Assembly (NCBI RefSeq): GCF_025699485.1
Contig: NZ_JANUXN010000023.1
Location: forward strand, 1 to 55,140
DNA: 55,140 bases
From: Thauera carbonicopians
Lineage (GTDB): Bacteria > Pseudomonadota > Gammaproteobacteria > Burkholderiales > Rhodocyclaceae
Direction: 5' to 3'
Of this stretch, positions 1 to 55,140 are shown one piece after another. A program made the translations under genes and the position numbers. The notes under the pieces were generated by a model. That model was not told where the DNA came from, searched no databases, and worked only from the letters and a program-made list of their open reading frames with translations. Position 1 is the stretch's first letter. The number at the start of each line of letters is the position of its first letter.

Positions 1-459
1 GACCACCATCACTGGCTGCATGTGTGGCTGCGCAAGAAGCTGGGCTGCTCGGAGCATGCGGCCGACCTCGCCCACGATACCTTTCTGCGCCTGATCGACC
101 GCGATGAACCGGTCGAGCTGCGCGAACCGCGCGCCTTTCTGACCACCATCGCCAAAGGGCTGATTGCCAACCACTTCCGCCGTCAGAAAATCGAGCGCGC
201 CTGGCTCGATGCCCTGTCCAACCAGCCGATACCACTGAGTCCCAGCCCGGAAGAGCGGGCGCTGATCGTCGAGGCGCTGCTGCGGATCGATACGCTACTC
301 GACGGTCTGCCGCCCAGGGTTCGTTCCGCCTTCCTGCTTTCACAGCTCGAAGGCCTGACTTATGCAGAAATCGCCGAACGTCAGGGGGTCTCGGTGAGCA
401 TGGTCAAAAAATACATGCTGCAAGCCGTCACTCAATGCATGCAGATCGAACTGCCGTGA
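1..459 (+). CDS. FecI-type ECF sigma-70 factor (5' partial)
   Basis: An extracytoplasmic-function sigma factor that would direct RNA polymerase to the downstream receptor gene after a cell-surface signal. The reading frame is open from the first base, and the residues before the first possible start (GTG at 22) already match the family, so the true start lies outside the window. Region 2 is visible in the AADLAHDTFLRL and FLTTIAKGLIANHFRR stretches (core binding and -10 recognition). Region 4 contains the helix-turn-helix LTYAEIAERQGVSVSMVKKYM. The gene overlaps the following FecR gene by four bases. Assignment to the FecI iron-starvation group rests on sequence style and the FecR and receptor neighbours. 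Confidence 0.93.
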   Translation, partial: DHHHWLHVWLRKKLGCSEHAADLAHDTFLRLIDRDEPVELREPRAFLTTIAKGLIANHFRRQKIERAWLDALSNQPIPLSPSPEERALIVEALLRIDTLLDGLPPRVRSAFLLSQLEGLTYAEIAERQGVSVSMVKKYMLQAVTQCMQIELP

Positions 460-1445
460 CCCTCTCCACGCAGGAACCCACTGCCGAGATGCTGACCGAG
501 GCTGCACGCTGGTTCGTGCTGCTGGCATCCGGCGAGGCGACAGAGGCCGAGCGGGAAGGCTGGCGGTCCTGGCTTGCAGCCGATCCGCGACACGAGGCCG
601 GCTGGCAGCGCGCCGAAACCGCCATGGCCCTGTTTGCCGATATTCCGCGCGAACAGGCCCACGCTTCGATCGAAGCCCTGGAACGCCGCCCGGCCCTGCG
701 CTCACGCAAGCGCCGCCGCGTGCTGGGCAGTATTGCAGGGCTGCTCGCGAGCAGCCTGATCGGCTGGCAGGGCTGGCGACGCAGCGACTGGTCGGCAGAC
801 CATTACACGGCCATCGGCGAACAGCGCAGTCTGCATCTGGCCGATGGCAGCGTGCTGCTGCTGGACACCGATTCGGCCATCGACCTTGCCTTTTCCAGCC
901 AGCTTCGCCTCATCCACCTGCGGCGCGGCCGGCTGTCGCTGACGACCGCTCCGGCAAACCCGTCTCCACGGCCGCCACTGATGGTGCAGACCGCGGAAGG
1001 CCGAATCGAGGCGCTGGGCACCCGCTTCACCGTCCAGCAGAGCGAAGGCAGCACCAGGGTCGCCGTGCAGGAAGCCCGCGTCGCCATTCACCTGAAATCC
1101 GCTGCGGACCCAGCCCCTGTCCTGTCCGCCGGCGAAAGCGCCCGTTTCGACAGATTCGGACTGAGCGAACAACGCGCCGCCCACCCCCATGAAAACGCCT
1201 GGACCCAAGGCATGTTGATCGCGGACGACCTGCCGCTCGCCGAACTGATCGCCGAACTGGCGCGCTACCGCCAGGCACCGCTGATCGTCGACCCGAGCAC
1301 CCGCGATCTACGCATCTCCGGTACCTATCCCCTGGCCGATACCGACCGGGCCCTGTCCGTGCTGGCCGACATTCTGCCGGTTCGCATCCTCCCTCTGCAC
1401 GACGGCGACCCCGGCCGCGGCCAGATCATCGTGCGCCGTCGATAA
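456..1445 (+). CDS. FecR-family anti-sigma regulator
   Basis: An inner-membrane regulator that passes the signal from the outer-membrane receptor to the sigma factor. The GTG at 456 forms a GTGA overlap with the sigma-factor stop, giving 329 residues; an ATG at 435 in the same frame is the alternative. The N-terminal part (AARWFVLLASGEA, then DPRHEAGWQRAE) is the sigma-binding DUF4880 region. A hydrophobic segment near residues 85-105 (AGLLASSLIGW) is the single membrane span. The periplasmic FecR domain follows (GEQRSLHLADGSVLLLDTDS), with a secretin/TonB-short-N-like C-terminus (ISGTYPLADTDRALSVLADI). The gene is co-transcribed with the sigma factor and sits 85 bases before the receptor. 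Confidence 0.93.
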   Translation: MTLSTQEPTAEMLTEAARWFVLLASGEATEAEREGWRSWLAADPRHEAGWQRAETAMALFADIPREQAHASIEALERRPALRSRKRRRVLGSIAGLLASSLIGWQGWRRSDWSADHYTAIGEQRSLHLADGSVLLLDTDSAIDLAFSSQLRLIHLRRGRLSLTTAPANPSPRPPLMVQTAEGRIEALGTRFTVQQSEGSTRVAVQEARVAIHLKSAADPAPVLSAGESARFDRFGLSEQRAAHPHENAWTQGMLIADDLPLAELIAELARYRQAPLIVDPSTRDLRISGTYPLADTDRALSVLADILPVRILPLHDGDPGRGQIIVRRR

Positions 1446-1530
1446 AAAACTCGCTCTGGCGCTGTACTTTTTGTGCGCTCGATTGGCATGGAAGGAAAGC
1501 CCCCTTTCATCGCAAACCGAGGAATCTTCG

Positions 1531-3972
1531 ATGCACGATCCCCAGCGCTGCCCGCCCCGGCCGCTTCGCCGCCCCATTGCCCTCGCTTTGAGCCTGCTTT
1601 TGGGCAGCATCGGCCTGACCGGCACACTGCTGCCCGCCACCGCCATGGCCCAGGTCGCGCCCACCCATCGCTTCGACATTCCTGCAGGGCCGCTCGCTGC
1701 CGCACTCAACCAGGCCGGCGCCATTTCCGGCGTGCTGCTCAGCTTCGATCCCATGCTGGTGGCCAATCGGCGCAGCCCCGGCCTGAACGGCAGCTTCAGC
1801 ATCGAGGAAGGGCTGCATCGCCTTCTTAGCGGCAGCGGCCTGGGGGTGACACGACGTGACGATGGTAGCTACATGCTGCACAGACTGCCGGATGCCCCGG
1901 CAGACACTGCAGTCTTGTCCGCAGTCAGAGTGATCGGTATCACCGAAGGCACGGGCTCCTACACCACCAATCTGAGCAACACCGCCACCAAGCTGGATCT
2001 GTCGCTGCGCGAGACGCCGCAGTCGATCACGGTGATGACCCGCAAACGCATGGAAGACCAGGGGTTGGACGAAATCAGCAAGGTGCTGGATCAGACCACA
2101 GGCCTGTATTTCAACAACACCAATGTGGTCGGAGGCGACAGCAACGCTATCTACTCCCGTGGTTTCGAACTGCAGAACTACCAGGTAGACGGCGTGCCAC
2201 GTTCACACCGCTTTGGTTTCAAGAACGACATCGCCGACACGGCAATATTCGACCGTGTCGAAGTCGTACGCGGCGCCAGCGGCCTGCTGAATGGTGTCGG
2301 GGAGCCGTCTGGCGCAGTGAACCTGGTACGCAAACTGCCTACGGCGGAATTCCAGGCTCACGTCGCCGCCAAGTACGGTTCCTGGGATTTCTACCGCGTA
2401 GAGGCCGACCTCGGCGGCCCCCTGACGGAAACAGGCAATGTCCGGGGCCGCATGGTTGCAGTTCATCAAGACAACGGCATGTTCGTCGACCGGGTCGAGA
2501 TGGAGAAACAGATCTTCTACGGCATCGTCGAAGTCGACCTGACGCCGGCCACCATTCTGTCGGCAGGTGTCGAATACCAGCAGCACGAAACCTCGGGTGC
2601 CGGCAGCCTGTTCTCGGGCGCCCCCATCTTCTTCCTGGATGGCTCCAGAACCGGCTTTGGCCCTTCGACCAACATCGCAGCAGACTGGTCATCCACCCAG
2701 CGGGACAACCTGACGCTCTTTGCCGGGCTGGAGCACTACTTCGACAACGACTGGAAAATCCGGCTGGATCTCGAACACTCACGCAGAAAATACGACATCA
2801 CGATCGGCGACGTCAGCCTGAATTACGCAAGCGCCGGCAATGTGGGTTCGTTCCGGGGATTCAAGTATTACGGCGAACCTACGCAGAACTCGGCCACGCT
2901 ACACGCCACCGGTCCATATCGCCTGTTCGGGCGCACCCATGAACTGGTGATGGGCGGCAGTTATTACGAAATGAAGGAAGACGGCAAGAACCACCACCGG
3001 ATGGATACGCTGATTCCAGACTACGCCGAACTGTTTCGGCTGATCGGCACCGGCCACTACCCCCGAGGTGACATGAGTCCGACCGGCGCCGGCAGTACCC
3101 TGCGCGACTGGCAAAGCGGCCTGTATGCCGCCACCCGGCTCAGCGTCACGGACGACGTATCGCTCATCATCGGCAGCCGCCTGAGCAACTGGAAAACGCG
3201 CACGGATCGATTCACCGCAGCGGGCATCACGACACGCGGCGAAACCAGCAAGGAATCCTCCGTCGTCACCCCCTATGCCGGCATCGTCGTCGACCTTGGC
3301 GACCATCTCTCCGTCTATGCCAGTTACACGGACATCTTCCAGCCTTCCACCCGTTCCGACGCCAACGGCAATCTGCTCGACCCCGCCGAAGGTTCCAATC
3401 TGGAAGCCGGCTTCAAACTCGCCTTCTTCGAAGACAGGCTGAACCTTTCCGCCGCCATGTATCGCACCAAGAAGGACAACGTGCCCGAATACGTGCCCGG
3501 CCCCGGCGGCTCGGTCAACAGGGGCCCCACCGGAGAATACGTGTACGAAGGCATCGACGGCACCAAGACAACCGGTTTCGAACTTGAAATCGCCGGAGAG
3601 CTGACACCCGAATGGCAGATTGCCAGCGGCTTCAGCCATGCCAAGCCCGTCGATGCCAACGGCAAGCCGCGCCTGACCTACATCCCGCGCAAGACGCTGA
3701 AGCTGTTTACCAGCTATCAAGTGCTGGAAGACCTGACGCTAGGCGCCAATCTGCGCTGGCAAAATGCCATTTCGAGCAGCAGCCCGCGCCCCTACTCGCA
3801 GAGCAGCGTCGCAACGCTGGATCTGATGGCGCATTACGTCATCAGCCGCCAACTCAGCGCCACCTTGAACTTCAACAACGTGTTCGACAAACGCTACTAC
3901 ACCAACATCAACAGTGGCGGCTGGTACGGCGAACCCCGCAGCGCCTATTTGAACCTGCGCTACAGCTTCTGA
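1531..3972 (+). CDS. TonB-dependent siderophore receptor with STN signalling domain (FecA/FpvA/FhuE type)
   Basis: An outer-membrane ferric-siderophore transporter that also signals to FecR. The ATG at 1531 is chosen because GAGGAA at 1519-1524 is a well-spaced ribosome site; an upstream in-frame start at 1471 has none. The 813-residue product has a signal peptide ending near ATAMAQ, then an STN domain (about residues 35-110, RFDIPAGPLAAALNQAG). The plug (ETPQSITVMTRKRMEDQG through VEVVRGASGLLNGVGEPSGA) and a 22-strand-type barrel follow, ending in the usual terminal aromatic residue (LNLRYSF). The STN domain plus the adjacent FecI/FecR pair makes a complete transenvelope signalling set. The likely ligand is a hydroxamate or mixed siderophore, inferred only from FhuE/FpvA resemblance. 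Confidence 0.94.
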   Translation: MHDPQRCPPRPLRRPIALALSLLLGSIGLTGTLLPATAMAQVAPTHRFDIPAGPLAAALNQAGAISGVLLSFDPMLVANRRSPGLNGSFSIEEGLHRLLSGSGLGVTRRDDGSYMLHRLPDAPADTAVLSAVRVIGITEGTGSYTTNLSNTATKLDLSLRETPQSITVMTRKRMEDQGLDEISKVLDQTTGLYFNNTNVVGGDSNAIYSRGFELQNYQVDGVPRSHRFGFKNDIADTAIFDRVEVVRGASGLLNGVGEPSGAVNLVRKLPTAEFQAHVAAKYGSWDFYRVEADLGGPLTETGNVRGRMVAVHQDNGMFVDRVEMEKQIFYGIVEVDLTPATILSAGVEYQQHETSGAGSLFSGAPIFFLDGSRTGFGPSTNIAADWSSTQRDNLTLFAGLEHYFDNDWKIRLDLEHSRRKYDITIGDVSLNYASAGNVGSFRGFKYYGEPTQNSATLHATGPYRLFGRTHELVMGGSYYEMKEDGKNHHRMDTLIPDYAELFRLIGTGHYPRGDMSPTGAGSTLRDWQSGLYAATRLSVTDDVSLIIGSRLSNWKTRTDRFTAAGITTRGETSKESSVVTPYAGIVVDLGDHLSVYASYTDIFQPSTRSDANGNLLDPAEGSNLEAGFKLAFFEDRLNLSAAMYRTKKDNVPEYVPGPGGSVNRGPTGEYVYEGIDGTKTTGFELEIAGELTPEWQIASGFSHAKPVDANGKPRLTYIPRKTLKLFTSYQVLEDLTLGANLRWQNAISSSSPRPYSQSSVATLDLMAHYVISRQLSATLNFNNVFDKRYYTNINSGGWYGEPRSAYLNLRYSF

Positions 3973-4070
3973 ACCGTGCTGCTCAGCGGCATCCGACTCA
4001 TGGACTCCTCCAGGCAAAGTCCCAACGTCATCCATGCGATAACAGATCGCCGCGACAGTCCTGCCCCTCG

Positions 4071-4346
4071 TTACCGATCCTCGCGCGTATGCCAGATTCG
4101 CAGAATGTAGATCGTCCCGCCTTGAATTTCGTAGCGCATCTCGTACCGCCCGACGAGTATCCGCCGCACTTCATGCGGATCGAACTGGAATAGCTGCTCG
4201 CCGATGCGAGGATTGGTCAGCAACGTGGACGGCGCCTTGGTCAGCGCCTGCACGGTCCGCGCTGCCGCAAGCTTGTCGACCGGGGCAAGAAATTCATACA
4301 GCCGCGTCAGGTCGGAGAATGCCTTGCCGGTCCATTTGATTTGCAT
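4071..4346 (-). CDS. ParE/RelE-family toxin
   Basis: The 91-residue toxin half of a type II toxin-antitoxin module. The fold signature of the ParE/RelE superfamily is visible: an N-terminal MQIKWTGKAFSDLTRLYEFL, two helices, then GRYEMRYEIQGGTIYILRIWHTRED, where the basic and aromatic residues near the C-terminus form the usual functional strand. Its ATG shares one base with the antitoxin stop (TGATG), so the pair is translationally coupled with the antitoxin first. ParE toxins act on DNA gyrase and RelE toxins cleave mRNA on the ribosome; the sequence resembles ParE more, but the target cannot be read directly. Confidence 0.85.
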   Translation of the reverse strand: MQIKWTGKAFSDLTRLYEFLAPVDKLAAARTVQALTKAPSTLLTNPRIGEQLFQFDPHEVRRILVGRYEMRYEIQGGTIYILRIWHTREDR

Positions 4347-4615
4347 CAGCGCGGCACCGGCAAGGGATCGCCCGTGCTCAGGCTATCCGCCCACACCTGC
4401 ACGGCCTGGTGATCAATGACGCGGCCGGCATCCACATCGGCCAAGGCCTCGCGAGTGAGGCCATCGCGCTCTTCTTCCTGAGCGATCCAGGCGGAAAGCG
4501 CCTGTTTCACGACCCAGCCGCGCGAGCGTTCGAGACGTTCCGCCACCTGATCGACTTTCTCGGCGAGCGAGACAGGTACGTGTGCGGTCAGAACACGGGT
4601 TTCGGCTTTTGGCAT
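4346..4615 (-). CDS. Ribbon-helix-helix antitoxin (CopG/ParD-like)
   Basis: The antitoxin partner, 89 residues from the ATG at 4615, which has AAGGAGAG just upstream. Longer in-frame starts up to 4690 would run through the operator-like repeats and are not favoured. The N-terminal half (TRVLTAHVPVSLAEKVDQVA, then RSRGWVVKQALSAWI) is a ribbon-helix-helix DNA-binding domain. The acidic C-terminal half would wrap and neutralise the toxin. Such antitoxins usually repress their own promoter, and an inverted repeat lies 47 bases upstream of the start. The module stands alone between the siderophore receptor and the two-component system and may be a mobile insertion. Confidence 0.83.
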   Translation of the reverse strand: MPKAETRVLTAHVPVSLAEKVDQVAERLERSRGWVVKQALSAWIAQEEERDGLTREALADVDAGRVIDHQAVQVWADSLSTGDPLPVPR

Positions 4616-4661
4616 GATGCTCTCCTTGAATCCGGTTCGACTCTTCTCAATCCGATTTGAT

Positions 4662-4680
4662 TTCAATCGTAGTGATTGAA
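4662..4680. promoter_or_regulatory. Inverted repeat upstream of the toxin-antitoxin operon, candidate operator
   Basis: TTCAATC, five bases, then GATTGAA forms a perfect 7-base inverted repeat in an AT-rich patch 47-65 bases before the antitoxin start. Related TTGATT/TTGAATC elements flank it out to about 4691. This fits autoregulation by a ribbon-helix-helix antitoxin, but function is inferred from position only. Confidence 0.45.
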
Positions 4681-4713
4681 GTTGAATCAATCAACGAAAA
4701 TTCAGCACCAGCC

Positions 4714-6030
4714 TCATGTGTGCTGCCAAAGTACAAAACTCAATCGCAACACGCATGGCGAGCTGGAGACGAAGCTCGCCGTGCCGCCCACCTGGCGCAT
4801 GATCTGCTCGACGATGGCCAGGCCCAGTCCTGAACCGGGCGACTCGGCACTGCCCTTGTGGAAGCGCCTGAAGTACTCGTGCTGGCACGCCAGCGGCACG
4901 CCTTGCCCCTGGTCCTCGACTTCGACATGGGCCAGCCCCGCCTTCGCATCGCAGCCGATGCGGACGCTGACCGTTCCCGCACCGTGCACCAGGGCGTTCT
5001 CCAGCACATTGACGATGACCTCCCGCACCAGGCCCGGCGTTCCTTGCACCAGTGGCGCCACCGTTTCCTCGTCGATCGATACGTCGCGCCCACGGGATTC
5101 GAACATCGGATACAGATGGGCGATGACTTCGCGTATCAGGACCGAGAGCTGGCAAGCGTCCGACTTGTTCGCCTCCGGGGTGTGATCCTGCCGGGCAAGC
5201 ATCAGCAGTTGCTCGGTCACCCGCCTCAATTGCTGGAGATCCTGGCGCACGACCCGCCAGTCCACCCGCCCCTCCTGCTCGAACTTCTGCAGACGCAGAT
5301 CCACCACCGTCAGCGGTGTCCTCAATTCATGGGCGCCGTCGGCGAGTATCTGCCGTTCGGCCTGCAGGGCTTCGCTCAGGCGGGCGACTGCGCGATTCAG
5401 CGCACGCCCCAGCGGACGGATCTCCTCGGGCAGCGAAGCTTCCGGTATCCGTTCGGTTCGATCGGGGCCGATTCCCTCGGCCAGACGTGCTGCGCGGCGC
5501 ACGGGCGCCAGGGTCCAGGCCATCAGCGCCCACAGCAGGATGCCGAACAGCAGCATGAGGGGTATCAGCACCAGCAGACTGTGTCTGAGGCGTGCATCCA
5601 GCAAAGTCTGAATGGCTTCGCGCTCGTTGACGTCGCGCCGCGCTACCATCAGCACCCTGTCATCGTCCAGCGGTACCGGCACATTGATGATCCGGCCGAT
5701 GTCACGGCCGAACCAGAAACGCTCGGCGAGATCCTCCAGGGAGTCCTGCCGCAGGCGCAGGGCACGGCTGCGGTCGGCGGACATCCACAGGACCTCTCCA
5801 TCCGCGGAATACAAGGTGTAGGACATGTCGCCCCCCGCATGCACGGCCGGGAGCTGCGCGGTATCGCGGCTTTCGACAAAAGCCGCGACGGCATCGCGTG
5901 CTTCCAGAAACGCCAGACCGCGCCGCAGCACGTCGCGCGTACCGTGCAGGTAGAGGCTCATGCAGGTGGCGCATACCGCGACCACCACCGCCATCGAGAA
6001 CAGCACCCGCCAGCGCAGACTGGTCGCCAT
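4714..6030 (-). CDS. Sensor histidine kinase (QseC/PfeS-like)
   Basis: The inner-membrane kinase of a two-component pair. The ATG at 6030 shares its first base with the regulator stop (TGATG); a GTG at 6033 is the alternative. Of 438 residues, two hydrophobic segments (about 8-28 and 147-170) bracket a periplasmic sensor region of about 120 residues. A HAMP linker follows, then the HisKA motif with phospho-acceptor histidine in GAHELRTPL, and the ATPase N box (NVLENALVHG), G1 (DQGQGV) and G2 (GSGLGLAIVEQ). It is the last gene of a receptor-regulator-kinase operon, which suggests it senses a ferric catechol or iron-related periplasmic cue. That ligand is an inference from PfeS. Confidence 0.9.
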   Translation of the reverse strand: MATSLRWRVLFSMAVVVAVCATCMSLYLHGTRDVLRRGLAFLEARDAVAAFVESRDTAQLPAVHAGGDMSYTLYSADGEVLWMSADRSRALRLRQDSLEDLAERFWFGRDIGRIINVPVPLDDDRVLMVARRDVNEREAIQTLLDARLRHSLLVLIPLMLLFGILLWALMAWTLAPVRRAARLAEGIGPDRTERIPEASLPEEIRPLGRALNRAVARLSEALQAERQILADGAHELRTPLTVVDLRLQKFEQEGRVDWRVVRQDLQQLRRVTEQLLMLARQDHTPEANKSDACQLSVLIREVIAHLYPMFESRGRDVSIDEETVAPLVQGTPGLVREVIVNVLENALVHGAGTVSVRIGCDAKAGLAHVEVEDQGQGVPLACQHEYFRRFHKGSAESPGSGLGLAIVEQIMRQVGGTASFVSSSPCVLRLSFVLWQHT

Positions 6031-6725
6031 CACCCGGGCACGGTCATGCGCTGTTCGGCCACCAGGCGATAGCCGATGCCGCGCACGGTATCGATGCGCA
6101 CGTCCGCGCCCAGTTGCTGGAGTTTCTTGCGCAGACGCGACACCAGCGCCTCCACCGCGTTGAGCGAAGCCGGCTCATGGCTGGCATAGATGCACTGTTC
6201 GAGCCTGTCCTTGACGGCGATGCGGGGCGCGATCCGGATCAGTTCCTCGAACAGCATCGCCTCCCTGCGTGCAAGGTCCTGCAACTGGCCGCCGATCCGC
6301 AACTGCATCGACGAAGGGTCGTAGGCGACGTTGCCGAGTGTCAGCAGGACCTCTCCGTCGTTCCCCACGCGCCGCAGCAGCGCGCGCAGGCGAGCGACCA
6401 GTTCAGGCATGTCGAAGGGCTTGAGCACGTAGTCGTCGGCGCCGGCATTGAGGCCGGCGACGCGGCTCTCCAGCGCGTCGCGCGCAGTCAGGGCAATGCA
6501 CGGCAGCCCTGCTCCACCCTTGCCGGCCAGCTCGCGCAGGATCTGCATGCCATCCATGTCGGGCAGCCCCAGATCCAGCAGGAGCGCGTCGTAGCGATGC
6601 AGCCGAATCGCGGTCAGGGCCTGCGCGCCCGTCGCCACCGCGTCCACTGCGAACCCCGAATACTCGAGATGATTCACCAGCAACTCGCGCAATTCGCAGT
6701 GATCTTCGACAACCAGAACCTTCAT
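6030..6725 (-). CDS. OmpR-family response regulator (QseB/PfeR-like)
   Basis: A 231-residue DNA-binding response regulator. The receiver domain shows the acidic pair E7-D8, the phospho-acceptor D51 in LLLDLGLPDMDG, the threonine in ALTARDA and the lysine in YVLKPFD. The C-terminal winged helix ends in VRGIGYRL, typical of OmpR/PhoB proteins. It starts 34 bases after the receptor gene stop and is coupled to the downstream kinase gene by a TGATG junction. The likely target is the promoter of the receptor gene that heads the operon, as for PfeR in Pseudomonas; this is inferred from context. Confidence 0.93.
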   Translation of the reverse strand: MKVLVVEDHCELRELLVNHLEYSGFAVDAVATGAQALTAIRLHRYDALLLDLGLPDMDGMQILRELAGKGGAGLPCIALTARDALESRVAGLNAGADDYVLKPFDMPELVARLRALLRRVGNDGEVLLTLGNVAYDPSSMQLRIGGQLQDLARREAMLFEELIRIAPRIAVKDRLEQCIYASHEPASLNAVEALVSRLRKKLQQLGADVRIDTVRGIGYRLVAEQRMTVPG

Positions 6726-6759
6726 CGCACATCTTGCTCCGCCGGGCGCGCCCTACTCA

Positions 6760-8739
6760 TCAAAACTCCGCAGTCACGCCCAGATACAGGCGACGGCCGT
6801 CGAGGGTCTTGCCGTAGTCCGAGCTGTTCACTTCCTTGTCGAACAGATTGTAGATGCCGGCAAAGGTGTTGAGGTGCTTGTGCAGCCGGTACAAGCCGCC
6901 GATATCGACCAGGGTGTAGCCGGGAATGCTGGCGGTACCGTCCTCGATCGTCTTGCTCTTGTACTTTGCCTTGGCCCACATGCCCGCATGGTCGCCGATC
7001 TTCCAGTCGAGGCCGAGATTCACCATGTGGCGGGGCGTGTTGTTCAGCGGCCTGCCCTTGCTCGCGCCGCCGGTGATCTCGCTGTCGGACCAGGTGTAGT
7101 TGGCGTTGAAGTGGGCAGCCCGGCTGATGGGCATGCTGAAGGTCGCCTCCACACCGCTGAGCCGCGCGGCATCGAGGTTGATGTACTGGCTCATGCGGTT
7201 GCGCCACGAACCGTCCGGCCCCTGGCAATTGGCCATCCCGCTCGGGCTCTGGCAAATGGTGTGGGTGCCGATCTTGTCTTCGAAATTGGTCCGGTAGACC
7301 GTCAGCCCGGCATTGAACCACTGCGGATCCGTCCAGTTGATGCCGAGCTCGTAGTTCGTGCTGCGCTCGGGCTTCAGGTTCGGGTTGCCCTTGTCCCACG
7401 ATGCGCCGCGCGCGGCGTTCTCGACGATGCGGTCGTCGGCCTGCTTGAGGGTCGGGGTCTTGTAGCCACCGCTGACGCCGCCCTTGACCACCAGTTGCGG
7501 AGACAGATGGTAGACGCCGTACAAGCGCGGGGTGACTTCGTTGCCGTAGTGCTGGTTCCGGTCGTAGCGCAGGCCGCCGGTCAGCGCGAAGTCGTCGGTC
7601 AGGTAATACTCGTCCTCGATGAACAGCGCCGCCTGCCAGCGCGACAGCTTCAGCGACGAGGAGCCGGGGAAGCGGCTGGCGTCGTGATCCGTCTCTTCCT
7701 TCTTGTGCTCCAGGCCCATCGTCAGCACCTGGCGCTCCAGCCTGGCCACGGTCTTGGAATTGATGGTCGTCGCCCGGTAGGCCGACTCCAGGCTGCCGTT
7801 CTCGATATCGACCTTTTCCTGCAGGATGAAGCTCTTCGTGCTGATCGCCGAGTTCCAGTCGATGTCGTGCATCAGGCTGAAATGGGTGCGCTTGTTGGCC
7901 ATGTCGCCGGCGCTGCCGGTCTTCGCGGTGCGCTCGTTCTCGTGCTCCGCCACGCCGGTCTCGAATTCGAGGCTTTGCGCCTCGCTGAACTTCCAGCGCA
8001 GCTTGCCGGTGATGTCCTCACGCTCCTTTCGCGCGTAGCCGCCGATGAAATCGTCCTCGCTGCGCTTGTACTTGGAGCCGTACAGAACCAGCGCCAGCTT
8101 GTCGTTCACCAGCGGCCCGTTCAGGTAGAAGCGCCCCTGGTAGGTCTTGCCGGCATCGTCATTCTCCTGCAGCACGGTGTCGAGCGTGACGCTGCCCGTC
8201 CAGCTGTCGGTCACCTTCTTGGTGATGATGTTGATCACCCCGCCGAGCGCGCTGGAGCCATACAGCGAGGACATCGGCCCGCGCACCACTTCGATGCGCT
8301 CGATCGCGGACATCGGCGGCAGCCAGCCCACCTGCGCGCCGCCGCCGAAACCGTTGTAGTAGGCCTCCGACGAGGCACCGAGCGGTTTGCCATCGACGAG
8401 GAACAGCACGTAGCTCTCGCCCATGCCGCGAATGTTGATGGACGTGCTCTCGATCTTGCCGCCCGACCCGCCTTCGATGCTGATGCCGGGAAGATCCTGC
8501 AAGGCGTCGGTCACGTCCCGGTAGTACTTGCCTTCGAGCTCTTCCTTGGTGATGACGCTGATCGTCGCCGGCGCCTCGGCGATGGCCTGCTCGAAACCGG
8601 ACGCGGTGACAACGATCTCGTCCATCCTGCGTTCGCTTCCGGCCTGTTGCGCAATCGCAGCCGAAGAGGCGCATGCCAGCATGGCCAGCACCAGGGCCGA
8701 CGGGGATTTGGGGGAAATCGGAGACTGCACGTGAGACAT
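6760..8739 (-). CDS. TonB-dependent catecholate siderophore receptor (CirA type)
   Basis: An outer-membrane receptor, probably for ferric catecholates. The start at 8739 gives an N-terminus that runs straight into a signal peptide ending in SSAAIAQ; in-frame starts further upstream (8784, 8850) would place the Fur-like box inside or at the edge of the gene. No start has a strong ribosome site, so it stays uncertain. The TonB box region DEIVVTASGFEQ is followed by a plug with PATISVITKEEL, INIRGMGESYVLFLVDGK and IERIEVVRGPMSSLYGSSAL, all matching CirA, and a barrel closing at YLGVTAEF. There is no STN domain, so regulation is by the two-component pair behind it rather than by a sigma factor. 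Confidence 0.92.
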   Translation of the reverse strand: MSHVQSPISPKSPSALVLAMLACASSAAIAQQAGSERRMDEIVVTASGFEQAIAEAPATISVITKEELEGKYYRDVTDALQDLPGISIEGGSGGKIESTSINIRGMGESYVLFLVDGKPLGASSEAYYNGFGGGAQVGWLPPMSAIERIEVVRGPMSSLYGSSALGGVINIITKKVTDSWTGSVTLDTVLQENDDAGKTYQGRFYLNGPLVNDKLALVLYGSKYKRSEDDFIGGYARKEREDITGKLRWKFSEAQSLEFETGVAEHENERTAKTGSAGDMANKRTHFSLMHDIDWNSAISTKSFILQEKVDIENGSLESAYRATTINSKTVARLERQVLTMGLEHKKEETDHDASRFPGSSSLKLSRWQAALFIEDEYYLTDDFALTGGLRYDRNQHYGNEVTPRLYGVYHLSPQLVVKGGVSGGYKTPTLKQADDRIVENAARGASWDKGNPNLKPERSTNYELGINWTDPQWFNAGLTVYRTNFEDKIGTHTICQSPSGMANCQGPDGSWRNRMSQYINLDAARLSGVEATFSMPISRAAHFNANYTWSDSEITGGASKGRPLNNTPRHMVNLGLDWKIGDHAGMWAKAKYKSKTIEDGTASIPGYTLVDIGGLYRLHKHLNTFAGIYNLFDKEVNSSDYGKTLDGRRLYLGVTAEF

Positions 8740-8806
8740 TATCGGTACCAGAAATGAGTGCATGGAGAAGGATTCGTTGTCCATCCCTTGTCTTGGAATG
8801 AATTCA

Positions 8807-8825
8807 CGAATAAGAATCACTCTCA
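8807..8825 (-). promoter_or_regulatory. Candidate Fur box
   Basis: On the minus strand GAGAGTGATTCTTATTCGT matches the 19-base Fur consensus at roughly 11 positions, including the GAT...TTATT core. It lies 68-86 bases before the receptor start, where a promoter is expected, so iron-repressed expression is likely. This is judged by eye against the consensus. Confidence 0.5.
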
Positions 8826-8972
8826 GTTTTGCACTCTTTCCTGATCGCAAGCTGACGTAGCCATGCCCCCGGCTCGGGGCGGTGGCATCTGCAGGAGGCG
8901 AGTCAGCGCAAACGGCGGAAGTTCACGCGGCTGAACCAGCGCTTCGCCGATACGGCGAAATGCCCGCCCTAT

Positions 8973-9527
8973 CTAGGGCAGCACCAGCGTCGCCGCGTGC
9001 CCGCGCACCGCGCATATCCGCTGCACCGCGGCGGGGCGCGGCGACTGCACTTCGCCCTGCTCGAAGGCGACGATGGTCCAGTCGCCCCGCAGCCGTTCGA
9101 GCAACTCGTTCGGCCGCAGCAGGAATTCGGGATTGCTCGGCTTGCCGAAACGCTCGTTGCCGAGCATGAAGGTCTCGTAGATCAACACCCCGCCCGGCCG
9201 CAGCACGGTGAGCAAGTGGCCGAAGTACGGGCGGTACAGGTAGTTGGTGACGACGACGGCGTCGAACTGGCGTCCGGCATACGGCCATGCCTCGCCTTCG
9301 AGATCGGCCTCGCGGGTGCTGACTTTGGGCAAGCCCTGCAGAAGCTGCAGCGCGATGCCGTCGCGGTCGACCGCTTCGACACGGAAGCCGCGCTGCGCCA
9401 GCCAGCGTGCATGGCGGCCGCTGCCGCAGGCGTAATCCAGGATTGCGCCGCCCGAGGCGATCAAGGGCGCGAATCGCGTCACCCAGCTGGAAGGTGTGCT
9501 CGCGGCGGTGTGCAGGAGGTCGTGCAT
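8973..9527 (-). CDS. Class I SAM-dependent methyltransferase (TehB/UbiE-like)
   Basis: A small cytoplasmic methyltransferase of 184 residues. Motif I is ILDYACGSGRHARWLAQRG near residues 29-47, followed by the acidic residue closing strand 2 (VEAVDRDG), motif II around FDAVVVTNYLYRPYF and motif III LLTVLRPGGVLIYETF. These bind S-adenosylmethionine; the acceptor substrate cannot be deduced. It is transcribed alone, separated by about 230 bases from the siderophore receptor and divergent from the PAS kinase gene. Similar proteins are often annotated as tellurite-resistance-like, which is a fold resemblance and not a demonstrated role. Confidence 0.86.
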   Translation of the reverse strand: MHDLLHTAASTPSSWVTRFAPLIASGGAILDYACGSGRHARWLAQRGFRVEAVDRDGIALQLLQGLPKVSTREADLEGEAWPYAGRQFDAVVVTNYLYRPYFGHLLTVLRPGGVLIYETFMLGNERFGKPSNPEFLLRPNELLERLRGDWTIVAFEQGEVQSPRPAAVQRICAVRGHAATLVLP

Positions 9528-9744
9528 GGGCTGTTTCCGTTATCCCTGGTCATGCGGGGTCGTGTGGCGGACATTCTAACCAGCCTGCCACCGAATGCAG
9601 CGGCGTCGTTTCCGGCAGCACCGATGATCGTCATGACCATCGGGTCGGGCCGGCATGCCGCCGCATTGCGCAACGAATCTGTGCTATAGATTCAGGCCAT
9701 CGCCAGCATGCCCGCCTGGCCCATCGGTGGTTTCCGACAAGGCA

Positions 9745-11154
9745 ATGGATCGCGTTCCGGACAAGGAGATTTCAGCGCCAATCAGGACAGCGGCCCGTAT
9801 CGCCACGGGTCTTGCGCCATTGCTTGCCGTCCCGCCGTCGCTCGCCGCCGACGGCTTGCTTCGGCCCGCCGATGGGCAGGGCTGGCTCTGGCCGGTGCTG
9901 TGCCTGCTGGCCGGCCTGGTGCCGGGATATCTTCTCGGCCGTCGCAGGCGTGCGAATGACCATTCCGCTACATCGGCCACGGCAGCATCGGCGACATCGG
10001 CAATGGCGGACTCCGGCCAGGCGCAGGCGATGCCCGCTCCTTCCGCGAAGGAATGCCTCTACCTCGACATGCTCGAATCGGTCAGCGAGGTCATCTTCCG
10101 CACCGACGCCGAAGCCAGGCTCATCTACCTGAACAAGGTGTGGTGCGAACTGAGCGGCCACGATGTCGAGGCCAGCCTGGGCAAGCCGCTGCACGAATTC
10201 CTTCACCCGGACGACCGCGAGACGGCGGCGCAGCTGTTCCGGGACCTGATCGTCGGCGCAGGTGCCGACTGTGAGCGCGAATTCCGGCTTCGGACCCGCA
10301 GCGGAGAAATCCGCTGGATCGAGGTCACCGCGCATCGGGCGCCGGACACGAGGCCGGGAGAAGGCGGCCTGACCGGCACGGTGGACGACATCTCCGCACG
10401 CAAGGTGGCCGAACTGAGCCTGCGCAACCTCAACCAGGAACTGGAGGCGCGCGTGCGGCTGCGGACTGCCGAACTCGAAGCTTCGAACCGCGAGCTCGAG
10501 GCCTTCTCGTATTCGGTTTCGCACGATCTGCGGGCACCGCTGCGCGCCATCGACGGCTTCGCCCGCATCATCGAAGACGAGCTCGACGGCAAGGCCGAAG
10601 CGCATACCTTCGCGCATCTTTCGCGCACTCGCAAGGCGACCGAGCGCATGGCGAACCTGATCGACGCGCTGATCAATCTCGCCCTGCTGGCGCGGCAGCC
10701 GCTGCAGAAGGAAAGCTTCAGCCTGTCGGAGCTGGCCCGCCAGATCGTCGAGGAATTGCAGGCCGAAGAGCCCGGGCGCGAAGTCACGATCCAGATCACC
10801 GAAGGACTCGATGTCATCGCTGATCGCGCCCTGACTTTCTCGCTGCTCGACAACCTGCTGCGAAACGCCTGGAAGTTCACCGCGCACTGCACACCGGCCC
10901 GGATCGCGCTGAGCGCCGAACGCATCAATGGCCGCCGCGTGTTCTGCGTCTCCGACAACGGCGCCGGTTTCGACATGAGCCACGCCGGCAACCTGTTCAG
11001 GCCCTTCTACCGCATGCATGGCGCGGAAGCTTTCCCGGGTACGGGTATCGGCCTGGCGACGGTGCAGCGCATCGTGCAGCGCCATGACGGCACGATCCGG
11101 GCCGAGTCCACACCGGGCGAAGGCAGCCGCTTCCTGTTCACGCTCGGACGATGA
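9745..11154 (+). CDS. PAS-domain sensor histidine kinase
   Basis: A membrane-anchored histidine kinase of 469 residues. The ATG at 9745 has AAGG close upstream; an in-frame start at 9655 is less likely. An N-terminal hydrophobic stretch and a transmembrane helix (WLWPVLCLLAGLVPGYLLG) are followed by a PAS/PAC domain at about residues 110-235 (SEVIFRTDAEARLIYLNKVW, FLHPDDRETAAQLF, GTVDDISARK) and a short coiled coil. HisKA (SYSVSHDLRAPLRAIDGFA) and an ATPase domain (NLLRNAWKFT, DNGAGFD, GTGIGLATVQRIVQRH) complete it. The SVSHDLRAPL style groups it with bacteriophytochrome-like kinases, but there is no GAF/PHY domain. No partner regulator is adjacent, so it is an orphan with unknown signal. Confidence 0.9.
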   Translation: MDRVPDKEISAPIRTAARIATGLAPLLAVPPSLAADGLLRPADGQGWLWPVLCLLAGLVPGYLLGRRRRANDHSATSATAASATSAMADSGQAQAMPAPSAKECLYLDMLESVSEVIFRTDAEARLIYLNKVWCELSGHDVEASLGKPLHEFLHPDDRETAAQLFRDLIVGAGADCEREFRLRTRSGEIRWIEVTAHRAPDTRPGEGGLTGTVDDISARKVAELSLRNLNQELEARVRLRTAELEASNRELEAFSYSVSHDLRAPLRAIDGFARIIEDELDGKAEAHTFAHLSRTRKATERMANLIDALINLALLARQPLQKESFSLSELARQIVEELQAEEPGREVTIQITEGLDVIADRALTFSLLDNLLRNAWKFTAHCTPARIALSAERINGRRVFCVSDNGAGFDMSHAGNLFRPFYRMHGAEAFPGTGIGLATVQRIVQRHDGTIRAESTPGEGSRFLFTLGR

Positions 11155-11238
11155 GGTGCGAGCGTGACGCTGTGCCCGGCCTTTGACGAGGTTTTAGGCT
11201 TTAATCGTCGGCAACGATACGGATTTTGTGCACTGCAG

Positions 11239-11244
11239 TATAAT
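11239..11244 (+). promoter_or_regulatory. Candidate -10 element for the acetyltransferase gene
   Basis: A perfect TATAAT lies 84 bases before the start at 11328, in the only AT-rich part of the 173-base intergenic region. No convincing -35 hexamer is seen at 16-18 bases upstream, so an activator may be needed. This is a consensus match only. Confidence 0.4.
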
Positions 11245-11327
11245 TCTGCGGTCGATACACTCGATTCTGCAAACGCCCGAAACGACAGGCGGTTGCGCCA
11301 GCCATTTCATCCAGACAGGTTGCAGCC

Positions 11328-14015
11328 ATGAAAGAAACGCACTACCTCACTCCGCTTCTCGAACCGCGCTCGGTGGGGATCATCGGCGCCAGCGAACGCG
11401 AGGGTTCACTGGGCGATGTGCTGGTCCGCAACATGCTCGACGCGGGCTACAAGGGCAAGCTGTTCGCCATCAATCCCAAGCATGAATCGGTGCGCGACAT
11501 CGCCTGCTACAAGTCGGTGGAGGACGTCCCCCAGCGCCTGGACCTGGTGGTGATCGCGGTACGCGCGGAAAAGGTGCTGGCCATCCTCGACGCCTGCGGA
11601 CGCGCCGGCGTCAAGGCCGCGATCCTGCTGTCTTCCGGCTTTTCCGAAGCGGGTCCGCGCGGCGCACTGCTCGAACGCCAGGTCGTCGATGCCGCGCAGC
11701 GCCACCGCATCCGCCTGCTCGGCCCCAATTGCCTGGGCATCATGCGCCCGCAGCTCGGCCTCAATGCCACCTTCGCCCATACCCGCGCGCAGAAGGGCAG
11801 CATCGGCCTGATCTCCCAGTCGGGCGCGCTCTGTGCCGCGATCCTCGACTGGGCCAAGCCCAACAACGTCGGCTTCTCGGCGGTCGTGTCGCTGGGCACC
11901 TCGTCCGACATCGACTTCGGCGACGTGCTGGAATACATGATTTCCGACCCACGCACCGAAAGCATCTTCCTGTACGTCGAAGGCATCCGCGATGCGCGCC
12001 GCTTCATGAGCGCCCTGCGCGGCGCAGCGCGGGTCAAGCCGGTGCTGCTGATCAAGGCCGGCCGCCACCCCGAGGCCTCGCGCGCCATCCTGTCGCATTC
12101 TGCGGCGCCGATCGGCGACGACGCGGTGTTCGACGCCGCGCTGCGCCGCGCCGGCGTGATCCGCCTGTACAACCTCGGCCAGCTCTTCGCCGCCGCCAAC
12201 GCACTGTTCTCGCACTTCCGCCCGCGCGGCAACCGCCTGGCGGTGATCACCAACGGCGGCGGGCCGGGCATCATGGCGGCCGATCGCGCGGCCGACATCG
12301 GCATTCCGCTGTCGGAATTCACCGAAGGCACGATGGAAAAGCTCAACGCGGTGCTGCCGGCCAACTGGTCGCGCGGCAACCCGGTCGACATCCTGGGCGA
12401 CGCCGATGCCGAACGCTACGGCAAGGCGGTGAAGGCCACGCTGGAAGGCCCCAACGTCGATGGCGTGCTGGTGATGCTGACGCCGCAGGGCATGACCAAC
12501 CCGAGCGCCGTCGCCGACGCGCTGATCGAGATCGAGAAGACCGCCGACAAGCCGGTGGTCGCCTGCTGGATGGGCGAAGAGCTGGTCACCGAATCGCGCC
12601 AGAAATTCAGCGCCGCGGGCATCCCGCATTTCCGCACGCCGGAACCGGCGGTCGAGCTGTTCAGCCACATCTCGGCCTACTACCGCAACCAGAAGCTGCT
12701 GATGCAGACGCCGTCCTCGCTGTCGCACCTGACCCCGCCGTCGATCGAGAGCGCCCGGCTGGTGATCGAGATGGCCTTGTCCGAGCGCCGCAAGAAGCTC
12801 AACGAGATGGAATCGAAGGCGCTGCTGGCCGCGTTCCGCATCCCGATCGCGCAGACCGTGGTGGCGCGCTCGGCAGCGGAGGCGATGGTGCTCGCCGCCG
12901 AGATCGGCCTGCCGGTGGTGATGAAGATCGACTCGCCGAGCATCGTGCACAAGTCCGACGTCGGCGGCGTGCGCCTGAACATCCGCAGCCTGGTGGCGGT
13001 GCGCTCGACCTACCAGGAAATCCTCGACGAAGTGAAGCGCGTGCAGCCGGACGCGGTCATCAACGGCATCGCCATCGAACCGATGATCCAGAAGCGCAAC
13101 GGCCGCGAGCTGGTCGTCGGCGTCAAGCGCGACCCGGTGTTCGGTCCGGTGATCACCTTCGGCGAAGGCGGCAACCTGGTCGAGGCCAACCGCGACGTCG
13201 CCGTCGCCCTGCCGCCGCTGAACAGCTACCTGGTCAAGGACATGATCCGCTCGACGCGGATCTACCACCGCCTGGGCGAATTCCGCCACCTGCCGGCGAT
13301 CGACATGACGGCGCTGGAACTGGTGCTGCTGCGGGTGTCGGAGATGGTCTGCGAACTGCCGTGGATCACCGAGATGGAGATCAACCCGCTGATCGTCGAC
13401 GAGAACGGCGCGGTCGCGGTCGACGCCAGCATCATCGTGGACAACGTCTCGCCGACGGCGGACCGCTACGACCACATGGCGATCCACCCCTACCCCTCGC
13501 ACCTGACGCAGACCTGGATCGTGCCCGACGGCACCACCGTGACGATCCGGCCGATCAAGCCCGAGGACGCCGACCTCGAAGTCGAATTCGTGCGCAACCT
13601 GTCGTCCGAGACCAAGTACTACCGCTTCATGAACACCATGCGCGAACTGCCGCCGGCGATGGTCGCGCGCCTGACGCAGATCGACTACGACCGCGAAATG
13701 GCCTTCGTCGCCACGCTCGAAGTCGATGGCCAGGAAAAGGAAATCGGCGTCTGCCGCTACGCGGTCAACCCGGACGGCGAATCCTGCGAGTTCGCCGTCG
13801 TGGTGGCCGACGACTGGCAGCACCGCGGCCTGGCGCGCAAGCTGATGGGCGTGCTGATCGAAACCGCCCGCAGCCGCGGCATCGCCTACATGAACGGCGT
13901 CTTCCTGTCGAACAACGAGCGCATGCTCAAGTTCGTGCAGAAGCTCGGCTTCGTGCTCAGCAACGACCCCGAGGACAACACCGTCAAGCTCGGCGTGCTG
14001 GCGCTGCAGGACTGA
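11328..14015 (+). CDS. Pat-type protein lysine acetyltransferase (NDP-forming acyl-CoA synthetase fused to GNAT)
   Basis: A large cytoplasmic enzyme of 895 residues, resembling Pat/PatZ (YfiQ), which acetylates lysines of metabolic enzymes such as acetyl-CoA synthetase. Domains in order: a CoA-binding Rossmann domain (about 1-135, SVGIIGASEREGSLGDVLVR), succinyl-CoA-synthetase-like domains (SGALCAAILDW, ITNGGGPGIMAADRA), an ATP-grasp domain (about 475-700, PVVMKIDSPSIVHKSDVGGV) and a C-terminal GNAT domain (about 730-895, with the acetyl-CoA loop WQHRGLARKLMGVLIETARS). The histidine needed for catalysis in true acetyl-CoA synthetases is usually missing in Pat proteins; I did not resolve it here. 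The stop overlaps the start of the next gene by one base. Confidence 0.92.
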   Translation: MKETHYLTPLLEPRSVGIIGASEREGSLGDVLVRNMLDAGYKGKLFAINPKHESVRDIACYKSVEDVPQRLDLVVIAVRAEKVLAILDACGRAGVKAAILLSSGFSEAGPRGALLERQVVDAAQRHRIRLLGPNCLGIMRPQLGLNATFAHTRAQKGSIGLISQSGALCAAILDWAKPNNVGFSAVVSLGTSSDIDFGDVLEYMISDPRTESIFLYVEGIRDARRFMSALRGAARVKPVLLIKAGRHPEASRAILSHSAAPIGDDAVFDAALRRAGVIRLYNLGQLFAAANALFSHFRPRGNRLAVITNGGGPGIMAADRAADIGIPLSEFTEGTMEKLNAVLPANWSRGNPVDILGDADAERYGKAVKATLEGPNVDGVLVMLTPQGMTNPSAVADALIEIEKTADKPVVACWMGEELVTESRQKFSAAGIPHFRTPEPAVELFSHISAYYRNQKLLMQTPSSLSHLTPPSIESARLVIEMALSERRKKLNEMESKALLAAFRIPIAQTVVARSAAEAMVLAAEIGLPVVMKIDSPSIVHKSDVGGVRLNIRSLVAVRSTYQEILDEVKRVQPDAVINGIAIEPMIQKRNGRELVVGVKRDPVFGPVITFGEGGNLVEANRDVAVALPPLNSYLVKDMIRSTRIYHRLGEFRHLPAIDMTALELVLLRVSEMVCELPWITEMEINPLIVDENGAVAVDASIIVDNVSPTADRYDHMAIHPYPSHLTQTWIVPDGTTVTIRPIKPEDADLEVEFVRNLSSETKYYRFMNTMRELPPAMVARLTQIDYDREMAFVATLEVDGQEKEIGVCRYAVNPDGESCEFAVVVADDWQHRGLARKLMGVLIETARSRGIAYMNGVFLSNNERMLKFVQKLGFVLSNDPEDNTVKLGVLALQD

Positions 14016-14869
14016 TGGCGATGGCAGCCGGTATCGAACGCGTCGACTTCCACGGCCAGCCCGCGCTGCGGCTGGCCACCGGCAACGCTGCGGCCGCCGT
14101 GGTGAGCCTGTTCGGCGGCCAGGTGCTGTCATGGACGCCGCCCGGCGGCGGCGAACGCCTCTACCTGAGCCCGCAGGCGGTGTTCGACGGCAGCACGCCG
14201 ATCCGCGGCGGCATTCCGGTCTGCTTCCCGCAGTTCTCCGACCGCGGCCCGCTGACGCGCCATGGCTTCGCCCGCACGTCGACGTGGAGCGTGCTGACCG
14301 AGCGCAGCAGCAAGGACTACGCACTGATCACGTTGGGCTTGAACGAGGGCGATGCGAAGCACGCGGGCTGGCCCCACGCCTTTGCCGCCGAACTCAGCAT
14401 CCTGCTCGAGGACAGCCGGCTCGATCTCGAATTCGAGGTGAACAACACCGGCGGCGAAAGCTTCGATTTCACCGCCGCGCTGCACACCTATCTGGCGGTG
14501 CGCGAAGTCGAGGAATCCCGTCTCGAAGGCCTGCACGGCTACAGCTATACCGACCAGCTCGAAGCCGGCCGCGTCCAGCGCGACAGCGGCGACGCGCTGC
14601 TGGTCGAAGCCGAGCTCGACCGCATCTACCGCCGCGTCGAACGCCCGCTGCTGCTGCGCGAACACGATCGCAGCCTGGGCATCAACGCCGACGGCTTCAC
14701 CGACGTGGTGGTGTGGAACCCGTGGGTCGAGCGCTGCGCCGCCATCGCCGACATGCCCGACGACGGCTTCCGCCGCATGCTCTGCGTCGAAGCCGCTGCG
14801 GTGCACACGCCGGTGCGCCTCGCCCCCGGGGAAAGCTGGTGGGGCCGGCAGACGCTGGTCGCACTCTGA
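14015..14869 (+). CDS. D-hexose-6-phosphate epimerase/mutarotase (YeaD-like)
   Basis: A cytoplasmic aldose-1-epimerase-family enzyme of 284 residues that would interconvert the alpha and beta anomers of glucose-6-phosphate. Key features are the substrate-binding segment TPIRGGIPVCFPQF near residues 67-80, HGFARTSTW, the catalytic histidine region TAALHTYLAV and the closing WNPWVERCAAIADMPDDG. The ATG at 14015 shares its first base with the stop of the acetyltransferase gene (TGATG); a second ATG at 14021 is possible. Translational coupling suggests co-regulation of carbon-flux control and sugar-phosphate metabolism, which is an inference. Confidence 0.88.
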   Translation: MAMAAGIERVDFHGQPALRLATGNAAAAVVSLFGGQVLSWTPPGGGERLYLSPQAVFDGSTPIRGGIPVCFPQFSDRGPLTRHGFARTSTWSVLTERSSKDYALITLGLNEGDAKHAGWPHAFAAELSILLEDSRLDLEFEVNNTGGESFDFTAALHTYLAVREVEESRLEGLHGYSYTDQLEAGRVQRDSGDALLVEAELDRIYRRVERPLLLREHDRSLGINADGFTDVVVWNPWVERCAAIADMPDDGFRRMLCVEAAAVHTPVRLAPGESWWGRQTLVAL

Positions 14870-15057
14870 CTCTCACGCTTTTCGCGCTGCAGCGCACCAT
14901 GAGCAGGCACGGCCGCGTGCCGCTCACCCGTTCGGTGCATCGGCGACCCGACGAACGCTAGCCTCCTGCCCGCAAACGGCGTTTCTGCGCCCGAAGCGCA
15001 GGATGGCACGACTCCTGCTGATGGCTCCTGTCCCCCTTCCCCCGACAGGAGTCATCC

Positions 15058-15858
15058 ATGAAAACACAACGCCGTTCCTTCCTTCAGCACCTGGGTCTCG
15101 CCTCCGCTGCCGCGCTGATGCTGTCGATGCCGTTCGCGGCGCAGGCCGACGCGCTCGACAAGGTGCAGAAGGCGGGCGTCATCAAGATCGCCATTCCGCA
15201 GGACTTTCCGCCCTTCGGCTCGCTCGGCGCCGATCTCAAGCTCCAGGGCTACGACATCGACATGGCGAACCTGATCGCCGAGGAAATGGACGTCAAGCTC
15301 GAGCTGATTCCGGTGACCAGCACCAACCGCATCCCCTTCCTGACCACCGGCAAAGCCGACCTGGTGATCTCCAGCCTGGGCAAGAATCCCGAGCGCGCCA
15401 AGGTCATCGACTTCTCCGCGCCCTACGTGCCTTTCGTCAAGAGCGTGTATGGCCCGCCGGACGCCGCCATCGCCGGCCCGGCCGACCTCGCCGGCAAGGT
15501 CGTGGGCGTCACCCGCGGCTCGACCGAGGATCTGGCGCTGACCGATCTGGCCCCCAAGGGCACCAGCATCAAACGCTACGAGGACAACAACGCCACCATC
15601 GCCTCCTACCTGACCGGCCAGGTGGAACTGGTGACGGTCGGCAACATCGTCGCCAACGCCGTCAATGACAAGACCGGCCAGCGGCCGATGGCGGCCAAGT
15701 TCGCCGTCGAGGACACGCCCTGCTACATCGGCGTCGCCAAGGGCGAAACGGCGCTGCTGGACAAGGTGAACGCGATCATCGCCAAGGCCCGGGCCGACGG
15801 CCGCCTGAACGAATTCTCGCTGCGCTGGCTGAAGGAGCCGCTGCCGGCGAGCATCTGA
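15058..15858 (+). CDS. Amino acid ABC transporter substrate-binding protein
   Basis: A periplasmic solute-binding protein of family 3, 266 residues, start supported by AGGAG at 15046-15050. The N-terminus carries a signal peptide ending at PFAAQADA. RSFLQHLGLASAA resembles a Tat signal, but with one arginine before the serine it is not a clear twin-arginine motif. The core shows VIKIAIPQDFPPFG, GYDIDMANLIAEEM, NRIPFLTTGKADLVISSL and ERAKVIDFSAPYV, all typical of polar amino acid binding proteins. It heads a four-gene importer (two permeases and an ATPase). Specificity is unknown; glutamate/aspartate or a related acidic amino acid is plausible. Confidence 0.93.
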   Translation: MKTQRRSFLQHLGLASAAALMLSMPFAAQADALDKVQKAGVIKIAIPQDFPPFGSLGADLKLQGYDIDMANLIAEEMDVKLELIPVTSTNRIPFLTTGKADLVISSLGKNPERAKVIDFSAPYVPFVKSVYGPPDAAIAGPADLAGKVVGVTRGSTEDLALTDLAPKGTSIKRYEDNNATIASYLTGQVELVTVGNIVANAVNDKTGQRPMAAKFAVEDTPCYIGVAKGETALLDKVNAIIAKARADGRLNEFSLRWLKEPLPASI

Positions 15859-15886
15859 TCGGCGCGCACGTACCGGAATCCCTCCC

Positions 15887-16570
15887 ATGGCTTATCAGTT
15901 CGATTTCCTGGCGGTGTTCGACTACGGCGACATGCTGCTGAAGGGCGCTGCATTCACGCTGGCAATGACGGCAGTGGGCGCGGTGGTGGGCACGGCCATC
16001 GGCATCGCCGGTGGCATGTGTCGGGCCTGGAAGCTGCATCCGCTCGACTGGCTGTTCGGCGCCTACGTCGAACTGATCCGCAACACGCCCTTCCTGGTGC
16101 AGCTGCTGTTCATCTTCTTCGGCCTGCCCTCGCTGGGCGTGCAGATCAGCGAATGGCAGGCGAGCTTCCTCGCGGTGGTGGTGAACCTGGGCGCCTACAC
16201 CACCGAGATCATCCGCGCCGGCATCCAGGCCACGCCGCGCGGGCAGATCGAGGCGGCGCAGTCGCTGGCGATGGGCCGGCTGCAGATCTTCTTCCACGTC
16301 GTGCTGCGGCCGGCGCTGCAGAAGGTGTGGCCGGCGCTGTCGAGCCAGATCGTCATCGTCATGCTCGGCTCGGCGGTGTGCTCGCAGATCGCCGCCGAGG
16401 ACCTGACCTTTGCCGCCAACTTCATCCAGTCGCGCAACTTCCGCGCTTTCGAGACCTATCTGGTGGTGACGGCGATGTACTTTGCGATGGCCTGGATGGT
16501 GCGCTACGCGCTGAACGTGTTCGGCCGCCGCGTGATCGTCGCGCGCAAGCCGCAGACCAGGGGAGCGTGA
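15887..16570 (+). CDS. Amino acid ABC transporter permease 1 (HisM/GltJ type)
   Basis: An inner-membrane permease of 227 residues with about five transmembrane segments. The first is GAAFTLAMTAVGAVVGTAIGIAG, and ELIRNTPFLVQLLFIFFGLP is the hallmark segment of this permease family. The ATPase-coupling EAA loop is IEAAQSLAMGRLQIFFHVVLRP at about residues 122-144. It begins 28 bases after the binding protein gene and is followed after three bases by the second permease; the two would form a heterodimeric channel. Confidence 0.93.
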   Translation: MAYQFDFLAVFDYGDMLLKGAAFTLAMTAVGAVVGTAIGIAGGMCRAWKLHPLDWLFGAYVELIRNTPFLVQLLFIFFGLPSLGVQISEWQASFLAVVVNLGAYTTEIIRAGIQATPRGQIEAAQSLAMGRLQIFFHVVLRPALQKVWPALSSQIVIVMLGSAVCSQIAAEDLTFAANFIQSRNFRAFETYLVVTAMYFAMAWMVRYALNVFGRRVIVARKPQTRGA

Positions 16571-16573
16571 GCC

Positions 16574-17227
16574 ATGCTGACGCAATTTTCGATCTGGGCG
16601 CTGCTCGACAGCCTGGCCGAAGGCGCCAAATGGACGGTCGCGCTGTCGCTGATCGCCTTCGTCTGCGGCGGCATCGCCGGGCTGGTCGTGCTGTTCGCCC
16701 GGGTATCCGGCAAGCGTGCGCTGACCGTACTGAGCAAGGCCTACATCGAGGTCTTCCAGGGTACGCCGCTGCTGATGCAGCTGTTCATCATCTTCTTCGG
16801 TCTGTCGATGCTGGGCGTGGACGTCTCGGCCTGGCTGGCGGCAGCAGTCGGGCTGACCCTGTTCACCAGCGCCTACCTGGCGGAGATCTGGCGCGGCTGC
16901 GTCGAGGCCGTGCCCAAGGGCCAGTGGGAAGCGTCGGCCAGCCTGGCGTTGAACTACCGCGAGCAGATGCGCCACGTGGTGCTGCCACAGGCGCTGCGCA
17001 TCGCCATCGCGCCGACCGTGGGCTTCCTGGTGCAGGTGGTCAAGAGCACCGCGGTGGCCTCGATCATCGGCTTCACCGAACTGACCAAGACCGGCTCGAT
17101 GCTGGCCAACGCCACCTTCCAGCCCTTCCTGATCTTCGGCCTCGTGGCCATCGCCTATTTCCTGCTGTGCTATCCGCTTTCGCTGTATGCCAGACACCTG
17201 GAGACCAAATACCATGCCGCTCGTTAA
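16574..17227 (+). CDS. Amino acid ABC transporter permease 2 (HisQ/GltK type)
   Basis: The second inner-membrane permease of the importer, 217 residues. Visible features are the family segment YIEVFQGTPLLMQLFIIFFGLSM and the coupling loop WEASASLALNYREQMRHVVLPQ near residues 117-138. The last membrane span, FLIFGLVAIAYFLLCYPLSLY, is followed by a short cytoplasmic tail. A GGGAG site overlaps the end of the first permease gene. The 3' end overlaps the ATPase gene by 14 bases, consistent with tight co-translation. Confidence 0.93.
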   Translation: MLTQFSIWALLDSLAEGAKWTVALSLIAFVCGGIAGLVVLFARVSGKRALTVLSKAYIEVFQGTPLLMQLFIIFFGLSMLGVDVSAWLAAAVGLTLFTSAYLAEIWRGCVEAVPKGQWEASASLALNYREQMRHVVLPQALRIAIAPTVGFLVQVVKSTAVASIIGFTELTKTGSMLANATFQPFLIFGLVAIAYFLLCYPLSLYARHLETKYHAAR

Positions 17228-17942
17228 ACTCAGAGGCGTGCACAAGACCTTCGGCAGCAACCACGTGCTCAAGGGCATCGACCTCGACGTCGAGGCCGGC
17301 GATGTGGTGGCGCTGATCGGCCGCAGCGGCTCGGGCAAGAGCACCCTGCTACGCACCATCAACGGCCTGGAAAGCATCGACCGCGGCGAACTGGTGGTCG
17401 ACGGCGTCGCCCTCGACGACGGCTTCGGCGACCTGCGCACGCTGCGCCAGAAGGTCGGCATGGTGTTCCAGCAGTTCAACCTGTTTCCGCATCTGACGGT
17501 AGGCGAGAACGTGATGCTGGCGCTGAAGGTGGTGAAGAAGACCGCCCATGCCGAGGCCGGCGACATCGCCAAGGAGATGCTGCTGAAAGTCGGCCTGGCG
17601 GAGAAGTTCTCCGCCTACCCCGACCAGCTGTCCGGCGGCCAGCAACAGCGCGTGGCGATTGCCCGCGCACTGGCGATGCGGCCGCGGGTGCTGCTGTGCG
17701 ACGAGATCACCTCGGCACTCGACCCCGAACTGGTCAACGAAGTGCTCGCGGTGGTGCGGCAGCTCGCCGAGGAAGGCATGACGCTGATCATGGTGACGCA
17801 CGAGATGCGCTTTGCCCGCGAGGTCGGCAACAAGCTGATCTTCATGCACCACGGCCTGATCCACGAGAGCGGCGTCCCCAGGCAGCTGTTCGCCGAGCCG
17901 GGCACGCCGGAGCTGGCCAATTTCATCGGCGCAGTGTCCTGA
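17214..17942 (+). CDS. Amino acid ABC transporter ATP-binding protein (GlnQ type)
   Basis: The cytoplasmic ATPase of the importer, 242 residues from the ATG at 17214, which has GGAG upstream; the in-frame ATG at 17187 would add residues not found in the family. Walker A is [11 protein letters not shown], the Q loop lies in [17 protein letters not shown], the signature is [15 protein letters not shown], Walker B is [14 protein letters not shown] and the H switch is MVTHEM. The family-typical extension [10 protein letters not shown] is present at the end. It closes the operon and is followed by a strong terminator at 17978-18024. Confidence 0.95.
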
Positions 17943-17977
17943 CAGGACGCCGGCCAAGGCAACGCTCGCCCTCCCCG

Positions 17978-18024
17978 CCCCGGATGCCCGGCAGGCCCGC
18001 CGGCCGGGCATCCGGGGCGTTTTT
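17978..18024 (+). terminator. Rho-independent terminator of the amino acid ABC operon
   Basis: A perfect 15-base stem (CCCCGGATGCCCGGC at 17978-17992 and its complement at 18003-18017) with a 10-base loop is followed by CG and five T residues. It starts 36 bases after the ATPase stop. Confidence 0.9.
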
Positions 18025-18136
18025 CACTGCACGGGAGCGCGCTCCCGGCCCAGGCGAAGAGCGATCCCAGGCTTGTCGGGGCGCGCCGCTTGCTGCACCA
18101 TCGCGCCCTCCGTTTCACCCGAACCTGCTCCTTTAC

Positions 18137-20488
<2,352 letters not shown>

Positions 20489-20491
20489 AAA

Positions 20492-21067
20492 TCAATCCTT
20501 CCGGCGGTCACCGGCAGATGACGGATTTCCCGGTGAGCCGTCCAGAATCTCTCGGGTGACGATGGTGATGAGCCCGTCGAAGGAATCGCCGGGCTCATCG
20601 ATGAACCATTGCAACGCGCCATCGCCGGTCCGCGCCATGCGGTAGCATTTCCACTCCCGCGGCGACGGCGGGCCCTGGATGCACAGCCGCTCGCCATCGA
20701 CGCGCCAGCGATGGTTGGCATCGTCGCTACTGGGCCAATGCATGATCTGCGGCTCATCGCTGAAAACGAAGTGGCCATCCGGAGCGAAGTACCGGCGCAC
20801 CACATAGGGACCGTGCTTGTTGCCGGGCGCCTGAGGATAACGGTTAACCAAGGTCTTGCCCGCCAGTGCAGCAGCCAGGGCATCTCCCACCAGATCGGTA
20901 CCACGCGGCGTTTGCTGCGTAGACAATCGCATCCCTTGCAGTGCCTGCTCGCGTTCGCGGCGGCGCTGGTCGGCGGAGTATTCCGAGTCACTCTTCAAGG
21001 TGCAGCCGCCCAGGCCGATGACCAGCAGCGCCAGGGTAGCGAGCGTGAGGCTGGATGATGTAGCCAT
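20492..21067 (-). CDS. Hypothetical lipoprotein
   Basis: A 191-residue predicted lipoprotein of unknown function. The N-terminal signal LTLATLALLVIGLGGC has a lipobox with cysteine at about residue 22, so the mature protein should be anchored in the envelope. After a polar linker, a domain rich in aromatic residues follows (NKHGPYVVRRYFAPDGHFVF, HRWRVDGERLCIQG, REWKCYRMART), resembling small envelope proteins whose paired cysteines could form a disulfide. It converges with tex. I recognise no named family. Confidence 0.72.
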   Translation of the reverse strand: MATSSSLTLATLALLVIGLGGCTLKSDSEYSADQRRREREQALQGMRLSTQQTPRGTDLVGDALAAALAGKTLVNRYPQAPGNKHGPYVVRRYFAPDGHFVFSDEPQIMHWPSSDDANHRWRVDGERLCIQGPPSPREWKCYRMARTGDGALQWFIDEPGDSFDGLITIVTREILDGSPGNPSSAGDRRKD

Positions 21068-21372
21068 GGCGTGCTTCTTTCTCGATGACTGCCGCCGGTA
21101 CTGGCGATGTTCTGGATGAGCAGGATAGCCTTCGATGCCAGCCGGGCGCCAGCAGTAAAAGCCATATCACGAGCTGACCGTCGCCACCAGGCGCATGCCG
21201 GCCTGTGCCGGCGGATGTCCAGCTTGTATCCTTGCGGGCTGCGCTGCACGCTCCGAACCGGATGCACAGCTTTCTGGCTTGCTGCTGCCGCTGGATCGGC
21301 ATTCAGGCAGCGCGACCGGAAAAGCAGATACATCCTCCTGGTGCAACCCATGAAGTTTGGACTATCCAAGAC
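21068..21372. other. Intergenic region with no recognisable gene
   Basis: This 305-base divergent spacer holds the upstream regions of the lipoprotein (minus) and the Spx/ArsC-like gene (plus). The only structure I see is a short GCCGGC-CTGT-GCCGGC hairpin near 21197-21212. I find no convincing promoter hexamers, coding frame or RNA gene. Confidence 0.5.
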
Positions 21373-21768
21373 ATGACGACACAGAATCACCAAGCGGCAG
21401 GCAAGCCGGCCTGTCGCGTTTACGGCATCAAGAACTGCGACACCATGAAAAAGGCCTTCGCCTGGCTCGACGCTGCGGGCATCGCCTACGACTTCCACGA
21501 CTACAAGAAGTCGGGCATCGATACCGCCACGCTGGCACACTGGTGCGGCAAGCTCGGCTGGGAGGCGCTGGTCAACAAGCGCGGCACCACCTGGCGCAAG
21601 CTGTCTCCGGAACAGCAGGCCATCAGTTCCACCGAAGACGCCATCGCACTAATGCAGGCGAACACGAGCCTGATCCGGCGCCCGGTGGTCGAAACGGCTG
21701 CAGGCGAACTGCTGGTCGGTTTCGATCCCGAGCGCTTCGCCTCGGCCCTCAAGGAAGCCGCCCGATGA
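21373..21768 (+). CDS. Spx/ArsC-family protein (YffB-like)
   Basis: A cytoplasmic thioredoxin-fold protein of 131 residues in the ArsC/Spx/MgsR superfamily. The N-terminal strand leads into [17 protein letters not shown], with a single cysteine where arsenate reductase has its catalytic residue; there is no CxxC pair. [14 protein letters not shown] and the end motif [24 protein letters not shown] match YffB-type proteins, whose substrate is not firmly known and may be glutathione-linked. The stop overlaps the Hsp33 start by four bases (ATGA), so the two are translationally coupled. The start at 21373 lacks a strong ribosome site. Confidence 0.85.
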
Positions 21769-22628
21769 GCACATCCCTCCCCTCCAGCTACGTCCAGCGC
21801 TTTCTGCTGGAAGACCTCGACATCCGCGGCGCCGTCGTGCACCTGAGCGACGTCTGGCAGGCGATGCAGGCCGGGCGCGACTACCCGGCCGCCGTCGCCC
21901 GCCTGCTCGGCCAGATGGCCGCGGTGTCGGTGGTGATCGCCGGCAACCTCAAGCAGCCCGGCCGGCTGACCTTCCAGGTCAGCGGCCACGGCCCGGTCAG
22001 CCTGCTGGTGGTCGACTGCGCCGAGACGCTGAACCTGCGCGGCTACGCCAAATCCGAAGGCGCGCCGGCCGACGGCAAGCTCACCGAACTGGTCGGCGAC
22101 GGCCGTCTGCAGTTGTCGCTCGACATCCCCGGCCTGGATCTGCCCTACCAGAGCCTGGTGCCGCTCGAAGGCGACAGCATCGCCGAGGTCTTCGAGCACT
22201 ATCTCGCCCAGTCCGAGCAGCAGCCCGCGGGGCTGTGGCTGGCCTGCGGCGCGGATGCCGCCACCGCGCTGTTCGTGCAGAAGCTGCCGGGCGCGGACCT
22301 GAAGGATCTCGACGGCTGGTCGCGGGTGCAGCAGCTTGCCGCCACCGTGCGCGACGACGAACTGCTCGGCCTTGATGCCGCCGAAATCCTGCGCCGCCTG
22401 TTCGCCGAAGAGAACGTGCGCCTGTTCGAGGCCCGCAGCGTCACGCACGACTGGCCGGCCGACCCGGACAAGGTCGCCACGATGCTGCTCGGCCTGGGTG
22501 AGGACGAAGCGCGCAAGCTGCTGGCCGAACACGGCGAGATCGTGGTGCACGACGACTTGTCGAACCACACCTACCGCTTCGGCGCAGCCGAGGTGGACGC
22601 CTTGTTCCAGGCACGCACGCTGCACTGA
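21765..22628 (+). CDS. hslO: Hsp33-family chaperone lacking the redox-switch cysteines
   Basis: A 287-residue protein aligned along its whole length with Hsp33, the oxidation-activated holdase chaperone. The N-terminal core ([42 protein letters not shown]) and the helical linker ([17 protein letters not shown]) are conserved. The C-terminal zinc domain normally holds a CxC and a CxxC. Here these positions read W-P-A (residues 230-232) and D-D-L-S (263-266), although flanking residues such as LLAEHGEI and YRF align without gaps. The only cysteines are in VVDCAETL and WLACGAD, outside the zinc domain. It therefore cannot bind zinc or switch in the known way. Family membership is firm; activity is open. 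Confidence 0.9.
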
Positions 22629-22764
22629 GGCGATCCCCCGCGCCGATCCAGGCGCGGCGCGGACCGCGAGCGCATGCGCGCTTTCGTTGCCGGCTTCCTG
22701 CCCCGGCCTTGCCCGATCGCACGTCGATCAGTACACTTCCTTGATTTTGAAGAAGCTTCCATCC

Positions 22765-23526
22765 ATGTCCGCCTCCGCGCCTGTCCAGTTCCGCAACACC
22801 ACGCTCGGCGCGACCGTCGCCGTGCTACAGGCCACCGAACCGCCCGCCCTGGCGGACGCACTGCACAAGATGTTCGGCGGCATGCCCGATTTCTTCAATG
22901 GTGAAGCGGTGATCCTCGACTTTGCCGCACTGGCCGAAGTGCCGTCGTCGATCGACTGGGCGGGTTTGAATTCGCTGATGCGCCGCTATCGCCTGCAGCC
23001 GATCGGCGTCTTCAACCTGCCGCCGGGACATGAGGAAGGTGCCCGCCGCGCGGGCCTGGCTCAACTCGACGAAGCAGTCACCGGCACCCCGCGGCCGATC
23101 GAAACGCCTGTGCCGGCGCGCGCGCCCGAGCCACCTGCAGCGGCACCCCAGGCGCCCGCCGCTGCACCGCAGCCGGCAGCGGCGCCGACCATGTTCATCG
23201 ACCGCCCGCTGCGCTCCGGCCAGCAGGTCTATGCGCGCGGCGCCGACCTGGTGCTGGTGGGCGGCGTCAGCCCCGGCGCCGAAGTCATCGCCGACGGCAG
23301 CATCCATTGTTACGGCCCGTTGCGCGGGCGCGCCATCGCCGGCGCGCAGGGCGATGATCGAGCCCGTATCATCACCAGCAATTTCGGCCCGGAACTGGTT
23401 TCCATCTCCGGCGTGTTCCGCACTTTCGAGCGCGGCATTCCCGAGACCATCGCCGGACGTGCGACACAGGTGCGCCTGAGCGGCGCCGAGAACACTCTCA
23501 ACATCGAAGCGCTGCAATCCATCTGA
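22765..23526 (+). CDS. minC: Septum site-determining protein MinC
   Basis: The FtsZ-polymerisation inhibitor of the Min system, 253 residues. The N-terminal MinC_N domain (about 1-105) contains LHKMFGGMPDFFNGEAVILD. A long alanine/proline-rich linker (about 110-145) joins it to the C-terminal beta-helix that dimerises and binds MinD (SGQQVYARGADLVLVGGVSP, GSIHCYGPLRGRAIAGAQGD, then ITSNFGPELVSISGVF). It opens the minC-minD-minE operon, 31 bases before minD. Confidence 0.95.
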   Translation: MSASAPVQFRNTTLGATVAVLQATEPPALADALHKMFGGMPDFFNGEAVILDFAALAEVPSSIDWAGLNSLMRRYRLQPIGVFNLPPGHEEGARRAGLAQLDEAVTGTPRPIETPVPARAPEPPAAAPQAPAAAPQPAAAPTMFIDRPLRSGQQVYARGADLVLVGGVSPGAEVIADGSIHCYGPLRGRAIAGAQGDDRARIITSNFGPELVSISGVFRTFERGIPETIAGRATQVRLSGAENTLNIEALQSI

Positions 23527-23557
23527 ACGCAGCCATACAGCAGAACAAGGGGAAACC

Positions 23558-24370
23558 GTGAAAGTCATCGTGATTACGTCGGGCAAGGGTGGCGTGGGCA
23601 AGACCACCACCAGTGCGGCATTCGCCTCCGGCCTCGCCCTGCGCGGCTACAAGACCGCGGTCATCGACTTCGACGTCGGCCTGCGCAACCTCGACCTCAT
23701 CATGGGCTGCGAACGCCGCGTGGTGTATGACCTGGTCAACGTCGTCAACGGCGAAGCGCGCCTGAACCAGGCTCTGATCAAGGACAAGAACTGCGAAAAC
23801 CTGTTCATCCTGCCGGCTTCGCAGACCCGCGACAAGGATGCGCTGACCGAGGAAGGCGTCGAGAAGGTGCTCGAAGAGCTGCAGCACATGGGCTTCGACT
23901 ACGTCGTCTGCGACTCCCCCGCCGGCATCGAGCGCGGCGCGGTGATGGCGCTGACCTTCGCCGACGAAGCGATCGTCACGAGCAACCCCGAAGTCTCCTC
24001 GGTGCGCGACTCCGACCGCATCCTCGGCATCCTGCAGAGCAAGTCCAAGCGCGCCCGCGAAGGCGGCGAGCCGGTCAAGGAGCACCTGCTCATCACCCGC
24101 TACTCGCCCAAGCGCGTCGAGGAAGGCGAAATGCTGTCGTACAAGGACGTGCAGGAACTGCTGCGCGTGCCGCTGATCGGGGTCATTCCCGAGTCGGAAT
24201 CGGTGCTGCACGCCTCCAACCAAGGCACGCCGGCAATCCACCTCAAGGGCACCGACGTGGCTGAAGCCTACGCCGACATCGTCGCCCGCTTCCTCGGCGA
24301 GGAACGTCCGCTGCGCTTCGTCAACTACGAAAAGCCCGGCCTGATCAAGCGCCTGTTCGGAGGCAAGTGA
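23558..24370 (+). CDS. minD: Septum site-determining ATPase MinD
   Basis: A membrane-associated ATPase of 270 residues that recruits MinC and oscillates with MinE. The start is GTG with AAGGGGA upstream. The deviant Walker A motif is [11 protein letters not shown] near residues 8-18, with [13 protein letters not shown] as the switch I region and [10 protein letters not shown] as the switch II/Walker B. The C-terminal amphipathic membrane-targeting helix is GLIKRLFGG. The minE start follows the stop after one base. Confidence 0.97.
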
Positions 24371-24371
24371 C

Positions 24372-24632
24372 ATGTCCTTCCTTTCCCGCCTTTTCGGCGA
24401 AAAGAAAAAGACTGCGGAAATCGCCAAGAACCGCCTGTCGCTGCTGATCGCCCACGAACGTGCAGGCAACTCCCCCGCCGCCGACTTCCTGCCTGCGCTG
24501 CAGCGCGAACTGATCGAGGTGATCTCGAAATACGTCGCGGTGAACCCCGACGACATCAAGGTCCAGCTCGACAAGCAGGACAACATGGACGTGCTCGAGG
24601 TCAACATCGTCCTGCCGGAGCAGCCGCGCTGA
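24372..24632 (+). CDS. minE: Cell division topological specificity factor MinE
   Basis: A small protein of 86 residues that stimulates MinD ATPase and restricts MinC-MinD to the cell poles. The N-terminal MinD-interacting segment [18 protein letters not shown] (about 17-34) and the dimerisation domain ([20 protein letters not shown]) are both clear. A GGAGG site lies within the minD 3' end. tRNA-Leu follows after only 27 bases with no terminator between them. Confidence 0.96.
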
Positions 24633-24659
24633 GCTGATCACGCCCGCCGGCGTGGCCCT

Positions 24660-24744
24660 GCCCGGGTGATGAAATTGGTAACCATAGCGGACTTAAAATC
24701 CGCCGGCGCAAGCCTTACGGGTTCGAGTCCCGTCCCGGGCACCA
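24660..24744 (+). tRNA. tRNA-Leu (anticodon UAA)
   Basis: An 85-base tRNA with a perfect 7-base acceptor stem (GCCCGGG at 24660-24666, CCCGGGC at 24734-24740), discriminator A and an encoded CCA end. The anticodon stem GCGGA/TCCGC encloses the loop CTTAAAA, with anticodon TAA at 24694-24696. The T arm carries GGTTCGAGTCC. A long variable arm fits a class II leucine tRNA. It follows minE by 27 bases and may share its transcript. A small GC hairpin (24775-24793) lies downstream without a T run. Confidence 0.96.
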
Positions 24745-24814
24745 TTCCATATCCAGTTGGTCTGAAAGGTTCGCAGGCGCCATCGGGGCGCCTCCCAACC
24801 CGCATGCACTTATC

Positions 24815-25279
24815 GTGATCGTCCTAGACCTCTGCTGTAGCCAGGAGCATCGCTTCGAAGGCTGGTTCGCTTCGGCGGAAGCCTTCGAGGAACAGTGTGC
24901 CCGCCAACTCGTGAGCTGTCCCGTGTGCGGCAGCACGGCGGTGCGTCGCCTGCCGAGCGCGCCGTACGTGCAGACGCGCCACTCGCCGTTTGCCGGCAAT
25001 GCCGTCGAACAAGTGCAGGCAGCGCCAGTCCCCGTTTCTGCCGAGCCCGATCAGCCGCCGCATGCGGTCGCGGAGAACATGCTGCAGATGCTGCGGCACA
25101 TGTCCCGCAGCGCCGAGAACGTCGGCGACCGCCTGCCGGAAGAGGCACGCCGGATCCATTACGGCGAAGCCGAGGTGCGCAACATCCGCGGCCAGGCCTC
25201 ACCGGAGGATGTCGAGGAACTGATCGATGAAGGCATCCTCGTCGTGCCCCTGCCGCCCGGCGAGGACGAAATCCACTAG
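24815..25279 (+). CDS. DUF1178 family protein
   Basis: A 154-residue cytoplasmic protein of unknown function. The GTG start gives MIVLDLCCSQEHRFEGWFAS, the standard DUF1178 opening. A CPVCGS motif near residue 35 together with the upstream CC pair looks like a metal or zinc-ribbon site. The middle is proline/alanine-rich; the conserved end includes DRLPEEARRIHYGEAEVRNI and EDVEELIDEGILVVPLP. The same gene is often near housekeeping genes in betaproteobacteria. It is followed by a convergent phosphodiesterase gene. Confidence 0.88.
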   Translation: MIVLDLCCSQEHRFEGWFASAEAFEEQCARQLVSCPVCGSTAVRRLPSAPYVQTRHSPFAGNAVEQVQAAPVPVSAEPDQPPHAVAENMLQMLRHMSRSAENVGDRLPEEARRIHYGEAEVRNIRGQASPEDVEELIDEGILVVPLPPGEDEIH

Positions 25280-25295
25280 AGCCGAACGATAGCGA

Positions 25296-26480
25296 TCACG
25301 GCCGCGCGACGATCAGCGGCACCCGCATTTCATCGGCCGTCATGCCGCCGTGCACGCCGATAAGCTCGTGGGGCTTTTCACCCTCGACCTCATCGACGAT
25401 GGTCCAGCCAGGCTCCATCAGCAGCACATGGCTGCCGACCCGCTCCGCCAGCCGGGGATGAGGCTGCCCGGGGCCGAGCAGTCCGGCAGCGATGCAGTCG
25501 GCGCCGGACATCGGCACGGCACGCCCCCGCAGCGTTTCCTCCGCCCAGCGCTCGAACTCCCGTTCGGCTCCCTGCCTGACCGCGCAGAATGCCAGCCGGC
25601 GCTCGCCGAACAGCGGTGCGGCGAGCATCGCGGATGCCTCGCCGTCCGGCGCCAGCTTCAGCGTGCGCTCCGGCGAGCTGTCGATGAAGCCGTGGTCGGC
25701 AGTGACCAGGATGCGCGTGCCGCTCCCTGCCAAGCGCTCGCAGAGGCGGGCGAACATTCCATCGATCTTGCCGAAGCAGCCCAGCGCCTGGGGCGAACGG
25801 CAGCCGTAGGCATGGCACAGCGCATCGAAACTCGGGTAGTAGGCATGGATGAAACCACCTTCACGGCCGAGTTCACCGATGGCCTCCAGCAGCACTTCCT
25901 CCAGCATCGCCAGGCCGTCGTATGGACGGACGCGCGCGCCGCGCGCATGGTGCTGCGAATAGGGGGAAAAAGCGATCTGGCTGGGCGAAAGCATCACCGT
26001 GGGCCGCTGCGCGGCGCGGAACATCGAGGCCTGCCGGAACAGGCGGGTCGCGATACCGGGCGCCAGTGCGCCGCCGCCGCGCAGCTCGAGCGGCAAAGGC
26101 GAGATCACGCCGCCGAAGCGAGGGTCGTGAATGAACCAGCCGTTCAGGCCGTGTTCGGCCGGCGAGGCTCCGGTCATCAGCGTGGTGATGGCACTGGCTG
26201 TGGTGCTGGGGAAAACCGAAGTCAGCGTGCGCCGATAATGGGCGGCGAGCACCGAGCCTGCACCGGCATCCGAGAGGAAATTCGCACCGAGGCCATCGAT
26301 CACCAGCAGCACGACGCAGGCCGCTTCGCCTGCCTCGACTTCCGCAGCTTCGAGTCCGGCCCGGGGCCCATGCAGCCAGGTCCGCAGATCGCGCGCCAGG
26401 CCGTAGATCCCGCCCTGCTCATAATCGGGCAGGACATGGCCGCAAGGCCAGCGCGGCGCAGGGGTTGGGTTCGATTCCAT
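25296..26480 (-). CDS. Alkaline phosphatase-superfamily nucleotide pyrophosphatase/phosphodiesterase
   Basis: A metal-dependent hydrolase of the NPP/alkaline phosphatase superfamily, 394 residues from the ATG at 26480, which sits 16 bases after the cytochrome gene. Metal and catalytic residues are recognisable: VVLLVIDGLGANFL supplies the first aspartate, FPSTTASAITTLMTG carries the threonine/serine nucleophile and HGLNGW follows. YYPSFDALCHAYG gives an aspartate and a histidine, and VTADHGF gives the D-H pair. No signal peptide is seen, so it is probably cytoplasmic. The phosphoester substrate is unknown. It may be co-transcribed with the upstream cytochrome c4 gene, though a functional link is not obvious. 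Confidence 0.84.
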   Translation of the reverse strand: MESNPTPAPRWPCGHVLPDYEQGGIYGLARDLRTWLHGPRAGLEAAEVEAGEAACVVLLVIDGLGANFLSDAGAGSVLAAHYRRTLTSVFPSTTASAITTLMTGASPAEHGLNGWFIHDPRFGGVISPLPLELRGGGALAPGIATRLFRQASMFRAAQRPTVMLSPSQIAFSPYSQHHARGARVRPYDGLAMLEEVLLEAIGELGREGGFIHAYYPSFDALCHAYGCRSPQALGCFGKIDGMFARLCERLAGSGTRILVTADHGFIDSSPERTLKLAPDGEASAMLAAPLFGERRLAFCAVRQGAEREFERWAEETLRGRAVPMSGADCIAAGLLGPGQPHPRLAERVGSHVLLMEPGWTIVDEVEGEKPHELIGVHGGMTADEMRVPLIVARP

Positions 26481-26496
26481 GCCGGTCGGCGGGTCG

Positions 26497-27159
26497 TCAG
26501 TGCCCGTTCGCGGCCGAACTGCCGGTGCCCGGTGCCGCATGCGCACCGGCCAGGTAGTTCACCACCGCATTGATGTTCTTCTCTCCCAGCTGTGTCACCG
26601 CCGCCGTCATCGGCGCGGAAAAGCGCTCGCCGGATCGGGTCAGGTATCGCCGCAGGCTGATGCGCAGATATTCGGCCTGCTGGCCGGCAAGGCGCGGGAA
26701 AGTCTCGGCGCCGCCCGCATCGGGCTGGTGGCAGAGCGCACAGTGCTTTTCGTAGAGCCCGGCACCGGCGCCGGCATCCGCCTTCATCTGCGGCGGCGGG
26801 GATGAGGCGTAATACAGCGCGATGGCAAGCTTGTCGCGCTCGCTCAGCACTTTCATCAGCCCCTGCATGAAGTCGTCCTTGCGCGTGCCGGCGAGGAAGG
26901 CTTCGATCTGGGAAAGGATGTAGGCAGGATGCTGGCCTGCCAGATTGGGGACTTCGCCATAGCGGCTGACGCCTTGCTCGCCATGGCAGTTCGCACAGAA
27001 GAATGCAGCCTTGCGCCCCTCCTCTGCCAGCACCGCGCGTTGTGCGTCATCCACCTGCTGAAGCGCCTGGCTGGCGGACTCGGCGCCTGCAGGTGCCGCC
27101 AGGACCGCAGTCGGCAAGGCCAGCGAAAGGATTGCAATGGGAAGCCACTTCAGGTGCAT
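26497..27159 (-). CDS. Diheme cytochrome c4-type protein
   Basis: A periplasmic electron carrier of 220 residues. The signal peptide ends at PTAVLAA. Two CxxCH heme sites, FCANCHG and HCALCHQ, lie in two similar halves, each followed by a distal methionine region (MQGLMKVLSERDK and APMTAAVTQLGEKNI). The repeated NLAGQHPAYILSQIEAFLAG and RLAGQQAEYLRISLRRYL segments are typical of cytochrome c4, which shuttles electrons to terminal oxidases or denitrification enzymes. The start at 27159 is chosen because it begins the signal peptide; upstream in-frame residues do not resemble one. Confidence 0.9.
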   Translation of the reverse strand: MHLKWLPIAILSLALPTAVLAAPAGAESASQALQQVDDAQRAVLAEEGRKAAFFCANCHGEQGVSRYGEVPNLAGQHPAYILSQIEAFLAGTRKDDFMQGLMKVLSERDKLAIALYYASSPPPQMKADAGAGAGLYEKHCALCHQPDAGGAETFPRLAGQQAEYLRISLRRYLTRSGERFSAPMTAAVTQLGEKNINAVVNYLAGAHAAPGTGSSAANGH

Positions 27160-27238
27160 ATTTGTCCGACCCCTGCTCCGGATGGCCAAGATTACACCAT
27201 TGCCGCGCGTCGATGGACAGGGGGCCACCGGTGTTTCG

Positions 27239-28147
27239 TCATGGGTGTGACTTTGGTCCGCTATGGCGCAGCGCATCGACGACCAGCGAGAAAGCCGGCG
27301 ATGGCTGACGGCGGCTGGGGTAGTACAGAAAGTAGCCCGAGAACGGCTCGCACCAGTCTTCCAATACACGCATCAGCCGGCCTTCCTCGAGGTGCGGCGC
27401 AAACTCCTCCTCGGGCAGACTCGCGATGCCGAGTCCGGCGAGCGCGGCGTCCACGATGTTGGGTGAAGTATTGAAGATGAGCTGCCCATCCACGCGCACG
27501 TTCAGCTGTTTTCCGCGCCGCCGGAAATCCCATACGAAAATCCCGCCACTGCTCTGCATCCGCATGTTGATGCAGTTGTGATTCAGCAGATCGTGAGGGC
27601 TCTTTGGAATGGGGTGCGATTCGAAGTACTCGGGCGATGCGGCGATCGCCATGCGCAAAGGCGGTCCGATGGGCACCGCGATCATGTCCTTGTCGATGGT
27701 GTCGCCCAGCCGGACGCCGGCATCGAAACGATCCGTGACGATGTCCCGGAAACCGTAGTTCACGTCGAACTCGATCCTGATGTCCGGGTACTCGCGCAGC
27801 AAGGGGATGAGCTTCGGAAAGATCGTGGTCCGCAGGATGTGATCGCCGCAGGTGATGCGCACCGTTCCTGCAGGCTTGTCGCGCAATTCGGTCAGCTCAT
27901 CCAGTTCGGCCTCGATCTCGTCGAAACGGTGGCCGATGGCGTTCAACAGCCGTTCGCCCGCCGCGGTCAGCGAGACGCTGCGCGTGGTGCGGGTCAGCAG
28001 CCGGATCTGGAGGCGTGCCTCCAGGCCGTTGATCGCCTGGCTCAATGCAGATTGCGTCACGCCCAGATGGGCAGCGGCACGCGTGAAGCTGCCTTCGCGC
28101 GCGATGGCGACGAAGTACAGGAGGTCGTTGAGGTTGCGTCTGGCCAT
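27239..28147 (-). CDS. LysR-family transcriptional regulator
   Basis: A regulator of 302 residues. The winged helix-turn-helix is at about residues 5-60 (LNDLLYFVAIAREGSFTRAA, LGVTQSALSQAINGLEARLQ). The periplasmic-binding-protein-like effector domain follows (GTVRITCGDHILRTTIFPKL, LNHNCINMRM). A GTG five codons upstream (28162) is an alternative start. It is divergent from the lipoprotein, exporter and oxidoreductase genes to its right, and a 12-base palindrome lies between them, so it is the likely regulator of that cluster. The inducer is unknown. Confidence 0.93.
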   Translation of the reverse strand: MARRNLNDLLYFVAIAREGSFTRAAAHLGVTQSALSQAINGLEARLQIRLLTRTTRSVSLTAAGERLLNAIGHRFDEIEAELDELTELRDKPAGTVRITCGDHILRTTIFPKLIPLLREYPDIRIEFDVNYGFRDIVTDRFDAGVRLGDTIDKDMIAVPIGPPLRMAIAASPEYFESHPIPKSPHDLLNHNCINMRMQSSGGIFVWDFRRRGKQLNVRVDGQLIFNTSPNIVDAALAGLGIASLPEEEFAPHLEEGRLMRVLEDWCEPFSGYFLYYPSRRQPSPAFSLVVDALRHSGPKSHP

Positions 28148-28188
28148 GGCGCAGTTTCCCACGTATTTCGAGAGTTATTGGTTAGTTA

Positions 28189-28200
28189 ACCTTATAAGGT
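28189..28200. promoter_or_regulatory. Perfect palindrome in the LysR/lipoprotein divergent promoter
   Basis: ACCTTATAAGGT is a perfect 12-base palindrome in an AT-rich stretch 42-53 bases from the LysR start and 55-66 bases from the lipoprotein start. It is a plausible operator for the divergent LysR protein. There is no experimental support in the sequence. Confidence 0.45.
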
Positions 28201-28254
28201 CTTTAAGAATTCATTAGCTAGTCACAGCAAGTATCGAGGTGGAAGATACAGGGC

Positions 28255-28773
28255 ATGAAAAAGTCATCCCCGGCTTCCCCGTTTCCCGCCCTCCATTCGC
28301 GGCGCGCAAGCCTGACGCTGCTGCTCGGCTCGTTCTTCGGCCTGGCTGCTTGCGGCTCGGGCAGTTCGCTTGCCCAGACGCCGGCAGAGGCGACGCCTGC
28401 CCCCTCGAAGGAGTTCGCCATGAAAATCCGCCTGATCGTCGGCGAGCGGGTTGCCACGGCCACGCTGTACGACAACGCCACCGCGAGGGATTTCGCCTCC
28501 CTGCTGCCGCTGTCCTTGACGATGACGGACTACGCCACCATCGAGCGCGTATCCGACCTGCCGCGCAAGCTCTCCACCCAGGGCGCTCCCGAAGGCATGG
28601 CGCCCGAAGCCGGCGAACTGACCCACTACGCCCCCTGGGGCAACCTGGCGATCTTCGTCAAAGGCCGCTCATGGTCGCGCAGCCTGCTGCCGCTGGGCAA
28701 GGTGGATGAAGGCCTGTCCATCCTGGCGCAGCCGGGGCCGTATCAGCTGCGCATCGAGCGCACCGAACCCTGA
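28255..28773 (+). CDS. Cyclophilin-like fold lipoprotein
   Basis: A 172-residue exported protein. A long N-terminal region is followed by a lipoprotein signal with lipobox GLAAC near residue 33 and a low-complexity linker (AQTPAEATPAPS). The remaining domain (KIRLIVGERVATATLYDNAT, ARDFASLLPLSLTMTDYA, YAPWGNLAIFVKGRSWS) matches the small cyclophilin-like family (Cyclophil_like2), which lacks the residues needed for classical peptidyl-prolyl isomerase activity. It is the first gene divergent from the LysR regulator. Its role is unknown; homologues often accompany NAD(P)-linked reductases. Confidence 0.78.
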   Translation: MKKSSPASPFPALHSRRASLTLLLGSFFGLAACGSGSSLAQTPAEATPAPSKEFAMKIRLIVGERVATATLYDNATARDFASLLPLSLTMTDYATIERVSDLPRKLSTQGAPEGMAPEAGELTHYAPWGNLAIFVKGRSWSRSLLPLGKVDEGLSILAQPGPYQLRIERTEP

Positions 28774-28863
28774 CGCCATCCGTTGCCATCGCCGCGCGCA
28801 TCCCCAGGGGGCCGCGCGGCATCGCCATTCAAAACGTAGAACAACAATCCTCCCCAGCCTCTC

Positions 28864-30099
28864 ATGACCAGTACCGCCAGTAACGCAATCGACGCCCCTG
28901 CGGGCGACATCGAAACCCCCAACGAAACGTCAACGCAGCCCTCCTCCTGGGGCGGCGTCTTCGCCCTGTCGATCTGCGCCTTCGCTCTGATTGCCTCCGA
29001 GTTCCTGCCCGTCAGCCTGCTGACGCCCATCGCCGGCGATCTCGGCATCACCGAAGGCATGGCAGGCCAGGGCATCGCCATCTCCGGCGCCTTCGCCGTA
29101 CTGACCAGTCTGTTCATTTCCGCGCTGGCCGGCAGCCTGAACCGCAAGACCCTGCTGCTGGGCCTGACCGCAGCGATGGGCGTATCCGGCGCCATCGTCG
29201 CATTGGCGCCGAACTACTTCACCTACATGCTGGGCCGCGCGCTGATCGGCGTGGTCGTCGGCGGTTTCTGGTCGATGTCGGCGGCCACCGCCATGCGACT
29301 GGTACCGATCCAGCAGGTGCCGCGCGCGCTGGCGGTGATCAATGGCGGCAATGCGCTGGCCACGGTGGTGGCCGCGCCGCTGGGCGCCTGGCTCGGCACC
29401 GTCATCGGCTGGCGCGGCGCCTTCCTCTGCCTGGTGCCCGTCGCACTGATCGCGCTGGCCTGGCAATGGAAGACGCTGCCATCGATGCAGGCCGCTGCCC
29501 GCATGCCCGGCATCGGCAACGCTTTCAAGGTCTTCACCCTGTTCGGGCACCCTGCCGTAGCCGTGGGCATGCTGGCCAGCAGCCTGTTGTTCATGGGCCA
29601 GTTCTCGCTATTCACCTATATCCGCCCCTTCCTGGAGACGGTCACCGACGTGCACGGCGCGGCGATCTCGCTGGTCCTGCTGGTGATCGGCGCCGCCGGC
29701 TTCATCGGCACCCTGCTGATCGGACGCATCCTGCAATGGGGCTTCTACCGGACGCTGATCGTGATCCCGCTGCTGATGGCGGCGATCGCCGTGGCGCTGG
29801 TCGCTTTCGGTGAGTGGACGGCTGCCGTCGTTGCGCTGCTGGGCATATGGGGGCTGACCGGCACTTCCGCGCCGGTGGGCTGGTGGGCATGGATCGCCAA
29901 GGCGTTCCCGAAGGATGCGGAAGCGGGTGGCGGCCTGTTCGTGGCGGTCGTGCAGATGTCGATCGCGCTGGGCTCGGTGGTCGGCGGCCTGCTGTTCGAC
30001 CACAGCGGCCATCGGAGCACTTTCATCGTGAGCGCTGCGCTGCTGGTGGCTTCCGCCGTACTGACCGTGGCGACCGCGCGCAGGTCCGCGCACCGATGA
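28864..30099 (+). CDS. MFS transporter (NepI-like efflux family)
   Basis: An inner-membrane major facilitator transporter of 411 residues with about 12 helices. FALIASEFLPVSLLTPIAGDLG, the GRALIGVVVGGFWSMSAATAM segment and MRLVPIQQVPRALAVINGGN closely resemble NepI, an inosine/guanosine exporter, and the wider DHA1 drug-efflux group. An acidic N-terminal tail precedes the first helix. It follows the cyclophilin-like lipoprotein by 90 bases and precedes the exported hydrolase, so it is probably under the same LysR control. The substrate is not predictable with confidence. Confidence 0.88.
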   Translation: MTSTASNAIDAPAGDIETPNETSTQPSSWGGVFALSICAFALIASEFLPVSLLTPIAGDLGITEGMAGQGIAISGAFAVLTSLFISALAGSLNRKTLLLGLTAAMGVSGAIVALAPNYFTYMLGRALIGVVVGGFWSMSAATAMRLVPIQQVPRALAVINGGNALATVVAAPLGAWLGTVIGWRGAFLCLVPVALIALAWQWKTLPSMQAAARMPGIGNAFKVFTLFGHPAVAVGMLASSLLFMGQFSLFTYIRPFLETVTDVHGAAISLVLLVIGAAGFIGTLLIGRILQWGFYRTLIVIPLLMAAIAVALVAFGEWTAAVVALLGIWGLTGTSAPVGWWAWIAKAFPKDAEAGGGLFVAVVQMSIALGSVVGGLLFDHSGHRSTFIVSAALLVASAVLTVATARRSAHR

Positions 30100-30165
30100 T
30101 CGCGGGCCAGCCATTTACCGCACGCATACGACCTGATTCCCGCAACTTCGAAGATGGAGAACACC

Positions 30166-31278
30166 ATGAATGAATCCGCCAACAGCGCCACGACCGCCGA
30201 GCAGCCAACCTCCCGCCGGGGCTTCATCAGGAATGCTGCTCTCGCAGGATCGGCCACGCTGCTTGCCGCGCATGCAGGCCTGGCGCAGGCAGCGACCGCT
30301 ACCACCACGGAGGCAAAGAGCATGCAGCTGACACAGGAATGGGACAAGACTTTCCCCAGGAGCGACAAGGTCGAGCACCGAAAAATCACGTTCAGGAACC
30401 GCTACGGCATCACCCTCGCCGCGGACCTCTATCAGCCGAAAAACTCCACCGGCAAGCTGGCGGCGCTTGCCGTCAGCGGCCCCTTCGGCGCGGTGAAGGA
30501 GCAGTCTTCCGGCTTGTATGCGCAGACCATGGCCGAGCGTGGATTCATCGCCCTCGCCTTCGACCCCTCCTATACCGGCGAAAGCGGCGGCGAGCCGCGC
30601 AACGTCGCCTCGCCCGACATCAGCGTCGAGGATTTCAGCGCCGCGGTGGACTTCCTCGGCCTGCAAGCCAATGTCGATCGTGAGCGGATCGGCATCATCG
30701 GCATCTGCGGCTGGGGTGGCATGGCGCTGAGCGCCGCTGCGGTGGACAAGCGCATCAAGGCCGTGGCCGCCAGCACCATGTACGACATGACGCGCGTGAT
30801 GTCCAGGGGCTACAACGACAGCGTGACGCTAGAGCAGCGCACGCAGACGCTGGAACAGCTGAGCCGGCAGCGCTGGAAGGATGCGGAGGCCGGCACGCCC
30901 GCCTACCAGCCGCCCTACAACGAACTGCACGGCGGCGAAGCGCAGTTCCTGGTCGAGTACGCCAACTATTACCGGACGCCGCGCGGCTACCACGCGCGCT
31001 CGGTCAACTCCGGCAACGCCTGGACGATCACCACGCCGCTGCCGTTCATGAACCTGCCGATCCTCAGCTACATCCAGGAGATTTCGCCTCGGCCGATCCT
31101 GCTGGTCCACGGCGAGAAGGCCCACTCGCGCTACTTCAGCGAAACCGCCCATGAAGCGGCGGCAGAGCCGAAGGAACTCGTGATCATCCCGGACGCCGTC
31201 CACGTGGATCTGTACGACCGGATGGACAAGATTCCCTTCGACCGGATGACCGGGTTCTTCAACGAAAACCTGAAGTGA
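30166..31278 (+). CDS. Tat-exported alpha/beta hydrolase (YcjY-like)
   Basis: A predicted periplasmic hydrolase of 370 residues. The ATG at 30166 has GGAG upstream and is preferred to 30154. The N-terminus has a twin-arginine signal (SRRGFIRNAALAGSATLLAA) ending near AQA. The fold shows the YcjY family pattern: FRNRYGITLAADLYQPKN, FGAVKEQSSGLYAQTMAERG, FIALAFDPSYTGESGGEPRN. The nucleophile elbow is GICGWGG, with cysteine 181 in place of serine, and the likely catalytic histidine is H346 in DAVHVDLY. Cysteine at the elbow is normal for this family. Cell location is inferred from the signal alone; the substrate is unknown. Confidence 0.85.
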   Translation: MNESANSATTAEQPTSRRGFIRNAALAGSATLLAAHAGLAQAATATTTEAKSMQLTQEWDKTFPRSDKVEHRKITFRNRYGITLAADLYQPKNSTGKLAALAVSGPFGAVKEQSSGLYAQTMAERGFIALAFDPSYTGESGGEPRNVASPDISVEDFSAAVDFLGLQANVDRERIGIIGICGWGGMALSAAAVDKRIKAVAASTMYDMTRVMSRGYNDSVTLEQRTQTLEQLSRQRWKDAEAGTPAYQPPYNELHGGEAQFLVEYANYYRTPRGYHARSVNSGNAWTITTPLPFMNLPILSYIQEISPRPILLVHGEKAHSRYFSETAHEAAAEPKELVIIPDAVHVDLYDRMDKIPFDRMTGFFNENLK

Positions 31279-31298
31279 GACCGGCACGGAGCGACATC

Positions 31299-31469
31299 AT
31301 GATCAAGGACAAAGTCGTCATCGTCACCGGCGCATCGTCGGGCATCGGCGAAGCCACTGCCAGGCTGCTTGCCAGCCAGGGCGCCAGGGTCGTCGCCTTC
31401 GCCATCGATCAGCCCGGGGATACGACAGTCAACGAGTTTACGGTCGGCCCCGCCAACCAGCCCTGGTGA
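31299..31469 (+). pseudogene. Short-chain dehydrogenase remnant with an internal in-frame deletion
   Basis: A 56-residue frame that begins as a classical SDR (MIKDKVVIVTGASSGIGEAT, then LLASQGARVV) and jumps directly to the C-terminal end of the same family (AFAIDQPGDTTVNEFTVGP, then ANQPW). About 190 central residues, including the catalytic Ser-Tyr-Lys, are missing, yet the frame is kept. The product could at most bind nucleotide poorly. The join lies around residues 33-37. It follows the exported hydrolase by 20 bases, inside the cluster. Confidence 0.8.
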
Positions 31470-31502
31470 GTACATGACAGTGGCTCGAACCTTCATCGCC
31501 GC

Positions 31503-32141
31503 ATGGCCACCATCCTAGCCGTGAATCAGGACGGCTCCGAGCTCCAGACCATCATTCCGCCCGAGGCCGGCTACCTGCCCAACGACCTGGTGTTCGATGC
31601 CGAGGGTGGCTTCTACTTCACCGACTTCAAGGGCACCGCCACCGAGCCCACTGGCGGCGTCCATTACACCTCGCCGGATTTCTCGACGGTCACGCCGGTG
31701 CTGCCGAACCTGGCGATGGCCAACGGCATCGCGCTCAGTCCCGACGGCAAGTCACTGTGGGCAACGGAGTTCGGCCGCAACCTGCTGCACCGCATCCACC
31801 TCGCCGATGCAAACACCATCGCACCGATCGGCTCCGCCATCGCCTATCGCTTCGTCGGCCCTGCGCCGGACTCGATGCGGGTGGACGCCGACGGCAACGT
31901 CTACGTGGCGATCTACGGCCAGGGCCGCGTGCTGGCCTTCAACCGCAACGGCATTCCGATCGGCCAAGTGCTGCTGCCTGGGCGCGATGATGGCCACAAC
32001 CTGGCATCGACCAGCCTGGCGATCGACCCCGGACGCAACGACCTCTACGCCGTCAGCAACGATGGCGACGGCGGACAAGGCGCGACGGTGTTCCACGCCA
32101 AGGTGTTCAGCAAGGGGCTGCCGCCGGTTCGATCGCAGTGA
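31503..32141 (+). pseudogene. N-terminally truncated SMP-30/gluconolactonase-like beta-propeller
   Basis: A 212-residue frame matching the C-terminal two-thirds of the SMP-30/gluconolactonase/LRE family: GYLPNDLVFDAEGGFYFTDF, LPNLAMANGIALSPDG, SMRVDADGNVYVAIYGQGR and STSLAIDPGRNDLYAV. The signal peptide and first propeller blades found in full-length homologues are missing, and no good ribosome site precedes the ATG at 31503. The frame is open back to the stop of the SDR remnant. A truncated gene is more likely than a short functional one; the 5' part was probably lost in the event that shortened the neighbouring SDR. Confidence 0.7.
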
Positions 32142-32229
32142 TTCGCCTTGACAACAGCATGCCGCCGGAAGCCGCGCACCAAATGAGCAGTACTGCATCA
32201 GCTTATCAAGCACATTGGAGAACCGAAAC

Positions 32230-32997
32230 ATGAATCCGACGTATGACTTCAAGGGCCAGGTTGCACTGGTGACCGGCGCAGCCGCGGGAATGGGTTTGGC
32301 CACGGCCCGCGCTTTCGCCCAGAGCGGCGCATCGGTGGTGCTGTCCGATCTGGACGGCGAGCGCGTAGCCCAGGAAGCCGCGAAGATCGTTGCCGATGGC
32401 GGTACCGCCATCGGCATCGCCTGCGACGTCAGCGACGAGGCGCAGGTCGCCGCGCTGGTCGAGAAGACTGTCACGGAGTACGGCCGCCTCGACATGGCCT
32501 TCAACAACGCCGGCGTCATGGCGCAGATCGCGCCGACGGCCGATGCCACCAGCGAGGAATTCGAGCGCGTGATCGGCATCAATCTGCGCGGCGTATGGAA
32601 TTGCATGAAGTACGAACTGCTGCAGATGCAGCGCCAGGGCAGCGGTGCGATCGTCAACAACGCCTCGGTCGGCGCGCTGACCGGCAATCCCGGCATCGGC
32701 GCCTACATTGCCTCCAAGCACGGCGTCGTCGGCCTGGCCCGCACTGCCGGCCTGGAGTACTGCACGCAGGGCATCCGCGTGAACGCGGTCAATCCCGGCA
32801 CCATCGACACCCAGATCGCCCGCGACGTCGTCGGCGGCAGCGAAGAAGCCTTTGCCGAGCTGGAAAAAGGCGCACCCATCGGCCGCGCCGGCCGTCCCGA
32901 GGAAATCGCCTCGGCAGTGCTGTGGCTGTGCAGCCCCGGCGCCAGCTACGTGGTCGGCGAAGCGCTGACCGTGGACGGCGGCCTGACGGTACGTTGA
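32230..32997 (+). CDS. SDR-family NAD(P)-dependent oxidoreductase
   Basis: A cytoplasmic short-chain dehydrogenase of 255 residues. The ATG at 32230 is preceded by GGAG; the in-frame ATG at 32215 is not favoured. The nucleotide-binding motif is TGAAAGMG (residues 16-23), with an aspartate after strand 2 (LSDLDGE) that favours NAD. NNAGV, the catalytic serine in NNASVGA, YIASKHG (YxxxK) and the carboxyl segment VNPGTIDTQI are all intact. The final ALTVDGGLTVR is typical of classical SDRs. It belongs to the oxidoreductase cluster; the substrate is unknown. Confidence 0.92.
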   Translation: MNPTYDFKGQVALVTGAAAGMGLATARAFAQSGASVVLSDLDGERVAQEAAKIVADGGTAIGIACDVSDEAQVAALVEKTVTEYGRLDMAFNNAGVMAQIAPTADATSEEFERVIGINLRGVWNCMKYELLQMQRQGSGAIVNNASVGALTGNPGIGAYIASKHGVVGLARTAGLEYCTQGIRVNAVNPGTIDTQIARDVVGGSEEAFAELEKGAPIGRAGRPEEIASAVLWLCSPGASYVVGEALTVDGGLTVR

Positions 32998-33054
32998 TCC
33001 GCTGGCCGGTCAGTGATCACCCCGGCTGGCGGGCCTCGATCGAGGACATGAAAA

Positions 33055-34230
33055 ATGCTCAAGCAATCCAGTGACATGAATTCCGTTCGCTTCAACCCTG
33101 CAGCCACCGAACACGGAAGGCGGCGCGTGCTGAAAATGGCCGGCGCAGGCGTGGCGGGCATCGCCGCTGCCTCCCTGCTCGGCGCCCTGTCGGCAAGCAG
33201 TGCGCAGGCTGCGACCACAGGCCGCGCCGCGACCGGTGCGAATGGCTACAAGCACCTGGGCCGCACCGGCCTCAGGGTCAGCCGCATCGCGCTGGGCACG
33301 ATGAACTTCGGCGAACTGACCGACGAGGCGAGCAGCTTCAGGATCATGGACGAGGCGCTCGGCGCCGGCATCAACTTCTTCGACACCGCCGACGTCTATG
33401 GCGGCCCGCAGTCGCCCGACATGGAGAAGGGGTACGGCACCTCGGAGGAAATCATCGGCAACTGGCTGGCGAAGGACAAATCGCGCCGTGACCGGATCGT
33501 GCTGGCGACCAAGGTCTATCAGCCGATGGGCACCGGCCCGAACGACAAGTACCTGTCGGCCTACCACATCCGCCGCGCCTGCGAAGCGAGCCTGAAGCGG
33601 CTCAAGACCGATCACATCGACCTGTACCAGATGCACCACGTCGACCGCGCGACGCCATGGGAGGAAATCTGGCAGGCGATGGAACAGTTGATCCGCGAAG
33701 GCAAGATCACCTACGTCGGCAGCAGCAACTTCGCCGCATGGGACATCGCCATGGCGCAGGGCGCGGCGGCCTCGCGCAATCTGCTCGGCCTGGTGTCCGA
33801 GCAGAGCCTCTACAACCTCACCCAGCGCACCATCGAACTGGAAGTGATCCCTGCCCTGCGCCACCTCGGGATCGGCCTGATCCCCTGGAGCCCGATCGGC
33901 ATGGGCCTGCTGGGCGGCGTGCTGGGCAGGATCACCGAAGGCCGCCGCGCGACGCCGGGTCTGCAGGCGCAGATCGAGCGCTTCCGCCCGCAGCTCGAAG
34001 CCTGGGAGGCGCTGTGCCAGGAGCTGGGCGAGGCGCCTGCAGTCGTCGCTCTCGCCTGGGTGATCCACAACCCGGTCGTGACCTCCGCGATCAGCGGTCC
34101 GCGCACCGTCGAGCAGATGCGCGAGAACCTCAAGGCGCTGGAGCTGAAACTTTCCGACGAGGTGCTGGCGAAACTGGACGAGATCTGGCCGGGACCGGGA
34201 GGCGAAGCACCCGAAGCCTACGCCTGGTGA
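33055..34230 (+). CDS. Aldo/keto reductase with a Tat-like signal
   Basis: An aldo/keto reductase of 391 residues. The ATG at 33055 has GAGGA eight bases before it. The first 60 residues form a Tat-like export signal (GRRRVLKMAGAGVAGIAAAS ending near SAQA). The catalytic tetrad is intact: Asp and Tyr in FFDTADVYGG, Lys in VLATKVYQP and His in YQMHHVD. The NADPH-binding segment GPRTVEQMRENLKALEL is present near the C-terminus. It resembles the YajO/potassium-channel-beta group. Export of an NADPH-dependent enzyme is unusual, since the cofactor would have to be loaded before Tat transport. Confidence 0.9.
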   Translation: MLKQSSDMNSVRFNPAATEHGRRRVLKMAGAGVAGIAAASLLGALSASSAQAATTGRAATGANGYKHLGRTGLRVSRIALGTMNFGELTDEASSFRIMDEALGAGINFFDTADVYGGPQSPDMEKGYGTSEEIIGNWLAKDKSRRDRIVLATKVYQPMGTGPNDKYLSAYHIRRACEASLKRLKTDHIDLYQMHHVDRATPWEEIWQAMEQLIREGKITYVGSSNFAAWDIAMAQGAAASRNLLGLVSEQSLYNLTQRTIELEVIPALRHLGIGLIPWSPIGMGLLGGVLGRITEGRRATPGLQAQIERFRPQLEAWEALCQELGEAPAVVALAWVIHNPVVTSAISGPRTVEQMRENLKALELKLSDEVLAKLDEIWPGPGGEAPEAYAW

Positions 34231-34413
34231 GGGCGGCAGCCTGACTCGGCAGACCGTCGATCCCGAACGCAGCGGCCTCCATGCTGTCTCCAATGACGTT
34301 GACGGTGGCCAGGGCCCAATGGTGATCCGCGCCAAGATGTCCAGCAGAGGGTTGCCTCCTGCTTCGGCCCGTCAAGCTGTTGCCCCCCGGCAGCATGATC
34401 GGAGGATACGTCG

Positions 34414-35265
34414 ATGGATCGAAGAAAGTTTCTCGCCGCAGGTGCCGGGCTGGGTTCGGCACTGACTGCCGGATCGCTGCTGTCCGCCATGCCTGTGCAA
34501 GCCCAGATGCCAGCGGCAGGTGCCACGGCCCGCAAGCGCCGCGTCTTCATCACCGGCTCGGCCGACGGCCTGGGCCATGCCGCAGCCAGGACGCTGCTCG
34601 GCGAAGGCCACGACGTCGTCGTGCATGTCCGCTCCCGAGCCAGGCTGACGGCCGTGCAGGAGCTCGTGGATCAGGGTGCTGTCGCCACGATCGGCGATCT
34701 GTCGGATATCGCGCAGATCCACGACCTCGCCGGGCAGGTCAATGCCATCGGCCGGATGGATGCCGTGATCCACAACGCCGGCGTCATCTCCGGTGCGCAT
34801 CTGATGGTGGTCAATGTCGTCGCCCCCTATCTGCTCACTGCCCTGATCCAGCGCCCTCAGCGCCTGATCTACCTCAGCAGCGCGATGCACAAGAGCGGAC
34901 GTGCCAACCTGGACGGTATCGACTGGTCCGGCCAAACCGCCACCGGCAGCTATTCGGACAGCAAGCTCTTCATCACCACGCTGACCGCGGCCGTCGCACG
35001 GCTGTGGCCCGATGTGTACAGCAACGCGGTCAATCCCGGCTGGGTGCCGACCAGGATGGGCGGCCCCAGTGCGCCGGACGACCTGCGGCTGGGCCACCTT
35101 ACCCAGGAATGGCTCGCCACCAGCGACGATCCCGAAGCGCTGACCAGCGGTGGGTACTGGCACCATCAGCGCCGCGAGGAGCCGCATCCAGCAGTCGAGG
35201 ACATCCAGTTTCAGGATCGTCTGCTGGCTGAACTCGAACGCGCCACCGGCACGAAGCTGGCGTGA
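34414..35265 (+). CDS. SDR-family oxidoreductase with a Tat signal
   Basis: A short-chain dehydrogenase of 283 residues with a twin-arginine signal at the very start (MDRRKFLAAGAGLGSALTAG, ending near VQAQ). The Rossmann motif is ITGSADGLG, followed by HNAGV, the catalytic serine in YLSSAMH and the YSDSK active site, so the enzyme looks intact. The region between strands 4 and 5 is shorter than in most SDRs. A preceding 183-base gap holds no gene. A strong terminator follows, so it ends this transcription unit. With the aldo/keto reductase it suggests exported redox enzymes; the substrate is unknown. Confidence 0.88.
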   Translation: MDRRKFLAAGAGLGSALTAGSLLSAMPVQAQMPAAGATARKRRVFITGSADGLGHAAARTLLGEGHDVVVHVRSRARLTAVQELVDQGAVATIGDLSDIAQIHDLAGQVNAIGRMDAVIHNAGVISGAHLMVVNVVAPYLLTALIQRPQRLIYLSSAMHKSGRANLDGIDWSGQTATGSYSDSKLFITTLTAAVARLWPDVYSNAVNPGWVPTRMGGPSAPDDLRLGHLTQEWLATSDDPEALTSGGYWHHQRREEPHPAVEDIQFQDRLLAELERATGTKLA

Positions 35266-35316
35266 CGGTACTCATGAACAAGCTGCTGCTCCCGCTAAGG
35301 CGACAACATGCCCCCT

Positions 35317-35358
35317 GCCCATGGAATACGGCCGATCGTCGTCTTCCATGGGCTTTTT
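35317..35358 (+). terminator. Rho-independent terminator after the oxidoreductase cluster
   Basis: A perfect 10-base stem (GCCCATGGAA at 35317-35326, TTCCATGGGC at 35344-35353) with a 17-base loop is followed at once by five T residues. It lies 52 bases after the SDR stop and just before the arginase-family gene, which therefore needs its own promoter or readthrough. Confidence 0.88.
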
Positions 35359-35374
35359 GCATCGGCAAACCAGA

Positions 35375-36241
35375 ATGAGCACCAAAACACTCAGACTCAA
35401 TTTCCCGCAATGGCAAGGCGGCACCGAACCCGCTTACCGCTTCGGCTCTGAACTGCTGCGCTGGCTGGCGCCCGCGCACGAAGGGCCGGAAGAAACGGTG
35501 GAGGTTCCGGTTGCATTCGGGCAGCCGCTTCAGATCGAACAGGGCATCAAGGCCCGCAGCGCCCTGCTGTCGCAGGCCCGCGCCGCACGTGCGGCCATCG
35601 AGCGGCACCAGCCCGAGCGCATCGTCGTGCTGGGCGGCGACTGCCTCGTCGATCTCGCCCCCATGGCCTACCTGAACCGCATTCACGACGGCAGGCTGGG
35701 CGTGCTGTGGATCGATGCTCACCCCGACGTCATGAGCACCGCCGAGTTCTCTCACGCCCATGCCCACGTCTTGGGCATGCTGCTGGGCCGCGGCGACGAG
35801 GAATTCACTGCCGAAGTCGAGCGCAAGCTGGATCCTGCGCGCGTGATGATCGCCGGCATGAGCGCCTGGACCGAGGCCGAAGGCCGCATTCTCCAGGAGC
35901 TGGGTGTGCGGCATACTCCCGCTGCCGATCTCGCCGACAGCAGCCAGCCGATCCTGGACTGGATCGAGGCCGAAGGCATCACCCACCTGGCCGTGCATTT
36001 CGATCTGGACGTGCTCGACGCCGCCCACTTCTCGCCACTGCTGTTCAACAAGCCCGAGCAGCCGGAAGGCATGTTCGACGGCATCGTCCAGGGCACGATG
36101 CGGCTGGGGCAAGTCATCCGCCTGCTGCAGGACGTCAGCGGCGCCTGTGACGTGGTCGGGCTCGGCACCGCGGAGTTCCTGCCCTGGGACATGCTGCGGC
36201 TCAGGGAGGCGCTGGCCGGTCTGCCGATCATGCGGGGATGA
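35375..36241 (+). CDS. Arginase/ureohydrolase-family protein
   Basis: A 288-residue member of the arginase-deacetylase fold, which hydrolyses guanidino or related C-N bonds at a dinuclear manganese site. The metal motifs are DAHPD (three ligands) and HFDLDVLDAAHF (two ligands). The first motif reads GGDC where arginase has GGDH, so one usual histidine ligand is a cysteine. The start at 35375 gives MSTKTLRLNFPQWQGG, with only 16 bases between the terminator and the ATG. It converges with the serine hydrolase, whose stop is four bases away. Substrate is unknown; true arginase activity is not assured. Confidence 0.85.
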   Translation: MSTKTLRLNFPQWQGGTEPAYRFGSELLRWLAPAHEGPEETVEVPVAFGQPLQIEQGIKARSALLSQARAARAAIERHQPERIVVLGGDCLVDLAPMAYLNRIHDGRLGVLWIDAHPDVMSTAEFSHAHAHVLGMLLGRGDEEFTAEVERKLDPARVMIAGMSAWTEAEGRILQELGVRHTPAADLADSSQPILDWIEAEGITHLAVHFDLDVLDAAHFSPLLFNKPEQPEGMFDGIVQGTMRLGQVIRLLQDVSGACDVVGLGTAEFLPWDMLRLREALAGLPIMRG

Positions 36242-36244
36242 CGG

Positions 36245-37327
36245 CTATCGCCCGTGGGCGGAGCTGGCGGCAATGATCCTGCCCATGAGCCGGTGCAGAT
36301 CGCTGCGATGGCCGCTGCGCGCGGCCGAGGCACTGTCGTCCGAAGTCATCACCACCGTCAGGTTCAGCCGCGGCACGACATAGAGCATCTGCCCGCCGTA
36401 GCCCCAGCCATAACGCACCTGCTCGCCGGCAAATTCGGTCAGGAACCAGCCATAACCGTGGCCGTCGCCCGTCCATGGCGAGCGCGTGCGCTGCTGCCAC
36501 GAAGCGGCGATCCACTCGCGCGGCAGCACGCGCTCGCCCGAACGGGTCACGCCGCCGTTGCAATACAGCTCGCCGAAGGCCAGCAGCGAGCGCGGACTCA
36601 TGGCCATCTCGTTGCCGCCGAGGTGGATGCCTTGCGGATCGCGCGTCCAGGCGGTGATCGCAAACTCTTCGAGCGGTCCCAGCCAGTCGCGCGCCAGTTC
36701 CAGCATCGAACGGCCCGTCCGCCGGCTCAGGATGGCCGACAGCAGGTGCGTGGAGCCGGTGGAATAGATCATCCGCCCGCCGGGCTCGTCCTCGAAAGGC
36801 CGGGCGAGCGCGGCACGCACCCAGTTGCGGCTCGCCACCCAGGGGCCGTACCGGGGGCCGGAAGTCGATCCCAGCCCTGCCTGCATGGACAGCAGGTGGC
36901 CGATCGTCAGCCGCTGCATGCGCGGATCGGGGTCGGCCGGCAGATCGCGTGCGAGCAAGAGCGCCACGGCCTGGTCGGTGCCTTCGAGCACGCCCTTGTC
37001 GATCGCGATGCCGACCAGGGCTGAGATCACCAGCTTGGAGGCCGACTTGATGTTGGTCGATGCCGTGGTGGTGTGGCCCCGGTAGCCGCGCTCGGCCACG
37101 ATCTCGCCCTCGTGGGCGACGACGACGGTCTGCAGCGGTGTCAGCGATTCGGCGTCGTCGAGAATCCCGTCCAGTGCAGCGACGAGGCTGCCCTCGTCCA
37201 CTGCAGCAGGGCTGGCCATGTCGCCCTGGGCACGAACGGTACCGGCAGTCGTTTGAGCCGATGCAAGCGGAGCCACGCAAGCCATCGAAAGCATCTGGAT
37301 GGACAGGGCAATGAACATGGACCGCAC
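36245..37327 (-). CDS. Serine hydrolase of the beta-lactamase/class C family
   Basis: An exported protein of 360 residues with a Sec signal peptide ending at PLASAQ. The SxxK nucleophile motif is NIKSASKLV near residue 94. The second motif is YSTGS, so the usual YxN asparagine is a threonine, and a GWGYGGQ stretch occupies the third (KTG-like) position. GYGWFLTEF and LYCNGG are typical of the broad beta-lactamase-related (esterase/peptidase) group rather than of true AmpC enzymes. The start is a GTG with GAGG upstream; ATG at 37318 is possible. Resistance function should not be assumed. Confidence 0.87.
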   Translation of the reverse strand: MRSMFIALSIQMLSMACVAPLASAQTTAGTVRAQGDMASPAAVDEGSLVAALDGILDDAESLTPLQTVVVAHEGEIVAERGYRGHTTTASTNIKSASKLVISALVGIAIDKGVLEGTDQAVALLLARDLPADPDPRMQRLTIGHLLSMQAGLGSTSGPRYGPWVASRNWVRAALARPFEDEPGGRMIYSTGSTHLLSAILSRRTGRSMLELARDWLGPLEEFAITAWTRDPQGIHLGGNEMAMSPRSLLAFGELYCNGGVTRSGERVLPREWIAASWQQRTRSPWTGDGHGYGWFLTEFAGEQVRYGWGYGGQMLYVVPRLNLTVVMTSDDSASAARSGHRSDLHRLMGRIIAASSAHGR

Positions 37328-37422
37328 TGACGACCTCTTTCCTGTGAGCCGCCGACGCCGGCGTGCCGAGGAAGGACCACGGCGCTCGGCAGGGGTTCAA
37401 GCGGCGCTGCGGCCGCCCCGCT

Positions 37423-38433
37423 TCACGCCTTCACAGGTCTGGACGACTGGAACTCGGCGCGCAGCCTGCGCGTGGGCACCACGCCGTTCTTGACCGCCAG
37501 AATTTCAGCCATCACGCTCACCGCGATCTCCGCAGGTGTTTTACTGCCTATGTAGAGACCCACTGGCGAATGCAGGCGCTGCACGGACGCTTCCGTCTCG
37601 TTGAAGTGTTCGATGAAGCGCTGCGTGCGGCTGTTCGCGTTGCGCCGCGAGCCGATGGCGCCGACGTAGAACGCCGGGCTGTGCAATGCTTCGAGCAGCG
37701 CCATGTCGTCGAGCTTGGGATCGTGGCTCAGGGCGACGATGCAGCTACGGGCGTCGGGGGCAAAAATGCGCACGGCGTCGTCGGGCATTTCGGTGGTGAT
37801 GTGCACGCCGGCCACGGCCCAGGTATCCCGGTGTTCGGCACGCGGATCGCACAGCGTCACGGCGAAGTCGTTGAACAGCGCCATCGTCGCCACGTATTCG
37901 GCCAATGCGCCGGCGCCGATCAGCAGCATCCGGTACTGCGGCCCGAAGGTGCTGGACAGCATGGTGCCGTCGAAATGCAGCGGCTCGGGCGCGCTGGCCG
38001 CTTTCAGGCTCGCTGCGCCGGAGCGGCAATCCACCGTGCGGCGGACGAGCTGCCCCGCTTCCAGGCGCCGCACCAGCTCATCGAGCGCGGCAGGATCCGG
38101 TTCGAACTCCAGCAGCAGCTCCAGCGTACCGCCGCACGGCAGGCCGAAGCGGTGCGCTTCGTCGGCAGTCACGCCATAGCGCACCAGCCTGGGCGCCGAG
38201 CACGGCATGCCCGGGCCGCCATAGACCGTGGTGTAGCCATGGATCAGGTCGTCCTCGATGCAGCCGCCCGAGACCGAACCGATGCAGCGGCCGTCCTCGC
38301 GCAGCGCCATCATCGAGCCGGGCGGCCGCGGCGACGAGCCCCAGGTCTTGACCACCGTGGCCAGCATCAGCCGATGTCCGGCTGCATGCCAGTCCCGCGC
38401 CGCGCGCAGCACGCGCACGTCGACACTTTCCAT
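37423..38433 (-). CDS. xdhC: XdhC/CoxI-family molybdenum-enzyme maturation protein
   Basis: A cytoplasmic chaperone of 336 residues that binds sulfurated molybdenum cofactor and delivers it to a xanthine-dehydrogenase-family enzyme. The N-terminal XdhC/CoxI domain contains VVKTWGSSPRPPGSMM and GSVSGGCIEDDL. The C-terminal Rossmann-like domain has LLIGAGALAEYVATMALFND and YVGAIGSRRNANSRT. Its ATG shares a base with the stop of the nucleotidyltransferase gene (TGATG). It ends the four-gene operon whose first two genes encode the target enzyme, which makes the partner clear. Confidence 0.92.
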   Translation of the reverse strand: MESVDVRVLRAARDWHAAGHRLMLATVVKTWGSSPRPPGSMMALREDGRCIGSVSGGCIEDDLIHGYTTVYGGPGMPCSAPRLVRYGVTADEAHRFGLPCGGTLELLLEFEPDPAALDELVRRLEAGQLVRRTVDCRSGAASLKAASAPEPLHFDGTMLSSTFGPQYRMLLIGAGALAEYVATMALFNDFAVTLCDPRAEHRDTWAVAGVHITTEMPDDAVRIFAPDARSCIVALSHDPKLDDMALLEALHSPAFYVGAIGSRRNANSRTQRFIEHFNETEASVQRLHSPVGLYIGSKTPAEIAVSVMAEILAVKNGVVPTRRLRAEFQSSRPVKA

Positions 38434-38993
38434 CAGACTGCTCCCCGGGTTTCGAGCAGGGCCTCGGCCCGTGCCAGATCGTCCAGCGTGTCGATGTCCA
38501 GGACGATGCCCTCATCGTCCAGCTCCATGTCCAGCACCCTCCCCGCCTGCCGCTGCGCCCGCACGACGGCAGCCGCACCCGCATCGCCGCCCAGTGCCAT
38601 CAGCGCCGCGCGGCATTCGCGGCCGAAGCCGACCGGGTGGCCTTGCCGTGCATTCCAGAACGGCATGACCACCGGATGCGAAGCCAAGCCCTCCGCCACC
38701 CGCAGCAGGCTGCGGGCGTCGACCAGCGGCAGATCGCCCGGCAGGATCAGCCAGCCGGCGGCATCGGTCGTGGCAGCGACGCCGCGGGCGATGGAGTCGC
38801 CCATGCCATCCGTGCCGTTTGCCGGCCGCACGACATGACAAGCCAGGCCCGACGCGGCGACGCGGCGCAGCACATGCTCGAGCACCGGCACGCCGGCCAG
38901 CAGCGCATCGAGCTTGTGCGTGCTGCCGCCGGCGCGGGCGAAGCGCTCGCCCCGCCCGGCGGCCAGCACGATCACGGTGGGCGCTTGCTGCAC
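38433..38993 (-). CDS. MocA-type molybdenum cofactor nucleotidyltransferase
   Basis: An NTP-transferase of 186 residues resembling MocA/MobA, which attaches CMP (or GMP) to molybdopterin; the cytosine form is used by xanthine-dehydrogenase-family enzymes. The nucleotide-binding motif is VIVLAAGRGERFARAGG near residues 7-23, with the lysine in THKLDALLAG. LILPGDLPLVDA carries the metal-binding aspartate, and HPVGFGRECRAALMAL completes the family pattern. It lies six bases after the catalytic subunit gene and overlaps xdhC by one base. MocA rather than MobA is inferred from the operon partner. Confidence 0.9.
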   Translation of the reverse strand: MQQAPTVIVLAAGRGERFARAGGSTHKLDALLAGVPVLEHVLRRVAASGLACHVVRPANGTDGMGDSIARGVAATTDAAGWLILPGDLPLVDARSLLRVAEGLASHPVVMPFWNARQGHPVGFGRECRAALMALGGDAGAAAVVRAQRQAGRVLDMELDDEGIVLDIDTLDDLARAEALLETRGAV

Positions 38994-38999
38994 GTCGCG

Positions 39000-41287
<2,288 letters not shown>

Positions 41288-41291
<4 letters not shown>

Positions 41292-41761
41292 TGCCGGCCC
41301 CCCGAAACCAGGCTGCCCGCTGCCTGCTCGATGGCAGCGCGGATGCGCGGGTAGGTGCCGCAACGACAGATGTTGCCGCTCATGGCATCGTTGATCTGCT
41401 GCTCGGTGGGTGCCGGCGTGGTCTTCAGCAGACTCACCGCGGTCATGATCTGGCCGGCCTGGCAGTAGCCGCACTGGGCGACGTTGTTCTCCGCCCAGGC
41501 CTGCTGCACCACCTGGCCGATGCGGTCGGCCTCCATGCCTTCGATGGTCGAAATCTCGCGTCCGGCCGCGGCCGAGACCGGCGTGACACAGGCGCGCACG
41601 GGCTGGCCGTCGATGTGGACCATACAGGCACCGCATACCGAGATGCCACAGCCGAACTTGGTGCCGGTCATGCCGAGCTCGTCGCGCAGGGCCCACAGCA
41701 AGGGCATGTCGTCCGGCACGTCGACCTTCCTGGTCTGGCCGTTGACTTGGAGATGTGTCAT
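41288..41761 (-). CDS. 2Fe-2S subunit of the molybdenum hydroxylase (IorA type)
   Basis: A small electron-transfer subunit of 157 residues with two [2Fe-2S] centres. The plant-ferredoxin-type cluster is in CGISVCGACMVHIDG plus the later cysteine in VRAC (about residues 39-63). The helical domain cluster uses CGYCQAG and CRCGTYPRIR (about 98-142). It has no signal peptide and would be exported by Tat attached to the large subunit. It is the first gene of the iorA-iorB-mocA-xdhC operon, in a typical order for this enzyme class. Confidence 0.95.
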
Positions 41762-41873
41762 TGGCGAACTCCTCTGGGGGTAAGCGCACGGGGCGCAGAT
41801 TATGCGAGCCTGTGTTTCGAAGCGGCTCTTGTTCGAGTCCGAGGATTTTCCCCGAAAACCTCTGCTTTGATAA

Positions 41874-41888
41874 ATTAGCGAGGCTAAT
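41874..41888. promoter_or_regulatory. LysR-type palindrome upstream of the molybdenum hydroxylase operon
   Basis: ATTAGC-GAG-GCTAAT is a perfect 6-base inverted repeat with the T-N11-A pattern of LysR binding sites. It lies 113-127 bases before the small-subunit start and touches the 3' end of the LysR gene. A second imperfect dyad (GAGGATTTTC/GAAAACCTC) is at 41841-41863. The site is a candidate operator; it could also be a weak transcript-end hairpin for the LysR gene. Confidence 0.42.
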
Positions 41889-41890
41889 AA

Positions 41891-42838
41891 CTACTGTAAG
41901 CGCTCGTCAGGCGCTCGCAGGGTCTGCCCGCCCGAAGCCGCCTCCCGCAACAGCCAGTCCCGGAATGTCTGCAGCTTCGGCATGCCAGCGCTTTCCGGCC
42001 GATACACGACGTAGTAGCCCAGCTCGGAAGCGAAGCGGACCCCGGGGAACAGCCGCAGCACCCGGCCGGATGCCAGATCGTCGTGGGCCATCACGCTGCG
42101 GGCGAGCGCCACGCCCCGGCCCTCGATCGCAGCCTGCAGGACGGCCGCGGAGTTGTTGATTCTCAGCCCGCGTGAAGCCGCCACACCGGCCACCCCCATC
42201 TTCTGCAGCCACTTTTCCCAGGTCGGGAAGCCCGCATGGCCATCCATCGACAGGTCATGGATCAGCGTGGCGCGGCCGAGGTCGCCCGGCTCGTGCAAAA
42301 GCTGGCTACGCAGCAGCTCGGGCGAGCACACCGGGTAGATCTCCTCGTCCATCAGCTTCTCCGCCACCAGGCCCGGCCAGCTTCCCGCACCGTAGCGCAC
42401 GCCGATATCCACGCGCTGGGCGACGAAATCGACCGGTTTGAGGTTCGTTTCCAGGCGCAGGTCGGTATCCGGGCATGCGGCCTGGAAGCGCTCGAAACGC
42501 GGCAGCAGCCACTTGGCGGCAAAAGCCGGGCTGACGGTGACGGTCAGCACTCCGCCGCCGGCGCCTTCTTTCAGCCGTTCGAGGCCGATCGCCAGGCGAT
42601 CGAAGCCGGCCCGGATGTCGGGCAGCGCTCGTAAAGCCGCATCGGTGGCAACGAGCCTGGCGCGGCCGCTGCTGCTGCGGATGAACAAGGGCGTCCCGAG
42701 CCATTCCTCCAGGCCGCGAACGAGCTGGCCCACGGCAGCGGGCGTGACGTTCAGTTCCTGCGCGGCAGCCGAAAAGCTCCGATGCCGGGCGCTGGCTTCG
42801 AATGCGCGCAAGGCGTTGAGATGAACGGGCAGTTTCAT
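41891..42838 (-). CDS. LysR-family regulator (GcvA-like)
   Basis: A regulator of 315 residues. The helix-turn-helix is LRAFEASARHRSFSAAAQEL, then NVTPAAVGQLVRGLEEWLG, with LFIRSS after it, a pattern close to GcvA-group LysR proteins. The effector-binding domain follows (GGVLTVTVSPAFAAKWLLPR, GVRYGAGSWPGL). The ATG at 42838 is preferred over the GTG at 42841. The gene faces the SDR at 42953 and precedes the molybdenum hydroxylase operon on its own strand, so either or both could be targets. Confidence 0.92.
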   Translation of the reverse strand: MKLPVHLNALRAFEASARHRSFSAAAQELNVTPAAVGQLVRGLEEWLGTPLFIRSSSGRARLVATDAALRALPDIRAGFDRLAIGLERLKEGAGGGVLTVTVSPAFAAKWLLPRFERFQAACPDTDLRLETNLKPVDFVAQRVDIGVRYGAGSWPGLVAEKLMDEEIYPVCSPELLRSQLLHEPGDLGRATLIHDLSMDGHAGFPTWEKWLQKMGVAGVAASRGLRINNSAAVLQAAIEGRGVALARSVMAHDDLASGRVLRLFPGVRFASELGYYVVYRPESAGMPKLQTFRDWLLREAASGGQTLRAPDERLQ

Positions 42839-42952
42839 CACGGGAAAGTTTTTCTTTCAATGACAGACACTTTATCTCATTTGCTGCCCGCAGGAAGTCG
42901 GCGAAGAATCTGCGCCCAACTGCCAGCCGGCAGGTAAACAGAGAGACTTCAA

Positions 42953-43726
42953 ATGAACGATCAATTCAAGGGCAAGAAGCTGCTCGTCGTCGGTGGCAGC
43001 AGCGGAATGGGCCTGCAGACGGCACGCATGGTGATCGCTGGCGGCGGCAGCGCGGTGATCGTCGGCAGGAATGCGGAGAAAACCGAGCAAGCACGCAAGG
43101 AGCTGGCTGCACGGGGCCAAGCCTGGGCCTTGACCGCAAACCTCAGCAGCAGCGAAAGCCTCGCCGCACTGCTCGACATCATCGACGAGCAGCACACCGA
43201 CATCGACCTGCTGGTCAATGCAGCAGGCGTGTTCTTCCCCAAGCCTTTCCTGGAGCACTCGGAAGCCGACTACGACCAGTATATGAAGCTGAACAAGGCC
43301 TTCTTCTTCATCACCCAGAAGGTCGCCGCCAATCTGGTTACCCAAGGCAAGCCCGGTGCGATCGTCAACATCGGTTCGATGTGGGCCAAACAAGCCATCG
43401 CCGCCACGCCGTCTTCCGCCTATTCGATGGCCAAGGCCGGCCTGCATTCGCTGACCCAGCATCTGGCGATGGAACTCGCCCCCAGGCAGATCCGCGTCAA
43501 TGCGGTGTCACCGGCCGTGGTCGAAACCCCGATCTACGAAGGCTTCATTCCCAAGGCAGAAGTGCACGAAGCCTTGCAAGGCTTCAACAGCTTCCACCCC
43601 ATCGGCCGTGTCGGCACACCGCAGGACGTCGCCGAGGCCGTCGCCTTCCTGCTCTCGGACAAGGCAGGCTGGGTGACGGGCGCAGTCTGGGATGTCGACG
43701 GCGGCGTCATGGCTGGCCGCAACTGA
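42953..43726 (+). CDS. SDR-family oxidoreductase
   Basis: A cytoplasmic short-chain dehydrogenase of 257 residues, divergent from the GcvA-like regulator. It has [17 protein letters not shown] (glycine-rich loop), an arginine after strand 2 ([10 protein letters not shown]) suggesting NADP, NAAGVFF, the serine in NIGSMWA and YSMAKAG (YxxxK). [14 protein letters not shown] and [11 protein letters not shown] close the fold. An AGAGAG stretch precedes the start. It is followed by the AhpD-like gene in the same direction. The substrate is unknown. Confidence 0.92.
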
Positions 43727-43807
43727 CCACGACGTACGCGGACAGTCGCATACACTTTCGGCGCCGGACTCCATCCCGGAATCCGGCCTGCCCCGAAGGA
43801 GACAAGG

Positions 43808-44155
43808 ATGGAAATGCAGAACTGGAACACCTATCGCGATGCACTGATGGAACGCATCGGCGATTTCGGCTCCCTGAATCCGGAAGTGATCAAAGGTTTC
43901 GCGGCGCTCGACGGCGCTGCGGCCAAGGGGAGACATCTGGACCCCAAAGTACATGAGTTGATTGCCCTGGCCGTGGCAGTGACCACGCGCTGCGACGGCT
44001 GCATCTCGGTGCACACCCAGAAAGCCGTCGAACACGGCGCGACCCGTGAGGAAATCGCCGAAGCACTGGGCGTGGCGATCGCCCTGAACGCGGGCGCCGC
44101 CCTCGTCTATTCCGCGCGCGTGCTCGATACCCACGCACAGTTGCCCAAGCCCTGA
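43808..44155 (+). CDS. Carboxymuconolactone decarboxylase/AhpD-like protein
   Basis: A small protein of 115 residues with AAGGAG at a good distance from the start. The AhpD-type redox motif is TTRCDGCISVHTQKAV (CxxC with the following histidine), preceded by KVHELIALAVAV and followed by GATREEIAEALGVAIALNAGA. Members act as peroxidase-linked thiol reductants or as decarboxylases; the intact CxxC and histidine favour a peroxidase-type thiol role. No ahpC is adjacent. It may be co-transcribed with the upstream SDR, 81 bases away. Confidence 0.9.
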   Translation: MEMQNWNTYRDALMERIGDFGSLNPEVIKGFAALDGAAAKGRHLDPKVHELIALAVAVTTRCDGCISVHTQKAVEHGATREEIAEALGVAIALNAGAALVYSARVLDTHAQLPKP

Positions 44156-44222
44156 GCCACATCGGGCGTGCGTTGCCGGTTTTATCTGTCTGCCGCGCGC
44201 GCCCATTGCCGAAAACATCTCG

Positions 44223-44810
44223 ATGCTGATTAATGCCGATTTTTCCCGCTCGGCCATCGTCGCAGCCAACCAATACCACTGGGTGGCCTCGCCTCAGAGC
44301 GGCGTCGAGCGTGTGATGCTGGACTGCGTAGGTTCGAATCGGGCCCCCGCAACCAGTATCGTGCGTTACGCACCTGGATCCTGATTCCCGCCCCATCCGC
44401 ACCCCGGCGGCGAGGAAATTCTCGTGCTGTCCGGAATCTTCTCCGAAGACGATGCCCACTATCCGGCGGGCTGGTATCTGTGTAATCCGCCCGGTTCGGG
44501 CCATCAGCCACCCAGCGAGGAAGGCGCCACCATCTTCGTCAAGCTGCAGCAGATGCCGTCGCAGGAGCGGCACGCCGTGCGCATCGACACACGGGACTCC
44601 TCACCCTTGATCCTGCTCGGGCTGCGCTGGAAATTCGGTTTCCTCCGTGCTGGTACCGGAAGGCCACCGGCCAGTGGAGAAGACGCGGGTAGAATCGCTC
44701 GACGATTTCATCATCTTCGGCGTTGCTCCTTCCCCTCCGGCGACCGCTGTCCGCCCAAGGCTGCCAACCCCCATGGCCGGATCTGCCATGGCGCCGATCT
44801 TCAGGATTGA
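44223..44810 (+). pseudogene. ChrR-type cupin (anti-sigma-like) gene interrupted by one stop codon
   Basis: The frame starting at ATG 44223 reads MLINADFSRSAIVAANQYHW, then GVERVMLDCVGSNRA and SIVRYAPGS. At 44388-44390 it meets TGA, and the same frame continues with FPPHPHPGGEEILVLSGIFS, YPAGWYLCNPPGSGH and EEGATIFVKLQQMP. Homologues have arginine at the stop position, so one C-to-T change (CGA to TGA) explains it. Cupin metal ligands (the HPH and GEE residues) lie after the stop. Family resemblance fades beyond about 44610 while the frame stays open to 44810. It is probably a recent loss of function; a sequencing error or readthrough cannot be excluded. Confidence 0.75.
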
Positions 44811-44815
44811 TCAAC

Positions 44816-45793
44816 ATGTCTGCTGCCGCGCTGCGGGAACGGCTCGAATCCCGGCAGGTTGCCATCTATTTCCTCGCAGTGCTGCTCGCCGCCGCGCTGG
44901 CGTGGCTGCTGCCGGGCACCGCGGCACTGGCGCCGGCGATCGATCCCCTGCTCGCCTTCATGCTGTTCGTCACCTTCCTGCAGGTGCCCTTGATCGAGCT
45001 GCGCCAGGCCTTGGCGAACGTGCGCTTCCTCGGCGCCTTGCTGACGGCGAACTTCATCGTCGTGCCGATACTGGCGGCGGTGCTGATGAACTGGCTGCCG
45101 GACGATCCGCTGCTGCGCACCGGCGCCTTGCTGGTGCTGCTGGCGCCGTGCATCGACTATGTGGTGACCTTCGCCCATCTCGGCCGTGCCGATGCCCGGG
45201 CACTGCTGGCATCCACGCCGGTGCTGCTGGCCGCGCAGATGTTGCTGCTGCCGGTTTTCCTGGGGCTGTTTCTCGGTGAGGGCGCGGCCCGGGTCGTGCA
45301 ATGGGAGCCCTTCCTGCATGCCTTCACCTGGCTGATCGCAGTGCCGCTGGCGCTTGCCGCCGCCTGCCAGGCATGGGCCGCCCGCACCGAAACGGGCGCG
45401 AAAGCGGCGTCCCTGCTGGGGCTGTTCCCCGTGCCCGCCACCGCGGCGGTGCTGTTCGTCGTCGTCGCGGCCGTGACGCCCCAGCTCGGCCTGGCGCTGG
45501 ATGCGGTTCGCGCGGTCGTACCGGTCTACATCGCCTTTGCCGTCGTCTCGCCGCTGCTGGGCTGGACGGTGGCGCGCGGCTGGCGGCTGCCGGCGGATCA
45601 GGGGCGGGCAGTCGCCTTCAGCAGCGCCACCCGCAACTCGCTGGTCGTGCTGCCGCTGGGGCTGGCGATTCCGGGCGCCCTTCCCTTGATACCGGCGGCG
45701 ATCGTCGCGCAGACGCTGGTGGAACTCGTCAGTGAACTGCTCTACGTAAAGCTGCTGCCGCGTCTGGGTTTGGTTTCGACACCCAAACGTTAA
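44816..45793 (+). CDS. BASS/ACR3-like membrane transporter (arsenic-resistance-like)
   Basis: An inner-membrane transporter of 325 residues with about ten helices. Segments such as LLAFMLFVTFLQVPLIELRQ, LLTANFIVVPILAAVL, LLVLLAPCIDYVVTFAHLG and AFSSATRNSLVVLPLGLAIP place it in the bile acid:sodium symporter/ACR3 superfamily. The cysteine in APCIDYV sits where ACR3 arsenite pumps have an essential cysteine (APCTAMV-type motif), but the rest of the family is broad. No arsR is adjacent. The start is ATG 44816 with AGGA upstream. Arsenite transport is possible, not shown. Confidence 0.78.
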   Translation: MSAAALRERLESRQVAIYFLAVLLAAALAWLLPGTAALAPAIDPLLAFMLFVTFLQVPLIELRQALANVRFLGALLTANFIVVPILAAVLMNWLPDDPLLRTGALLVLLAPCIDYVVTFAHLGRADARALLASTPVLLAAQMLLLPVFLGLFLGEGAARVVQWEPFLHAFTWLIAVPLALAAACQAWAARTETGAKAASLLGLFPVPATAAVLFVVVAAVTPQLGLALDAVRAVVPVYIAFAVVSPLLGWTVARGWRLPADQGRAVAFSSATRNSLVVLPLGLAIPGALPLIPAAIVAQTLVELVSELLYVKLLPRLGLVSTPKR

Positions 45794-45829
45794 GGGGCTT
45801 GTGGGCAGCAATCGCCGCCCACAAGCCCC
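45794..45829. terminator. Stem-loop between convergent transporter and catalase genes
   Basis: A perfect 13-base stem (GGGGCTTGTGGGC at 45794-45806, complement at 45817-45829) starts at the transporter stop. A second hairpin (CCGGCACC-TTCC-GGTGCCGG) lies at 45854-45873. Neither has a clear T run, so they may act as RNA-stabilising or weak bidirectional terminators. Confidence 0.55.
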
Positions 45830-45890
45830 CCATCGCATCAAATCCACTGCCGCCCGGCACCTTCCGGTGCCGGACATGGCCCGATTCACG

Positions 45891-47420
45891 TCAGGCAGGC
45901 AGCGGCACCAGCGGGTTGCCGTACATCGGGTCGTCCTGCTTGGAGGCCAGCGCCTTCTCCAGGTCGATGCCGAGCGCCTTGGCCACGCCGGCGCCGTAGG
46001 CCGGATCCGCCGCATGGCAGTTGCGGATATGGCGGAACTTGATGAACTCCGGTGCATCGCCCATGGCGCGGCCGGTGTTGCCGAACAGGGCTTCCTGCTG
46101 CGCCGGCGTCATCAGTTGGAACAGCTTGCGCGGCTGCTCGAAGTAGTTGTCGTCGTCCTGGTGGTAGGACCAGTACTTGGCTTCGCCGGTCAGGCGCAGC
46201 GGCGGCTCCTCGAACTCCGGCTGCGCCTGCCACTGGCCGAAGCTGTTGGGCTCGTAGTGCGGCAGGCCGCCGTAGTTGCCATCCACCCGGCCTTCGCCGT
46301 CGCGGTGGTTGCTATGCACCGGGCAGCGTGCCCGGTTGACTGGGATCTGGTGGTGATTCACGCCAAGGCGGTAGCGCTGCGCATCCGCGTAGTTGAACAG
46401 GCGGGCCTGCAGCATGCGGTCCGGGCTGGCGCCGATGCCGGGCACCAGGTTGGACGGCGAGAAGGCGCTCTGCTCGACGTCGGCGAAGAAGTTTTCCGGG
46501 TTCTTGTTCAGCTCGAACTCGCCCACTTCGATCAGCGGGTAGTCGCCCTTGTACCAGACCTTGGTCAGGTCGAAGGGGTGCAGGCGGTATTTCTCGGCAT
46601 CGGCCTCGGGCATGACCTGGATGTACATCGTCCACTTGGGGAAGTCGCCGCGCTCGATGGCCTCGTACAGGTCGCGCTGGTGGCTTTCGCGGTCCTTGCC
46701 GACCAGAGCTTCGGCCTCGGCGTCGGTCAGGTTCTTGATGCCCTGCTGGGTCCTGAAGTGCATCTTGATCCAGAAGCGCTCGCCTTTCGCGTTCCAGAAG
46801 CTGTAGGTGTGCGAACTGAAGCCATGCATGTGGCGGTAGCTGGCGGGGATGCCGCGGTCGCTCATGACCACGGTGACCTGGTGCAGCGCCTCGGGCAGCA
46901 GCGTCCAGTAGTCCCAGTTGTTGGTGGCGCTGCGCATGTTGGTGCGCGGATCGCGCTTGACGGCCTTGTTCAGATCGGGGAACTGGCGCGGATCGCGGAC
47001 GAAGAACACCGGCGTGTTGTTGCCGACCATGTCCCAGTTGCCTTCCTCGGTATAGAACTTGAGGGCGAAGCCGCGGATGTCGCGCTCGGCGTCGGCGGCG
47101 CCACGCTCACCGGCCACGGTGGTGAAGCGGGCGAACATTTCGGTTTTCTTGCCGACTTCGCTGAAGATCTTGGCCCGGGTGTAACAGGTGATGTCCTTGG
47201 TCACCGTGAAAGTGCCGAAGGCGCCCGAACCCTTGGCATGCATGCGGCGCTCGGGAACGATCTCGCGCACGAAATTGGCGAGTTTTTCGTTGAGCCACAC
47301 GTCCTGCGCCAGCAAGGGACCGCGCGGACCGGCAGTGAGGCTGTCGCGGTTGGTGACGACTGGGGCACCGAAATCGGTCGTCAGCTGGGTCACGGGACAC
47401 TTCTTGGTATCGTCATTCAT
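45891..47420 (-). CDS. Monofunctional heme catalase
   Basis: A cytoplasmic catalase of 509 residues that dismutates hydrogen peroxide. The N-terminus [20 protein letters not shown] is typical of the family. The distal histidine is in [13 protein letters not shown] near residue 60, the distal asparagine in [18 protein letters not shown]. The proximal heme-ligand tyrosine is in [20 protein letters not shown], close to residue 345. The length fits the small-subunit group. An AT-rich region with a large dyad lies upstream. Which kat gene name applies cannot be decided from the sequence alone. Confidence 0.96.
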
Positions 47421-47470
47421 GGCGAACTCCTGCTGCTGGTTAGTCGATAGACCCCATTGTCTGAATGGGT

Positions 47471-47498
47471 GTTTGAATTTTATGAAAATTATTCAAAC
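47471..47498. promoter_or_regulatory. Large dyad in the catalase promoter region
   Basis: GTTTGAAT and ATTCAAAC form a perfect outer 8-base inverted repeat around an inner palindrome AATTTT-ATG-AAAATT (47476-47490). It lies 51-78 bases before the catalase start in the most AT-rich patch nearby. It does not fit the spaced ATAG/CTAT pattern of OxyR. It is a candidate operator for an unidentified regulator. Confidence 0.42.
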
Positions 47499-47555
47499 AA
47501 CGAAATTTAATAGTTTCTATCGATGTCATAGGCACAGTGATCGGGCTGTCGTCAC

Positions 47556-48389
47556 TCAGGCTGCCGAGCGCCGCACCATGAATCTTTCGACATACTCATT
47601 GGCCGGATGGTTGCGGATGTCGTCCGGGCTGCCCATCTGCTCCACCTTGCCGTCGCGCAGGATGACGATGTATCGGCCCAGGCGCAGGGCTTCGTCGATG
47701 TCGTGCGTGATGAAGACGATGGTCTTCTGCAGGCGCTGCTGCAGGGCCAGCATCTGGTCCTGCATGTCCCGGCGTATCAGCGGGTCCAGCGCCGAAAAAG
47801 CTTCGTCCATCAGCAGGACGTCGGCGTCGATCGCCAGCGCGCGCGCCAGCCCGACTCGCTGGCGCATGCCTCCCGACAGCTCGTCGGGGTAGTTGTTTTC
47901 ATAACCGAGCAGCCCCACCCGCTCCAGCCAGACGGCTGCCTTCTTGCGCGCTTGCGCCTGGCTTTCGCCGCGGACATCGAGGCCGAAGGCCACGTTGTCG
48001 ATGACGTTGACGTGCGGCAGCAGGCCGAAATTCTGAAACACCATGCTGACGCGGTGCCGGCGCAGCTCGCGCAGGTCGGCCATGCTCAAGTCCAGGATGT
48101 TGCTGCCGTCGATCAGGATCTGCCCGGCCGAAGGGTCGATCAGCCGATTCAGATGACGGACCAGGGTGGACTTGCCCGATCCCGACAAGCCCATGATGCA
48201 GGATATCTGCCCCGCGGCGAGCGTGGCACTGACCCCGGCCAGGCCCACGTTGCAGCCGGTCTCGGCCTGGACGCTGGCCTTGTCGCAGCCCTGGCGCAGG
48301 AGCTCGACCGCCCTGGCCTCCTGCGGCCCGCCTTCGCGCGGGCCGAAAACCTTGTACACGTCGCGTATCTCTATCTTGGCCTCGCTCAT
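47556..48389 (-). CDS. Glycine betaine/proline-type ABC transporter ATPase (ProV/OpuAA-like, without CBS domains)
   Basis: The ATPase of a quaternary-amine importer, 277 residues. It has the family N-terminal insertion (AVELLRQGCDKASVQAETGC) before the core. Walker A is [16 protein letters not shown], the Q loop VFQNFGLLPHVNV, the signature LSGGMRQRVGLARAL, Walker B VLLMDEAFSALDPL and the H switch FITHDIDEA, all matching ProV. The C-terminal CBS pair that senses ionic strength in ProV/OpuA is absent; the protein ends at YVERFMVRRS. Its start overlaps the permease stop by four bases (ATGA), and it is the last gene of the unit. Confidence 0.92.
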   Translation of the reverse strand: MSEAKIEIRDVYKVFGPREGGPQEARAVELLRQGCDKASVQAETGCNVGLAGVSATLAAGQISCIMGLSGSGKSTLVRHLNRLIDPSAGQILIDGSNILDLSMADLRELRRHRVSMVFQNFGLLPHVNVIDNVAFGLDVRGESQAQARKKAAVWLERVGLLGYENNYPDELSGGMRQRVGLARALAIDADVLLMDEAFSALDPLIRRDMQDQMLALQQRLQKTIVFITHDIDEALRLGRYIVILRDGKVEQMGSPDDIRNHPANEYVERFMVRRSAA

Positions 48390-50329
48390 CGCGGCTTCTC
48401 CTCCGACGTGGCGGCGCGCTGCCGGCGCGGCCGTCCGTAGGCCTGGGTGATCCGGTCTATGACGATGGCCAGGATCACGATGGCCACCCCCGCCTGCAGG
48501 CCGCGGCCCACGTCCAGCGTCTGGATGCCCGCCAGTACGTCCTCGCCCAGGCCGCGCGCGCCGATCATCGACGCCACCACCACCATGGCCAGCGCCATCA
48601 TGGTGGTCTGGTTGATCCCCGCCATGATGCTCGGCCGGGCCAGCGGGAGCGTCACCTTGGTCAGCATCTGCCAGCGCGTGACGCCAAAGGCCTGCGCCGC
48701 TTCGACGACGTCGGGATCGACCTGGCGCAAGCCGAGCGTGGTCAGGCGGATGAGCGGCGGCACCGCATAGATGATGGTGGCGAACAGGGCCGGCACCTTG
48801 CCCAGGCCGAACAGCATCAGCACCGGAATCAGATACACGAAGCTCGGCAGGGTCTGCATGACGTCCAGCACCGGAGCCAGCACCCGGCGCAGGACGCGGC
48901 TGCGCGCGGCGACGATGCCCAAGGGTATGCCGATGACGATGGACACCAGCGTCGATGCCAGGACCAGGGCGAACGTCTGCATGAGCTTGTCCCACAGGCC
49001 CATGGCGCCGACCAGGTACAGGCAGGCCGGATACAGCACCGCCGCCACGGGCTTTCGCGTGGCATGCCAGGACAGCGCGGCGACCAGCAGCAGGAAGCCC
49101 CAGGGTGGAATCGCCAGCATCAGGCGCTCGACCGGCAGCAGCACGCCGGCCAGCATGAAGTCGCTGACCCGGCGGAACACACCGCCGTATTCCTTGACCA
49201 TGCCCATGAGCTGCCTGTTCACGAGATCGGAAGCGGACCAGTCCGGGAAGATGCCGTGGCCGGCCGGCGCCGCTCCGGCAATCTCGGGCATACCGGCCGG
49301 CGCCAGCGCTGCGGCGACGCGCGCGCCCACCTCCTGCGGCAGCCAGGCTCGCCATACATCCGGGTGCTCGCGCAGGAACCGGTCGGCCATGGCCTCGCCG
49401 CTCCTGCGGGCTTCGGTCATTTCCAGAATCATGCGGTTCATCAGCGCCGGTTCGAACTGGAGCTTTTCGAAAAAGGCCACCAGGTCCGGGTTTCGGTCGG
49501 CGAAGGGCGCGGACACGGCCACCGAGAGCCGCGCCCGCAGGAAGTCGGAGGAGCAGAGATCGCCGTCGCCGCTGACGATGGCGTCCCAGCATTTCTGCTC
49601 GAAAGGGTCCTGCTCTATCCGGTGGAACTTGTACTTGGCCATCAACCCTGCGGGCTGCCAGTAGTAGAACAGGATCGGCCGTCCCCTGTCGTAGGCCGAG
49701 TTGATGGCCGCATCCAGCGCGGCGCCGGTACCGGCGCGAAAGTTGGTGTAGTGCTCTTCCAGGCCATGCAGGCGCAGCAGCCGGCTGTTGGTCGCTTCGC
49801 AGACCCAGCCCGACGGGCAGTTGAGAAAACGCCCCTTGCCGGGGTCTTCAGGATCGGTGAAGAGCGACTTGTATCGCGGCAGATCGCGCCAGTTGCGCAG
49901 ATCGGGCGCCAGCGCCTCGATCCCCCGCTCGGCGTCGCCATGAACCAGAAAATCGGGCACATACCAGCCCTGCTCTGCTCCGCCGGCCAGGGTATCGCCC
50001 ACGACTTCGATCTTTCCCTGCCGGATCGCTTCTTCGATGATGGACGACCTGCCGGACCATATTTCCGCGATGATCTGCAGATCGTCCTGGGCCAGGGCCG
50101 ACTCGATGGCAGCCGACGCACCGGGCACGATCTCCGTCGCGCAGCCGTAGCCCGAGGCGAGTATCCGGCGGACGACATGCGTGGTGAACGAAGCGCTTTC
50201 CCAGTTCAGGTCTGCCAGCCTGACCGCTTGCCCGGCATTGCAGGGCGCCGCCTGCCCCTTCGCCGCCAGAGGCAGCATGAAGGCCAGGCACATGGATGCG
50301 AGAGCAAGCGTACGCAGCAATTTCCCCAT
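48386..50329 (-). CDS. Fused substrate-binding protein and permease of a glycine betaine-type ABC transporter
   Basis: A 647-residue fusion. The ATG at 50329 has GGGAG upstream and opens a signal sequence ending at AAKGQA. Residues of about 25-310 form an OpuAC/ProX-like binding domain (VRLADLNWESASFTTHVV, IIAEIWSGRSS, GRPILFYYWQPAGLM). After a linker, about residues 385-640 form a ProW-like permease with several membrane helices (LWDKLMQTFALVLASTLVSI, IGIPLGIVAARS, TLPSFVYLIPVLMLFGLG) and the coupling loop VEAAQAFGVTRWQMLTKVTL. This binding-domain-first order differs from OpuA, where the binding domain follows the permease. The ligand is uncertain. Confidence 0.9.
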   Translation of the reverse strand: MGKLLRTLALASMCLAFMLPLAAKGQAAPCNAGQAVRLADLNWESASFTTHVVRRILASGYGCATEIVPGASAAIESALAQDDLQIIAEIWSGRSSIIEEAIRQGKIEVVGDTLAGGAEQGWYVPDFLVHGDAERGIEALAPDLRNWRDLPRYKSLFTDPEDPGKGRFLNCPSGWVCEATNSRLLRLHGLEEHYTNFRAGTGAALDAAINSAYDRGRPILFYYWQPAGLMAKYKFHRIEQDPFEQKCWDAIVSGDGDLCSSDFLRARLSVAVSAPFADRNPDLVAFFEKLQFEPALMNRMILEMTEARRSGEAMADRFLREHPDVWRAWLPQEVGARVAAALAPAGMPEIAGAAPAGHGIFPDWSASDLVNRQLMGMVKEYGGVFRRVSDFMLAGVLLPVERLMLAIPPWGFLLLVAALSWHATRKPVAAVLYPACLYLVGAMGLWDKLMQTFALVLASTLVSIVIGIPLGIVAARSRVLRRVLAPVLDVMQTLPSFVYLIPVLMLFGLGKVPALFATIIYAVPPLIRLTTLGLRQVDPDVVEAAQAFGVTRWQMLTKVTLPLARPSIMAGINQTTMMALAMVVVASMIGARGLGEDVLAGIQTLDVGRGLQAGVAIVILAIVIDRITQAYGRPRRQRAATSEEKPR

Positions 50330-50395
50330 TCGGACTGACTCCCTTTCTGCCTCCTGCACAGCCGGCGAATGCTTGCCGCAGCCGTCATCCGCGGT

Positions 50396-51946
50396 TCAAA
50401 GCTGCGACTCCAGCGGCAGCATGCCGATGATTCGCGCGGCAAGCCGCCGCCGCAGCGAAGTTTCGGGCTCCCGGTCGTAGCGGACGATCTCCCCGTTCTG
50501 GCCTGCGCTCCATTCCAGCCCGCCTTCCGGCTTCAGACGGACCTCGTAGCTGCGCGAAGGCGCGGTTTCACGCTGCCAGACTGCCGCCATCTTCGCCACC
50601 AGCGTCTCGGAATCGAAGAGCACGCCCATCTCGGTGTTGAGCGAAGTCGAGCGCGGATCGAGATTCATCGAACCGATGAAGCCCACGCGCCCGTCGGCAC
50701 TGAAGGCCTTGGTATGCAGGCTTGCACCGCTCGACCCGCGCAGGGAGAAATCCTTGTCCTGATCCTCGGGGCGCAGTTCCCAGAGCCTGATGCCCGCCTC
50801 GAGTAGCGGGACGCGGTAGCGCGCATAGCCGCCATGGACCGCAGCCACATCGGTCGCGGCCAGGGAATTGGTCAGGACCGAAACCGAAACGCCTTTTGCG
50901 GCAATGGCGGCGAGTATCGCCGTACCCTGCTCTCCGGGAATGAAATAGGGCGAGGTGATCTCGAGCCGTTCGCGCGCGCCCTCGAATACCGGCCGCAGCT
51001 CGTGCATCAGCCAGTTCTCGCCATCCCTGCCAAGCGCCTTCTGCGGCGGATCGGCGATGATCCGTGCGCTTGCCGTCCAATGGGGCTGCTCCGCCTCGGG
51101 GTCGAGCAGCGAGAGCCGTTCGACGAGGCGCTGCAGGTATGGGCGGGCAGCGGCCTCATCGGCGGTGCCGCTCAATCCCGGGGCAATACGTTCCAGTGTG
51201 GCACTGGGGTCTTGCACGGGCGAGAGCCTGTCGATCGGCAGCGCCACGCCGCTGTTCCAGTAGTCGTCGAAGATCGTTTCCGCCTGAGCGACGACAGGCC
51301 CCATCACCAGTACGTCCATGTCGCGGAAATTGGTTTCTTCGGCCGCATCGAAATACTCGTCGCCGATGTTGCGCCCGCCCAGGATCGCGATGCGCCCATC
51401 GACGATCCAGGCCTTGTTGTGCATCCGCCGCGTCACGCTGAATGCCCGCAGCGCCATTTCGAGGCCGCGTCGCAGGCTGCCCTCCCGCGCCCGGGTCGGG
51501 TTGAAGATGCGGATCTCGATCTGCGGATGGTGCGCCATCGCGATCATCGCGTCCCAGGTATGGCTGGTGCCGATGTCGTCGATCAGGATCCGCACCCGCA
51601 CGCCGCGCCCGGCCGCGGCAAGCGCCTCGGCAAGGAGAAGCCGGCCGGTCAGGTCCTCATGCCAGATGTAGTACATCAGATCGAGCGAACGCTCGGCCTT
51701 GCGGGCCGAAAGGCCGCGCGCGGCAAAGGCGTCGAGGTTCTCGGCCAGCAGGACCAGGCCGTTTTCGCCCGGGTGCGCATCCGTCGCGGCGCCGATCTGC
51801 CGGTCGAGCAGCGTCTGCCCACCCTCGACCGGCAGCGCCCGGGAGATCTCTCCCTGGACGCGGGCTGCGAAGACGCCGTACAGCCAGGTCGCAAGCACCG
51901 AGGCCGCGACGAAGCACAGACAGGCAAGGACAATGAACCGGATCAT
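50396..51946 (-). CDS. Phospholipase D-family protein (cardiolipin synthase C-like)
   Basis: A membrane-anchored enzyme of 516 residues with an N-terminal hydrophobic helix (FIVLACLCFVAASVLATWLY). Two HxKxxxxD motifs are intact: HNKAWIVDGRIAILGGRN near residue 175 and HTKAFSADGRVGFIGSMN near residue 411. Each histidine attacks a phosphodiester. Size and both motif neighbourhoods resemble YmdC/ClsC, which makes cardiolipin with phosphatidylethanolamine. The ATG at 51946 has AAGG six bases away; 51952 is an alternative. It precedes the betaine-type ABC genes by 66 bases, which may link membrane lipid and osmotic adaptation (inference). Confidence 0.88.
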   Translation of the reverse strand: MIRFIVLACLCFVAASVLATWLYGVFAARVQGEISRALPVEGGQTLLDRQIGAATDAHPGENGLVLLAENLDAFAARGLSARKAERSLDLMYYIWHEDLTGRLLLAEALAAAGRGVRVRILIDDIGTSHTWDAMIAMAHHPQIEIRIFNPTRAREGSLRRGLEMALRAFSVTRRMHNKAWIVDGRIAILGGRNIGDEYFDAAEETNFRDMDVLVMGPVVAQAETIFDDYWNSGVALPIDRLSPVQDPSATLERIAPGLSGTADEAAARPYLQRLVERLSLLDPEAEQPHWTASARIIADPPQKALGRDGENWLMHELRPVFEGARERLEITSPYFIPGEQGTAILAAIAAKGVSVSVLTNSLAATDVAAVHGGYARYRVPLLEAGIRLWELRPEDQDKDFSLRGSSGASLHTKAFSADGRVGFIGSMNLDPRSTSLNTEMGVLFDSETLVAKMAAVWQRETAPSRSYEVRLKPEGGLEWSAGQNGEIVRYDREPETSLRRRLAARIIGMLPLESQL

Positions 51947-52270
51947 GGCCATCCTTCAGTACGGCGCCCGGAACGGATGGGCACACGAGGATTCAGCCCC
52001 GGTGGAATGGATACTTTCGAGGCTCCGAGGAACAGCAGGCCGGTCGTGCCCGATCGGCAACAGCCCACACGCAGGGCCGGGTCCGGCAGCCACGGGAATT
52101 GTAGCGCCCGAGCCCCCTCGCGCAAGATGCACGCATAGCGCAGGTGGATTTCGGGATAGTCGTCCGAGGAAACGCACTCTTGCCGTTCAAGCTGTCCGGC
52201 ATACCGGAATTTCTTCCTCCCCGATCCACCGTACCGATTGAATATTCGTTCATGGCAATATAATCATCTT

Positions 52271-52312
52271 TTAACATATATCAAGTCTCCCCCTTCCTGG
52301 CGGGCCTAAAGT
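52271..52312 (+). promoter_or_regulatory. FNR/ANR/DNR-type promoter of nosZ
   Basis: The region between the phospholipase gene and nosZ (51947-52427, 481 bases) has no gene. TTAACATATATCAA at 52271-52284 matches the FNR/CRP-family site TTGAT-N4-ATCAA at 8 of 10 positions. Its centre is at 52277.5, and TAAAGT at 52307-52312 falls where a -10 box would be if the site is at -41.5. This is the class II arrangement of oxygen- or NO-sensing activation. A TATAAT at 52259-52264 is a second, less well-placed element. Predicted from spacing alone. Confidence 0.55.
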
Positions 52313-52427
52313 GCATCTGCAAGGAACTGCCACGAAACGTTTGTCATGGGCATTCATGCGGGCAGTCGCCAGGCCCATGAGTTCCGGATGCCTGGACGAG
52401 CGTCGATCAAGCCAGAAAGGGAGCGAG

Positions 52428-54389
52428 ATGATCATGAACGAAGAGATGAAGATGAACCCGGCCGATGCGATGCCGGATCCGAGCCGCCGCAAGTTCCTGA
52501 ACACCGCTGCCTTCGCCGGCCTGGCCGGTGCCGGCCTGTCGGTCGGCCTGTCGGCCTGCAACAACGAAACGGCTCCCGCACCCGCTGCGCCATCTGCAGC
52601 GGCCCCCTCCGGCGTGCCGGCAGCCGCCGCAAGCGACATGCACCTGCACATGCAGCCGGGCGAACTCGATACCTACTACGGCGTCTGGTCCGGCGGCCAC
52701 TCGGGCGAATGCCGCATTCTCGGCCTGCCCTCGGGCCGGGAGATCAAGCGCATCCCGACCTTCAACATCGACTGCATGAGCGGCTGGGGCATCACCAACG
52801 AGTCGAAGAAGGTCATCGGCACCCGCCCCGACGGGCGCCCGAAGTACATGACGGGCGACACGCACCACATCCACGGTTCGTACACCAACGGCACCTTCAA
52901 CGGCAAGTATTTCTGGGTCAACGACAAGATCCACGGCCGCCTGGCCCGTATCCGCGGCGACGTCTTCGAGTGCGACGCGATCACCGAGCTGCCCAACATC
53001 CAGGGCTTCCACGGCATCTTCCCGGACAAGCGCGACCCGGTCGATCCTGCGATCAACCATACCACCCGCGTGTTCTGCGGCAATGAGTTCCACATTCCGC
53101 AACCCAACGACGGCCGCGACCTGGACGACCCGACGAAGTACTTCTGCCTGTTCACCTGCGTCGATGCCGAAACCATGGAGGTCCGCTGGCAAGCGAAGGT
53201 CGACGGCAACATGGACCTCGTGGCGACGTCGTACGACGGCCGCTTCGCTGCCTCGAACCAGTACAACACCGAAGGCGGCGCGCATTACGAAGACATGATG
53301 TCGGCCGAAATGGACGCCTGCGTGTTCCTGGACGTGGGCCGCGTCGAGCAGGCGATCAAGGACGGCAAGTTCACCACCATCGGCGACTCCAGGGTACCGG
53401 TGGTGGACGGCACCAGGGCCGCCAACACCGATGCGGCCACCGCGCTGGCCGGCTACGTCCCGGTGCCCAAGAACCCGCACGGCGTCAATGCCAGCCCGGA
53501 CGGCAAGTACTTCATCTGCTCGGGCAAGCTGTCGCCCACCTGCACCGTGATCGAGTTGAGCAAGGTCGCCGAATGGTTCGACGGCAAGCTCGACGACATC
53601 CGCAAGGCGGTGGTCGCCGAAGTCGAAGTCGGTCTCGGCCCCCTGCACACCACCTTCGACGGCCGCGGCAACGCCTTCACCACGCTGTTCCTCGACAGCC
53701 AGGTGGTCAAGTGGAACATCGAGAAGGCGATCCAGTTCTCTGCCGGCGACAAGTCCGTGCAGAGCGTGGTCGACCGCATCGACGTGCATTACCAGCCAGG
53801 CCACATCAATTCCTCGATGGGCGAAACCCGCGAGGCCGACGGCCAGTTCCTCGCGGTGGGCTGCAAGTTCTCCAAGGACCGCTTCCTCCCGGTCGGCCCG
53901 ATGCACCCGGAAAACGAGCAGTTGATCGACATCCGCGGCGAAAAGATGGTGCTGCTGGCCGACCACCCGGTGCATCCTGAGCCGCACGATTTCGTCATCG
54001 TCCGGCGCGACATCATCAATACCCGCCAGGTCGGCGTACTGGACGCCCATCCGCTCGCGGTGAAGGATCCGAAGGATTCCGGTGTGTTCCGTGACGGCAA
54101 CAAGGTCACGGTCAAGATTGCCTCGATGGCGCCGGCTTACTCCCTGCGCGAATTCGAAGTAAACGTCGGCGATGAAGTCACCATCATCCTGACCAACCTC
54201 GACAAGGTGGAGGATCTGACGCACGGCTGGGCGATGCCGAAATACGACATCAACTTCACCGTCAATCCGCTGGAAACCAAGTCGGTCACCTTCACCGCCG
54301 ACAAGCCGGGCGTGTTCTGGTGCTACTGCACGCACTTCTGCCACGCCCTGCACCTGGAGATGCGTACGCGCATGATCGTGCGTCCGTGA
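52428..54389 (+). CDS. nosZ: Nitrous-oxide reductase NosZ (clade I, Tat-exported)
   Basis: The periplasmic copper enzyme that reduces N2O to N2, 653 residues from ATG 52428, chosen for the AAGGGAG site just upstream (52434 is an alternative). The Tat signal is PDPSRRKFLNTAAFAGLAGA. The beta-propeller holding Cu-Z has histidines in GDTHHIHGSYTNG, VFCGNEFHIPQP and HVNSS-like segments such as YQPGHINSSMG and PEPHDF. The cupredoxin domain follows (VEDLTHGWAMPKYDINFTV). The Cu-A loop is C634-T-H-F-C638-H-A-L-H642-L-E-M645. Clade I enzymes such as that of Pseudomonas stutzeri have tryptophan at position 636, here histidine. Confidence 0.97.
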   Translation: MIMNEEMKMNPADAMPDPSRRKFLNTAAFAGLAGAGLSVGLSACNNETAPAPAAPSAAAPSGVPAAAASDMHLHMQPGELDTYYGVWSGGHSGECRILGLPSGREIKRIPTFNIDCMSGWGITNESKKVIGTRPDGRPKYMTGDTHHIHGSYTNGTFNGKYFWVNDKIHGRLARIRGDVFECDAITELPNIQGFHGIFPDKRDPVDPAINHTTRVFCGNEFHIPQPNDGRDLDDPTKYFCLFTCVDAETMEVRWQAKVDGNMDLVATSYDGRFAASNQYNTEGGAHYEDMMSAEMDACVFLDVGRVEQAIKDGKFTTIGDSRVPVVDGTRAANTDAATALAGYVPVPKNPHGVNASPDGKYFICSGKLSPTCTVIELSKVAEWFDGKLDDIRKAVVAEVEVGLGPLHTTFDGRGNAFTTLFLDSQVVKWNIEKAIQFSAGDKSVQSVVDRIDVHYQPGHINSSMGETREADGQFLAVGCKFSKDRFLPVGPMHPENEQLIDIRGEKMVLLADHPVHPEPHDFVIVRRDIINTRQVGVLDAHPLAVKDPKDSGVFRDGNKVTVKIASMAPAYSLREFEVNVGDEVTIILTNLDKVEDLTHGWAMPKYDINFTVNPLETKSVTFTADKPGVFWCYCTHFCHALHLEMRTRMIVRP

Positions 54390-54424
54390 TCCTGCAGGGC
54401 ACGCCGTCAGCGCTGCCTGGCCTG

Positions 54425-54457
54425 AATCGAGGGGCGGCAAGCCCCTCGATTGCTTTT
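54425..54457 (+). terminator. Intrinsic terminator between nosZ and nosD
   Basis: A perfect 11-base stem (AATCGAGGGGC at 54425-54435, complement at 54441-54451) with a five-base loop is followed by GC and four T residues. It begins 36 bases after the nosZ stop and ends 30 bases before the nosD start. Confidence 0.85.
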
Positions 54458-54487
54458 CTCCGCCGATTTCCCGACATGGAGCGCATC

Positions 54488-55140
54488 ATGAAGCCCCTCA
54501 CCGCCCTGCGGAGCATCGCAATGGCGGCGCTGCTCGCTGCCGGCTTGTTCGCGACGTTTGCTGCGCCAGCGGCCGCGGCCGAAGTGTGGCGGGTCAAGGC
54601 AGGCGAATCCATCCAGGCCGCGATCGACCGCGCCGCCCCGGGCGACACCATCGAAGTCGAGCGCGGGCGCTATTTCGGCCACCTGCTGATCGACAAACCG
54701 CTGACCCTGCGCGGCATCGAGCGGCCGACGATCGACGGCGAGCTGAAGGAAAACACCATCAGCGTCAAGGCCGAGGACGTCACCATCGAAGGCCTGATCA
54801 TCGCCAATTCCGGCGGCGACACCCTGTACCAGCACGCCGGCGTCTACATCTACCCCGGCTCGCACAAGGCGGTGGTACGCAACTGCGATTTCTCCTACAC
54901 GCTGTTCGGGCTGTGGATCGAGAAGGCCAACGACGTGCTGATCGAGAACAACCTGATCACCGGCAAGCGTGACTTCGATTCGCCCCGCCGTGGCAACGGC
55001 ATCCAGCTCTACAACACGCGCCGCGCGCGCATCATCGGCAACAACGTCAGCTTCGTGCGCGATGCGCTCTACGTCGATGTCTCGCACGACGCGCTGTTCC
55101 GCGACAACCGCCTGCACCACAGCCGCTACGGCACGCACTA
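54488..55140 (+). CDS. nosD: NosD, nitrous-oxide reductase maturation protein (3' partial)
   Basis: A periplasmic right-handed beta-helix protein needed with NosF and NosY to supply sulfur or copper for Cu-Z assembly. The ATG at 54488 has GGAG upstream; the in-frame ATG at 54476 is an alternative. A Sec signal peptide ends near AAAAAE, followed by VWRVKAGESIQAAIDRAAPG, the standard NosD start, and repeated beta-helix rungs (ENTISVKAEDVTIEGLII, KAVVRNCDFSYTLFGLWIEK, GNGIQLYNTRRARIIGNNV). The frame runs off the window with no stop (217 codons seen of about 400-450 expected). It is separated from nosZ by a terminator. Confidence 0.95.
   Translation, partial: MKPLTALRSIAMAALLAAGLFATFAAPAAAAEVWRVKAGESIQAAIDRAAPGDTIEVERGRYFGHLLIDKPLTLRGIERPTIDGELKENTISVKAEDVTIEGLIIANSGGDTLYQHAGVYIYPGSHKAVVRNCDFSYTLFGLWIEKANDVLIENNLITGKRDFDSPRRGNGIQLYNTRRARIIGNNVSFVRDALYVDVSHDALFRDNRLHHSRYGTH

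Follow-up and report, generated by a model that had tools for sequence, protein, structure and literature searches.

The 287-residue product of an hslO-like gene in Thauera carbonicopians is a full-length Hsp33 that lacks all four zinc- and redox-active cysteines, and represents a real, clade-wide and selected variant of this known chaperone. Hsp33 is the textbook thiol-switch chaperone, yet at the positions that define its redox-regulated form the protein carries Trp, Ala, Asp and Ser, and it is not a redox-regulated Hsp33 by this definition. The gene was found in a window of 55,140 nt, the whole stretch of DNA analysed here (assembly GCF_025699485.1, contig NZ_JANUXN010000023.1, positions 1-55,140 of the forward strand). 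GTDB places the source organism in the lineage Bacteria; Pseudomonadota; Gammaproteobacteria; Burkholderiales; Rhodocyclaceae, and "the family" refers throughout to this GTDB family. Judged from aligned sequences, the window protein is apparently the end state of a stepwise, family-wide change from four to two to no switch cysteines.

Identity of the protein and its replaced cysteine sites

Full-length homology to Hsp33, as proposed in a sequence-only reading of the window, was recovered by two comparisons. The protein matched the Pfam HSP33 profile (PF01430; E = 1.8e-66, 224.8 bits against a curated cut-off of 21.4) with residues 9-272 on profile positions 2-272 of 273, and phmmer aligned residues 10-278 to E. 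coli Hsp33 (1i7f; E = 2.9e-37). It shares with canonical redox-regulated Hsp33s (E. coli HslO 1i7f, 1hw7 and 3m7m; B. subtilis 1vzy) the same full-length homology, three-part architecture, linker motifs, predicted fold and a single match per genome, but differs from them in having none of the four zinc/redox cysteines and in scoring below the HslO equivalog cut-off (NCBIfam PRK00114.1; 186.2 versus 244 bits). A loose pattern scan of 138 Hsp33s from the family found the two linker motifs to be widespread, with TxxxxE in 133 and RL(F/Y) in 131. Among 16 loci compared, the nearest named record was that of Thauera butanivorans, at 94% identity. A second hslO with intact cysteines was also looked for, and an Hsp33 search of the 48 contigs of the 100%-complete window genome returned this one match only.

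The E. coli switch cysteines face W230, A232, D263 and S266 in both the phmmer and the multiple alignment, without gaps at these sites, such that the CxC (C230, C232) is replaced by W230-P-A232 and the CxxC (C263, C266) by D263-D-L-S266, exactly as had been read from the sequence. Site numbers follow the 292-aa form of the E. coli protein and coincide with the numbering of the window protein at the switch sites; the usual literature numbering of the E. coli CxC is C232 and C234. The translation contains only two cysteines, C85 and C161, both of which lie outside the C-terminal domain. With all four switch cysteines absent, and on established knowledge of Hsp33, disulfide and zinc switching at the replaced sites cannot operate, in agreement with the earlier interpretation.

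The coordinates of the gene, its domains and its upstream neighbour are given in Table 1. This neighbour, a YffB/ArsC-family reductase gene, scored 129.3 bits against NCBIfam PRK10853 (cut-off 121) and was the sole match to its protein in the window genome. Directly downstream of hslO lie minC, minD and minE (window 22765-24632), while a scan for promoters and terminators around the hslO-like gene gave none of either kind. On the minus strand at 20492-21067, a 191-residue open reading frame has a lipoprotein-like N-terminus by eye and, scanned minus its first codon, had no Pfam or NCBIfam match.

Table 1 Features of the hslO-like locus, in window coordinates.
Feature	Position	Strand	Basis
YffB/ArsC-family reductase gene; stop overlaps the hslO start codon (ATGA)	21373..21768	+	NCBIfam PRK10853, Pfam ArsC
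hslO-like gene, zero-cysteine Hsp33, 287 aa	21765..22628	+	ORF translation, Pfam, phmmer; single match in genome
N-terminal core domain, approx. residues 9-174	21789..22286	+	Pfam match; approximate boundary, from E. coli 1-174 as given in PMC7423844
Linker, approx. residues 175-225, with TxxxxE (T194-E199) and RL(F/Y) (R211-F213) kept	22287..22439	+	Sequence read; motifs as defined in PMC7423844
C-terminal former redox-switch domain, approx. residues 226-287, predicted to fold without the zinc cysteines	22440..22625	+	dN/dS, AF2, Foldseek
H228-D-W-P-A-D233 at the place of the CxC region	22446..22463	+	Translation, phmmer and multiple alignment
H262-D-D-L-S-N-H-T269 at the place of the CxxC region	22548..22571	+	Translation, phmmer and multiple alignment

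Distribution of cysteine loss across Thauera, the family and its relatives

Within Thauera, the gene was present in 26 of the 29 genomes searched and in 19 of the 21 of high quality. All 24 Thauera sequences covering the site lack the four cysteines, so that congeners do not keep them, and all hold H228, D/E233, H262, D263 and H268. No Hsp33 was detected in two high-completeness Thauera genomes (G009 and G018).

At the level of the family, a PF01430 match was identified in 219 of 249 genomes searched, spanning 64 of 68 genera. The 138 Hsp33s read, one per genome (24 from Thauera and 114 others), comprised 66 with none of the four switch cysteines, 65 with two, six with one and one with four, proportions that are biased because the sample was not random but consisted of the best 30 matches, chosen low scorers and others picked by genus. 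By genus (N = 64), 37 held only two-cysteine proteins, 22 only cysteine-free ones and two only one-cysteine ones, while one genus each combined none with one, none with two, and two with four; proteins without switch cysteines therefore occur in 23 genera besides Thauera. Every two-cysteine family protein retained C230 and C266 (65/65), with mostly Arg or Glu in place of C232 and Asp in place of C263 (65/65), and as one cysteine of each pair remains, neither canonical disulfide is possible in this form. The six one-cysteine proteins all kept C230, with Ala, Gly or Ser at 266, and none of the 138 sequences retained C266 after losing C230. P231, K236, D263 and Y270 were nearly always common to the two-cysteine and zero-cysteine proteins of the family.

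The sole four-cysteine protein of the family (L045; L045 and L384 both belong to genome G267) grouped with four-cysteine proteins from the class; its origin is probably foreign, by either horizontal replacement or a contaminant contig. Among the matches listed, four family genomes had two Hsp33 matches each, of which those in G129 and G217 were split pieces of one gene, the other two genomes being G042 and G226. The hslO gene was split over two frames in the draft genomes G217 (L100/L102) and G013 (L026/L028/L042), reflecting either assembly error or a broken gene.

Outside the family, 190 genomes had a match (116 in the order and 74 more in the class), of which 180 were fetched and 179 covered the four columns; the ten not fetched were eight high-scoring members of the class, a fragment and a split gene. 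Four cysteines were present in 167 of the 179, whereas nine had the two-cysteine pattern, two had a shifted register and one had a single cysteine. The nine two-cysteine proteins came from three other families of the order (f16, f22 and f43) and two families of the class (f104 and f159), the latter represented by L340 and L341, in which Asn replaces Asp263, the first Asp of the usual motif. In the two shifted proteins (L335 and L338), a CxxC replaces the CxC and the register moves by one, with the cysteines still numbering four. L323 (G473), a class-level Hsp33 with one of the four cysteines, lies outside the clade described below and is apparently an independent loss. When the window protein was searched against 349 genomes of the phylum, the listed matches of at least 50% identity (its own excluded) came from f43, f16 and f1, and the others listed were at most 42% identical; 26 other loci fetched from this search, some of them already read, all had four cysteines.

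A tree of 179 proteins, built without the switch columns, placed the 130 two-, one- and zero-cysteine sequences of this type in one clade (SH-aLRT 99, quick method). The two-cysteine proteins of the family and of the three order and two class families, typically C-P-x-D ... D-D/E-x-C, thus fall in one clade with the window protein, but unlike it they keep C230 and C266, do not have the exchange to Trp/Phe230 and Ser266, and mostly do not have H228. Cysteine number required 12 changes on the tree and the zero-cysteine state five, of which two were forced by well-supported branches. A single zero-cysteine clade was rejected by an AU test on the quick tree (p = 0.0135), and the last two cysteines were therefore probably lost more than once. 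The tree itself is unrooted, and the direction from four to two to none rests on Hsp33s usually having four cysteines. The sequence-only reading was therefore right that all four cysteines are gone and that the gene is under selection, but the loss is not a local one: it is the end state of a change that apparently runs through the family.

Selection, replacement residues and predicted fold

The missing cysteines could in principle reflect a degenerating gene or a sequence error, and hslO was undetectable in 2 of 21 high-quality Thauera genomes, so that some members of the genus manage without it. However, the reading frame is intact, the same loss recurs in the 24 Thauera sequences and in zero-cysteine proteins of 23 other genera, and the gene is under purifying selection. 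Across 23 Thauera genes (253 pairs, Nei-Gojobori), median dN/dS was 0.187 for the gene, 0.204 for the N-terminal domain, 0.240 for the linker and 0.115 for the C-terminal domain, and fell to 0.076 at the two switch motifs (246 pairs), although pairwise dN/dS is a crude measure taken here on non-independent pairs, and individual close pairs rank the domains differently (e.g. L002-L004, where the linker is lower). For comparison, 22 within-genus pairs from three two-cysteine genera gave 0.235 for the gene, 0.235 for the N-terminal domain, 0.224 for the linker, 0.203 for the C-terminal domain and 0.162 for the motifs. As the lowest values are found in the C-terminal domain, this domain is constrained rather than released, and because it is the most constrained part of a gene that has lost all four cysteines in 24 Thauera sequences, error or decay is very unlikely. 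Decay and sequencing error were rejected because the gene is under purifying selection and the loss recurs across independent genomes; the earlier description of a frame that is intact, selected and free of decay stands.

The residues that took the place of the cysteines follow a pattern. In the 66 zero-cysteine proteins, position 230 is Trp in 47, Phe in 11 and Tyr in one, and position 266 is Ser in 62 and Gly in four; each of the 59 with an aromatic residue at 230 has Ser or Gly at 266. The co-change of 230 and 266 traces to two events on well-supported branches and at most seven in all, and a sign test was not significant. H228 is present in 61 of 66 zero-cysteine, 13 of 65 two-cysteine and none of the 167 four-cysteine proteins, while D263 and K236 hardly vary in either the two- or the zero-cysteine form. 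At the level of sequence, this replacement pattern points either to packing of the core or to metal binding by His and Asp.

A metal site, which the His gained at 228 would fit, is the principal alternative to packing: the Cys4 zinc centre would have been exchanged for a redox-inert centre of H228, D263 and H268, perhaps with H262 or D233, that binds metal but forms no disulfides. The combination H228, D263 and H268 is indeed found in 55 of 66 zero-cysteine proteins compared with 6 of 65 two-cysteine proteins, and H228, H262, D263 and H268 occur together in all 24 Thauera sequences. However, D263 is kept in all 65 two-cysteine proteins and is therefore not specific to a new site, most zero-cysteine proteins are related, so that these counts are not independent, and H228 and H268 are not lost jointly. 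Indeed, nine of the ten zero-cysteine proteins missing one or both of these histidines retain one, and these counts do not support H228 and H268 as a strict pair. We consider such a site unlikely, though the most credible of the alternatives to packing.

Structure prediction bears on whether the domain can fold in the absence of the cysteines. For the window protein, the top AF2 model reached a mean pLDDT of 83.8, with residues 231-280 at 73-91 by ten-residue block, but it was built from an alignment of 14 rows, and three of the five models scored poorly (mean pLDDT 53-59); a two-cysteine relative was itself modelled poorly from the same alignment (mean pLDDT 59.9). Foldseek returned six matches with E <= 0.001, all of them Hsp33, including two chains of B. 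subtilis Hsp33 1vzy at TM 0.76-0.78 (rmsd about 4 over 288-291 columns, gaps counted), a structure termed the reduced form in PMC7423844. The E. coli chain 3m7m, which is missing most of the C-terminal domain, still reaches TM 0.71, indicating that the C-terminal domain is only loosely matched and its placement little informed. In the better models, then, the C-terminal domain is predicted to be folded without the cysteines.

This prediction speaks weakly against a further alternative, in which the absence of zinc permanently destabilises the linker and leaves Hsp33 a constitutively open holdase, much like linker mutants engineered in E. coli. Normal activation involves the release of zinc, and a single linker mutation renders E. 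coli Hsp33 constitutively active, according to PMC10598452; an algal Hsp33 that has lost one cysteine and zinc binding is described in PMC7423844 as showing greater sensitivity to mild heat or oxidation. However, neither the strong constraint on the C-terminal domain nor its predicted fold would be expected were the domain no more than a lost clamp, and an open holdase seems rather improbable.

Candidate function of an Hsp33 without its thiol switch

In E. coli, oxidation frees the zinc and causes the switch domain and linker to unfold, thereby opening the holdase (PMC10598452, PMC8614738); in inactive Hsp33 the linker masks the binding site (PMC10598452). Binding and unfolding of native EF-Tu, which exposes it to degradation by Lon, is reported to require the reduced protein with its switch domain folded (PMC8614738). 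A survey of 1579 homologues is reported in PMC7423844 to have found the four cysteines fully conserved, the second being not conserved in fewer than 10 sequences. The same source cites Segal and Shapira 2015 for a Chlamydomonas Hsp33 that has lost one cysteine and zinc binding and is more sensitive to mild heat or oxidation; on this account it resembles the window protein in having lost a conserved cysteine, with its zinc binding lost too, but differs in being eukaryotic and in having lost only the one.

Given this background, our preferred reading, to which we assign an even chance, is that the window protein is a redox-blind Hsp33, in which packing has taken over from cysteine and zinc in holding the switch domain. 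With C230 replaced by Trp and C266 by Ser, the former cysteine-zinc centre would no longer sense oxidants, and we propose that the domain would be kept folded by packing of Trp230 against the small residue at 266 and by polar contacts of K236, D263 and D264. With its switch locked in this way, the protein would permanently act as reduced Hsp33 does; in E. coli, the reduced form uses its folded switch domain to bind native EF-Tu. The holdase state would be reached only once the linker and C-terminal domain are melted by heat or some other stress. We infer the direction of change, the packing mechanism, the EF-Tu-type activity and the thermal gating alike; an EF-Tu-type activity would fit because the switch domain is predicted to fold without redox chemistry and is under strong selection.

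Redox sensing might alternatively have moved elsewhere, either to the core cysteines C85 and C161 or to the upstream YffB/ArsC-family protein, which would modify or bind Hsp33. The yffB gene overlaps hslO by ATGA in the window and lies directly upstream in 53 of 64 zero-cysteine and 56 of 63 two-cysteine family loci with room for it, compared with none of 61 four-cysteine outside loci with room (106 had none); within the family, it was directly upstream at four of six one-cysteine loci but not at the sole four-cysteine locus. However, no yffB match was found at the nine two-cysteine loci outside the family (roughly 2.3-2.5 kb each side), and the pair is therefore a family-level arrangement rather than a feature of the cysteine-poor subfamily, which weakens the case for YffB as its obligate partner. 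The yffB-hslO pair belongs to the genome organisation of the family, and a functional link between the two is only a candidate one. Nor is C85 supported as a new sensor, as Cys is frequent at this position across Hsp33s (91% of zero-cysteine, 95% of two-cysteine and 59% of four-cysteine proteins), while the column of C161 is Cys in only 47% of zero-cysteine proteins. Relocated sensing is improbable, marginally more so than an open holdase.

No paper on Hsp33 or HslO in Thauera, Azoarcus or the Rhodocyclales was found in the literature searched, from which subscription journals were mostly absent, and a cysteine-less, two-cysteine or redox-independent Hsp33 of this type was undescribed in the titles and opening lines of abstracts among the papers listed, with the same restriction. 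That 137 of 138 family Hsp33s are without two or more of the switch cysteines is at odds with the fully conserved picture in PMC7423844. Viewed across the family, the findings may describe a stepwise dismantling, in which the second cysteine of the CxC and the first of the CxxC (to Asp) went first, followed, probably repeatedly, by the remaining two (to Trp/Phe and Ser, a His being gained as well), with the switch domain remaining folded and under strong selection throughout. If so, the conserved job of this domain would not be oxidant sensing but either client binding of the EF-Tu type, the little-studied function of the reduced protein, or heat gating by way of a redox-inert core. We hold this account tentatively, at slightly less than even confidence. 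The cysteine-poor Hsp33s of the family offer natural separation-of-function proteins, with which one can test directly whether Hsp33 has a conserved role that depends on a folded switch domain but on no redox chemistry, and how a zinc-thiol switch may be taken apart while the fold is kept.
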